Shown here: one piece after another, positions 1 through 64,000 of the stretch
Layout: every line of letters starts with the position of its first letter
How positions within the stretch are numbered: position 1 is the first letter of the stretch
From: Nymphaea colorata
Lineage: Eukaryota > Streptophyta > Magnoliopsida > Nymphaeales > Nymphaeaceae
Direction of reading: 5' to 3'
Assembly: GCF_008831285.2 (NCBI RefSeq)
Contig: NC_045142.1
Location: forward strand, 2,175,001-2,239,000
DNA length: 64,000 nt
Made by a program: the position numbers and the translations under genes
The notes under the pieces: generated by a model
Told to the model about the DNA's origin: nothing
Databases searched by the model: none
Seen by the model: the letters and a program-made list of their open reading frames with translations, nothing else

Positions 1-227
1 TGAAACTATGAGCAAGGTCTCCTAAATGATAGTTTTGTAAATGATTGTAATTTCTGGCTTCTTAAGGGTTACAGAGTCAACCTGTTGACTCCTACCCAAG
101 CAACGGCCTACTCTAGGCCAGATCATATATGCGAACTACGTAACGTATTGCACCTTGATGCAGAGGAAGACCAGTAGCAGACCTTTGCAAGTTGAAAAGG
201 ATGAAATAAAGGGAACAGAAAGTGTAC

Positions 228-3200
228 AAGATAAAGGTCGACGTAGTCTAGCTGCAAGTCCTTCAGCGTCTTTTCCAGAGCCACCGGTACGTCCTCGGGT
301 GCATGATCTGTATTCCTGTAGGGCCAGCCACGTCAAGAATCTGACAGATAAAATGCTCAAGCAGATGACAAAAGAAGCAATTCCAAATGGAAAACAATAA
401 TAAAACCAACCAAAGTTTTGAGGTAATCCACAAATCTTCACGCTTTACTACTCCTTCATCAAACAGCTTCTTCAGGGCAACCCCGATCTGCACCCAATTA
501 CAGGGCTATTTTATTTGTATCAAGAACTAAATTTTGTCAATAAAAGCTCAAGCCTATGAAGTGATATGTCAGTTCTTGTTCAAATGATATATCAGTTTAT
601 TAATCTAAAGTGATTTCAGATGTGTCCCTTACATGTTGAAAGTACTGCAACCCAAACACAAAAAGAGAATACTCAAGATGATAAAGGTCGATGAGTATGA
701 TATGCCCGCAATGTTAATTTAAAAGGTTTATTGCAATCGTACCACAGATTGGAATATAGTCTGTTTTTAAGTGTCTTCTTTATTCAAATCATGATTCCCC
801 GCCAGTCTAAACGGAAATGATCATTAAATAAGAAGGCCGTTCACATATGGATTAATATGAACAGTTTTTAAATTTTTAGACTACAAGGCAACTTAATTTT
901 TCCTGCCGAGGAAGAAAGTAACTTCAACTACCCGGCCGGAATGGCAATTATACTCAAGATGATAAAGGTCGATGAGTATGATATGCCCGCAATGTTAATT
1001 TAAAAGGTCAACATTATTGCATTAGTACCACAATTTGGAATATGATCTGTTTGTTTCTTCTTTATTCAAATCATGATTCCCCGCCAGTCTAAAAGGAAAT
1101 GATCATTAAATAAGAACGCCGCTCACATGTGGATTAATATGAACAGTTTTTAAAGTTTTAGACTACAAGGTAACTTAATTTTTCATGCCAACAAAAAGGT
1201 AACTTTAACTACCCGGCTGGAATGGCAATTGTTATGCCGTATCCATCAAACAAGAAGCATCTCTCCGCTAAAGGTGGGCGTCGGGCCGAGTGGGCTGGCC
1301 CGGCCTGGCCTGGGCCAGCATTTTTCTGGGACCGGGCTCGGGCCTGATAGGCCGACCCGTTTAAGTTAAAAAAAATATATATTTTTTAATTTTTTATTTT
1401 AATAATATATATTTATTATTAATAAATATATTTTATATTAAAAAATTGTTTTATAATTAAAAAATTATTTTTTATTTTTAAACGGGGGAGCCCGACTGGG
1501 TTGCCCGGCCCGGCCCGGACCCTACCTCTCCGCCATGTGGCCTGGATCTCTTGCAGATTGAACTTTTATGGAATGTAAACTTCCTCATTGTCAATTTAGT
1601 CGGCTAAAAAGAAAAGGTGGTTATGTTGCGATATCGATGTTGTTGGTGGTTGGAAGTGAGTAGCGACGACGGTGCGGGTGAGAAAGACGGATCAAGCATA
1701 TATGAATCAGTAGTCCGAACCTCATTCTCGTTCTCATAGAGTCGAGCACAATCGATATGCCTGTATCCAGCCTGCAACAACATGAAAGAAATTGTTAGGA
1801 TAAAAGCTATATAGTCCTTTTGTTAAGTTCGACCAAACTAGAAAACATAAGCTGGTTGAAAGAAACAGATTTAGAACATAGAAATAGGGATGCGGGACGC
1901 CAATGTACAACTGTTGCATAACTGCATTAGTTTCTTTCTCCATGCCACACCAATTTCTTGATGTGATTTGTCAATGTTGAACATAGTACTGGATCTCAAG
2001 AAGATAAACGATCAACGGCGCTTGCAAGCAGGAACTTTGACCCTACTTTTCTTTCATGGTATTTCCTCTAATTTTGACCCTAATTTTGATCAACGGTTCT
2101 TATCTTTCTAATTTCATTTTAGAATTTTTAGAAACCCATAAGAAGGTGCTTATAACGGAGCTCAAGTTAGGATCCCGGAGCATACCGACGAGCTCAATTT
2201 TCTTTCTACATGAAACATCGCAAGCCACAGGGATCAAATAACCATAGGCTATCTCATGAAAATAAAATATCGTGATTTTTCACCAGTTTACTGCTCGACT
2301 TAATAAAGCGGCTATCATGTTGTGTCACTAACACGAGCAATCGTGCTCCCACCCTTTAACCAGAAGGGGATTTTATGGGGCATCGTTTTAGGGCCACCCA
2401 GAGCTGTTGCATATTAAATTTCGACCGGAGATAGGAAATATGGTCCCATTTTTTCAACATTACCTGTAACTTCTTATCCACTCAAAAAGGACGTTTAGAA
2501 TAAAGTGCTCTTGCCCTCTTGGAATAATGTTCTAAATCACTACATTTCTGTTTGAAAAACATTGCGCTATTATTGTCAAGCGTTCAACTTTTGAATGGAA
2601 AAAAATACTATTTTGTGATTGCATCATGTTTCTTACAGCAAGCGCAAGGTACATTTGAAACAAGTGTTCACACAATGTTCTTAAGTGAAGACTCTGTTCC
2701 AGAAACAGTAAGTTTTATCCAGAAATCAAACACCTCTAAACTTTAAATAACAGAAAATGGCCAGAAGAAAAGACCATTGTCCGAAATGGACAAAATCAAA
2801 CTCTCAAAACGCAAGTAACACCCTCACTATTTTTGCTAAGACCATATAGCTCGCCTTCTCTACAAGACGGTCGATCGCGTAACGGAATCGCCGAAGTTAA
2901 AGGTGTCTTTAGTCCAAACGAGGGTAAATTTCAGTTCCCTACTTCAAAAGTCACTCTAGTGACGTCTTATTGAACTCCTTTGATTGTGACTACTACTTTT
3001 TGATAAAAAAATTCAGAATATCATGGAAAAGGGTCAAATTGAAAGATCAAGAAATTAAAATAACGAAGCTTCTAAAAAGTAGAAACAGAACTTCAAAAAA
3101 GTAGACAAAAATTACAGGAAAAAGCAGACGAATAAAATGAACTAAAGTTTACCTTGACAGCAATTTCCACCGCGTTGCCGACGAGTCCGGGCTCGGATTG

Positions 3201-3284
3201 CCACGTTCCGAGGCCGATCGACGGCATTTTCGCTCCGGTGTTCAACTCAAAGTAGACAACCCCATTGACGTTTTCCTCCGCCAT
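228..3284 (-). CDS. NADPH-dependent aldo-keto reductase (AKR4C-like), 5' half, cut by window edge
   Basis: Cytosolic AKRs of this type use NADPH to reduce aldehydes, ketones and reactive carbonyls. Four minus-strand exons join in frame: 3284-3153 (44 codons from the ATG), 1771-1721 (17 codons), 487-411 and 315-228, all with GT-AG borders. The product opens [20 protein letters not shown] and contains [37 protein letters not shown] and DHAPEDVP. Three of the four catalytic residues are visible: Asp51, Tyr56 and Lys85. Their spacing (5 and 29) fits the AKR family, and the catalytic His would fall at about residue 118, in an exon left of the window. Introns 1 and 2 are long (1,381 and 1,233 bp) and hold repeats. 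The exon-2 donor is GTTCGG, a weak but legal site, and exon 2 is only 51 nt. The reading frame is open throughout. The end of exon 4 at 228, after codons for DLYL, is the least certain boundary. The family is secure, the exact AKR subclass less so. Confidence 0.9.
670..1230. repeat. 281-bp tandem duplication inside AKR intron 2
   Basis: Unit 1 (670-950) and unit 2 (951-1230) both begin with ACTCAAGATGATAAAGG and run head to tail. They share the AAATCATGATTCCCCGCCAG stretch and end in CCCGGC(C/T)GGAATGGCAATT. They differ by scattered substitutions and small indels, for example an extra TCAACA in unit 2. This is a moderately old tandem duplication confined to the intron. Confidence 0.85.
1269..1525. 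mobile_element. hAT-like MITE, copy 1, with 8-bp target-site duplication
   Basis: A 257-bp element has GC-rich ends (left GGTGGGCGTCGGGCC, right GGCCCGGCCCGGACCC) that are imperfect inverted repeats around an almost pure A/T core. CTCTCCGC occurs directly on both sides (1261-1268 and 1526-1533), an 8-bp target-site duplication as hAT transposases make. It lies in AKR intron 2. A second copy is at 60,360-60,611. No coding capacity. Confidence 0.75.
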
Positions 3285-3850
3285 CTACAAACCCCTTGCG
3301 CACGACAAGATCCAATCAGAATTCTCACTTCTAGCTAGAAACCCAAATCCAGTGAGTCAAAAAAACTCGCACAAGAAAAAAGGCCACAATCTCACATGCG
3401 ATCTTCCTTTTATGTCGAAAATTTCCATGCGATCACAACAGAATACAGAAATCGAAATAACATCGAATTTGCTCTTTCCGTTACAAAATATACGTCCAGA
3501 AAGATGATAAAACGAACAAAAAGAGGAAAAAACAGAGAGAAAAGAAGATCGGCATTACTCTTCAAACCGGGAATGTAGGGCAGGTGCTCGGATCAAGACG
3601 GGCGACCAGAATGGAAGGAAGAATCACGAAAGCGATGAGCGGAGAAGCGCCGACAAGAGGAGATGAAATAGCAATAGTCGACGACGACGACTTCGAAATC
3701 AAGTTGCTTCACCTTCGTTCTCCTCCACTCCTTTTGGAGCTTCCGACGACCACATTAAAGCTGCAGTCCTTTTTACGTTTTCCTTCTCCCAAATTTTCGT
3801 TTTGCTTCGTTTTCAAATTTAGTCACCAACTTGTTCACAATTGACGCATG
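3285..3850 (-). promoter_or_regulatory. Leader/promoter region of the AKR gene
   Basis: This stretch lies directly upstream of the AKR start codon at 3284 on the minus strand. It is more GC-rich in its distal part (3,580-3,780). Short open frames here have no recognisable product. I could not place a TATA box or a transcription start, so only its position supports the call. Confidence 0.35.
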
Positions 3851-6190
3851 AGTCTATTTTTTTATTCTGATCGTCAAATCCGTCGTTGATATTTGTAAGG
3901 AAAAAAAAAATATATCATCCCTTCGTTGCTTTACATTAATAGAAAATGACATACGGTTGAAAAGATGAACGCACCACAACTCTTAGTGGTACCAATGATC
4001 CAGTCTTTCACTCATACTTAAGCACCCGAAAGAATATGCATTTGTGAGAATTGGGAGTATAAAAAAAAAAGAGAGAAATCCACGTCCTAATAACATTGTT
4101 ATTTTATGCGCCCTGTGGGTATTGATATTAAAAAAAAAAAGAAAGAAAGAAAGAAAACAACACTAATTTATTTCGTTAACAAAAAGTGTATATATAATTG
4201 AATGGTATTTTTGACTATCAACATGAGCGCTGCCAAATTCATCATAATAAATGATTGATAGGAAAAACGATGGTAATCTAGATAGTAAGAGCCAACGCCA
4301 TTCACCTATACCTTATTTTCTCGAAGCGTTCAACTATATATACTCAATAAGAGTAAACAACGGTAGAAAACAGGGAATGCTCCGGTTTCATTAAATTTGA
4401 CAACATTTTAGTAGGGGTGAAGAAAGAGCTCGTTAAAGTTCTGCTAGTCAACCAATTCGAGCTGAGTCATTTGCTTAACGAGTCTATTTGATTCATTCAA
4501 ATAATCGAGTTGAGTTCGAATTCAACACGTAATTATCGAGTCGAGCTTGAGCCTTAATCGAGTTTGTCGATCCTTAATCAAGTCGATATATTCAAACAAG
4601 TTTACGAGTTTGTTGAACCTTAATCGAGTTGAATTCGAACTCAACACCTAACGATGAATACCAATTCTATGTAAACGAGTTTGTTAAACCTTAGTTGAGT
4701 CGGACTTGAAGTCAACACGTAATTGTCGAGTCGAGTTCGAGCTGCTTTGGTCTAGCGATTCTCAAGCTCGAGTTGAGTCGAGCTCTAAGCTTCATTAGTT
4801 GAGCCGGGCTCGAGTTGACTGAACTTGTGATCGACTTCGCTCTTATTCACCTCTCTACATTAGGTGATCACATTAAGGTAAACAGATGGAAAAGATAGAT
4901 AGAATTTATTGTCTTTTAAAAAGCAAAAGTTAGTGAGAGAGAGGGAGAGAGAGAGGAGAGGGACCAAAACTTTGCAAGCATTTAAACCAAAAAGAAAAGT
5001 TTGGTTTATAATTGTTGTTTGAAAGTTGTTTTATAAACTAAAGAAGAAGATTCTCTTTTCCGTCAGTAACTTTGAAATTTTCAAATGATCGTTGCAGTTG
5101 CGTGCCACTCTGCACAGAGAGAAAGAGAAAGAGAGAGTGTGTGGGAGCTTATGTTTAGATGCATGAAACTAGCCTTTTTAAATAGTGTTTTCGAAAAAGT
5201 TGGGTTGTCTGATTGGTTATCAGAACCAAAACAATTATTTTTTATGAATAACATGGAAGTGATAGATTATTCACTCCATTTTGAAAAATAGATTTTGGCA
5301 AAAACTCATTTTTCTTGTCATGTAAACATAGTGAAACTGTGTTTTGGAAACAAAATCTTTTTCTTTTTTTGTCACATATATATATATATATATAATATGA
5401 TAATTATCTTTATCCCTTCTTTTTCAAATTATCTTTTGTTTTTTGCTTTAACATGTCATATTCAAAATTTTCGCGTGGAACTCAAAGTGCCATCCTTTGG
5501 ATTGCATGAAGTATGATTCATAAAATAGTAAGATATAATTTTATTATACCGATATTTACAGCATATGAGCTTTTTCCTCTGGTTTTCACTGTCAAAAAGT
5601 CACTCTAAAGTTGCATTTGATCAGTAAATAAACTTTTCAAAAAGCAAGCCACGCTTTTATCCAGCTGGTAAAGATGGAGCTATTAAAAACAAGCGAGCTC
5701 ACAACCAGGATTGAAGACTCATAAAAGTTATAAAAAAAATTCCAACAAAAAAGAGGGCAACTGAAAATTATCACCGCATGATACCAAAATTTGAATTTGT
5801 TTATTGTTAAAAAATAATACCAAATAATTAATCAAATTTGTCGTAATATTTACATCTGCATTCATGTCTAACCTACACGTAAATTATGCTAATCAAATCC
5901 CATTTGTTTTAGAACACTAAGTTTGAGTAGGAAACTAAGTTTATAACATTAAGTTTGAGTAGATCCGAACCAAATCCAAACCGTTTAGATCCAGCCTCCA
6001 GTATGCACTGCGGCCGCCTGATGCCGGCGGATGTCTTCTTTTCTCCGATCATATTAAAATGGAAAGGAAAGAGGCAGAGACGAGGTCATAGAATACTAGC
6101 AAAAAATGGCAAAACAAAGAAAGCCCCTTCCTTCTCTAACGTGGCCCTGCTCTCTCGCATAGGCAAAATGGTAGTCTCTGCTTTCTAGGG
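3851..6190. other. Intergenic DNA between divergent AKR and CASP-like genes
   Basis: AT-rich DNA with no coding region I can support. It contains poly-A/GA tracts (4,060-4,150 and 4,932-4,960), a GAGCTCG-rich foldback element (4,412-4,856), a short TA run near 5,380 and two copies of ACTAAGTTTGAGTAG-like sequence near 5,915-5,965. The last ~200 bases are GC-richer and pyrimidine-rich and probably hold the promoter and start of the CASP-like leader. Confidence 0.5.
4412..4856. mobile_element. GAGCTCG-rich foldback element, copy 1
   Basis: Starts TAGGGGTGAA and ends TTCACCTCT(CTA), an imperfect terminal inverted repeat. The interior is packed with GAGTCGAGCTCGAG-type motifs in both orientations, so the element can fold on itself. 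A better preserved relative is at 52,536-52,968. No open reading frame. Non-autonomous DNA transposon is the likeliest class. I saw no clear target-site duplication. Confidence 0.6.
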
Positions 6191-6377
6191 TTATGCTTTC
6201 TGACATTCCCGTCGAGTTCCCAGCAGAGAACGATTTCTGGTCATTGGATTTCGTCTCCGGACAATTCCCAGCCATTCGACTCGTGCCCGTTTCGATTGCT
6301 GTTAGGTTTTCTGCAGTTGGGCCGTTGGGCTGTCTGAAGCCGACCGACATCTTTCAGGCAGCGAGAGAGTGAGAGAG

Positions 6378-9300
6378 ATGAAGGATCTTCCGGGGACTCC
6401 GGGTACCATTAGCGGCCTGCTGCTCCGGATGGGTCAGTGTCTATTTGCGGCGGCTTCGATTGCCGCCATGGTGACGGCTACTGGCTTCTCTAGCTACACT
6501 GCTTTCTGGTTCTTACTCCCTCCCCCTCTCTTTTTCTCTATTGTTACGCAATTGCGAATGCCTTTTTCTTCATAGGATTGCTAGTGTTGCTTTTGCCACG
6601 ATTGTTGTTCCTTTTTAGGATTATTATTCTGGAAGAGTTGTCACTTTGAATCGGTTGTTGTGGCAAATTTCTTGTTTGTTATTCGAAAGTATGGCTTGTA
6701 CTTGATCAAGTATATATTAGAAAGGGCATGGTTGCAGGTGGCTGGTTAGTTTGATCTTACGAGTGTTTGTTCTCGGTCTTATTTGGTGGAAGACATGCGT
6801 GAACTTAGGCAACATTCGATGTAACACGATTCATTGAGTAATAATGTGCTAGGGGTTTCCGATGAAGTGTTTGTTCTGTTCTTTCGTGTAAAGCAACGAC
6901 AAGTACTTGCATGGGCTTAGACTGATCAAGAAATATCTGCAATCAGAGTCCAAAGAAATGGGTATAGCCGTGAACAGAGAAAGTGTGAAGGTGCGTTCGA
7001 GAGCCTCGGACCCTCTGTCACAGGAACTCAACACCAAAATCCATGTCTTATAAATCCAAGGCTCTCATCGATATAAATAGTAATTTAAGGTGCATCACTT
7101 TCACATACTTACCAGGAAGAGAAGTGGATATGGAAAGCGATATGTGATGTACGATAAGGAAGTGAGTAAAGAAAAACAGAGGGAAGGGGTTGCAATTGTG
7201 AAATGCCTATGGAAGCAGGGGAAAAGTAAAAATATGTGGAACCGGTGTTGGGATGTGAACAAGAAAAAAGAAAGTGCAGGATGAGACAAGGACACTGGTA
7301 CCAGCAAATGTGAAAACACTGAAACAAACATATAAAAAGAATAATACATGTTTGTAAGAAAAATATACAGAAGGGAAGCAGAAATCATGGAGAGGTGGGT
7401 AAGGAATGTTTGGAAGCCAATAAGAAGCTTGGCGTCTGGGAGGGAAAGGCGAGATGAGAGGTCAGGCGAGAAGCAAAGGAAGAAGTGCACATACCTTTGG
7501 AGGGGGGCACGTTTCCTGGTGCTCTCCTTCCATCTAGGCCCTAGGTGACGAAGTGCTTCTGATTATGAAAATGCATGTTTTATGGTATTCCTCTTTGAGG
7601 TAATTTGATTGCAGGGTCCATACATCTGTTCCAGCAGCTATATATTCTGTCCCATGCATTCCATGGTGATGGGTATAATGCATAGAACACATAAAAAGCA
7701 ATCCATGATGAGAATTTGATGTGGCCACAATGTTTAGAATGGTAGCCTTTCGGCAGCTATTATAAGAGCATTTGAACAACGGATCTCAAGCAGTAACCAT
7801 GCTTTTTCTGTGTTCATTGACAAAGTTTTTATGTGAAATCAACTGAAGAGAAAGGAAGAGAGAGGGGAAGGTGGGGTCTGTTCTTTATACTGTGATCTCA
7901 AAATCTGACAAATCTCAGATCAGGTTAGATCCAACAAGTGACTCATCCTTGACATTTCTCAGTGTCTTGTGTTAGCTATAAATAATGCTGGCACTATTCT
8001 GCTTTGTATATAAATATAAATATGTATTTACGTTTATAGAGCCTACTTGTATATAGCTTTTGAGTATGTTTCATTACATGAAATGCTAGGTCATATAAAT
8101 CTTCTTTTAGATGGTATTGTAGTATATATTTTGTTAAACAGCAAAACATTTCTTGCTGATATGAGAGGACAGTCGATCATGGAAGAGTATTAACACTAAG
8201 CACCACATGACATGGCTGGCGAGTGTCATGATTAAATATCTGCCAAAGATCTATTTCTCCTGCAACATTAAAAATTAATTCTGTTGCGTTTTGCACTTCT
8301 GGTCTTTACTCTATGCTTAGCTGATGAGAATATGAGACCTAAAACAAGTCCTACGAAGAGAACAAAAATTCTCCTTCTGACCACACTAACATGGCCTTGA
8401 AGAGACAATCCATTGCTGTAGCCAGCCAAGTCTGGCCACTTGAGCTTGCAAAGATATCTGGCTTATAAGTTGGGATGGGGTCCTTTGATCATATATTCAC
8501 GAGTGTCTCAGGTTCTACTGATTTCCCAATTAAAATCTACATGACAGGTGAGTCGGTGACAAATACAATAAACTTGCAGTTGTAATTCTGACATCAAGTC
8601 TAATCTTGTTTTCATTCCAAGGGCTGTGGTCGTATTCCACGGAAACATGACCCACATCTTTTGGTGTGTGTTGTCAAATAAATTTTATGTTAATCTCATT
8701 GTTGCTTCTAATATCATTTGTGATTGAATTTTTACATATAAAAGCGAAAATACCTCCACTTGCACGTCTCTACTGGAGAGGCAGGAGGACAAATCTTGAA
8801 GATGTTTGATAATAAAGTTCTTCTTTCCTATTAAGAATGTCTTCTCCTTTACTAAGGAGCTGCTTCTTTTGTGGATCATGCTGACTTTCAAAAGCTTTGG
8901 ATTTTCTTTGTTCTTACTATTTCATGATGGACTTTGTGTTAAAGGAAAAAAAAGATAGTTTCTCTAAAGATCTTCTTCACTTTCAGCTATTTGATTGCTT
9001 CAATGGGCCTTCAAGTATTGTGGAGCCTGGGCCTAGCATGTCTGGATGCCTATGCCTTGAGAATCAAGAGAGACTTGCAGAATCCTGTCCTAGTGAGCCT
9101 GTTTGTTGTTGGTGACTGGGTAAGGCTCTTCCAGTAAAGCTCCAACTTGACTGGAACTTTTAACTGCTTTTTTGCTATGCATCTTCTACTTTACTCATTT
9201 CCCATTTTCCCTCTCGCTGGAGAAATTTGCAGTAACCGATGTGTGTGTGAGAGAGAGGAAGAGTGCACGAGTTCCCAAAGTAATGCTATTATACTTTTCA

Positions 9301-10006
9301 AGTTATTTTGGCTGGCTTAGAAACAGAGGCCATGTCTAGATGTTGCCAATGAATGACTAGTTTGTGTCGATCTTCAAACTTGATGAAGTATGTATGACCA
9401 GGTCCTTTTGAACCAATACAATTGTTCCACTATGTCTATGCACATTGGGGCTGTTATGGATTTGGCTTCACATTGACCTACAACCATTTCCGTTCACGTA
9501 TATTCCTTATCGATGGATATAGCAATGCCAGTGTTTAGCATTTTATGCAGTGTGGAGCTTGTTTGTACTTTTATTGTGAATAGATTGATGTAGAAGGAAA
9601 ATGTTACAAGCGCCATTGATTAGAGGTGGCCCAACTTTGTGTCTCCTGCAAGTTAGATGGATGCCTGTGGATGTAGGAAAAGTGGTTCAGATTGTAGCCT
9701 AGGAATCAGGCCCTCCAGAATATTTGGTGCTTTATTTGACTGGCTTAAATTGTGAGAAGAGTTATCTTGAACTGAATTGCATGTATGAATGAATATTGGC
9801 AGGTTACGGCGATACTTTCTCTTGCAGCAGCATGCTCATCAGCCGGGGTGACGGTTCTTTATGCAAGGGACGTGGGATATTGCAATAACAAGAATGCTCC
9901 CATGCCATGCCAAAAGTTTCAGCTTTCAGTTGCTCTGGCGTTTGGTACCTGGTTTCTCATAGCACTTTCCTCACTCATAATGTTTTGGCTTTTGGCTTCT
10001 GTCTGA
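6378..10006 (+). CDS. CASP-like protein, CASPL5B type (complete, 155 aa, 3 exons)
   Basis: CASP-like proteins are four-pass plasma-membrane proteins related to the Casparian-strip scaffold proteins. Most CASPL5 members have no settled function. Exons: 6378-6508, 8987-9119 and 9803-10006, with GT-AG junctions. The first splits a Cys codon (TG/C). The 155-residue product opens [20 protein letters not shown]. Hydrophobic segments lie near residues 20-38, 44-67, 79-107 and 126-154, matching the family's four helices. Family-typical stretches include [48 protein letters not shown], and the extracellular C-x(6)-MPC pair before helix 4. Length is normal for the family. An in-frame GTG nine bases upstream is not needed. 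The ATG at 6378 follows a GAGAGA leader and gives the normal N-terminus. Intron 1 (2,478 bp) and intron 2 (683 bp) hold no recognised gene. Open frames inside them are spurious. Confidence 0.93.
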
Positions 10007-11738
10007 GAACTAGGTTGGTGCTCGTTTGGCCGTGTACTGATGTTTGTATATAAAAATGGAACTTAATTTTGCGTATCTACAAACAACTGTTATAGTCATC
10101 ACATCTCTCTCTCTCTCTCATTCATATTTAGCAAAAGCGGGGGAGATCTCATCGTGGTCGTTTGATTGCTGGAACAAAATACCTGTTGTCATGCTTTCCA
10201 TGGTAAGAGGTAGGCAAATGGAATACATGAAAGTTGTTATCGTCTGAAGTGGGTGTCTTCAGCCAGCCATCTCTGACCGTTGGAGGTTGTCACTGTAGTC
10301 TGGCCCACCGTTTAAGTGGCTGAAGTCGCTGGGGCCTCAAACAGTTGATAAGCAAATATTTTGGGAATCACATGCTGGCCCTGCCAATATTTGGTTTCTT
10401 AATTTCAACCATTTGTCAAACTTGTAAAACCACTGTTCTCTCATTCAAATTGGAACAGCAGAATGAATTCAACAGTTAGGAGTCTTCATAGATTCATTGT
10501 TGTAAAAAACTCCATCTCTGCGGCTGTTATTGCTGTTAGTACCTGATTGGTAACAATGTTTCAAGTGAAAATTTTCTCCTTATAAAGCAAGTATTCCTCT
10601 CAAGGACTTGAAAATCTTTTGCTGACAAATTAACCAACAATTCAATCCGATTTTGGATCTAAGTTCGAATCTCATGGAGCTATACTGTATTAGATGATGA
10701 TGTCGTTTAAGAGTGTGTTTGGGTTATACCTATAAATGAACTTTTTGGAGGCAAGGTGTTTGTGACAATTAAAACTGGGTTTGTGAAAAAACCCAGTTTT
10801 GACAAAATGACAACTTTAATATAAATCCATCTCTCAAAATTATGTTTTCCAAAGAGCGTAAATAACTTGCCCTTCCAAACTTTTCATAGAAAACATTGTT
10901 TAATACTCAAACATACATATCAGGCTTCCAAGAAACTAGTTTTAGTTTTGCATTACAATATTAAGGAGGCATTTGAATGGCTCGTAACTCAATTTTATAA
11001 AACTTGTGAGTTTTTTTTAATGACTTTTGAAAACTTAGTCTGTTTGTTTTGAGTGACACATGTACAACTTATTCTTTTATAAACAACTTCCACTGTTAAG
11101 GTTTTTCATTTCTTTTGACAAAATCAGGTTTTGTTATGGGTGAGGGATGTTTCCCACTGTCCAGAAAAAGGCTGAAGCCCTACACAACCCCTTATCTCAT
11201 ATGGTACAAGACATGTTTTTGGTGTTTCATATTGCCACCTCGTTATGCTTCAACTTGCATGTTAGTGATTCTTTATTTTGCAGAAGAGAGGGTTCATGCT
11301 ACAAAGATTTGAAATGGGAATGAGCCGCCTACCGGTTCTGTCCCAACAGTTGCACCAATCCCCTTGGAGATGACAAAATCAGGTTTTGTTAAAAAGTAGA
11401 TTTTAACCAAATTTTGGCGGCACCCTGACTCTACCAAAACATAGAATGGAAATTCCAGAATCATAATTCTTCTTCAAACTGAAAAATAATCAAAATTCCA
11501 GGTTTTAATTTATTAATTCTAGAAACAAATTACTCAGTTTGTTTAATAGTTTTAATTTCTTAAAAAAATGAGCATTTTAACACTAAATTTTGTGATTTTG
11601 AGTATATCAGATGCGCCCTAGGGGTGTCAAATAAATGCCCATAAGTTTTGTAGGATTCATCGGCGCAGCTCAAACAAAACTTATTTTTTCATGCCATGAG
11701 ATCGCTGAGCCATATGGCCATACAAAAGAGCAGCAGCT
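10007..11738. other. CASPL 3' UTR and intergenic DNA with small repeats
   Basis: The first few hundred bases are probably the CASP-like 3' UTR, including a short CT run near 10,108. Beyond that the DNA is AT-rich. A 12-bp hairpin (AAAACTGGGTTT and its complement) lies at about 10,768-10,797, and a retroposon-like insertion lies at 11,137-11,370. Sequence near 11,758-11,780 (GGTGGCCATCGGGCC) looks like a broken end of the hAT-like MITE family. No gene seen. Confidence 0.5.
11137..11370. mobile_element. Short retroposon-like insertion with 21-bp target-site duplication
   Basis: A 234-bp segment is bracketed by an identical 21-bp direct repeat at 11,116-11,136 and 11,371-11,391 (core ACAAAATCAGGTTTTGT). 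Such a long exact duplication is typical of LINE-driven insertion. Its right end (GTTGCACCAATCCCCTTGG) resembles segments at 28,945-28,972 and 50,495-50,515, so it belongs to a dispersed family. I see no poly-A tail. SINE or 5'-truncated retroposon is the best guess. Confidence 0.55.
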
Positions 11739-11744
11739 CACGTG
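11739..11744. promoter_or_regulatory. CACGTG (G-box) upstream of the HRLI gene
   Basis: A perfect CACGTG palindrome about 290 bp upstream of the TATA box at 12,025. It is the core recognised by plant bHLH and bZIP factors. The ACGT core recurs at 11,893-11,899 (ACACGTCAG). Function is inferred from motif and position only. Confidence 0.35.
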
Positions 11745-12024
11745 CTTCGTCCTGATTACGGGTGGCCATCGGGCCTGGTGCTGTTCGATTCGGACTCGTG
11801 CTTGAGTCGGCTCGGATCACATGAATAGGTCGTTCGGTTGGGTTTGACGTTTACGTGTTTCCTTTGGTCAACCACGTTTTAACATAAAGGAGACACGTCA
11901 GCGGCCAAATAGGAAACACAAACGCCAGCGGAGCCGTCGGATCTGTCACGGTCGTCTTCGCGTGTCGACGGCGGCGATTGCTTCAATTTGAAACGACGAA
12001 CACCTCCCGAGAAGAAACCGGACG

Positions 12025-12032
12025 TATAAAAG
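12025..12032 (+). promoter_or_regulatory. TATA box of the HRLI gene
   Basis: TATAAAAG in a GC-rich surround, 291 bp upstream of the ATG at 12,316. This puts transcription start near 12,055-12,065 and predicts a 5' leader of about 255 nt rich in GAGAG and CTTCTC runs. The best TATA match in the upstream GC-rich zone. Confidence 0.65.
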
Positions 12033-12315
12033 GCTGGGTCCGGAAACGCTTTGGAGGGTCCGCCCAGAAGAGAGAGACAGAGGGAGGGGTGCTTCGGTGG
12101 ACCGCTTGGCTTCTGCAGAAGAGAGAGGAAGCATCGGCTGAGGGAGGGAGAGAGGAGCGTAGTGCCAGCGGGGACCTACTCGACGGATTCCCTGCGTCCT
12201 GTGGAGGATCCGGGAGAGTTGACGACCGCAGCAGAGAACCCTAGATCTGGTCCCAGATTCCAGCTGGACTGCTTCTTCTCCGGCGGATCACGCGGCGTCG
12301 TTCTGGCCTGAAGGC

Positions 12316-15300
12316 ATGGGGTTCTTTTCCTTCTTCGGGAGAGTACTCTTCTCCTGCATTTTCGTACTGTCAGCATGGCAAATGTGAGCATTTCTCTTTA
12401 TCTCTCTCTGCCTTCAAACCAGGTCTTTTTTTTTCTAGTTATTTTCTTCGCTCTGTTTCTCAAAATATGCTTCACTTTTCGTTGTTTACTTCGAAAGATT
12501 TTTTTTTCGAAGCTTTTGGAGCTTTCACGTTTTCTGGAGTCTGATGTGAGTGAAGTTCCGTTTCTGTCTTACTTACGTCGTTTGTTGCTTAGCCTACTTG
12601 ATGAGCCTGGTAGTGTGATCGTCTGCTTGCGTTTCTCCTTTCATAGTTGTTGCTCCCTTGTTCGCCTTTTCTTATTTGTGCGGTGCTTTCTAAATATGCA
12701 CGGTGGAGTCTAATTTCTTGCGTTCTTTGGCTTAAATATTGTGAAAATTGCGTATTGTTAATGAGCAGATGTTTTCGGAAGTGGTTTTGAACAATGAAGC
12801 ACTGACTGAAGGATCCCAGTGTGCAGCATTCAACAACAGATCCCGCCAGGGTCTTTGAACCTATCTTCTAAAATATTGGATATTAGGTTAATATTCATGA
12901 GATTACCAGAAGGTTCACTGGCTCAACTACTGTTTAGCCACTAGGTCGTCATACCTGACCTTCCCTTTTACCGACCAGTACCTTAAAGACCGTGTCGTAA
13001 TTTTTTCCAGTGATGAGTGCCATGAATGATTTCTCTGATGTTCGTCTCCTTGTAGAAGATATAGCTTTTAGGCAAAATTTGGAATGTACTTGTATTTAGC
13101 TTGGAAAAAACGTTTGATTGAGGGTGGGAGATTTTTTGGTTCCATCTTCTTGGTGTCTTTAATTATTTTCTCTTGCTATTTAACCGCTCATTTGTTTGAA
13201 TTGCATCCTAGATCTCCAACTGCCTGTTAACATATCTGAAGTTGATTTTTGCTGGATGGATGGCAAAATTCATTCATTAATTTGAGTCCAAAATCAGTTT
13301 CAGGTTGTGGTTTCTAATCCTGAAAACACATACCTTACTATGACATGATAAATCACAAAATCGATTGGGCAAACAGGGCTCCTACTACAGATCTTATCAG
13401 AAAATTTAGAGCCACTAACTACTATGCGGTCTATGAAAATGCACAAGGACGTGTTTTCTATGTAACTGTTAGAGTTGTTACTGTAATGGTTCCTTTTGTG
13501 GAAGTAGAACATCCAGTACTTCTGTGGTACAAAAACTGTAGGTTATGAAAAGTGGATTTATAGTGCTCCATTTATTCTTTTTTTTTTCTGACCGGTAGTT
13601 TGGCTATACCTGATTTTTCTTGATGTGTTATTGGGTGCCATCCTAAACTGGATTTGCTTATAATTTATTAATTTTCCGAACATTGTGGAACTTGAACTCT
13701 GTCGTAGTTAAATTTCAGAAACTCGAGCACTAGTTTGGAAGCGTCTTTATTGTTCACTGGAAGTTTTTTGTATTTTTTTTCTTACTATCATTTTTTAAGT
13801 ACACTGCTGCTTTTGCCTATTGACTCTGTGTCTGAATCTTTTCATAATTTTAAATTATATAGGAAATTTTTGCTTTTCTCTCATGAGGGAAAAGAGATTT
13901 ATTATGTAAAAATAGGCTGTTTCCTCTGGAGTTTTTCACAAGTTCTAGTTGTGGAACTTCTATTATTTTAGTGTGATATGAATGCATACACAAGTCATGG
14001 CACCTTAGGAGTTAGGATGAATGTTTTTTTTGATTTCAAATGTTGCTTGCTGTTTTATGACTTATCCACGCAATGGTGATTTCAGGCTGAATGAGTTTGG
14101 CACTGATGGTGGACCTTCAGTCAAGCAATTTGAGCCAAAGTACAACTTGTTTAAAGGCCATGTCACAAAATCCCTTGGAATCGAGCTTCCACCTATCGAG
14201 GTGAATAAGATTTTGCAAGTTAATGCAATAAAATTGCTGATGTTCTTGGTTTGTGAGTTGTGACTCGATTGAGTATCTTCGTTTTGCAGATTAAACATCT
14301 TGTAGCTGCAGCCATTGCTTTGAAAGGAGTTGGTGGCATTCTCTTCATCTTTGGCAGTTCTTTTGGTGCTTGGCTTTTGGTATAGATTTCTTGTCTCTCT
14401 TTTTATTTTTGCCTTATTAAGCCTGTGTTTCTATTCTTTCTGGACATTGGCATTATAGTATAAGGTTCAGGATTTGAGCTTTAGTTTGACTTTTTTGGGC
14501 AATATTTGCCTTTTCTTTATAGCATCATTTATGATGCTTGCATACCTTTGTCTACACAACACTTGTGCAGATTAGCGACAACTAGCTTGTTGCTTTTTTG
14601 TTGTTTTAAGCTTTCGTTTGCTTTGGGTGCTGATATTTGCAATGCTATCAAATTATCAATTGTGTTCAAGTTTTAACGAGTTTTCATGTTTTGTGTCAAT
14701 TTGGTTTAGCATGGGATAGTTGTGATTACTAAATTGTTAAGCTTTCAAAGGCTTTCTTAAGATGAAGAACACTGCTTGTTTTCCCTTCTGGGACTTTGCG
14801 AACTTTCTTAGTGCATGTTTTGCTAAGTTTTTGGTGAATTATACAGAAGGTATGGAGAAGGATACTTGCAAATGTCATTTGCGTTCTAGTGTGTCTTTGG
14901 CTGTTGCCCCTGGAACACCAGGGACAGGATGTGTCATTCCTACTGTTGTTGGATTCTGGTTGGTCTGTGTCTTCATGCAGCAGGACATCCCTTTTGACAA
15001 ATGATGCGTCTGTTTTTTGTGTTTTGCCATTTTGGCAGAACGCCTAACTTAATTAATTAGGGATTGAACGTCGGTGGCAACAACACCGGCTTTCTCAGAA
15101 CATGGGTTTCTTCACAATTGAACATGCTAATAATGTCAGGATGCAGTTGCACATTCCAATACCAGAATCTGTTTCACGTTATGACATTTACTTTTTCTAT
15201 TCGATATCTAATTGATAACCTATTCCTGCAGCTTATCTATCTGGCGTTGGTGACACCCCTTCTCCATGATTTCTACAACTATAATTTTGAGAAACCTGAG

Positions 15301-15551
15301 TTCATCCCTGTTTTCTCTGAGTTTGTTCAGGTAGGTCTTCCTTATAAGGATCCCTTTCTCTTAACTGTCTTTCTCTCTGGTTCTTGGTCTGCTTTGTCGA
15401 GGACTTTTATGGTCATCTGATTTGTTTGTCTCTCGACACTTCGAACTTCCAGAACTTGGCCCTTTTTGGTGCGTTGTTGTTCTTCCTTGGAATGAAGAAC
15501 TCATTTCCGAAGAAGCCCAAGAGGAAGGTAGTGAAGACGAAGACCAACTAG
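12316..15551 (+). CDS. HR-like lesion-inducing protein (DoxX-like membrane protein), complete, 156 aa, 5 exons
   Basis: This small plant family was first linked to hypersensitive-response-like cell death when overexpressed. Its biochemical role is unknown. Exons: 12316-12383, 14086-14200, 14290-14379, 15232-15330 and 15453-15551, with GT-AG borders and a continuous frame. The 156-aa product opens MGFFSFFGRVLFSCIFVLSA. It contains LNEFGTDGG, PKYNLFKGHV and IALKGVGGILFIFGSSFGA, then HDFYNYNF and FGALLFFLGMKNS, and ends in a basic tail KKPKRKVVKTKTN. Hydrophobic segments lie near residues 5-22, 65-90, 92-103 and 125-142, as expected for this DoxX-like fold. The order and spacing match family members of about 155-160 aa. 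Intron 1 is 1,702 bp. A TATA box lies at 12,025. No break or missing segment was seen. Open frames inside introns 1 and 3 are rejected as noise. Confidence 0.92.
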
Positions 15552-18500
15552 CACGCGTGAACGTGCTGAACAGGAATTCGATGTTTATGTACCCTTTTTG
15601 TAGTCTTTTAGGTACTATTTGTGACAAATGTTTTGAATTAGGAAAAATTATTGCAGTTTTCTTTGCGGATGAACATTTTATTGCTCGACCATCTTTTATG
15701 CTCATTTGCAGGGAGAAAATGGTCTTCTACCTGATGTACACTGTTCTGATTTTGTCCCCTTCTCAGATTGCTTAAAACCTCTCTAACACTCACGCCTCAC
15801 TGTTCGAGCACATCTGCCTTTTGATCATATATTTCTTTGCCTTTAAGTCTAACTGCTGCTTGGCGTTGGTAGATCATTATCATCTGATCTCGAACATCAT
15901 AATTATAATAGATTCATGAACATCAACATCCATCTTATTTACAATGGATTTTTAGTTTGTGGCAACTCCTTCGTTCTTGTAAGCTAATTCGTGTTCGTTG
16001 TGTTCTTTGGCTTTGCCTTCCATATCCACTTTTTGCAGTCTTATGTGCTTCTCCAGTTCTTGCCCGCTATCTTTATCCAATGTTTTCAAGGATAATATTT
16101 TAGTGTCTGAAAAATCCATCGTTAGTTTGTATTCGGAGCTCGTATTTTTTGTCGTACTTGAAACTCTGTCAATCTGCCTGCCCATTTGACTTGTTTCCTG
16201 GTTCCGCTAGACTAACAAACCAGGATGCTAAACAATGGGCAGAGCGCGTGGATGAGATAAGATGTTCATATTTTACCATCGGAAAGTGAGTTGAGAATGA
16301 AAACTCGGCTTTGTTGGTCAACTTTTCTATGTTGGTCAACTCCTATGGGTTGCTAACCAATCGATCGCAGGGTTCAGGGCGCGCTTTAGACCAGAAGAGC
16401 GTGGTTGACGTGTCCTTTCGAAGACATCCGACTCATTCAAGACGTTGAGGTGTTCGTCTGGTGGTTAATTCGGGATGTGATCGTCACTATTGGATCTCGC
16501 TAAAAGCCTGATATTTGGATCCTTGTGGTAATTCATAATTGTTCAATCACGCCTTCATGTTTGGCTTGACTTTGAACACGAGTCAGCATCAGGTTAAAAG
16601 TATTGGGTTGGATCTCATAAAGCCTATATCCTGATCGTCTTACCTTATTTGTGTTCTTCTAAGCTCACACGGTTTGCGATGGGAATGTCGAGGGGGTGAA
16701 TTGTGGGTCCGGAAGATTACGAGGGCATATAGAGACAATTCGAATCGCATATGAACAGGGCAGTGGACTACCAAGAGAGTGTTTAATAAGAATTTTGTAT
16801 GAAATGAAATTTATTATAGTCTTTAGGACAGAACAAATACAGCATTTCCCTTACCAAACACCGCCTAATGGACCTCAGGAACTTGTCACATTCTGAACCC
16901 GATTGTCGTCCCAGAGCCTCAACCAGTGAACCAATTGGTGTTAGCGAATGGAAGGGTCTAATAAAAAGTTTGATCCTCACACAACCATGTGTAGGTATGG
17001 CCTTGTTTGACTCAGCCCCGAATCAAGTTGGCTACCTCACGAGCTTGCCTCATTGATTTAAGGAAATGGCGTCACACTGCTCAAATGCACCTACATTACG
17101 ACCAACAACTGTGAAACTGAGTTCCGCGATTGAAGTCGTCTCCAGCGTCTTTTTCATGGGGATGGTCACCCTCTTCTTGCTGGTCTGGACGGCAGAGCAA
17201 TTTAATAACGTGATCCAGTCGATGATTAGAAATTTAGCACCGATTGTCTTATCAGAGAGTTGACGGAGCAACAGCCATTGTGCTGCCAACACCGGCCATA
17301 AAAATTATTCTCTTCTAGCTGCTTGTGCAAGGGAAATCAACATGAATCTACACGACAAGGATACAAGAAAAAGGATGAAACACTGGCGCTGTTTTTATGA
17401 ACATTTTTTTTTTTTCGGTTTAATTAGGAGAAAACAAACCCTAAACTTAGGTACATCCTTCAATCCGTATGTCGCACTTGCCACCATTTGCAACACAAAG
17501 GAGTTTTATACTGAAGCATGACAATGAGATTCAAAACTCAGACCCTTTGAGTGTGAGCTGTCCTGCTGCATGGCAAAGGCAGAAGCATCAATGCCGTATG
17601 GGCAATTGCCCACTCAATCCTATAAAAAAATATATTTTCATGTTGATACTTATAGGAAATTTTCTTCAATTACATATTGGTGCTCTCTAAAAATTTAAAA
17701 TTTTATATTTAGTGTCTCTTAATAAAAAATTAATGGCTCTACCCCTGCCACCGGATTGTGCTGCACCCTTTATACTTCATAACATTCAGTTATCCGTGTG
17801 AATAGAAACGAGAAATTTTCGTACGTCATGATCTCCTGTCATAGACTGAACCAAGATGTTGGCTTAATTTGGTGATTTTCCTACATGGGGGAGAACAATA
17901 TAGACGCAATATGCCAACCTTTGCCAAGGTCAAAAGCGTGAACCAAAATCTTGGCATAATTTGGTGATCTTCTTACATGGAGTAGAACGATGCAGTCGAA
18001 ATATGCCAACTTTTTCCAAGGTCAAAAGCGTGCATATGTGGTAGCGATGTGCATGCCATCAAAGCCATTGACCTTACAAGGGAGATTCTGATGTGACCGC
18101 CTATGTAAGGCATCTATGAACAAGTCAAAGAAGATTTTTCTTTTCCTTGTTGTGACAATTGAGCTGTATTTAGGCAGATCCCCACCAATAGATCAAGGAA
18201 ACAACAAGAAAAAAAATACAGTCAATTATCAACATCAAAAACCAATCTAAGAGTAGAAACAGGTTAACAATGTGAGAAAAGATCTTCAGACCTATCCAGA
18301 GATGTTTTGAAGACACCCCAAGTATGACAAGGAACCAATCCTGCTTTTTGCTTGGCAAAATTGTTCTCTTAACTAGTTAAAGTAATTCCCTTCCCATCCT
18401 GGAATGTTTGCTTATCTATACACATGGATTTTCTATGTGAAGAAAGTACCAAAAATACTGCATTGAATGCCATATGGTATGTATGTTCTCGTTAAGAAAT

Positions 18501-19299
18501 GTGTATTGGAAGCTCTCTTTATAAGCATTGATACAGCACATGCATATGTCCGCATCTAGTGCAAGTCTGTTCATATGATAAATCACCTCTCAAATTGATC
18601 TTACATCTCTTTGATGATCTGAATGGGAAAGACCCACCATTCTATAAAGAGCCGAAGCTTCTACCAACCATTTGTATGCCTTTTTTATTATGCTTCAATT
18701 ATATATTATTAATACTCCTTTTGCAATAAAAGAGGTTTTATACTTATAGTTAAAGCAACTACTTTAGTAAAGATGGTGGTTCTCCTCAAAAGTACTACGT
18801 CATTAATACTCACAATGGCTGCCGTCCACCGTAATGAAGGGGCCACACAGATTTTAAATCTCTTCTTAAAGGCGATCATTGAAGATTATATAGTACTCTA
18901 ACAACTACCAATTATGTTTCTTTACTTCATAGAAGTTTACACAACCTTATTAACGAGATTCCTCACATTTGAATAAATGAATGGTCCCTTTTTGCATCTT
19001 TCGGCATTAGATTTCTTGTTCATCTTGTTCAGTTATATTTTAATGGTTGCGTAGTTTCAGATGGTTGAGTTATGGCGGTGGGGGCTTGTACATTGTTCTT
19101 CGTTGCATTTCCCGAAATTGATCTTGTTTTGCCCGTTGGTTGCTGGTGCGTTACAAAACCACGTCGGCCTCTTTCCTTGCTTTAATTCATCGCCTCCGTT
19201 GCCGTGTCGCTGTCAGTCTTAAGAGAGATTAAACAGAGGTTTCCGGCCAGTCGCCGGAGTTTTTTTGTTGAAATTCCTTGATTTTTGTTAGAAGAATAG
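15552..19299. other. Intergenic DNA after HRLI: 3' UTR, unrecognised short ORFs, decayed repeats
   Basis: The first ~300 bases are probably the HRLI 3' UTR. A minus-strand open frame at 15,952-16,185 (77 aa, hydrophilic, K/E/D-rich) and overlapping frames on both strands at 17,050-17,292 match no family I know, so I do not call them genes. The 17,578-17,750 stretch has a GGGCAATTGCCCA palindrome near one end and GGCTCTACCCCTGCC at the other. It resembles hAT-like ends seen elsewhere in the window. A 93-bp tandem pair is listed separately. Confidence 0.45.
17847..18033. repeat. 93-bp tandem duplication (two units)
   Basis: GAACCAAGATGTTGGC... and GAACCAAAATCTTGGC... head two adjacent 93-bp units. 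Both end in CCAAGGTCAAAAGCGTG. They differ at roughly one base in eight, so the duplication is old. No coding content. Confidence 0.8.
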
Positions 19300-20340
19300 T
19301 TTTTTTTGCATAGGTGGAGTCCGAAATTTTTTGCCGGAATTATAGTTTTAAAATTTTAATAGGGACCAAAATATAATTTTTCAAAATTTTTATATTTTGT
19401 TAGTAGAATCGAATTATAGTTTTAAAATTTTAAGAAGGATCAAACTATAGTTTTTCAAAATTTTTTATATAAGTCAAATTGAAATTTTAAAAATTTACAT
19501 GTAAATTTTTTATTTATATTTTAAATCTGAAAAGGGCCATGGCCCCCACTACCCCCTTGTTTTTTTTGCATAGGTGAAGTCCGAATTTTTTTGTTGGCAT
19601 TATAGTTTTAAAATTTTAGTAGGGACCAAAATATAATTTTTCAAAATTTTTATATTTTGTTAGTAGAATCGAATTATAGTTATAAAATTTTAAGAAGGAC
19701 CAAAATATAGTTTTTCAAAATTTTTTATATAAGTCAAATTGAAATTTTAAAAATTTACATGTAAATTTTTTATTTATATTTTAAATCTGAAAAGGGCCAT
19801 GGCCCCACTACCCCTCTTGTTTTTTTTTTGCATAGGTGAAGTCCGAATTTTTTTGCTGACATTATAGTTTTAAAATTTTAGTAGGGACCAAAATATAATT
19901 TTTCAAAATTTTTATATTTTGTTAGTAGAATCGAATTATAGTTTAAAATTTTAAGAAGGACCAAAATATAGTTTTTCAAAATTTTTTATATAAGTCAAAT
20001 TGAAATTTTAAAAATTTACATGTAAATTTTTTATTTATTTTTTAAATCTGAAAAGGGCCATGGCCCCCACTACCCCCCTTGTTTTTTTTGCATAGGTGAA
20101 GTCCGAATTTTTTTGCTGGCATTATAGTTTTAAAATTTTAGTAGGGACCAAAATATATTTTTTCAAAATTTTTATATTTTGCTAGTAGAATCGAATTATA
20201 GTTTAAAATTTTAAGAAGGACCAAAATATAGTTTTTCAAAATTTTTTATATAAGTCAAATTAAAATTTTAAAAATTTACATATAAATTGTTTATTTTATT
20301 TTTAAATCTGAAAAGGGCCATGCCCCGACTAACCCCTTGA
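19300..20340. repeat. Four-unit ~260-bp tandem array with GGGCCATGGCCC palindrome
   Basis: Landmark GCATAGGTG(G/A)AGTCCGAA occurs at about 19,308, 19,568, 19,830 and 20,090, so the period is 260-262 bp. Each unit carries two variants of ATTATAGTTTTAAAATTTTA...ACCAAAATATA, a TTACATGTAAA palindrome, then AAAAGGGCCATGGCCCC and a C-rich end. The last unit is more diverged (GGGCCATGCCCC) and runs into TTGACTCCACCCC. Read on the minus strand, that terminus resembles plant hAT ends (GGGGTGGAGTCAAGGGG). Probably an amplified transposon terminus. Confidence 0.9.
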
Positions 20341-21720
20341 CTCCACCCCCTGGTTTTAAGAACTTCATCATGACTAAAAGCAATTCCAACTGAGTTTTTT
20401 AGGCTTATTTTCCAGTTGACTCCACCAAAGATCCAAACCTAGTTTCAAAATATCTTAATTAAGCTAATGCCAAGAATGAAATTGACCACAAATTACTTTG
20501 GAAGAGATGTGACTTTCCCATTGTTATAAAAGTTTCAATATTATTTTTTTTTTCTTTGTTTTCTCTCAATCATCCACTTTAAAAAACAAACAGCCAAGAT
20601 GATTTCACATATTCAAATTTAAATTCGAATGAAGAAAAGAAATATCCAACTCCGAAAACAAATCCAAAATCCGATGTTGCACCACAAATCTAATTTAAAT
20701 CAATTTTTTAAATTCACATTTGAATTTAAATCCAAATTTTAAACCGAACAAGGCCCATTTTCAAAATGTAAAGCCATTGGGTGTAGAATATCTATTTTAA
20801 ATGGTACAATATATCTACTTTAAACTAAATCCGCTATGAATCTGAAGTCAAACCCGATTGGATATTTATGTATATCTGAATTCAAATATGAATCCAACCA
20901 AATATATCTTGTTAAGTCCAAATCTCACCTTACTTTTTAATCGGATATAAATTGTTGTCCATATCCGACTTTTCGGAATGGTTCGATCGAATATCCGATT
21001 CAACTGCCTATTAGGCTATAAAAAATCGGTGGGTTCAATGACCGGTAGAAGCTTCAATTCTGATAAGCATCAACCCGAACGTAAACTAATGCCAGGAAGA
21101 AAGATACGAAAAATAAAATTAATATTCGATTAAGAAATCATATACCATCTAATCGGATAAGCTTTGGATTTGCACAAATTTATGAATGGACTTGAATTCA
21201 TATTGATTTAGTTTTTACTAAATTTCTTAGATCCAATGTTGATACACTTTGGAAGCCCGTTTTTAACACATCATAATGCAGCAGTGGATTTTGTTGTTGG
21301 ATTCATACTCAAATTCAGATGCAGATAAGTGATAGAGTTTTCTTTATTCTAATTCAAATCCACATAACATCGGAGAAAGATTAAGAGTACATCTTATTGG
21401 AATCCAATCCGTCTGATGCCATAATTAAGAAAAATGAAAGCAACGAAGGAGGATCTAATTCAACGTTTGATCAATGGGAAATGAACGGGAAGTCGTTGGC
21501 AGGCTCCTTTCCGGACATCTAGCTTTGACATATAGACTTCGTAGTTAGATTCGGATATTCCTTACTAATTTACGGCAACTTTCCCTTAACGTAGCTAAAT
21601 TCGGATCTGGTCGGATTCCGATCCAAATCTTACCATCAAAACGGATTCAAAAGTTCGGTAAACTCGAGATCCTTAGAAACCCAATCTGGCGGCACTGATT
21701 TTGGATCGTTAATGTATTGA
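20341..21720. other. AT-rich intergenic DNA upstream of GMPP
   Basis: No gene or clear element seen. Many short AAATCCAAATC/GGATTTGAAT-like words occur in both orientations, a pattern typical of decayed repeats. The last ~200 bases become mixed in composition toward the GMPP promoter. Confidence 0.4.
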
Positions 21721-21932
21721 TGATCCAAATCCATTTAATAGGATCATGACCGTTGGCAGTGTGATCTGGATCTGGATTCGAGAGAGCGGTCCGGGGTGGG
21801 TTAGGCAGAAGGCCCGAAAGGGGGTTGACCCGTCGAGGGGTGGGAAAAAGCCTTGCTGCGCGCGGACTCGAATCGGTTGCTTAAACTGTGGAAAAGCGAG
21901 TGGTTTGAGATCCGCCCGATCTCTCGACGCGC

Positions 21933-21939
21933 TTAAATA
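21933..21939 (+). promoter_or_regulatory. Candidate TATA box of the GMPP gene
   Basis: TTAAATA within GCGCTTAAATACCCGCC, followed about 50 bp on by a long pyrimidine-rich leader (TTCTTTCTTTCTTCC...). The position suits transcription start near 21,965 and a first leader exon ending at the strong donor CTCG/GTAAGT at 22,128. Confidence 0.5.
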
Positions 21940-22127
21940 CCCGCCAGCGACGTTCGTTCATGTTGAAGATCACGTCCCGCCCCGCCTTCATTCTTTCTTT
22001 CTTCCTCCCTCTTTTTGTCTCTGCGCCGGGAGGAAGAGCGAGGGAAGGCCTCTTGTCCGGACTCCCGACGGCTCGCGTCCGGAAACTCAGTTGCAGATCT
22101 TTATTGGTTTGATCTCTCATCTTCTCG

Positions 22128-23864
22128 GTAAGTATACGGCGAACATCTGTTTCCGGCGCGTTCCCGCTAGTTTCTGGCCCTTTTATCCCCAAAATTGTGG
22201 GGGATCTGTTTTCGAACGCTCGTGGTTTCGGATTTTCTGTAATCTTTCACGAACTTGACGCGTTTTGTAATCATTGTTGCAATGTAGTTTTTGTAAATTT
22301 GTTTTGCTCTGTCTTCTTTGTGATTATGGAAAATTCAGCGTCGTACTGGTTGAATACTCCGAGAAGCTCCGTCGGGGCGTTTTTTAAGCCGCTGCAACGC
22401 GTTTTTGCATTAGATTGGTTAAATTTTATTGTGGCTTTAGCGGTGTTGCTTCATTTGCAAGTCTACGCGCGTTTGCGTGCTCATTTTGAGAAGGATTTTC
22501 GTAATTCAATTGGATTTTTTTTTCCTTCTTTTTGATATTTTACTGCGCTTCTTTCTTCTTTTCCTGCGTTGGCTTATCCTTATGAAGAATTTTCAAGCTT
22601 CAGGTCCTCTTTGTTTACTGAGATCTTGTGTTGATTTCCTTCCCTACCGTTGATATAGAATTCGACTGTCAGATTATGAATATGTTCTTCAATTTAAAAA
22701 TCTTACTTGATATACAGAAATTTCTCTTTTATTTTCTTTCTTTATCCGGTTGTCGTCATTTTTGGACGTAGTGATTACGTTCTGAGGACTTTACATAATT
22801 GAAACAAAAAAGATGATTGTTAAGTAATTTTAACAAGTCTGTCTTGCCTGTTCTGACGCTGTAGACGCGGACCTAGCTCTAGGAAATTTTATTTGTGTTC
22901 TGGCGTTGCCTGAATTAAATTTGCGTCTTCACTTACTAACACGAATTTCTTAACTTTTCCCTTACCAGATACGTTTTGCTTTGCCCATTTCAGCTCTCTC
23001 CTTTTCTCTCTCTCCCCACACACACACAGCGAGGCACGCGCACACACATGCGTAATGCCTTTTGTTTGCTTGATGTGCAATATGACTGAATACAAACATA
23101 CATGTACCGCTTTTCCGGTTTCTTGCTTGGAGCATTAAATCGACAGATTTTGTCTTGTTTATGCGCCTTCTGCTTTTCGTTTCTTTTAAACCTTCATGAT
23201 TTTGGTTCTTAGCTGAAAGCGGCTGTCTGCTTCGCTCTCTAATCGGTTCATTGTCTTTTGTAAATTTCGTCTTCGCTTACTAGCTTCTTTTTTTCTAACA
23301 GCTGTCCATTTTGGCGTGTTCCTCTGCTGCTATTGTATCTGGAGACTCATAACCTTTTCAAAATGGCTTCATTTATTTCACTCCATAGACTTTTGGTTTT
23401 ATTGTGCAGCGTATATCCTTATGGTGCTTGCCTTTCTGTATCGCATTTCCCCTCGTAGAAAATCTGCTGTTTCTTCCAGATACCCCTTTTTTCTGCGTCT
23501 TTTAACACCTGGTTTAACTCTTTTTCGAGCTCTTTTCTGACACTTGCATATGGAGTTCCTCCAATTCTGCCATTAATGCTCGGGCTTTGACATTTTCTTA
23601 CATGGTTGCATGTATCACTTATTCAGCACCGAATTTTTTAGCATCTATGAAGTTTGTCCATGCGTATTAGTTTTTACAGCTTTAATCTTACCTACCAAGC
23701 GTGAGTTTTGTCATTATTCAGTTACCTTTTGCTCAGGTTTTTCCTGAAAAACAAGGCTTTAGTTTTTATTTTCTATTACTGAAATTTTCAGGTGTACTTG
23801 AAAGCGCGCTAAGATGTTTTGTCTTTGATAACTGAATCATACTGATTTCCTTAATTCTGATCAG
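22128..23864 (+). other. Probable 5'-UTR intron of GMPP (about 1.7 kb)
   Basis: A consensus donor (G/GTAAGT) lies at 22,127/22,128 after the CT-rich leader. A suitable acceptor (TTCTGATCAG) ends at 23,864, 57 bp upstream of the ATG. The intervening DNA is T-rich like an intron and includes a CT/CA microsatellite (about 22,995-23,050). An alternative acceptor (TTTTCAG) ends near 23,791. Long leader introns often raise expression in plant housekeeping genes. That role here is inference. Confidence 0.55.
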
Positions 23865-23921
23865 CCATTTTCTTCGTTCGGCCTTCGAAAGCATTCTTGG
23901 AGTAAGTTCGTCAGTATCACT

Positions 23922-25360
23922 ATGAAGGCCCTCATTCTCGTAGGAGGTTTTGGCACTCGTCTGCGTCCGCTTACTCTTAGTTTCCCAAAACCTCTAGTGG
24001 ACTTTGCCAATAAACCAATGATCCTTCATCAGGTATTATTGGAATGTGACAGTTTATGCCACTTTTCTTTATCATTTTCATTTTTTTTTTCTGGTGAATG
24101 TATCCAAAATTTTAATATTGGTTTTGGTGATTGTGCTCGTAGATTGAAGCTCTAAAGGCTGTTGGAGTAACTGAAGTTGTGTTGGCCATCAATTACCAAC
24201 CAGAGGTAAATATCAGCCATCGGAGGTTGAACATATTCTTCGCTATTCTATTCTAGGAACTACACCGTTCTTTAGCTGGTTTGCTAAAAGCCAAAAATTC
24301 CTCGTAGGTGATGCTTAACTTCTTGAAGGAGTTTGAGTCAAAGATTGGCATTAAGATCACCTGCTCACGGGAGACTGAACCACTGGGAACTGCTGGTCCC
24401 TTGGCCCTAGCAAGGGATAAGTTGATCGATGGCTCCGGAGAGCCATTCTTTGTCCTCAATAGCGATGTTATCAGTGAATTCCCACTTAAAGAAATGATTG
24501 AATTTCACAAATCCCACGGTGGAGAGGCATCCATTATGGTCACCAAGGTTTGCTTATGTACTAATTCCTTTTTTCTTTCCACAGAAGAAATTCTAAATCC
24601 ATCTCTTAGAAATTTGTTTAGAGAGTTCTTGGTCTGCAGTGTGATCTTAATTATGCCATTTTTGAACTCAACTGTGTCTCTTGGACAGGTTGATGAGCCA
24701 TCCAAATACGGTGTGGTTGTTCTTGATGAGCAAACTGGGAAGGTCGATAAGTTCGTGGAGAAACCAAGAATTTTTGTGGGAAACAAGATCAATGCTGGGA
24801 TCTACTTACTGAATCCTGCAGTTTTAGATCGGATTCAATTGAGGCCAACCTCGATTGAGAAAGAAGTCTTTCCGAATATTGCAGCAGAAAACAAACTGTA
24901 TGCAATGGTCTTGCCAGGGTTCTGGATGGATATTGGACAGCCAAGGGATTACATCACAGGCCTGAGACTCTACCTGGACTCCCTTCGCAAGACATCATCT
25001 CCTATGCTGGCCTCTGGTCCTGAAATTGTCGGAAACGTCCTAGTCGATGAAACCGCACAGATTGGTGAAGGCTGCCTGATTGGCCCCGACGTGGCCATCG
25101 GACCCGGCTGCGTCATTGAATCTGGTGTTCGTCTCTCGCGCTGCACTGTGATGCGAGGATCACGCATCAAGCAGCATGCCTGCATTTCCAGCAGCATAGT
25201 TGGGTGGCATTCGACCGTCGGTCAGTGGGCTCGCATCGCGAACATGACCATACTGGGCGAGGATGTCCATGTCTCGGACGAGATATACAGCAATGGAGCT
25301 GTTGTACTTCCCCACAAGGAGATCAAGTCCAACATTCTGCATCCCGAAATCGTGATGTAA
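23922..25360 (+). CDS. GMPP: GDP-mannose pyrophosphorylase / mannose-1-phosphate guanylyltransferase (complete, 361 aa, 4 exons)
   Basis: Cytosolic enzyme that joins mannose-1-phosphate and GTP into GDP-mannose, the precursor for ascorbate, cell-wall mannans and protein glycosylation. It is the orthologue type of Arabidopsis CYT1/VTC1. Exons: 23922-24032, 24143-24205, 24308-24547 and 24689-25360, all GT-AG and phase 0, giving exactly 361 aa, the usual length. The nucleotidyltransferase signature [11 protein letters not shown] is at residues 8-18 with FPKP at 21-24. Pro22, the residue changed in Arabidopsis vtc1-1, is intact. GTAG is at 85-88, VLNSDV with the metal-binding Asp111, FVEKP at 160-164, NAGIYLL from 173 and GFWMDIGQP at 215-223. 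From about residue 255 the hexapeptide repeats ([19 protein letters not shown]) form the C-terminal beta-helix, ending ILHPEIVM. No lesion seen. In-frame reading through intron 3 (24,548-24,688) is fortuitous. GC rises in the last exon. Confidence 0.98.
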
Positions 25361-26504
25361 CTTGATTGATCAATGCAGTAGATGACTAAATGAAATGCAA
25401 CGAGAAAGGGGGGAGTAACTCCATTCAGTTGGTGTTGATCACGGTTCCCGTGAAAGTCCTGTCCGTTCCGTCCCCAACTGTAAAGAAGTATCTATGTGAG
25501 AGAGGGAGAGAGAGAAAGAGAGGTCTGGTCTTTGTTAGATGTACACAAGCATCTTAGTTTTCTTACTGAATAGTCACTGTTTGTCTGACGTTTGTGTCTG
25601 TGCGTGTAGTGTTTCATTGAAGGACCGTCAACACCAGAATAACCCCTTTGAAGATGAGAAGGCATGTGACATGAATGGGCAATTAAAATCCACTGCGAAT
25701 TGCAATTAAAATCCACCTGCGCGGGAATTATAGTTCCAGTGATTCGGATTGTCTCTGTTATTATCGTTCTTTCTCAATTACAGCATCGTTCCTGTGGAAG
25801 ATGAAGTGAAAAATGAAAGATCCTTTTAAGATTTCAACTATTTCCTATCTAACGACAGCTCTTGGCCAAAAGAGAGCCACACTTGGTTTCCTACTGTTCC
25901 TTTCACCTTGTATCAACTAGTAGGACCCATGCCTTCAGGGCATATACTTGCTTAGGCTTACAGATGGGGTTGAGAGCCATGAGAACCGAACCAAACAACT
26001 GGCCTTAGACCAACTGTTCAGCTATGCTAAACCCTTGAGGCAAGTTCCAGCTACCATTTTTAGATGGATGGGATATAGATTGGCTAAACATATAAAGTAT
26101 TGGAAGTCAATTGATTCCGAGTAGCTTTATCTAGATTTTGAGTGTGTTTTGCAGAGGTTTCTAACTCTACACAGCAGGGAAAGAAAAGAAGAAAAACCTT
26201 CATTTTAATTATTTTATTATCCAATTCGTTTGGAACTATTACTGCAGGCATGCACTCCTTATCTTGAACATGAAAAGAGAACCGATTTTTATAGACTGAA
26301 CGGGCCAATGAATGTATAGCCTCTTGGATTCTTTAAGGGTTTGTTTGGCAAATGCAACACTTTGGTAGTGTTTCATGAATTTGTCTCGCCTCAATCTTTG
26401 TGATAGATTTATTAAGTGTTTCAACTCCAAAGGACCCCTAAAGTTTGCATTTTAGAGACAATATTATTCAACCTGCTATGATACACAAATGTGCCACTTT
26501 CATG
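25361..26504. other. GMPP 3' UTR and intergenic DNA
   Basis: The first ~350 bases, including a GA-rich run at 25,496-25,522, are the likely 3' UTR. After that, AT-rich DNA without a supportable gene. The 26,330-26,420 stretch (GGGTTTGTTTGGCAAATGC...) resembles the opening of common plant MITEs and shares words with 57,660-57,790. Confidence 0.4.
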
Positions 26505-27266
26505 TCTTGCTCTTTGCACGTGCATGCACACACACACAAAATGAGCGAGGGAGAAAAAAAAAAAAAAAGATGGAAAGATGGTAGGTACATGACCTTTAGT
26601 GCATGACTGGTAAAGAACCATTTGGCTATTGAACTTTTTAAAATTGAAGACAAAGGAAAACTCAGTGAGAAAAAGTTATTAATTAATTCTAGATGACCAA
26701 AAGGACATATTTTTTCTCTTTGACCTTTTTTTTCAGCTTTCCATCTTACAAATATCAACGGATAAGATGATTCCTTATATACCAACAAATTTCTGACCAA
26801 CATTTCTCATGGGACATGCTATATATATATATATATATATATGTTAGGGGATCCTAGGTCATATTAGGGTAACATCGAAGTACACCAGCACAGCCTGAAA
26901 TTTGTGATTGAGCTGGGGCACTAATGTGACAAACTAAACAATGTAGAGGAACCAATACGAATATTTAAAAAAAAAAAAAAAAACTACGTAGCTCGACCAC
27001 ACCTGTGGGCAACTGCACACATAGTTCTGCCTTTCCGGATCCAACTTAGATTATCCAAATTTTCAGCTGATTCAGACTTCCAGTTTTGAGCAACCAAATT
27101 GTAAAACCTGGCAGCTCCAGATTAAATAGCAAATTGGTCAGGACCTGCGTTCGAATATAGCAAAAAGTTCCCCTCTAACGCACGAAAAACAAGTTTGGAC
27201 ATTGAGGGGACCCAATCCAAGCAAAAATAAGATTGGACTGCCTGATCCAAATCTGCGGACAGGTTT
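26505..27266. repeat. Segmental duplicate A (partner 29,114-29,685)
   Basis: Shares long blocks with 29,114-29,685: GATGGTAGGTACATGACCTTT, TTAATTAATTCTAGATGACC, AACCAATACGA/TGA, CACACCTGTGGGCAACTGCACAC, and about 180 bp from TTCAGCTGATTCAGACTTCC to GGACAGGTTT. It contains a (TA) run at 26,820-26,842 and a poly-A run, plus ~150 bp missing from the partner. Non-coding. Confidence 0.8.
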
Positions 27267-28195
27267 GATCTACCTTGGTTCGTATTAAGATTTAAATGGA
27301 TCCTCCATCCGTACTTGAGAACCAGGGCTAAAGCTCTGCATTTCTACAAAATAAAGTTATTTACCCATACAAGTGTTGTCCTTTGAGAATATGTAGGGTC
27401 GTTGAAGTATAAAACAGGTGACCCGAAACTTTAAAGACATGGGAGAATTCGGGGCCTTCGTTCCTTTTTTTCTGACAAATAGTTGTTAACCTCTCGCTCA
27501 TCCAAAAAATGTAATCCTGAACTTGAACTTCAGCTTAAAAAGTCTTAACATCTAACTCCCAGTTGGAAGAAACTGGGAAAGTTTCTAACACGATTTGTCT
27601 CTCTTTTTCTCACTAGGAAAATTGCCTAGAGTCAGATGTGAAAGTCACCAAAAAGTAAAAGGGTGGGGAAAAAAGTTCAAGATGTCTACTTGTTTGAAAC
27701 GACGAAACAGGATTCCGAATCCAATGTTTGGATACCTTATCCTGCACATAAATTCCCATCTCCTTCTCACTTGCAGGTGCGGCACGGAGTGCACAACGTG
27801 TCTGTATTTCTGAGCACCAACTTGACAACTGACCGCCACCACCCATTTGAAACTGAACCAAATTCAAACAGGACGGGAATTGCTGGATGAGTTTCGCTCC
27901 TCTAGTTATTTGCAATTCATGTATAGCTTCAATGGCTTATACGTCTGCCAATATGCACTAACGTGGATGACTTCAAATTTCAATTTATATGTCGCTATCA
28001 TCTTTCTTTCGATGTAATGGAGTCAGAATTTTTTGGTTATGCGGTATTGTTATAAAAATTCTTATTTCTGAATGAACACAACATATATAAATAAGTAAAT
28101 AATTATAAGAAATCTATATAAAAATATGTAAAAATAAATAGTTGTTGGTGTGGGCAACTGCCCGCACCAGCTTATATGTAGCTCCACTACTGCAA
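27267..28195. other. Intergenic DNA with a hAT-like terminal fragment
   Basis: No gene supported. Overlapping short frames on both strands at 27,595-27,915 lack any recognisable family. At 28,146-28,193 (minus orientation) the sequence reads like a hAT terminus (CAGTAGTGGAGCTAC, then TGGTGCGGGCAGTTGCCCACACC), matching 58,908-58,955 in opposite orientation. Confidence 0.45.
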
Positions 28196-28199
28196 CCCA

Positions 28200-28404
28200 C
28201 CACATAGAAAAGAAGCTCAAAGACCCTATATTTCCCATACTAATGGGATGTTGGCCGACATTTTGGAACCTTAAGTGGAGTATAGTACACCTTTCATAGG
28301 GTGTCGCCATCCTAATGTTTGTGGTCTCAAGAGAATGGTGCCCATGGAATCAAACTAACAATACACTTCCAACGTGCCGCCTACCCAACCAACTATGCTA
28401 AGTC
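28200..28404 (-). mobile_element. tRNA-derived SINE, copy 1
   Basis: On the minus strand a tRNA-like head reads GCATAGTTGGTTGGGTAGGCGG (box-A-like) and, about 30 bp on, GTTTGATTCC (box-B-like), then ATGGGCACC and a tail with GGTGTACTATACTCCACTTAAG. The same layout appears at 55,253-55,392 (minus) and 61,410-61,530 (plus). Pol III promoter boxes plus a shared non-tRNA tail define a SINE family. Confidence 0.65.
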
Positions 28405-28519
28405 TTTTAAGGTATGGCTGTCTTCTTTTTAAGATGATTTAACCAGAAATGAACTGATAAAGCAATGGCTGACAGTGAAAGTCAGAGGGGAAGAAGAACG
28501 ATTTCAGAACACAATTGGA

Positions 28520-29113
28520 GCACTTTTTTTTGGGACAACAAAGAGGTTTTATGTGGTGCAGTTTCTTGCTGCGTATATTTGAGAAGGACCCCAGTTCTAT
28601 GAAGTCGGACTCATTTAAAATTTGGATCAAAACATGCTCTGATATGAGCCACTGAGAACCGATAAAGAGGAATCAATTGTCTTGTGGTGCCACTGGTGAC
28701 AAGTAATGATCTTTAATCAGTGATGCCGTCCATGAGTTTGATAATATTGAGTTTGTTTTTTTCTTTCTTTCTTTGTCACTATTTTGGATGAGTGGAAGGT
28801 TAATCCCACTATCTAAGTGAAAGCCGAAGTTTTCCCCTTTTTCCTACTTCTATAAGGTGTTTTTGGTGTCTTGTAATGATGTCTCTGGTATAATTCAATT
28901 ACAAAAATTTGCAATGGATGCTGGCTCCCTACCAGCCCGCCTCATATGTTGCGCCAACCCCCTTGGACGGTCCTTAAAACAGTTGAATTGCTTCAACTCA
29001 TGAGAAGTGGGTACATATTGTTTTCATTTTTAAATCAATTTGAATGCTTTTAAAAATATTTTTTTAATTTAAAAAACGACCAATATTCATAACATTTCTT
29101 TTAGGTAAAAGAA
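28520..29113. repeat. Dispersed ~590-bp repeat, copy 1 (partner 50,115-50,690)
   Basis: TTTTATGTGGTGCAGTTTC, TCATTTAAAATTTGGATCAA, GAGCCACTGAGAACCGATA and GACAAGTAATGATCTTTAATC recur in order and spacing at 50,115-50,690. Both copies include a GGATGCTGGCT...CCAGCCC...GTTGC(G/A)CCAAC block also seen in the insertion at 11,137. It abuts duplicate B directly. Confidence 0.8.
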
Positions 29114-29685
29114 AATCTTGCTTTTCAGAATTGCACACACATACATAAAGAGAGTAAGAGAGAAAAAAAAATGGTAGGTACATGACCTTTAAAGTGCATG
29201 ACCGATAAAGAATCATTTTAGCCATTGATCTTTCTATGATTGACACAATAGAATGAGAAAAAGTTGTTAATTAATTCTAGATGACCAAAAAGTCTTTTAT
29301 TATTTTTTTTATTGTTATATCTTGCCATCAAGATGATTCTAATATGTGACAAACTAAATAATGTGGAGGAACCAATATGAGTATTTTTTTTTAAAAAAAA
29401 AAAAGTAGCTCGATCACACCTGTGGGCAACTGCACACCTAGCTCTTCCTCTGTCCAGGTCCAACTTAGATTACCCAAAGTTTCAGCTGATTCAGACTTCC
29501 AGTTTTGAGCAACCAAATTGCAAAACCTGGCAGCTCCTGATTAAATAGCAAATTGGTCAGGACCTGCGTTGGAATATTGAAAAAATTTTCCCTCTAAAGC
29601 ATGTAAACAAGTTTGGACATTGAGGGCACCCAATCCAGGCAAAAATAAGATCCGACTGCCTGATCCAAATTTGCGGACAGGTTTT
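29114..29685. repeat. Segmental duplicate B (partner 26,505-27,266)
   Basis: Second copy of the 26.5-kb segment in the same orientation, about 2.5 kb downstream. It lacks the ~150-bp part of copy A around 26,770-26,925 that holds the TA run. The final ~180 bp (TTCAGCTGATTCAGACTTCC to GGACAGGTTT) are the best conserved. Confidence 0.8.
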
Positions 29686-31292
29686 GCCAACTGCAAGAGA
29701 AGAACAAAGTGAGGGATAATTCAATATAAGTTTCTCACACTCATCATAATTTGTCTTAATTCGTAATGGTTATAAAAAAGAAAATTGCATTAAATGATGA
29801 TCCATGAGCTCCGTTGGTGTTCATGTAGCAGTTTCCTCGACGTGGATGACATATCGTTAATCTTCAATAAATTTAAGATTAGGTCTTCTCACTCTAATCT
29901 TCAATCAGATATTTTTTTCAATGAAAAAAAAGAAAGTAAAATGATGATTTCAAATGCAGATCTTAAGTACAACGTTGAGCTCAAGATCTTTAGTTTCATA
30001 AACCATATATTTTACCATAAATTTTTTACCACATCACCAAAAAACATGTCACATCAGATTCTTGAATCTCAAATCTTAAGTATGCTCCATTGCAAAGTAG
30101 TTTATATATTCTGAATAAGCCTCTACTTGCCTGAAAGAAATTAACACACAAAACTTTTGAATAAGTTACATAAAATAACTGATGTGATGCATAAATTTTC
30201 TTATTTACAAATTTTCATCAAAACTTTTGAATAAGTTACATAAAATAACTGATGTGATGCATAAATTTTCTTACTTACAAATTTTCATTTATTTATATGC
30301 AGGGAGCCCAACAAAGTTTAAGATTTAAACCATTAATGCTCCTTAGCTAGAATTTATGACTCTAAAAAAATAATGCCAAGTTTTTTTCCTTTGTTTCTGA
30401 ATGCAATATATGCCTGAAGGAACATCGTAAACTCTTACAAACTCATTCATAATCAGATTGAAAAACTATAAAGGTTAAAATTTAAATGGGCTCTATGTTT
30501 AAAAGTGTTGTCCTTGTAAGGCATGGTTTTACATACTAAATATTAATTTGTTTCTGCAAGGTTTTACCTGCATTTGAATTAATATTTTTTACCATGCGCA
30601 TTCAAAGAGGTCGTGCAGTACCTTCGGCGTTCCGCCGTCCACTGTTTGCGTTTGCAGTGCCAAGCCCGAGATTGACCAATTCAAACACACTAGTATGTCT
30701 CGGGTTGCAAGCGGGAAGAATACAAGAAGCATAGCAGCTCGAGACACTGACTGGCTGCACACCTAATATCCTATGTGGATGGGGAAAACGTGAGGGCTTA
30801 GACTCTCTTGTTGAGTGGTATTGGATGGTAAAGTTTATTACGCAGGTCAGGTCCGCGTTTGTATTCAATCCAATGAGATACCATATGATTGGACTCAGAT
30901 TCAAAATTGAATTTGGACCCAGTTATGGAAACGAAATTTGATCTGAAGTTCACACGCAAATTGGTCTGATCCATATCAGATCTCAGTCAGATATGACTCG
31001 TATGCAGATCAGATAATGAAGTTACATGCCAGAAATGAATCTTATTGGTAGTTGGATCTGAATTTCCTTACTGGCAGTTGCCAGAGGAGTGGATTTCAGA
31101 GATTCAAATTTAGAGAGAGAGAGAGATTTGAGCAATGATATCTAGTAGAATTAAATTAAGTGCAACTGTATATTTGGTATGCGTGGTTGTGTTGGATTCA
31201 ACTTTCCAAGAGTGCTCTACAGGAGAGCCAACAAATCAATTTACCCCATACATTTACATTTCAATTTAACCAAAAGCTCTACAAGAGTGCAT
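29686..31292. other. Intergenic DNA before the large inverted repeat
   Basis: AT-rich, with no gene supported. A minus-strand frame at 30,602-30,904 (100 aa) has no recognisable domain. GGATCAGATC-type words are frequent at 30,870-31,080. AAGAGTGC occurs twice close to the left border of the inverted repeat (about 31,208 and 31,283). Confidence 0.4.
30150..30289. repeat. 70-bp perfect-to-near-perfect tandem pair
   Basis: AAAACTTTTGAATAAGTTAC starts at 30,150 and again at 30,220. The two 70-bp units differ at only about one base (TTATTT vs TTACTT), so this is a recent tandem duplication. Confidence 0.9.
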
Positions 31293-32061
31293 TAATGCGA
31301 CCATATTTTTCCATCGAAACCTGGGTTTTATTGGCACATGTAGTTTTCCAAATACGATTGCTCACTTATGTCACCAATGTTTTCGTACTTGTATCCTACA
31401 ATAAATCATACATATATATTAGTAGTCTAGACGGCTTTAACTAGTAAGTCCTTATCTCTACACACGAGGCATGAACATATGGTTAGAATGGCATATAATT
31501 CCAGTTGATTCTCTTGTATCCTTTTGAAACATATGTATTGGGGTTTCCATCCCTAGCACATGGAAACACTTGTTAGTGTGAGGATGGGAATTGGGACTAT
31601 GGTGGAAGAACACACGTAAGCACGAGCGTATGCATATGCAGACAAAACACACAGGAATGAGACATATGTGATTCGAAGTTTTCTGAGAAAGATATTTGGG
31701 GTTGTGGTGCAATGAAAAGCGATATACATGCAAGTAGTCCACCTTTCCTTACAAGAGTTGTTGGAAGAGCAACTCTTCGCTATATATCATCCTTTTCTAA
31801 TGCTGCATTAGAGCAACTTGGCAGCAGGAGTTGTATTCCTAGCTTATCTTATGCAAGCGATATACTGTCATCCAAAACAGCAACTTTTGGAAGATGGTAG
31901 GTTCCCTGTGCCCGTAACCAGCTTCTCTTTCTTTTGGGGTTTGCATGCCACGACATTTGCCCACACCGGACCACAAAGTATCTCCAAAGGTTGCTCCTCG
32001 CATTAATTTGGAATGATCAACTTTTGGGGTATGGTTAGTGGCATACCCGTGCATGAAAAGT
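31293..32061 (+). repeat. Inverted-repeat left arm
   Basis: Begins TAATGCGACCATATTTTTCC and ends CATGAAAAGT. Pairs base for base, without indels, with 33,160-32,392. No recognisable protein family in any frame. Hypothetical frames such as 31,458-31,742 minus (94 aa) recur unchanged in the other arm. Confidence 0.95.
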
Positions 32062-32133
32062 AACATTATATGAAGAAGCCAACATGGATTGCAATCACGA
32101 TTTAATGCTCCAAAAAGAGATGGGGAAATACAT

Positions 32134-32374
32134 ATAGGACGTTCTCGTTGCACCGTGTGCACCTTACAAACACCTCCTTCTCGTCCAAGACCTTGCAACT
32201 CCCACTGCAATCCAAACAAGGAATGAACCTCAAGTCCCCGCAGGCCTCACAAGGCTCGCCGGAATTCTCACCCTTTGGGCCGACGGTGTCCAGCATCTCC
32301 CCAAGTTCCCCACTTTCGTTGAGGTCTACCATCTCCTCCACGCCACCAACGTACCTCCCTTTGATGAACATCCT
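32134..32374 (-). pseudogene. Captured C-terminal fragment of a plant glutaredoxin-like (GRX/DnaJ-type Cys-rich) gene
   Basis: The minus strand encodes RMFIKGRYVGGVEEMVDLNE, then a segment with CEACGDLRFIPCLDCSGSCK and C-x2-CNENVL. Plant proteins with a glutaredoxin domain followed by a four-CxxC tail (the Arabidopsis At5g39865/At3g28850 type) end in just this order: VFVKGRYVGG-EE, then CEACGD-RFVPC-CSGS-KV, then C-CNENGL. Only about 80 residues remain. The active-site part of the glutaredoxin domain is absent, an in-frame stop lies just upstream (about 32,386), and after NENVL the reading runs into unrelated sequence. The frame is undamaged inside the fragment, which suggests recent capture. 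It lies wholly in the spacer of the inverted repeat and is antisense to the plus-strand reading of the element. Confidence 0.85.
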
Positions 32375-32391
32375 TTTCCTGCATTAGAGCA

Positions 32392-33160
32392 ACTTTTCAT
32401 GCAAGGGTATGCCACTAACCATACCCCAAAAGTTGATCATTCCAAATTAATGCGAGGAGCAACTTTTGGAGATACTTTGTGGCCCGGTGTGGGCAAATGT
32501 CGTGGCATGCAAACCCCAAAAGAAAGAGAAGCTGGTTACGGGCACAGGGAACCTACCATCTTCCAAAAGTTGCTGTTTTGGATGACAGTATATCGCTTGC
32601 ATAAGATAAGCTAGGAATACAACTCCTGCTGCCAAGTTGCTCTAATGCAGCATTAGAAAAGGATGATATATAGCGAAGAGTTGCTCTTCCAACAACTCTT
32701 GTAAGGAAAGGTGGACTACTTGCATGTATATCGCTTTTCATTGCACCACAACCCCAAATATCTTTCTCAGAAAACTTCGAATCACATATGTCTCATTCCT
32801 GTGTGTTTTGTCTGCATATGCATACGCTCGTGCTTACGTGTGTTCTTCCACCATAGTCCCAATTCCCATCCTCACACTAACAAGTGTTTCCATGTGCTAG
32901 GGATGGAAACCCCAATACATATGTTTCAAAAGGATACAAGAGAATCAACTGGAATTATATGCCATTCTAACCATATGTTCATGCCTCGTGTGTAGAGATA
33001 AGGACTTACTAGTTAAAGCCGTCTAGACTACTAATATATATGTATGATTTATTGTAGGATACAAGTACGAAAACATTGGTGACATGAGTGAGCAATCGTA
33101 TTTGGAAAACTACATGTGCCAATAAAACCCAGGTTTCGATGGAAAAATATGGTCGCATTA
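32392..33160 (-). repeat. Inverted-repeat right arm
   Basis: Reverse complement of 31,293-32,061. Just inside its inner border, TGCATTAGAGCAACTT (32,380-32,395) repeats a sequence found in the left arm at 31,803-31,818, a possible microhomology used when the structure formed. Confidence 0.95.
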
Positions 33161-34200
33161 CACTTTCCATCCAAAACAGGATAAAAAAATTGGTTAATTC
33201 TTTGTATCAGATAAATTTTATCAAACATGAGGCTTTGATATGCAATATAATCATAATTGATTAGGCTGATAATGCCTGATCTCATACTCGTATAACTCTT
33301 TCTTTTTTATAAACAACCATATTCGTAAACAGAGTTTCACACAAAAAAAGAAAAAAAAATTCAAATAGCGCGGGAGCGGGAGATGGCTGATCCAGCGCTC
33401 GGAGAGGAAGGTCGGTAAACGGGTAACCGTTTCAGCCAAATCTCAGCTGAATCGAATGGGGGAACGAAGAAGATGAAGCAGCTGCAGCGGCATCAACCTC
33501 TGCTGAAGATGAAGATGCAGGGCGGAGGATGCTGCCCGCGACCGCCATTGGACGAGGCTAAGGTATATTACCTCAAGTGGAATACCTTAGTCCCCTCAAC
33601 TTCTGTTCGATCGATTGAAGGAAGGCTGCGCCTTTTGCCCTTCAATTAGTGCTCCTTTTCCTGCATTTGGTAAAATCATCACCTATTTAACTCCACCAGA
33701 GAAGCATCGTGTGCAGAAGACTACCAGACACTCCCAAGGAGAAGACCATCAGAAGAGAAAGCTGGGTAATGGAACGCGCAGCAGGAGAAGGGTCGGGGCA
33801 GGAGGGCTGGTGGAGCTGCATTTCCTCCCGCCTGCTAGCCATGGCAGCAGCCATCCCATCCTTTCTCATGGCCTGGCTCCTCAGCCGCGGCGTCCAGCCT
33901 CCATACCAGCGACACAACCTATCAGTTTCGGTGTCGCACACGCCAAGGGGCATGTCCGTTCGCTTTGCCGTCCAAAGCTCCTTCAGAACCTGATCGTGAT
34001 CCTAGTCTCAGTAGGCGTGTTTTTGTCTTAGGTGTTTATCTTTGAATTTCTTTTTCTAATGCTCTGTGCTCCTCTGTAAGCTCCTAACTTCTCGTTAGGA
34101 GTCCTGCTGTTAGTTATGTATAATGTTCCTTCCTTGTGTAAGCTCCTAAGTTCTTGTTTGGAGTCCTGTTTTTAGTTATATATATACAATGTTCCTTCCT
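33161..34200. other. GC-rich island with overlapping unrecognised open frames
   Basis: From about 33,360 to 34,010 the GC content rises well above the surroundings, and open frames overlap on both strands. The plus strand has a 59-codon frame from ATG about 33,473 (opens MKQLQRHQPLLKMKMQGGGC), a 138-codon frame at 33,615-34,031 with a non-ATG start, and another ending near 33,993. The minus strand has 33,687-33,953. No product is recognisable. It could be the first exons of an unknown gene or a gene fragment left by a transposon. From 34,030 the DNA reads like a 3' end, with GCTCCTAA(C/G)TTCT...GGAGTCCTG repeated at about 34,078 and 34,140. Confidence 0.35.
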
Positions 34201-34700
34201 TCTCTCTCTCTCTCTCTCTCTATGGATGTCTGAATTAAAAACTAAAAGGAGAAGAGGAGCAGAGAGTTCGAGACATGAGAAAAACTGAGCAACGTGATAA
34301 TGAAGTACGGATTGTGTGAACAATTGAATTCGGCAGAAGTTGGTAAAATTGAATTCTGCTGAAGTTGATAAAAATACAGCAAGGATATTGCTGACCTACC
34401 TCTTCTTCTATGGCTGTTAATATTACAAGTTTCCTCATGCCTGTTGCTAGTCGTACAAAATTAAGAGCTGATTTTCAGATGTAATCTCTTTTTTAGGTTC
34501 AAATTTTTGTTGGTCTTATGTTAATGTTTATTTTCCTCTCTCTCTCTCTTTCTCTCCCTCTATGGATGTCTGAATTAAAAACTAAAAGGAGAAGAGCAGA
34601 GAGCTTGAGACATGAGGAAAACAGAGCAACGTGATAATGAAGAATGGATTGCGTGAACAAAAAACTAAAGGGAGAAGAAGAGCAGAGAGTTCAAACAAGA
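34201..34700. repeat. CT microsatellite and duplicated ~110-bp block
   Basis: A (CT)n run (34,201-34,221) is followed by ATGGATGTCTGAATTAAAAA, GAAGAG and AGCAACGTGATAATGAAG. The same order recurs after a second CT run at 34,537-34,640. A third partial copy (ACTAAAGGGAGAAGAAGAGC) starts near 34,662. Non-coding. Confidence 0.8.
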
Positions 34701-37700
34701 GGGAACCAGATTGAAAAACATGCAAGTAAAATGGCAAATCATAGGATTTCTCTTCTTTTTTATTTCCTTCATCTACGAACACCTCACAGAGGGCAGGGCG
34801 TAAGGAAAAGCTGACCACAATGGTTTCCTTCAGAACAGGGACTTTTGAGCCAATTCTATATGACATTGATAAAGGGGTCGTAAGAAGGTGCAGTAACATT
34901 AATAGATGCGGGCACTTCAGATCACACATTTGTGCTCCTATTTTTACGTCAAATGGATGGAAAAAATGATCCAGTTGTTGCATTCAAATCAGATACCACT
35001 GCCCTGGTTTTCTTTTCTTACTGTTTTATGATCCTGAACTCATTTAATAACCACTATTTTTCATATTGATTAAGCTTGATGAAGTTAGTATTCACTTTAT
35101 TTCTATAATCATTAGCAGATCAATTTCTGAATTCTCTTAGTTACTGTTTTCTTTTCCTCTGCCAAATGACACTCAGACTGTAATAGAGTATTTTTCATGT
35201 TCGATCAACACAGCTGAACAACATCTTTTACGCTGCTTTGGGTGATTAAAAACCTTTGGAACCTACCAGCAAATGGAAAAGCATGGAGGAGGCGATCTAT
35301 GTGAGCAAAAGCAGGCAAATCGAAAGTTGGGAAACAAATTTTAGAAAAGGAAGCTAGCCTACATATGACTATCGTGTCAGAGATAACATTACATCAACCA
35401 ACTTAATGAATGATTATAAACACCAAGGAGAAAAAACAAAGCAAAATCTCTTACTGTCAACTATCTAACAAACTACGAATGATATTAAACACCAAGTAGA
35501 AAAAACAAAGGAAGACCTCTTACTATCAACTATCTAACCAACTTAAAGGAATAATGATAAACACCAACTAGAAAAAAACAGAGGAGCTGTCTGGTACATG
35601 GTGTATTTATAAGCTGTTTTAGTCAAGTGGAAATTGGTAATACCGAAGCAAATCATAAGTTCATAACTGACCCATGTCGAGCAATCAATGGCCAGTCACG
35701 TCCTATAGACCCTTATTGTCGAACTTTGAAGATAAAGAGTCTTCATTTCCATAAAATAGAGGATAGCATCGTAAGGGGCTCTACATGGATCCCTTCACTA
35801 ACTTGGTGTAGAAGCAAAAAAAAATTTCTCTCTACACTGTGCACCACTGCTTTACTTACTACTGCCACTGCTTCTCAAACTAAAAAAGCTCTTCACCTAC
35901 CCTGCTATCTATCCATTTGCCATCAGGCAGTGCAGCGTAAAACAACATGGACAGAATGCAGTCTGTGAACAAAGGTTTAGGAGCTGCCCTCCCTGAAGCC
36001 ATTGCCACCAAAGAGAATACAGCTGAAGGAAGCCATCTGTAACAAATTCAAGTAAGCTGTTTCCAACAACGCTAGTCATAATGAGAAGGTTACAACAGAG
36101 AGTTCCAATTCACCATTTAAAACATGGAAGGTTTCAGATGCTGGAGATGGGAAAGGAAGATGGGTGTTAAAGAAAAACAGAGAGTTATGCTCACCCATGG
36201 ATCACTTATTCAGTCAGCCAAGTGCCAACCTAAAGTTGCGCAAAGTAATAAAATATGGCCAGATGATTATTGGTCAAGAGTAGCCCAGAATTGAATTCTG
36301 CTAAAGTTGATAAAAATCCAGCAAGGATATTGCTGACCTACCTCTTCTTCTATGGCTGTTAATATTACAAGTTTCCACACGCCTGTTGTCTGTTGATGAT
36401 ATGAGAATCTCTTTTATCATCTTTCCCCTTTTCTTTTTAATGAATAAAAATCATGTGCTTAACAATAGACTTGTACTCACACTGCCATTGTATAGTAAGT
36501 CAATTTTCTTACTGCCACAGGCCATAGTTTCTAATGGACCCCTTTAATTATATCGGTTCCATGATATGCATAGTAAGAAGAAAAATTATAACCATGAACC
36601 TCACATAATAATGCGTCCATAATCACTGGTGAAGGTCTCGTGTTTTCAGCTGCTTCTATTCTGTCCATTATGCGTTGTTGAGTTCCAGATGTTGATTAAT
36701 CTAAAGGCACATGAAAACTGAGAAAGAGAGAAGGATGCCGATTTTGATATCAACCTACAGCTGAGGATTTTCTGTAATCTAGATCTTAGGCTGTTCACAG
36801 AGGATCATTTTTGGAAGCATGTTTTGCTGAACATTAGCCACATACTTGGTCACATTTTTCTCTATTGCTATGAGACGTGACATTGAGAAGGTTCACTTCA
36901 TTCTTGCACTGTTATTCAACAATATGAGGACAGTTTGCACCTAAGTACCTTTTTCAATATTCCTGGTTGTTCACAGTTCAACCACATTTTACTAACTTTT
37001 TTAAGTTCAGGTTCTGAAAAACAAAGAGTATTCAGAAGAAGTGCTTTCTAGCACTCCTCTGCGTCGAATTGGAAAGCTCAAGAAATTTCTCCTTTGGTAG
37101 CATTCCTCTGCTTACCAGCTGCTTCTTACATTACTGGCCAAGTCATTTGCAGTCAATGGAGAAATGACAACCAATGGCTTCTTTCCTTTGATGGACTAAA
37201 GTCTGAAGTTCTTTACAACTAGATACTCTTGGAACATAATGGCACCATCTTTCTAAAAGAAAAACATGGTATTCTTGGAATACAACGTTCTTATCAAACA
37301 CCTTTTAAGGCAAACTTCCTTCTACTCAAATAACACATTTTATTTCTTTTCATGTGAATTTTCAGAGTTAATGAGAAGAGATAGACGATGAGATATTTGT
37401 CCTAATAGTTGGTTATTAACATGTGTGTGTGTGTGTATAACCAGTTGCTTTCACTCTTATACAACATCTTCAGGTGCATCATAATGAACAACTTTAGTAG
37501 ATTAATGATTAATAATAAGACATTTAGCCTTTTAGGTTAGATTCCCATCAACTTTGTTGCATTTTTAGATTAACAAAGGAAGATCTCTTACTGTCAACTA
37601 TCTAACTGACTTAAGGAATAGTGATAAACACCAACTAGAAAAAAAAACAGAGGGGCTATCTGGTACATGGTGTACTTATAAGCTGTTTTAGCCAATTGGA

Positions 37701-38260
37701 AATTGGTAATACCGAAGCAAATCATAAGTTCATAACTGACCTATGTCAAGCAATCATTGACCAGTCACATGTCCTATAGACCCTTATCGTCAAACTTTGA
37801 AGAAAAGAGTCTTCATTGCCATAAAATAGAGGCTATGTTGAATAGCATCTTGAGGGGCTCAACATGGATCCCTTCAGTGACTTGGTACAGAAGCAAAGAC
37901 ACTGCCTGTAAATTGCACACATCACTGCTTTGCTTACTATTACCACTGTTTCTCAAGCTAAAAGCTGAACCTGGCCTGCCATCTATCCATTTGCCATCAA
38001 GCAGTGCACTGTAAACAACATGGACAGGACGCAGTCTGTGAAGTGTGAACAGAGGTTTAGGAGCTGCCCTGAAGCCATTGCCACCAAAAAGAATACAGGT
38101 GAAGGAAGCCATCTGGAACAAATTCAAGGAAGCTGTTTCCAAGAAAGCCAGTCATGACGAGAAGGTTACAACAAGAGTTTCAATTCACCATTTAAAACAT
38201 AGAAGGTTTCAGATGTCAGAGATGGGAAAGGAATATGGGAGCAGCATTGGATATTTTAGT
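34350..38260. repeat. Region of nested direct duplications (two ~2-kb halves)
   Basis: 34,350-34,445 matches 36,294-36,390 (GTTGATAAAAAT-CAGCAAGG and following ~90 bp). 35,500-36,160 matches 37,570-38,240 (CTGGTACATGGTGTA, CCGAAGCAAATCATAAGTTC, GGCTC-ACATGGATCCCTTCA, GAAGCCATTGCCACCAAA). Both pairs are offset by about 2 kb, as if one ~2-kb unit was duplicated in tandem and then diverged or was replaced in the middle. Within it, 35,408-35,585 is a ~75-bp minirepeat (AAACACCAA-TAGAAAAAAC ... CTCTTACTGTCAACTATC). A minus-strand frame at 37,813-38,142 (109 aa) is broken by stops in the sister copy, so I do not call it a gene. Confidence 0.7.
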
Positions 38261-38928
38261 TAGACATTCTTTTCTATAAACTTTGTCTTCCTCTCTGGAC
38301 TCTTGTAACTATGAAAGTCCTGGTAATAGACCCACCAAAGAATATGAGCAACTCTTTTCTCCTAAAATTTCTTTCGCAAGTTCTTGTAGAAAGGCAGTCA
38401 TACTATAGTTTATATAATGCTGAAAATGGAACCAACCACATGACATAGCCCAGTGGCTTACATACTCTGAGTTGTTTTCCTTTGTAATGTCTTCAGTTGA
38501 TTGGCTGGATATGTTATTACACTTCAGAAAATACTTTATACATCTTATACTCAATCACGGAGATGCAAATTACATGATAAAAGATCCCAGTAGTGATTGG
38601 ATATTTTTTCCTGAAACTTGTGCTTAATATTAATAGATACAAATGCACTTCCTCTTGGTCTTCTCTAAAGTCTGAAGTACATCTGGATCTTGCTTATTGG
38701 CATGTACCTCATAAATGATCACACAAGCATAAACCAATATTGCCAAGCAGCAACTATATCCAGAATTCCATCAGCATATACAATTTCAGCTTCAAGTTAT
38801 TGGGGGAAAAAAGTGAATTGAACAACAAAAACCCTCGAGGAATGGGAAAGAAAACACAAAGACTGTGAAATAGTTGTCCACTTTACTGTGCATACTTATG
38901 CATGAAGGCACCTAATGGTAAGAGCACA
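38261..38928. other. Intergenic DNA, no feature seen
   Basis: Mixed AT-rich sequence between the 2-kb duplications and the large direct repeat. No supportable gene, RNA or clear element. Confidence 0.4.
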
Positions 38929-41900
38929 ATCATGATCAAGATCTCAAGAAATTTAAATGCTCTATTATTTTTTACGAATTCATCAATTCAGGACAAAGGA
39001 AATGCTGATGGTGAATCTCAACCAACTACAAAGCATGAATCTTGATGAAATGCAAATGATGCAAAATAAAGGCTCAAAAAGAGAAGACAAACATATTTAC
39101 GTGGTTCCATGGTTTGAATCACCTAAGGACATGAGAAAGGTACTTCCACCATGCCATACCATGTGACAAGCTTCTTCGTAATATAGTGGAGTGGCAACTC
39201 AATCCTTTCCTTTATTTTAGGAGAGCTGGTTACAAGATTTCCATGATGGTCATCAACAAATCTTTTAACATTAGTATTTGAGATTTTTTTCTAGAATTAT
39301 CCGCACTCCAAGGTCATCAGATTGACTTGCCTCTTTCTCGTTGAAAGCATCCATCAGCTTCCTCAATTAATGCATGTTTTCTAGGCAACATGACTGACTG
39401 AGTAATGATTTCATGTGCAATCTGCAGAGCCAACTAGATTTTATCTCTCAATATCTTTTCTTCCCATGATTTCCTTCTCAATTTGTTGATCCATTTGGAT
39501 TGCATCTCCGAATACCTTTTCAACCAAATCTAGTTAGATTCATAGATTGATTTGGATTATTGGACTTTATATGTTCAAAGAACTTTTTAGACTTCACAAT
39601 CTCGAATGGTTCATAATTAATGGATTTAGAAATTCACACTTTTCAAAAATGACGAACTTAATTTCCTTAACTGCTAGATGTGAGCAGAAATAAGTGGGGG
39701 GTTACCTATCTCTTGAATGCTATTAATGTAAATCACAATTTACTATTCTTAATGGATCACATTAGCAGAGCTTGAGGGAGCTAGGGTTGTTGGAGCACAA
39801 GCCAAGCTTGGGTAGCCGAGGTTGAACTCAACTACTGTCCTTGACCCAAGAATAGAGCTTCAGATTGTTTTGGGCAAAGCTTCATCTGAGTGCTGAACAC
39901 CTATTTATATATGAAAACTTTTGACAACAATTGATGGCTAACTTGGAAAGATATACTTGTCTCTGTTTTAAAATATGGGATAAAAGAAATGGGAAATGGG
40001 ACCCGACCTCTCGGTACGAGCTTCGGCTGTACCTGGTGCCCTCACCAAGAGTGACGAAAGAAAGGGTTGAGCAATGCCTAAATATTAACTATGTATTTCA
40101 ATCTAGACCTAGAAATGCCTATATGAATGCATGCTGATTTGAAATAGGCTTGTTTTAGGAAAATGATGCAATAAGCAAGTAGAAAAACACATGATTGGAA
40201 AACCCGGGTTTTAGAAATGCACATAATATTCTTAGGAAAACCCTTTCATCATGGGGTCCATGCGTGCATCCTAAATCCACCTAATGCATGAGTTTCAAAA
40301 AGCGATGGCATAAAAAATATGTTTGAAAAGAGATGTAAAGATGGTTAAACCTAGATTTTAAAAGAAATAAAGTCTGGGATCAGGTAAAGGGGCATTGAAG
40401 TCCAGTCCTAGTTGGAACACAGTTCTGATCTAGGCATGTTGAAGTTGGGTCTTGCTTCAGAGTTGGATCCAGGGTCAATTCTAAGGGTCGACTCTGGCAG
40501 AGTAAGGTTCGAAACGAAGAGGAAAACTAATTATAAATTCAAAATATAAATTTAATAGGAACTTTGAAATTCATTTTGAAAACAAAAGCATTTAATTGAA
40601 AAGGAATGCAAGAACAATTATTGCATTTTAAATGGGACAACCTAACTAACTAGAGGAAAAATGAAAGTTTCTTTGGCTTAAAGTGGATAATCAGGGAATC
40701 TTTGAAAATTCATTTTCAAGTAGAAAATACATTTTGGGTTTGAGAACAAGAGAAATACATTTTCTAGGTTTTGAGAATTTTGGGTTTCTACAGAAACGAT
40801 AGAAAATAGGTTCTGCTAAAACAAAGCGAGAAGCAAACAAATGAACACGATTTCTAGAAAATTTTGGAGGTAGCTGTGGGACATGATCTGAAGCTTTACA
40901 GGGACATATAGATCATGAAAAGCTAAGCTTGGAACATAAAGTTACAACTTCTGTAACACAAGCTAATTTTTGGTTCTCTCTGAAAGCAAAAAGTAGAATT
41001 CAAAAGGGGCGAATGGTTGCCTCTAATACTAAAGGGGACTAATGGCTTTAGTTTGGAGAGAAACAAATGGAACTTCTAAAAGCTGTGGGAAATAAAGTTC
41101 CAACAATGAAATGTACGAAAATAAGCAAGACACTATACTTAACATGCGATGAAAGCATTAGAAGCAAAGGAAGTGACAGTAAAAAGACAAAAGCAGAATA
41201 CACTAACATGTAGTTTGGCAACAAGAACACTTTGTGTGTATCCCATAAATCTATCCCAAAAATTAAAGTAGGTGCATTGAACAATAGTTCTAGTCTTTGA
41301 TGAACTTGTCTCAATCTTTTGATCAGTAGATTAATGAGACAACACAGTTTATTTGCTATCAAATGACCCATAAAGAGACTGAACAACACATTACATGTGA
41401 TTCAAATGCATGAAATGCGATATCAAACATCTAAATGCATGAATTTCCACTCTTTAATCAATGAAACACAAGAACAAGGTCTAGAATTACATCTTTCACA
41501 GTCCTAGCCCTAAGGTGGAAGGTCAAGGTTCATGCAATAGTGTTCTATAGATAACTATAGAAATAGTCAGCAAGGTGTGGCAAATTTGGAAGACTGATTG
41601 GAACAAAATTTGGATTTAAACAAAGAATGTCTAGAGATTTACAGCGAACTATTATATGCCTAAATTGGAGCTCTAAGCTAAGAGTTATGGCTTCCTAAAG
41701 TTAAACCAATTTCAGGCCTACTTCTGCTCGGGTCTTCATAAATGCAGAAAGTAGTAAGACTTTGAAGGGGCAAACAGGGGGCCCATAAGCTGGATAGACC
41801 CAGATCTTGTCTTCAAATTGGAGAAAATTTGGTCTAGAAGAGTAAAGTTAAAAGCCCAGCATTTGCAGGAGGAGCTAGAGAAATTGTGGAGTTGCCATGA

Positions 41901-42360
41901 AACAAATCCCACTTCTGCTCCAGTCTTCCTGAATGCAGAAAATAGTCAAAATTTGAAGAGGCAAATGGGGGGCTCAATGGGCTCGTTTTTCGACTAATTG
42001 GGTCTTAGGATACTAGAGTTGGATCGTTTTAGATATAATCATGAAATTGGAGAAAATTTGGGCTAGAAAGAGTACTCAAGGTCCAGCATTTGCAAAAGGA
42101 ACTAGATGAATTAAGGAGTTGTCATGAAACAAATCCTACTTTTGCCCGGGTCTTCCTAAATGTAGAAAGCAAGTAGTCAAAGTTTGAAAGACAAATGGGG
42201 GACTCAATGGCCTGGTTTTCTTGACAACTTGGGTTGGAGGAAACTAGAATTGGATCGGTTCAAATTTTATCTTTAAAAAATTTGGGCTAGAAAGAGTAAA
42301 GTTAAAGATCCAGCATTTGTAGAAGGTGCTAGAGGAATTGCATTATTGTCATGAAATGGA
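38929..42360 (+). repeat. Large direct repeat, copy 1 (3.4 kb; partner 45,756-50,105)
   Basis: Begins ATCATGATCAAG-CTCAAGAAATTT and matches the 45.8-kb copy colinearly through ACGTGGTTCCATGG, GGACATGAGAAAGGTACTTC, GCTGTACCTGGTGCCCTCAC, ACAGAAACGATAGAAAATAGG and AATAGTCAGCAAGGTGTGGC. At 40,730 it lacks an 839-bp segment present in copy 2 (47,575-48,413). It ends in three ~227-bp tandem monomers (about 41,740-42,350; GGAGCTAGA-GAATT-TGGAGTTGTCATGAAAC). Length and the TTACGTGGTTC motif recall retrotransposon LTRs, but no primer-binding site, polypurine tract, integrase or flanking duplication was found. Confidence 0.75.
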
Positions 42361-42409
42361 TCATGTTGAATGACACGTAAACAGAGTTACAAACTAGATT
42401 TTTGCTCAT

Positions 42410-43330
42410 GGAGGCACTAAGAGAAGAAGAATACTGGTCCTAGAAATCTAGGGCATTGTGGTTGAAATTAGAAGACGAGAACAGTGGTTTTTTCCATAGC
42501 ATGGTGAAGAAGAGTAGGTTGAAGAAGGATATTTCTAGTATTGAGATAGATGAAGGAAGCTTTATAATTAAGAGAAAATTTAGTGGGCTTATTATGGACA
42601 TTTCAAGAAGTTTTATGAAAATCATGCTTCAGCAGGAATGCTTCCAAGCAATTCATGGGAAGGTCCGAACTTTTTGGGGCAAAGACTAATGGCACTTCAA
42701 GATAAAAAATTGTCTCTGAAACATTGGACTATAGTTGGTGAAGATGTCTCGAATGCAATAAGAGACTTTTTTATTAAGGCAAGTTGGTTAAAAACCTGGA
42801 GAAGAACCACTTTGTATTGGTTCCTACATCATAATCTCTCATTCATATCTCCAGCTGTAACCCTATAGCTTTAAGAATTAGTATTCTAAAATTCATTTAG
42901 TGGGATGATGGTCTCAATAATGAATGGATTGTTGGAAAAATTATCTCGGCGCACCAAGGACAAGGAGCTTTCTTGGCAAGTAGGAATAGTCATCATTCCT
43001 TTCTACCTGCACACAAAATGGTTCATTCATTGGCCAGAGGTAAGTCGTCAAGTGTATGTTCGAAAATAGATTTAACTAAAGCATATGATTATCTAAATTG
43101 GAATTTCCTGATTGCAAACATGAAGCATATGAGATTTCACATTGAATGGATTGGCAAGGTCATGACATGTGTGGAAAATGCTTTCTACAAAGTTCTCGTT
43201 AATGGGTAGAGGGGTAATTACTTCGAGAACAAACATGTATTGAAGTAAGAAGATCCCTTGTCTCCATACTTGTTTCTAATATTTATGAAATTTTTTTAGT
43301 AAAAGTTGCAGGATGCAACAAGGAAATTCA
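42410..43330 (+). pseudogene. Degenerate LINE (non-LTR retrotransposon) reverse-transcriptase remnant
   Basis: Conceptual frames on the plus strand read like plant L1-type LINE ORF2 in the right order: REEEYWS(stop)KSRALWLK..GFFHSM, IVGEDVSNAIRDFF, HQGQGAFL, VHSLARGKSSSVCSKIDLTK, AYDYLNWNFL, then after a stop DPLSPYLFLIFM. Family knowledge gives LW-KEGD-N-FFH upstream of the RT domain and K-D--KAYD--W as the RT motif. Here stops (for example at about 42,439 and 43,207) and frame changes break it, and the catalytic YADD segment and the endonuclease are missing. A truncated dead copy. It lies between the two large direct repeats. Confidence 0.85.
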
Positions 43331-43485
43331 TATACAAGCATCGAGATTATCTAGAAGAGCTGCAAGTGTCATCTTAACATTATGTATACATGTAAGTGCC
43401 CATTCAGGTATGAAAACTTCTGAATCAGTTTCCCTCCAGAAAATTTTTCTGGCTCTGCACTCGTCTCGCATCGCAGAGGAGTTTA

Positions 43486-45211
43486 TGACTGTTGCTTGTT
43501 GAAAAAAACTCTATTGATTAAACAAAGGTAGACTGGATACCTTTTAGATTTAGGTAGTCACTTTATATTTTTCTCACACATACACAAACACACACAGTTA
43601 GCCACATGCTTGCAGAAGGGGTTTGAAGAGCAGATGTTTAAGAAGTCTTGGCAGATGTTTAAGAAGCATAAAGCTCCAAAGCTAAGACCATGCATGAGAC
43701 ATTGAAGTGGTGCCCATAGGATTTGATCCGCGAGTGCCCGACACGATGGCTGAGGCCTTACCCACTACACGAACTGCCTCGGGAAACTCGAACCGCAGAT
43801 GATCAACCACTGGTGGCCTGTGATTGGCATGTTCACCCAATTCGCAATCACATCCAACAGTTCCTTTGAATGTGAGTTAGAGAAAGTGGGAAAGATGAGG
43901 GCATGCCATATTCTGACCTAGAAAGCTTGACATATATAGTGAAGTGTGGAGCAAAATTCCAAGGGAGTGAGTAGTGCTCTCGCTATTTGTAGTGGGGAGT
44001 TTGATTGGTTTGTCCATAATGTGAGGTAGTTGTCAAAATTTACTCCAATTTGGAAACAAGATCTGAGCTGATCCAACTCTAATATTCTGAGACCCAATTT
44101 GGCCGGAAAACTAGATGATTGAGCACCCCGTTTGCCCTTTCAAACTTTGACTGCTTTCTAAATTTAGGAATACCCGAGCAAAAGTAGGATTTGTTTCATG
44201 ACAACTCCTTAATTCATCTAGCTCCTTTTGCAAATTTTGGACCTTTAGTACTCTTTCTAGCCCAAATTTTCTCCAATTTGATGACTATATCTGAGCCGAT
44301 CCAACTCTAGTATTCTAAGACCCAATTTGTTGAAAAACCAACCCATTGAGCCCTCATTTGCCCCTTCAAACTTTGACTATTTTCAGCATTTAGGAAGACC
44401 AGAGCAGAAGTAGGATTTGTTTCATGACAACTCCACAATTCCTCTAGCTCCTTCTACAGATGCTGAGCTTTTAACTCTTCTCTTTCTAGCCCAAATTTTC
44501 TCCAATTTGAAGACAAGTTCTGAGACGATCCAGCTTTAGTACTCGGACCCAATTTGTTGGAAAACCAGCCATTGGACCCCCTTTTGCCCATTCAAAGTCT
44601 TACTACTTTATGCATTTATGAAGACACGAGCAGTGTCTTCATAAAGTGGGGTGCTTCATTTTTGTCCCTACCTCACATTATGGACAAACCAATCAAACTC
44701 CCCACTACAAATAGCGAGAGCACTACTCACTCCCTTGGAATTTTGCTCCACACTTCACTAAATATGTTAAGCTTTCTAGGTCAGAATATGGCATGCCCTC
44801 ATCTTTCCCACTTTCTCTAACTCACATTCAAAGGAACTGTTGGATGTGATTGCCAATTGGGTGAACATGCCAATCACAGGCCACCAAGTGGCTGATAATC
44901 CACAGTTTGAGTTTCCCGAGGCAGTTCGTGTAGTGGGTAAGGCCTCAGCCATCGTGTCGGGCACTCGCGGATCAAATCCTATGGGCACCACTTCAATGTC
45001 TCATGCACGGTCTTAGCTTTGGATCTTTATGCTTCTTAAACATCTGCCAAGACTTCTTAAACATCTGCTCTTCAAACCCCTTCTGCAAGCATGTGGCTAA
45101 GTGTGTGTGTTTGTGTATGTGTTAGAAAAATATAAAGTGACTACCTAAATCTAAAAGGTATCCAGTCTACCTTTGATTAATCAATAGAGTTTTTGTCAAC
45201 AAGCAACAATC
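43486..45211. repeat. Second foldback: ~540-bp inverted arms with ~630-bp loop
   Basis: Left arm about 43,486-44,029 and right arm about 44,669-45,211 are reverse complements with many substitutions and small indels, so this is older than the 31-33-kb foldback. Shared blocks include GTGTTTGTGTATGTGT, TTAAACATCTGCCAAGA, GGCTGAGGCCTTACCCACTAC, GAACTGTTGGATGTGATTG and CCACTACAAATAGCGAGAGC. Each arm holds a tRNA-like segment (box-B-like GGATCAAATCC, then ATGGGCACC). The loop holds about 2.7 inverted copies of the 227-bp monomer and a 13-bp perfect hairpin (about 44,615-44,646). Confidence 0.85.
44925..44990 (+). mobile_element. tRNA-like SINE head in the right arm (mirror copy 43,709-43,791 minus)
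   Basis: TTCGTGTAGTGGGTAAGG resembles a box-A region. GGATCAAATCC at 44,969-44,979 resembles box B. CTATGGGCACC follows as in the SINE copies at 28.3, 55.3 and 61.4 kb. The mirror copy is in the left arm on the minus strand. It is not a functional tRNA gene, since no proper acceptor stem closes it. Confidence 0.5.
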
Positions 45212-45755
45212 AGCAGAAGCAGGTTCGTTGGTACCTTCTTTTATGATGTTGCGTGCTTCCATGTGCTTCTGCTGATTCATCTCTTCTATCTGTGTGGTAG
45301 TATTCCACAGATTATCCATTTTTTGAAAAATGGGATCTTTGATGTTGTTTCTGCATGATGGTTCAGTTCCATAACATGGTTATGCTCTTTGACCACAAGA
45401 TCACATATTTGGTTTCCTTGGTTCTTACATATTTTGAGATCTTGTCTTGTATATTGCAGCATAAGGAAAAATCTTTTGGATTGTGCGAACCATCTACCGT
45501 GGCTTCGGCTCTCTCTTTGGTCAGTGGGATGATAATGGATCAACTTTTGAGGTGTTACGCTACTTTCCAATCACATTCCCAGTCGACTCTCAAGTGTCAA
45601 CTGGGAAACGAACGACTGGTTGCTGGGGTTCAACTCCAAATTTGAAATTTGGACACCAGGACATGCAAAAGTAATAGAAGCATACCATATCGTTTTTCAT
45701 TTCATAACAATTTTCAAGGCCCATTTGACTATGAGTACTGCCAAGTTTAAACTAA
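45212..45755. other. Spacer between foldback and large direct repeat copy 2
   Basis: About 540 bases with short frames on both strands (45,286-45,570 minus; 45,355-45,645 plus) and no recognisable family. It has no counterpart before copy 1 of the large repeat. Confidence 0.4.
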
Positions 45756-48700
45756 TCATGATCAAGGACTCAAGAAATTTGAATGCTCTATTTCTTTTTT
45801 ACGAATTCATCATATCAATTCAGGACAAAGAAAATGCAGATGGTGAATCTCAACCAACTACAGAGCAGGAATCTTGATGAAATGCAAATGATGCAAAATA
45901 AAGACTAAAAAAGAGAAGACAAACATATTTACGTGGTTCCATGGATTGAACCACCTAAGGACATGAGAAAGGTACTTCCACCATGCCATAACATGTGACA
46001 AGCTTTATTTCATAATATAGTGGAGTGCCAACTCAATCCTATCCTTTATTTTAGGAGAGCTGGTTACAAGATTTCCATGATGGTCATCAAAAAAATTTTT
46101 AACGTTAGTATTTGAGATTTTTTTTCTGGATTCATCGGCACTCCAAGGTCATCAAATTGACTTGCCTCTTTCTTGTTGAAAGCATTCATCAACTTCCTCA
46201 ATTAACACATGTTTTCTAGGCAACATGAACGATTGAATAATGATTTCATTTGCAATTTGCTAAGCCAACTAGATTTTATCTATTAATATCTTTTCTTCCC
46301 ATGATTTCCTACTCAATCTGTTGAGCCATCAGGTTCTCTGCCTTTTCAACCAAATCTAGTTGGATCCATAGATTGACTTGGACTATTGGACTTTATATGT
46401 TCAAAGAACGTTTTAGACTTCACAATCTCAAATGCTTCATAATTAATAGTTTTAGAAATTCACAATTTTCAAAAATGACAAACTTAATTTCCTTAACTGC
46501 TAGATGTGAGCAGAAATAAGTGGGGGGTTACCTATCTCTTGAATGCTATTAATGTAAATCACAATTTACTATTCTTAATGGATCACATTAGCTGAGCTTG
46601 AGGGAGCTAGGGTTGTTGGAGCACAAGTCAAGCTTGGGTAGCCGAGCTTGAACTCAACTACTTTCCTTGACCCAAGAATAGAGCTTCAGATTGTTTTGGG
46701 CAAAGCTTCATCTTGAGTGCTGAACACTTGTTTATATATGAAAACTTTTGACAGCAATTGATGGCTAACTTGGAAAGATATACTTGCCTCTGTTTTAAAA
46801 TATGAGATAATAAAGGAAATGGGAAATGGGACCCCACCTGTCGGTATGAGCTTCGGCTGTACCTGGTGCCCTCACCAGGAGTGACGAAAGGAAGGGTTGA
46901 GCAATGCCTAATATTAACTATGTGTTTTAATATAGACCTAGAAATGCCTATATGAATGCATGCTAATTTGAAAGAGGCTTGTTTTAGTAAAATGATGCAA
47001 TAAGCAAGTAGAAAAACACATGATTGTAAAACCCTATGTAAACTTCTAGGGTTTTACAAATGCACATAATATTCTTAGGAAAGCCCGTTCATCATGGGGT
47101 CCATGCATGCATCCTAAATCTACCTAATGCATGAGTTTCGGAAAGCGATGACATAAAAAACATGTTTGAAAAGAGATGTAAAGATGGTTAAACCTAGATT
47201 TTAAAAGAAATAAAGTCTGGGATCAGGCTAAAGGGGCATTAAAGTCCAGTCCTAATTGGAACACAGTTCTGATGTAGGCATGTTGAAGTTGGGTCCTGCT
47301 TCAAAGTTGGAACCAGGGTCAATTCTATGGGTCGACTTTGGCAGAGTAAGGTTCGAAACGAAGAGGAAAACTATCATAGATTCAAAATATAAATTTAGTA
47401 GGAACTTTGAAATTCATTTTGAAAACAAAAGCATTTAATTGAAAATGAATGCAAGAACAATTCTGGCATCTTAAAGGGGACAACCTAACAAACTAGAGGA
47501 TAAATGAAAGTTTCTTTGGCTTAAAGTGGATAATCAGGGAATCTTTGAAAATTCATCTTTAAGTAGAAAATAACATGGCCAAATCTAGGGAAAGCGGATG
47601 ATCAATTGACTTAAAGAGGGCAGTTAGTGGACTCACATCTGATTGAGCTAAAATAAAAGCGTAAATTGAGGGACAACCTAGCATTTTGATGTTTGAATGA
47701 ATAAAATTTAACTAGGAATTTATAAACTAGCTTGCATGCCTCTAAATTTGGAAAATAATGTGTTTCTTGGAGAAATTAAGAGGAGATGAACCACTTCAAT
47801 AAACTGAATTCATCTTTCTTGATTTTTGTTGGGATGTGCATTGTACTTAGCCTGAATGGAAAGTAATGTGTGTGTATAGCATGAATGCTATATTATGCAT
47901 GCCCATTTAATATAGATAGAAATATTTCAATAAAATACAAATAATATAATTTATATGGAAAATATAAAAATATAAACAAATGGACAATGGTGTACGCTTC
48001 CTCATATCACATCAATGACATGAAGTTGTTGCCAATTGCAACTTATGCTTCATTGAGCCACCAAAAGAACACAAATATGGCATAAAATGAAAAAAAAAAA
48101 CATGGTTCACAACGTCCATGTTTGTCTTCAACAAACTACGCAAACAAGGTCAAATGAAATGAAATTTGGGACATTGGCTCTGGACTGGCCCTAGGGTTGG
48201 TTGAAGATGATGGAATTCATATCGGTGTCCTAGAGTAAAAGAGAGAGAGTCAATAAGTTCATACAAGTTCTCGATTTCAAGGAATCTTAAAATTCAGGGC
48301 TTTGTAAAAAATAGGTTGCACTGTTTTGGGCAAACAACCTATCAAATGAGCTCGGAAATTAGACAAATAGTGTCTTTCTAAGGACACCTAAATCATAAAA
48401 ATTTAGACTTCTAGAACAAGAGAAATACATTTTCTAGGTTTTGAGAATTTTGGGTTTCTACAGAAACGATAGAAAATAGGTTCTGCTAAAACAAAGCGAG
48501 AAGCAAACAAATGAACACGATTTCTAGAAAATTTTGGAGGTAGCTGTGGGACATGATCTGAAGCTTTCCAGGGACATATAGATCATGAAAAGCTAAGCTT
48601 GGAACATGAAGTTACAACTTATGTAACACAAACTAATTTTTGGTTCTCTAGAATTCAAAAGGGGCGAATGGTTGCCTCTAATACTAAAGGGGACTAATGG

Positions 48701-50105
48701 CTTTAGTTTGGAGAGAAACAAATGGGACTTCTAAAAGCTGTGGGAAATCAAGTTCCAACAATGAAATGTATGCAAATATGCAAGGCACCATGCTTAACAA
48801 GCGATGAAAGCATTATAAGCAAAGAAAGTGATAGTAAAAAGACAAAAGCGGAGTACACTAACAATTTGTTTGGCAACAAAAACACTTTGTGTGTATCTCA
48901 TAAATCTATCCCAAAAATTAAAGTAGGTGCATTGAACAATAGTTCTAGCGTTTGATGAACTTGTCCCGATCTTTTGATCAGTAGATTAATAAAACAACAC
49001 AAAGTTATTTTGCTATCAAATGACCCATAAAGGGACTAAACAACACATTACATGTGCTTCAAATGCCATGAAATGTGATACTAAACATCCAAATGCATGA
49101 ATTGCCACTCTTTAATCAATGAAACACAAGAATAAGGTCTAGGATTATATCTTTCGCGGTCCTAGTCCTAAGGTGGAAGTTCAAGGTTCACACAATAAGT
49201 TTCTATAGATAACTACAGAAATAGTCAGCAAGGTGTGGCAAATTTGGAAGACTGTTTGGACTGAATTTTGGATTTAGATAGAGAATGTCAAGGGCTTTTC
49301 AACGAATTATTATATGCCTAAATCGGAGCTCTAAGCTAAGAGTTATTGCTTCCTAAAGCTAAACCAATTTCAGGCGTACTTCTGCTCGTGTCTTCATAAA
49401 TGCATAAAGTAGTAAGACTTTGATGGGCAAAAGGGGGCCCAATGGCTGGTTTTCCAACAAATTGGGTCTGAGGATACAAGAGCTGGATCGTCTCAGAACA
49501 TGTCTTCAAATTGGGGAAAATTTGGGCTTGAAAGAGAAGAGTTAGAAGCTCAGCATTTGTGGAAGGAGCTAGAGGAATTGTGGAGTTGTCATGAAACAAA
49601 TCCTACTTCTGCTCTGGTCTTCCTAAACGCTGAAAATAGTCAAAGTTTGAAGGGGCAAATGGGGGCTCAATGGGTTGGTTTTTCAACAAATTGGGTCTTA
49701 GAATACTAGACTTGGATCGGCTCAGATATATTCATCAAATTGGAGAAAATTTGGGCTAGAAAGAGTACTGAAGGCCCAGCATTTGCAAAAGGAGCTAGAT
49801 GGATGAATTAAGGAGTTGTCCTGAAACAAATCCTACTTTTGCCCGGGTCTTCCTAAATGTAGAAATCACTCAAAGTTTGAAAGGGCAAACAGGGTGCTCA
49901 ATCATCTAGTTTTCCGGCCAAATTGGGTCTCAGAATACTAGAGTTGGATCGGCTCAGATCTTGTTTTCAAGTTGGAGTAAATTTGGGGGTATAGTCAAAG
50001 GCCCAACATTTACTCAAGGAGCTAGATGGATTGCAGGGTTGTCATCAAATGGGTTCTACTTCTGCTCGGGTATGTGAAAAGTAGTCAAGTTTGAAAGACA
50101 AATGG
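45756..50105 (+). repeat. Large direct repeat, copy 2 (4.35 kb; partner 38,929-42,360)
   Basis: Colinear with copy 1 apart from the extra 47,575-48,413 segment, which starts near GGCCAAATCTAGGG. The sequence resumes at AACAAGAGAAATACATTTTC in both copies. It ends in three to four ~227-bp monomers (about 49,380-50,100) and then joins the dispersed repeat at 50,115. Open frames within it (48,722-48,955; 49,500-49,709) are products of the repeat and not conserved as coding. Confidence 0.75.
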
Positions 50106-50114
50106 GACAACCAA

Positions 50115-50690
50115 GAGTTTTTATGTGGTGCAGTTTCTTGCTGCATATATTTGAGAAGAACCCCATTTCTACGAAGTCCGACTCATTTAAAATTTGGATC
50201 AAAACATGCCCTGATATGAGCCACTGAGAACCGATACAGAGGAATCAATTGTCTTGTGGTGCGACCGGTGACAAGTAATGATCTTTAATCAGTCATGCAG
50301 TCTTTGAGTTTGATTTTAGTGAAGGCCGAAGTCTCTCTCATTTTGCACATTCCACATAGTTCAAGGTTGCTTTTGGTGTCTTGGAATGATATCTCTGTTA
50401 TGATTCAACTTGCATGCCGGTGTCTTTTTTTTGTAGTACATAGAGTTGGTGCAACTAAATTTTGCAGTGGATGCTGGCTCTCTTCTACCAGCCCACCTGT
50501 TGCACCAACTCCATTCGTGATTCTTACAACAGGTTTAATTGCTTCAACTCAGAAGATGTGGGTATACATTGTTTTTATTTTTAAACCAATTTGAATGTTT
50601 GTAAAAATATTTTTTTAACTGAAAAACGTTGATGCAGGCCGATACTAATATTCACAACATTGCTTTAAGGTAAAAGAGAACTTTGCTTTT
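50115..50690. repeat. Dispersed ~590-bp repeat, copy 2 (partner 28,520-29,113)
   Basis: Same orientation as the 28.5-kb copy and directly abutting the end of the large direct repeat. The match starts at CAAC(A/C)AAGAG and fades after GGTAAAAGA(G/A)AA. Confidence 0.8.
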
Positions 50691-52535
50691 TAGAAATATG
50701 AAAATGAAAGCCAGACATTTTTCCAAGGAGTGTTTGATTGGCGGAAACCGTTTTTTTTCCTAGGAAAGATATGCATAGAACATCACGGCTCTCTCAGATT
50801 AGGCGAAGAGGTGAATAGATATATTAACCATTCTTGTTAAAGTCGCAACCCTTGGGAAAATAAGAGGTTGGGTGAAGACTTCGGCATTCAACTGGGTGAT
50901 GGGTTTCTCTACTCATTTAAAAAGTCGATCTCATTGGAATAAAATCGATGGCAACTGTCTGATTTTGCTGGCCAGTTAAGAGTGAGTACATATTGTTTCG
51001 TCATTTTAAGATTTTTCTTAGTTAATTTTCAATACTTATTTATTTATTTATTTTAAATGATTGCCGATTCACAATTGGTTCAGTCCAATCGATGGATCCG
51101 CCGATTTAGAAGAACCCGGAAAAAATGGTCAGACCAATGACTCAGTGAGAGTCCAATTTGGTAAAACTAATTTCTCATTAACGGGGCGTTACTTCTCAAA
51201 TGAAAAACTTGCTTCTCATTGTCGTCCACTCTCTCTCATTATTTTTCCTCAATTCATTTTATAGATTTCCCACAAATATAAATAATAATTTATTACTATC
51301 AATTGCATACAATTCAATTTTCTTATTAAATTTTATCCCACTTCTTACTCATTTCCGTGAAAGAGAATTCAATAGTTTAACACAAACTACACTTGATATA
51401 ATCTGCAGATCTAGTGGACCCTCTAAATTCTTCTTGGACCATGGCTCATGCAAGAAAAGTAACAGAGAAGTTGTCGTGCATTCTACATATATTTCAAGGA
51501 TAATTTAAAGACGACCATAGCTTAGTTTTCCATTAAATTAACTTGATTTTATATATGTTTGATGGATACGATGCGCCAATCATATTTAAGAAGAAATAAG
51601 CATTTCTCAAATGGCATACATGGGTTAGATAAGCCTGATTAATAGGCCTGGTGAGGCCAGTCTCTTGGTTTGGTTCATATTCTGTTCAAGAAAAAAGGCT
51701 AATTGTTGATAAATTTGGAATCGATCTGGTTCATATGGCCTATATCTGAAAATATGGAGCAGAGTCAAGGACTTCTGTAGGGAGCAAGACACACATCAAC
51801 TAGACGGTTGTGCATTCACTATTTACTGTTCAAAAGAGTAATGCAAATTGACAACCAAACTTTTACCGGTCCGTCAGTCCGACCAGCTATGTGATATCTG
51901 AAATGAGTTTGGTTTCTTGTACATGGCGGGGAATGAGTACCACTAGCCCGCCTGAAGGCCGGTAAACGAATAGCCGGATCGAACTGCAATCCGTTGCATA
52001 TGATTGCCCGAATGGCACTTTTGGATCTAATTTGTAATCCAAAACGCAGTTGGCAATACTTGTTCCTGACCCAGTCTATGGGCACAGACAGATGCTGCAT
52101 GGACCTAGAAAAATCAGTGTTGGATCTGAATCGGATCCGGGACAAAGATTTGGTGCTTCTGCATCCTCATGATGGTTGGTACAAGATGGGTATAATCCGG
52201 TTCAGATGCTGCAGAACAAAATCTTTGTTCACTTTTAGGCAATGATTTAGGTGAAAGCAGTGCAGCCAGGGGCAGGAAAAGATGTGAAGGAATGGAATAT
52301 GGGAGAAGGTTTTGATGGATGAGAGCGAGGGAATAGGAACTCTTTCTGAGGATGGTAGCTCGGCACACAAGATAAAAGGCACGAAGAATATCCCTCTTTA
52401 TGGGAAAAGCAAGGAGTAAAAACAAAAGCAGAAAGATAGAGATTCCTGTCTAGGAGAGAGCCATAGGGAAAACATTAGCTGGTTGATCTCTATTCTCAGT
52501 CGTCGGATAGCCTCCAAATTGACATAATCAGTGTC
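50691..52535. other. Intergenic DNA, no gene supported
   Basis: Mixed composition. Frames at 51,200-51,508 plus and 51,819-52,145 minus (about 100 aa) have no recognisable domain and no gene-like neighbours. AT-rich from 51,240 to 51,390. Confidence 0.4.
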
Positions 52536-52968
52536 AGGGGTGAACAATGAGTCGAGCTCGACTCGTCCAAGCTCGGCTCGTGAACGAGTTCGAGCCAAGT
52601 CATTTGCTTAACAAGTCAAGCTTGAGTTCATGAGTCGACTCGTTCAAATAATCGAGTTGAGTTCGAGTTCACTGAACTCAAACTGTTAAAGCTCGACTTG
52701 GCTCGAAAATGATGTGTAGCGATTTTTTAAATATCCGACTCATTCTTTTAATTAAAAAACCGGCATATTGACGTTAATTAATTATGTAAGTTTTTTCAAA
52801 AGCTCCTTCAAGTTTGTGCAGCCTTAATCGAGTCGAGCTCGAGCTTAACATGTAATTGTCGAGTCGAGCTCGAGCTGCTTCTGTCGAGCTATTCTTGAGC
52901 TCGAGGTATTAGTAGAGCCATGATCGAGCTGGCTGAACTCAGGCTCGATTGGGCTCGTGTTCACCCCT
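52536..52968. mobile_element. GAGCTCG-rich foldback element, copy 2
   Basis: Perfect 10-bp terminal inverted repeat AGGGGTGAAC / GTTCACCCCT. The interior is dense in GAGTCGAGCTCGAG motifs on both strands around an AT-rich centre with GACGTTAATTAATTATG. Related to 4,412-4,856 (shared GAGTCATTTGCTTAAC and TAATTGTCGAGTCGAG). No coding capacity. Confidence 0.75.
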
Positions 52969-55252
52969 AATTAACGTTCTAGTTTAGAGTTTTGTATATC
53001 GAGCCGATATAAAAGTAATATTTGAGTGATGATAGCTAAGATAAGTTTTTTCTTGGGTAGACTAGGCAGATCGAAATGGATGGTGTTATAAGATTTCGTC
53101 ATGGTGCGGAAAATTAAAAAAAAGGCTATGAAATAGGACACAAGGTAGTAGGCCCACATACATATATAAACTCTCTAGTTTGTGTCAAGCATTTAGGGTT
53201 CCTTTGAATGAAATTGTTATATGTTGTTTTGCCTTGAAAATGCCATTTAAAGTGCATTTGAGTGACTTCAAAAATTAAACTTTCTTAGAAGACAACATTT
53301 TCATAAAAGAAGCAGAGAATTATTCTTTTTATAAAGCGCTTTGTCTTTTCATAAAAGTACAAAGTGAATACATTTGTACCTACATATAACATTGCACCAA
53401 TTTTTTATTTAAAAAATAAATTGAACCTTGTACCTGAATTTGAGAATTTCAAACCCAAAACACTTAAACCGTGTCATATAAATCTATCAACTTTGAAATA
53501 AAAACTTTTCTTGATTACCCGTTTTTCTTCTCCTAAAACGATAAACTTTTCCTTTTAGCCAAATTGATTAAAACAATTATGTTGTGTCAGATGGAAGAGG
53601 ATAAACTAATACTGTTTATGTTTTAGGAAATTAAACAACAGATACTTTTGGGTGAGCGGAAATTGCTCGAAGAGGCCGAAGTTTTGCCTATTTTAAGACT
53701 TGGGAAGATCTGTGGTACACTAGTCAACTAAAATGTTGCACTATCACTGTTTGCAGTTCATAAAAATAACGTTCATAAAAATTGAATTGATTGATAACCG
53801 GATTCTCACCAGCCCATCAGCGCTACACTATGCCTTTCGAGCTAAAATAACAGACACTTTAGGGATGAAATGTGATCTAAACAACGACCAAATCCCAAAG
53901 TCTAAGAAGTCTATAGTGTCATGGGTCACAAAACAATGGATATGCTTGAACATGAAAAACTAAGATGAGCTAGTAGCAACTGCACAGAATATTTTGAGGG
54001 GAAGTCTGCTTATGTCTAATAGGCAAAAATGGCGGTCCCTTTTCTGAAAAATTTTCAAATTAGATTTTTCTTTGCTCATTAAGCAGTCAAAATGTGCATT
54101 GGCCAAGGAAAAAAAAAAGTGTAATATTCCAAATAGAATAATTTCCAGGTTCTCTAGGCTCATTATATGGCTGACCTACTAAATGGACAATCAGAAAATT
54201 CCTGTTCGGGGGCAAAATTTATTATTTTATCAAAATTTAACATGCTGCTAGAGAGGTTTTTTGAAAAGTTATCAACATAAAAAATTATATTTTTTTAGGA
54301 TTTTAAGGGGCAAAAAACTTTCACCTGGTTCTCCAGGCCCTCTGCTTGTGTGATATACCTCGGACTCCTTTTGCTTAAGAAGTTTTTGCACCGTGCAAAA
54401 TATACATTTTTCATTCTCTCATCGAATCAGTGAAAAAGTGATGCACTAGCCCCATTGATCAAGTAACATTATCTGATTAATATTATTTTAGATTTCCCGG
54501 GATTTTGTCATTATTTATTCTTTCTCAATTGATAGAAGGACCCGCAGAAAGGATTATAGATATGACAAGTCCTTTTCTTATTGTTTTTTTTTTTCAATTT
54601 ATATTTTTTTATAAATTAATTTTTCATTGTTCCACTTGAAAAAACATGATAAGATTCTATCAATTTTCTTATTTTTTTTTCATGGAAAAAACGATTCAAT
54701 TCAAAAAATTATTTTGTTGCATATATGAAAGAGACGATTGTTCTATTTATGAAGAAATAAGATGAAGTTAACAAATTCAGACACTTGCTTTGCATATACA
54801 ATAAAAACCTACACTGCTTCAATGATTTATCAAAATCAGGCAAGTTATTGATTTAAAGGTACATTGCTGCACGGATCTTAAGCAAGAAATTAGCTTGAGC
54901 TAGATTTGGGAAAACCCTCAATGTTGGTTTATTTGGCTTTTTGATAATATTTTTTTCTTCTGTTTTTTTTTTTTAAATCCAAGCACCAAGAATTTTAAAA
55001 TCAAGTCGTTTAATTCCATTTCTATCTTTCCCAGGATATTTTAACTAAACAAGCATCCAAAAAGACTGTATCAAAGAAAAGGTGAGAATTTAGAAGAATT
55101 CTCTTTTCTCACTTTTAGTTTGAAAAAAGAGGAATGTGTTTCATTAATAATGTACACACGTGATTGGATATTCTTCTTCAGGAGGTTAACTACCCATTAG
55201 ACCCGAAGGCTCCTTCATTCCTCCTACCTTCGGGTTTATGGCTGCGTCTCAA

Positions 55253-55392
55253 CTTAGGTGGAGCATAATATACCTTTCAACTTGAGTGTTGTGCTCTCAT
55301 ATTTAATGGTTCAGGAGAGTAACACCCATGAGAATAGAGCATTTGATGTCTTTTCTACCTACCTTCCTACTCAACCAACTATGCTACGCCCC
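55253..55392 (-). mobile_element. tRNA-derived SINE, copy 2
   Basis: The minus strand reads GGCGTAGCATAGTTGGTTGAGTAGG (box-A-like head), then CTCATGGGTGTTACTC at the end of the tRNA-like part, and the tail GGTATATTATGCTCCACCTAAG, as in the 28.3-kb copy. Box B is decayed. Confidence 0.55.
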
Positions 55393-55969
55393 TTCAAGCA
55401 AGAAAATTCCTATTCCTTAAATTTAAATTGAGAAATAAGATCAAATCCATATTTGTCTGTTTGGTGGCCATAGTGGCAGTTCTAGTAATCTTTCCCAAAC
55501 TTGGAGGAAGAAATGAGTGAAATGACTTTAATATCATATTAAGACAACAAGATGATAAATGCCAGAATTGTTAAAATCCAGTCAACCCGAACCGGACTCG
55601 CCGACTCAAATGAAGTACGGAGCTGATACGGTGACTCGATACACTGCATGGTTGAACGTTGTGCGTGAATTTTTGAACAAATTTAACTACTTGTTTTCCA
55701 AAAGAGTACATGTCATTAAAGCAATACTCTGATTCTACCCGCTGTTTTTTTTTTGTTCAAAGTGATTTTATTCAAGAAACTAGGAAAATTAAGCACCTTC
55801 CAGGTTCATTCCATAACTTTGCTTCACCAGAGGCACAGAAAAAGGTTCACCACTTGCTATATGGGACCAGCTGATATCAGATAGCAATTACTTGCAGCTA
55901 ATCTTTCTCCAAAATTCTAAAGAAGAAAACCTTACTCTATGCAAGCTGCTTGAGATCAGCTCATATATG

Positions 55970-56011
<42 letters not shown>

Positions 56012-58270
56012 TATGTTGGTCCCAACCAAGGAATCAGTAAGATATGATGCAAGATATGTCTTATTCCATTGTTGATGGGATATATTTTGAAATATTTGGA
56101 TTGCTAAACGGTTCAGATTTAATTAAAGTCCTAACTTTTGCATCTCTGGATCACCAATGTACTGGCTTGGTTGATGAGCATGTTGAACTTGGCTCAGTTG
56201 GTTTAGAGCTCAAACTTTACAGCAAAATGCATGTCCTTTTTTTTCCCCTTCAAGAACCCATCTAAACTGGTTTAAAATGTTTCTATAAACAAACAAGCAT
56301 GAGATCAGATTGCTCAGCCGCGGCTCGATCCGTATGTTGGAATTCTAGTTAGCACCCACAATGAGATCGAACCGAGTTCAGATACCTAAGTTCAGTTATT
56401 CTGCTCGATCTCCTGCTCGGCGCGGGCCATGAACATGCAAATGTGCTCATGACCAAACAATTGGGACCAGACCAACAGATCCTTTATTTTGTGGAAAGAG
56501 AAAATGCAGTCAAGTTTTTAGGTCCCTGAACATGCACTCTTAGCACAAGGCATCTTATAATGGCTTTAAGAGACAAAGAATGATACCATCCACACTTTTG
56601 AATGAGCATCCATTCAACTTTATCTGCCTATATACATGCATGCACCACATAGTTTGTGCACAACACTGGGCCTCGCTGGGTCTTGACAGCCTTCAGTCAA
56701 GTTTCTGCCCGGCCACTTTTCGCCCGAGTTCTCCCATGGTGTTGTCTTTGTAAAGCTTGGCGGTTGGCGCTCACCTAGGGTTTTCCTTACAACAATCTAG
56801 CCGGCTAAGTGCTCCGGTCCGTCGGCCAACAGGGCCCGACATACTTTCACTGCCCTTTTTCCCTTTTGGAAGCACTGTTAGCTTGGAGCTGGTAATCTGC
56901 ATCCTGAGGTTTAGGCCTTCTGCCCTAAAACCTGATCCTCTGGATGCAGGTTACCACCTCCCTTCTAATCTCAATTGCCTAGCTGCCTGCTTCTTCTTGC
57001 CATGCATGGTGAAAGGTATAAACTTAAACTCACAGTTCTTTCCTTTTCTTTTGGGGATTCTAAAAATAAGGGAACTATTGAATCTTAGAACTTATTTGAG
57101 CTGCCAACTTATGATATGCATATATTTACCATGCTTCACTCTGGTTTTATGATCATCATCAGTTGTAACTGCAGCATGCTTTTGGTGCTCATGTTCTGTG
57201 TCGATGGGTGAAGCTTGAATATATAAATATATATGTGTGTGTGTGTATGTGTGTGTGTGTGTGTGTGTTTGGATATACATCACACACGCACTCACACATA
57301 CACACAAGATAAGAACATTTGAAAGGGATGTATTGTAAGAAAAATATTGTGTTTTTGGAACTTGTTCTAAGAACCATAGCGTGATTATAAATGTTGTTCC
57401 TAGATTGAGTAACTGAAACACTACCGTTAGAACAAGAACATGGTGTAATCGAACCATGTATTTTTAAGAATCTGTTTGGTAGGCACAATGATCACACTCT
57501 GAACATCAATGCTAAGAATTTTTTAACTTAATTGATTACGAGTATGGAAGAAGAGTAACTAAGAAAAGCAAAATGAATTGAATGTGCGCTTAATTATAGG
57601 CCTTCCAGGCGGCAGTGGCCGGCATCCATGATTTTCACAGTGGACGTGCCACTAAGAAGGCGTTTGGTAAGAGGAACGCTAATATAACACTCTATAAATC
57701 TGTCGCAAAGATTGAAGCAGATTCATAAAATAAAAGAACACAATGTTTCATGAATATGCTCTTATATTTGGAATAAATTCATGAAACATTATGTCAATAA
57801 TGCTTCTATTGTCATACACCTTAAGTAACAGCTTGCTAGGGGTTAGGCCTGTTGTCAAATACTTCTTAAATTTCACTGCCTCAGTAAATACTCGAGTAAG
57901 AATCAAATCAAGTAGGATCTGCTCATATTCAAGCTGATTCAACTCTGCTTAGATGGGTATAAAGAAAACATATATAAGCCACTATTAATCAGATCATGTT
58001 TGGTTCATGGTTTGTTTTAGAGCCGGAAAATGCCTCAACAAAATCCGATCCACTTAATCCATTTTTCATGCTGAGTTAGAATCTTTATTTTTTAAACCCC
58101 TTTTTTTTCATAAAAGAAAGCTCTTGTACACTTGAGTTCGATACTAGATATTTGCCCAAAAAAAAATTCTTTCTTAGTCATAATTCAGCTTTTTGTAATA
58201 TACTTTAAATATCATCATATTCAAGGGAGACACAAATTTTGGCTGGACAATAACTTTAAATGCTTTTAGG

Positions 58271-58317
<47 letters not shown>

Positions 58318-58907
58318 AATAAAATATATCATATCATTAACATAAAAATAAATAATCGTCCAGAACTAACAATTAGATAGCTTTTGGGCAAGAGAGACTT
58401 TGGTTCTCAAGAACTAAAAAATTAATGATGTCTGTGATCGGGCTCAGTGGAGCACTCGTCACCTAGTGGGTCCATCCAAATTAAGATAATTTTTCCTTTT
58501 CATTTTTTAAGGGCTTTTTCTTTTTGAGAATTAAAAGTTTTTGTCACTTCAAACTGATTACGTGTTCATAATTGATGATAAATTAAAATACACTTGCGTA
58601 ATTAAATATTATTAAGAACACCTCAACAAGCTAAGTTGATGAGGCAAAATAATTGAAATATTTGTTCAAAACTGGAGTCCAACTCAATCAATGTCATTGA
58701 TCGATTTCTTAATTGTATGTAATTCTTTTATCACCTGACTTTTAATCAAAGACTGGTGTATTTCTTATATCATATTAATGGTCAAAACAATAGTCATTAC
58801 TTCTTACTAAATGACCAACTTGATTTTGGTGAATAGGAGGTTAAATAACCCAATGCCCGAAACTGAGGTTCGAGAGTCGCCCCATTCCCCTGCTTGCGGA
58901 GTCGAAA

Positions 58908-59075
58908 CAGTGGTGAAGCCACATAAAGACTGGTGTGGGCAACTGCCCACACTATACCCGTAATTTTTCTTTATTTTTATTTACTTTGTTATATATGCAA
59001 GTGCCCCTTCAAATATGAAAATATGTAAATTAAGTGTTCCTTTAAACAAAAAAATTTCTGGCTTTGTCAGTGAAC
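58908..59075 (+). mobile_element. hAT-like terminal fragment
   Basis: CAGTGGTGAAGCCACATAA then CTGGTGTGGGCAACTGCCCACAC matches 28,193-28,146 (minus) base for base at most positions. Typical of a hAT left end (CAG-GGGGAGCCA). The 3' limit is uncertain and no transposase is present. Confidence 0.45.
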
Positions 59076-60359
59076 AACATAGATAGGATACTGTATACCC
59101 ATCACTAGAGTGTCACGATTTATGGTTCCAAAGAATAAAACTCACAAGAATAGAAACTATGTTGCGCCATTAAAGCGGTGATCGACTTGATAGAAACGAA
59201 ACCTTTTCATTCACCATGGCAAGGCATGTTTTTAATGATAATATAATATAGAAAGCATGGCCGACAATTTTATAATAATAAATTTTTTTTGGTGTGCTTT
59301 TGAATGTTTCTTAAAAAAATCAGATAAAATCATCTCTCTGTGTATTTTTTTAAAAAGAATAATTCAATGGGTGCAATAAAAAACAGTCATATTGCAGCCT
59401 TTTTTTTTTAAATAATCAAATAAAGGACATGGATTATCGGAAATTACTTTTGCGATTTGGGGAGCGAGCATCGGCTTCTCTCTGCTTTTAATTAATTCTG
59501 TATAGCATAGAATATCACATTCAATTATTTGTTTTGTTTTATTTAAAATTCTATAACTCAATTTTTTTTTTCTTTTAAATATCGTAATCCATCTTTCACA
59601 TTCCATCACGGAACCTGAACACTGTCTCTTTGTTTTTTATGACAAAAAAGTTGTCAACCCCAGAAAAAATAGATAAATATTGTCAATCATTCTCATAAAG
59701 AATACTTCTTTAATAACATTTATGGGCAGTATGACATCTTTCTTGTTTCTTCTTATCCAGAGACGGAACTCTTACCTTAGTCATCTTCAAACCAAACGAT
59801 TTAATTATTAATTAATTCTATAAAAATATCAATTCCGATATATATAATTACTTTTCTAATTTCGTCTCTGGCTTGTAGGGAATTGACAAACTCATCCCTT
59901 CTTCTTATTGCACTTAACCAAACAATGCCTGTTTTCCCCTCAACATTTCACATTGGGATGTAAATTTTTCCTTGATACATTTAAAAGCATAGTATAGCTG
60001 GTTATTTGTTAGGGTATGCCCCCAACTTTTATTGAAAACTGCTATGTGAAGAATGAGTGTAGAATAAACACAAATCTTTTACATGAAGCAAAAAAAATAT
60101 TATGTTAAGTTATGTGAAACCAAGGGGTAAGAATAATGAATTTTTAAAAAGTAAATGTGAGGGATGAAATTGTCAATCATAATAAGTCTGGCACTAAATT
60201 GTCAGTTGCTTAGAAGTGGAGGACAAACTTCGAGAGAAAAAAACGTGAGAAAACAAATACCACTATACTTTATCTTAGAAAGAAAAAAAAGTTATGGAAA
60301 AAAATAAAAATTCAAAGTCAGATTTTCGTATCTAGAACCGGTTTTTTCTATGTTAAAAG

Positions 60360-60611
60360 TAAAGTGGGCATCCGGCCGGCCTAGACTCGAGCCTGGGTCA
60401 GGATTTTCTGGGTCCGGGCCAGGCCCGATAGGCCGGCCCGGCGGGTTCGGCCCATTTAAGTTTAAAAACTATATATTTTTTGTTTTGATAATATATATTT
60501 ATTATTATTAAATATATTTTGTATTTAAAAAATTTATTTTATAATTAAAAAATTGTTTTTTATTTTTAAACAGGCCGAGACCCGGGCTGCCTGGCCCGAT
60601 GCCCACCCTTT
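60360..60611. mobile_element. hAT-like MITE, copy 2
   Basis: TAAAGTGGGCATC at the left and GATGCCCACCCTTT at the right form a terminal inverted repeat. GGCCGGCCCGG-rich arms surround an A/T core (ATATATTTATTATTA) shared with 1,269-1,525. Flanking octamers GTTAAAAG and TTCAAAAG agree at six of eight bases, a plausible decayed target-site duplication. Confidence 0.7.
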
Positions 60612-63200
60612 TTCAAAAGAGAAAGTGAAATATCCTCGGTCTAAATGAGTCAAACGTGATTTTATACTAAAATCGAGATCCAATTCAGGACTCTCTTTTG
60701 TCGTTGTGTCGAGATAGAAAGCGAGTCTTTACAGATCGGCCCAGAATAGAACGGAACTCATTTACACTGGTTCATTTTACTCCATCACGATCCAAATTGG
60801 CCATATCACTTTTAATTCCCTCTAACCCGGATTCAGTGATTAGGATCCGAATAGTTGCCTGTATATCCTGTTCTAACCCGATCCAAATTAACAAAATCAC
60901 TATTGTGTTTGGTGTTGCCATGTTTTCTAATTATGAGCCATTGACATTATCATCTTTTCGTATTGCAATTAATAAGTCTTTCTCAATCATTTACTTCTAA
61001 TATTTGTGATTAGTCATCAAAGTTAAACTTGTCAATTAGAGTGATTTTTCTGTATCAAGTGCCGCATTTATTTACATCTGATTTCAATTTCAATTTCAAT
61101 CTGATATGAGATCACTAAAGAGGTGTGTTTGATAGCTTCGGATCTAACTAATCTAATATCCCTTTTATATGGGACCTATGTGAAAAAATGATTTGAAATC
61201 TTAAGTTTATGGCTAAAACCTCATATTAGAAGTCCAAGAGATGAGAATCTGACCTAAAATTTGTGGATTTAAGGTTGCCCATGATCTCAAATCATCTCGA
61301 ATCTTGTATCCGATGCTATCAAATACTTCTTGTAGATTTCAAATCCAATGATTCGAGGTCAAAACCCCTTCCCTTAAACTTCAAATTTGAGGTTTTATGC
61401 ACATATTAAAAATGGTCGTGTAGAAGACACATCGTTGGTTCGATTCCCATGGGTGCTACTCATATAATTTGTAAATAGGGTGGCTGCGACACTGTAATGG
61501 TGTACCGTACTCCACCCAGCTTCGGACACCGCCCAAGATCTTGAGAGCAAAGGGAATGGGGTGGGGCGGGCCTTGGAGCCTTTTTTCTCTTTTTCGAAGG
61601 ATTGGTTGTTAAACTCATGCTCACCGAAAATTCCCAATTTCATGGTGTGGTAACATTTAGTGTTTCCTTATATCAAACCAGCCTTATAAGTCACGCTAAT
61701 TTCGCTGAAAGTTAAACTATTTTAAGACAAACTGGTAGACGTCGGCCTAACTTTAGCTTATTTTCTTAAGCAAAAAAAAAAAAATTGTAAAAATAACTTC
61801 CGGATGATCTCAGCATGTTTCACTGACCATGTGAACCATATGAAGTAAGCAACCAACTGTTATTAAGGCAATACAGAAATAAAATTTGTGTTGTGAGTGC
61901 AAATCTGACTCATCCAATATATACTGACTAAAAAATTATTTAGAGAAGACATTTTGTTTTATTTTTTATTTTGGGCCAAAAATAGGAAGGGTATATATAT
62001 ATATATAATCCAATTTTATTTGATAAAAAGTAAAAATATATATAAAATATAATATGAATATAAGTATAAATTATTGGGTTATGTTGGGGCGGGTCCTGAG
62101 AATAAAAATTTGTGGTTAGAGACCCACCAATTTCAGGTTAGGTACCCAAGTAATCAGTCTGATGCCCAGTCTTAACAATAGGGATGAAAATATAAATACT
62201 CTCTTGAAAAATAACATAAATTACATTACAATTGCTTATGTTTGAATTTGGATTTGGATTTAGATTTAGATTTAAAACAGCTGCCGCTCTATTTGCATTT
62301 TTTTTCTTATAAGGATTCTGATCACAATAAAAAAACCAAACCAACTATGTGTTCGATTAAATAAAAGAAAATCCTAATATCAAGACACAGTTTAGATCTC
62401 GTGAGTACTATTTTCTAACAAAGTCAGCTATTTCGGGTCGGGTTTGGATCGACAGTTATAAATCCGATCCACAAGAAACCTGATCTTTCCGCGCTAGAAG
62501 ACCGCCGCTTTCGCTTGGGCCCCTCTTAATTAGGGAGTAAACGATAATGCGAGGGAAAAAATTTTCTATGGGGCACCGTTCTTCGACTCTTATTCAAAAA
62601 GAGACCTAGATGGGCATTTTTCCTATACAAGGATACTCACAATTTTTTTTTTCTTTGTCTCAACTAGTATAATGTATAAGAAGGCAAAGTTTGATTATTA
62701 TAGATGTTATATTTCAAGTAGTGAGAATATAATGCTAAGTTGAAAGGTATACTCTTGTCAATAAGAGCCTTTGGTTCTCGCATTAACTGAAAATTTGAAC
62801 AGGGTTTTATGGTAAAAGTTTTACGAAATTCAAATCTTATACTGTTTAATTTTTTATCCTCTATTATTCCTTCGTAGTATTAATTTTTGTTGTAAAAGAC
62901 ATACTTTTAATGAGATTATTAATTCGAAAATTGAAGTTTGTGATTACATTTAATTTAAGTAAGAAAGCTTCGCTTAAATTATTTACTTAACTAAGTATTA
63001 AATATAATTTTTAACTTAAAAATGGAGATGAGAAGCAAACTGTCAAAGCACATAACCTGCACCCGCCGATAGAGGCTTTTATAGGAAAGACATCAGCCGA
63101 TGTGTCATTAATAAAAAAATCTCAAAACAAAAGGGATGATTTTGGAAATTATCCTCAAAATAATCTGAAAATCCCGTAAGCGATGCACAAGACAAAACTT
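60612..63200. other. Intergenic DNA upstream of PP1
   Basis: AT-rich, with a SINE at 61,410-61,530, a short TA run near 61,993 and GATTTGGATTT-type repeats near 62,245. A frame at 61,395-61,643 (minus) is the SINE read backwards. A TATA-like TTTTATAGG at about 63,077 may serve the PP1 gene. No other gene seen. Confidence 0.45.
61410..61530 (+). mobile_element. tRNA-derived SINE, copy 3
   Basis: GGTTCGATTCC at about 61,437-61,447 matches the Pol III box-B consensus exactly and is followed by CATGGGTGCTACTC, then a tail with GGTGTACCGTACTCCACCCAG, as in the copies at 28.3 and 55.3 kb. The box-A region is degenerate. Confidence 0.6.
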
Positions 63201-63522
63201 TCATGGCTCGAGGACGATGATGGTGAGGGCGCCCTCCACCTCCTCCTTCTTCCTCTCTTCCTTACTTCTTCCTCCCTTCTGCACTCGACCTTCCTCCTTT
63301 CTTCCTCTTCCTTTCCTTCCTCTGCCTCAACAGGTAGACATCCATTTCCCTTGTTTCCCTTCCTTTACTCTTCGTGTTTCGGTTGTACCTTCCCTGCCTC
63401 GGGAAGTAGGAAGAGGAGGAGGAAGAAGACGGGAAAGCAGGGATAGTAGGATTCAGGAAGAAGGGAAGAATTGGGGTTTTCCGGGTGATCATTTCATGCG
63501 ACGGAGTTGATCGAGGGAAGCC

Positions 63523-63724
63523 ATGGCTATGCAGGGCACGGATATTGACCCTGGTGAGTTGGACGAGATAATCGCCCGTCTACTCGAGGCACGATCGTCG
63601 TCGAGGGCTGGAAGGCAGGCCCGCCTTACAGAGTCTCAGATTCGGCAGCTTTGTGTCGCTTCCCGGGAGATCTTTCTCAGGCAGCCTAATCTCCTGGAGC
63701 TCGAAGCCCCGATTAAGATATGCG
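63523..63724 (+). CDS. Type-1 serine/threonine protein phosphatase catalytic subunit (PP1/TOPP), first exon only
   Basis: PP1 catalytic subunits are metal-dependent phosphoserine/threonine phosphatases that act with many targeting subunits in nucleus and cytoplasm. The visible exon encodes 67 full codons plus one base: an N-terminus with [16 protein letters not shown], then [20 protein letters not shown] and [14 protein letters not shown]. The run from Q-I-R-Q-L-C to [11 protein letters not shown] is diagnostic of plant PP1. The exon stops at 63,724 at G/GTGCGG, splitting the Gly codon that precedes the catalytic GDIHG motif. That motif must lie in the next exon beyond the window. The [10 protein letters not shown] insert before the conserved helix is within the family's variable N-terminal range. 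The leader (63,230-63,510) is strongly pyrimidine- then purine-rich. The ATG at 63,523 is chosen because the upstream frame lacks family similarity. Confidence 0.93.
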
Positions 63725-64000
63725 GTGCGGTTTCTCGCTCTCTGGATTCTCGAATTCTTGCTTCATTTGCTCTGTGCTTTGGATATTACGCTGTGGATGT
63801 TCCGGCGTTATGGTGTTCTCTTTCTTATTGGTCTTGGTTTTCTGGGATTTTTTGACGGTATTTCTGCTGGAAATTGCAAAGCCCTTGTGTTCACTGTGGA
63901 TTGCTTGCAAATTTTCCAGTTATTGATCCTAATTATTTCTGCCTTTGCTTAAACCGTTACTGCTTATAATTCTTATTCTAAATTTACGATATGTTTTGGT

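Follow-up and report, generated by a model that had tools for sequence, protein, structure and literature searches.

A long inverted repeat encloses a fragment of a glutaredoxin-family gene

The window, by which we mean the whole 64,000-base stretch of DNA that was analysed, contains two long arms in inverted orientation, each 769 nt in length, that are separated by a spacer of 330 nt. The parts of this locus and its immediate surroundings are given below in window coordinates.

31218 to 31292, plus strand: left flank beside the new junction, ending in ...AAGAGTGCAT, with AGTG in common with the inverted right flank plus three extra bases (CAT)
31293 to 32061, plus strand: left arm, read as the right arm copied in inverted orientation; a genome search found full-length matches at the two arms only
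32062 to 32370, minus strand: captured 3' end of a glutaredoxin-family gene, with C13:7560060-7560139 and C13:7560264 onward as donor and 124 donor bases missing at 32140-32141
32369 to 32395, plus strand: 27-nt filler, read as copied from the arm interior in left-arm orientation
32392 to 33160, plus strand: right arm, read as occupying its ancestral place, its inner end being read as the old break end
33161 to 33308, plus strand: right flank, homologous to locus L006 and in part to loci L020 and L021
33473 to 33562, plus strand: candidate first exon of a gene that is multicopy on C5, with the ATG kept, 3-base indels relative to loci L007 and L019, and a GT that follows

Base-by-base comparison of the arms finds 765 of 769 positions complementary, with no indel and four mismatches (31367/33086, 31970/32483, 31989/32464, and 32049/32404), which bears out the near-perfect geometry given in a preliminary description of this DNA. 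The identity breaks off at either end of the repeat, and a match of this quality is far above chance expectation. By BLAST self-comparison (dust on, E <= 1e-10, inverted pairs of at least 100 bp, arms within 3 kb), six inverted pairs are found in the window, namely the arm pair, a second long pair, and four pairs within a tandem-repeat region. The same procedure yields no inverted pairs in 19 other genome pieces totalling 173,006 bases (seven paralog or donor loci, and twelve 10-kb pieces taken at round coordinates of three contigs), a base rate that is only rough given a sample that is small, partly chosen, and exclusive of 19 short loci from the genome search.

Most of the spacer matches two pieces of C13:7560060-7560498 at 97-99% identity, and no other donor was among the matches listed for the spacer in the genome search. 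Positions 32062-32141 match C13:7560060-7560139 with one mismatch in 80 bases, and positions 32140-32374 match C13:7560264-7560498 at 97%. The last four bases of this donor match are better read as filler, which leaves six substitutions in 309 bases (1.9%) between the captured scrap and its donor. As counted by 21-mers, the spacer shares 166 of 310 with the donor locus.

An open frame of 93 codons on the minus strand of the scrap (32102-32383) matches the GRXCR1/2 C-terminal family of Pfam (PF23733, E 6.5e-17); two plus-strand frames of the spacer were also compared with Pfam and gave no match. The donor gene on C13 is one long minus-strand open frame of 366 codons from the first listed start, and its protein carries both a Glutaredoxin domain (PF00462, E 9.4e-11) and the GRXCR1/2 C-terminal domain (PF23733, E 1.8e-19). 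The preliminary description had spoken of a glutaredoxin exon fragment in the loop. The fragment is indeed present, on the minus strand and with the PF23733 match, but the word exon is loose, in that the donor is a single long open frame and the spacer copy also includes sequence located 3' of the gene.

The 124 donor bases that are missing from the spacer include the final residues of the gene and its stop codon. At first the gap looked like an intron, which would have suggested capture of a spliced cDNA or a retro-copy, but this possibility is out, given that the missing bases hold the last codons and the stop and lack GT-AG ends in any placement. Because the edges of the gap also share a CG microhomology, the gap is, judged from its sequence, a skip or deletion at the DNA level rather than a product of splicing.

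Copies of the arms elsewhere in the genome

The preliminary description had called for a search of the genome with the arms. This search, which scores best candidates only and could therefore let weak distant relatives escape, returned five matches: the two full-length arms and three partial matches on the same contig. No gene was identified at the three partial places, which are as follows:

C5:1915971-1916091, matching arm positions 7-127 at 88%
C5:1917786-1917998, matching arm positions 179-361 at 70%
C5:1967554-1967603, matching arm positions 179-228 at 90%

The inner half of the arm (408 bases), searched against the genome with E up to 10, gave three matches that are all local, namely the two arms and the filler. 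A genome-wide search for the 29-base arm terminus, with up to three mismatches allowed, found exactly two occurrences, one in each arm.

The right arm appears to be the older of the two

One paralogous stretch on the same contig, L006, which is located ~290 kb from the right arm, is informative about the history of the arms. Positions 33034-33234 of the window align without a break across the outer junction of the right arm (33160/33161) to L006 5092-4876 (C5:1915875-1916091, minus strand) at 82%, and positions 33235-33308 next match L006 4694-4621. At 31367/33086, the sole arm difference inside the stretches covered by L006, it is the right arm, not the left, that has the L006 sequence (ACTCAT). 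A corresponding 121-base query over the left junction (103 flank bases and 18 arm bases) found only itself in the genome. Because the L006 alignment crosses the right outer junction and none crosses the left, we take the right arm to be probably the ancestral one, of which the left arm would be an inverted copy, a reading for which the one paralog L006 serves as witness.

Other paralogous sequences are of less help. The match to a paralog of the left flank at C5:1.69 Mb ends at 31217 and so does not show what formerly lay to the left of the break. Loci L020 and L021 on C12 cover parts of 33155-33308 only, which amounts to at most the last six arm bases plus flank. These two loci are copies of a ~5-kb repeat, in opposite orientation as fetched, with transposase-like frames that are putatively hAT-like by their motif.

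Filler and joints

The short segment that links the scrap to the right arm, CATCCTTTTC+CTGCATTAGAGCAACTT, corresponds to arm positions 31788-31797 and 31803-31819, with five bases skipped between them. Its 17-nt exact match has no equal when the arm is Markov-shuffled 2000 times and searched on both strands, the longest match among the shuffles being 14 nt. Where the arm meets the donor sequence, two bases are identical, and past these BLAST aligns a further 20 bases into the arm, imperfectly. The joint between donor and filler shares CA, and that between filler and right arm shares ACTT. At the outer joint, read inward, the left flank AAGAGTG+CAT stands against the inverted right flank GGAAAGTG, after which both continue with TAATGCG, such that AGTG plus three bases mark the transition. 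The identities at the joints, which are candidate microhomologies, run to 2-4 bases each, and the outer joint has three extra bases as well.

Origin of the locus

A foldback scar is recognized by one arm that occupies its ancestral place while the other is a local inverted copy, and by templated filler at a joint. Here, L006 continues across the right junction and nothing does so across the left, and 27 nt of templated filler lie at a joint. We consider it probable that this locus is a scar left by a single event in which a double-strand break was repaired with template switching. The break would have lain immediately to the left of present-day position 32392. The resected strand of the right end might have folded back and copied 27 nt of the arm interior before switching to the 3' end of the C13 glutaredoxin-family gene, of which ~310 nt would have been copied and 124 nt skipped. 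After a switch back, copying would have proceeded through the whole 769-bp arm as far as 33160, giving the inverted copy, and its end would then have been connected to the left break end through AGTG plus three extra bases. The opposite direction also fits the joints, in which case the left end would have copied the right arm until running off at the break end at 32392. In either direction, the inner end of the right arm would represent the old break end. The polymerase may have been of the Pol delta or Pol theta type. We infer that a single event was involved, as well as the order and direction of its switches, and because the inner half of the arm lacks a paralog, the break end at 32392 is likewise a position that we can only infer. 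The shortness of the identities at the joints also speaks against this reading.

One observation counts against a single event. If all parts were of one age, then divergence between the scrap and its donor should not exceed that between the two arms, but the scrap differs from its donor at 6 of 309 positions (1.9%) and the arms differ at 4 of 769 (0.5%; Fisher p = 0.038). This difference hints at an older capture, at arms that were homogenized by gene conversion, or at a donor that was another allele or a paralog since lost. It is the main attraction of a two-step origin, wherein the glutaredoxin scrap was inserted first, as filler in a break next to the right arm, with the inverted arm arising later or the arms being homogenized afterwards by gene conversion. 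However, the p value is weak, the allele that was copied may differ from the present donor gene, and the filler itself is in left-arm orientation, which is simply explained by a single foldback path. We consider a two-step history unlikely. An assembly or read artefact, such as a chimeric palindromic read, might be suspected from the near identity of the arms. Yet a spacer from another contig with a piece missing and six substitutions, together with the filler and the four arm differences, would not be expected from a palindrome caused by a missed adapter, and we regard an artefact as extremely improbable.

The remaining alternative is that the locus represents a transposon, either single-copy or from an extinct family, with long terminal inverted repeats (a Mutator-like element or Pack-MULE, or a foldback element) that had captured a piece of a gene. 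The preliminary description had adopted a Pack-type frame, and long arms around a gene scrap do recall Pack-MULEs, for which a gene fragment between inverted arms is one of the features sought. For comparison, the inverted repeats of Mutator-like elements are typically 100-500 bp (PMC3310237). Moreover, GCATTA is present at both ends of the locus once the boundaries are shifted. However, no 9-11 bp target-site duplication exists at the exact boundaries, and with boundaries shifted by up to six bases the best results are the 6 bp exact match GCATTA and 7 bp with one mismatch. The latter is unremarkable when boundary pairs are drawn at random under the same rule: of 500 such pairs, 101 gave at least 7 and 123 gave at least 5. 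Among the best candidates scored, the genome search revealed no other full copy and no shared terminus, and the right arm continues into paralogous flank in L006, which is unexpected of a terminal inverted repeat. The absence of a target duplication, the absence of a family, and the colinearity with the flank disfavour a transposon origin, which we consider highly improbable, and the Pack-type frame is not supported. In relation to Pack-MULEs and long-TIR Mutator-like elements (PMC3310237), the likeness lies in the long inverted arms around a gene fragment, whereas the present locus is without a boundary target duplication or a family that was found, and one of its arms runs into old flank.

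Comparison with known break-repair systems

Inverted duplications made by template switching are already known, as is ectopic filler. Among the closest parallels to the proposed break-repair event are the foldback (snap-back) insertions at double-strand breaks in yeast, which one study describes as mostly ~5-34 bp, alongside insertions templated at distant loci (PMC11724301). These have microhomology, for which our locus offers candidates, and they resemble it in the short inverted copy near the break and the use of distant loci, whereas the final inverted copy in our case is 769 bp and combines local and distant templates. Human fold-back inverted duplications (PMC3907307) likewise have inverted and direct copies around a spacer and an occasional non-local insert, and they too show microhomology, to which the short joint identities here may correspond. 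They differ in having spacers of local single-copy DNA and in being large and terminal, whereas our locus is small and interstitial and has an ectopic spacer. A plant inverted duplication with unrelated DNA at its fusion point has been described in the Arabidopsis T-DNA line GK-909H04, which differs from our locus in that the duplication is ~20 kbp, is associated with T-DNA, and carries 652 bp of plastome DNA as its cargo (PMC8348815). Among the papers listed in searches of open-licence literature, the combination of parts seen at our locus was not found described as a natural plant hairpin locus.

Neighbouring features in the window

The sequence from 33305 to 39405 is multicopy on C5, with relatives at C5:1.93-2.0 Mb and 12.69-12.74 Mb. 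No Pfam domain was found in the possible first exon at 33473-33562 or in those neighbouring frames that were compared.

A second long inverted repeat (43486-44029 and 44668-45212) has ~545-bp arms that are 97% alike and a 638-bp spacer made of ~226-bp tandem repeats. In a partial relative at C5:8485.7-8486.3 kb, the outer left piece of this repeat adjoins the inner right piece. The second repeat is enclosed by a long direct duplication (~38982-42200 and ~45814-49800) whose copies are 83-96% alike in pieces and 6.8-7.7 kb apart, and the region around it looks to have been rearranged repeatedly. A reverse-transcriptase-like fragment at 42901-43209 (PF00078, E 6.3e-6, under the curated cut-off) is presumably LINE-like, as judged from its motif. 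Elsewhere in the window, a ~260-bp unit is present four times in tandem (19299-20339), with copies 2-4 being 94, 74, and 71% alike to the first.

Hairpin potential and possible function

If the repeat were transcribed, then the arms would form a duplex of ~765 bp and the gene scrap would form a single-stranded loop. Because the scrap would lie in this loop, direct dicing would yield small RNAs from the arms and not from glutaredoxin sequence. The suggestion in the preliminary description that the transcript could be a substrate for Dicer-like enzymes is thus retained for the long hairpin itself, provided that it is transcribed, but the duplex would consist of the arms, and the gene-derived part would be single-stranded.

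There are precedents for loci of this general form. In rice, a set of 1139 small RNAs is associated with a long inverted repeat whose arms are ~1.3 kb and whose spacer is 343 bp (PMC7649420). The long inverted repeats of rice, described there as probable small-RNA precursors, are similar to our locus in the proportions of arm and spacer, with the difference that small RNAs were measured in the rice case. An Arabidopsis inverted repeat gives rise to small RNAs that act in cis and in trans (PMC13213937). The inverted-duplication model of MIRNA origin (PMC3237417) also posits that a new hairpin locus emerges via inverted duplication. In that model the arms derive from the target gene, whereas here the gene-derived part forms the loop, and the partial matches of the arms pointed to no target gene.

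Perhaps the locus serves as a functional hairpin-RNA locus that is transcribed, is diced from its arms, and acts in cis or on paralogous flanks, which would be compatible with any of the origins discussed above. In addition to the rice and Arabidopsis precedents, 765 of 769 pairs would form, and a possible gene start is located ~310 bp downstream. However, few 21-mers of the left arm are shared with the seven loci compared (five with L006, one with L007, and none with L018-L022), and Rfam gave no match on 30500-34000 up to E = 1. We regard such a function as improbable. A more elaborate version would hold that one repair event made a new hairpin-RNA gene upstream of the multicopy C5 gene, that its arm small RNAs act in cis, and that secondary dicing of the loop links the scrap to silencing of the C13 glutaredoxin gene; we consider this very unlikely. 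Most likely, the locus has no present function, or at most it might act as a cis-acting hairpin or represent a structural polymorphism.

Implications for plant hairpin loci

The joints of this locus are unusually legible, in that an old arm, an inverted copy, ectopic cargo, a missing piece, and filler can all be read, and the kind of event is in itself ordinary. Long inverted repeats in plants are a possible source of hairpin RNAs, and their origin may have become obscured with age or been attributed to transposons. The present case suggests that template-switching break repair can, without a transposon, build a near-perfect, hairpin-capable locus of ~770 bp with a scrap of a gene in its loop.
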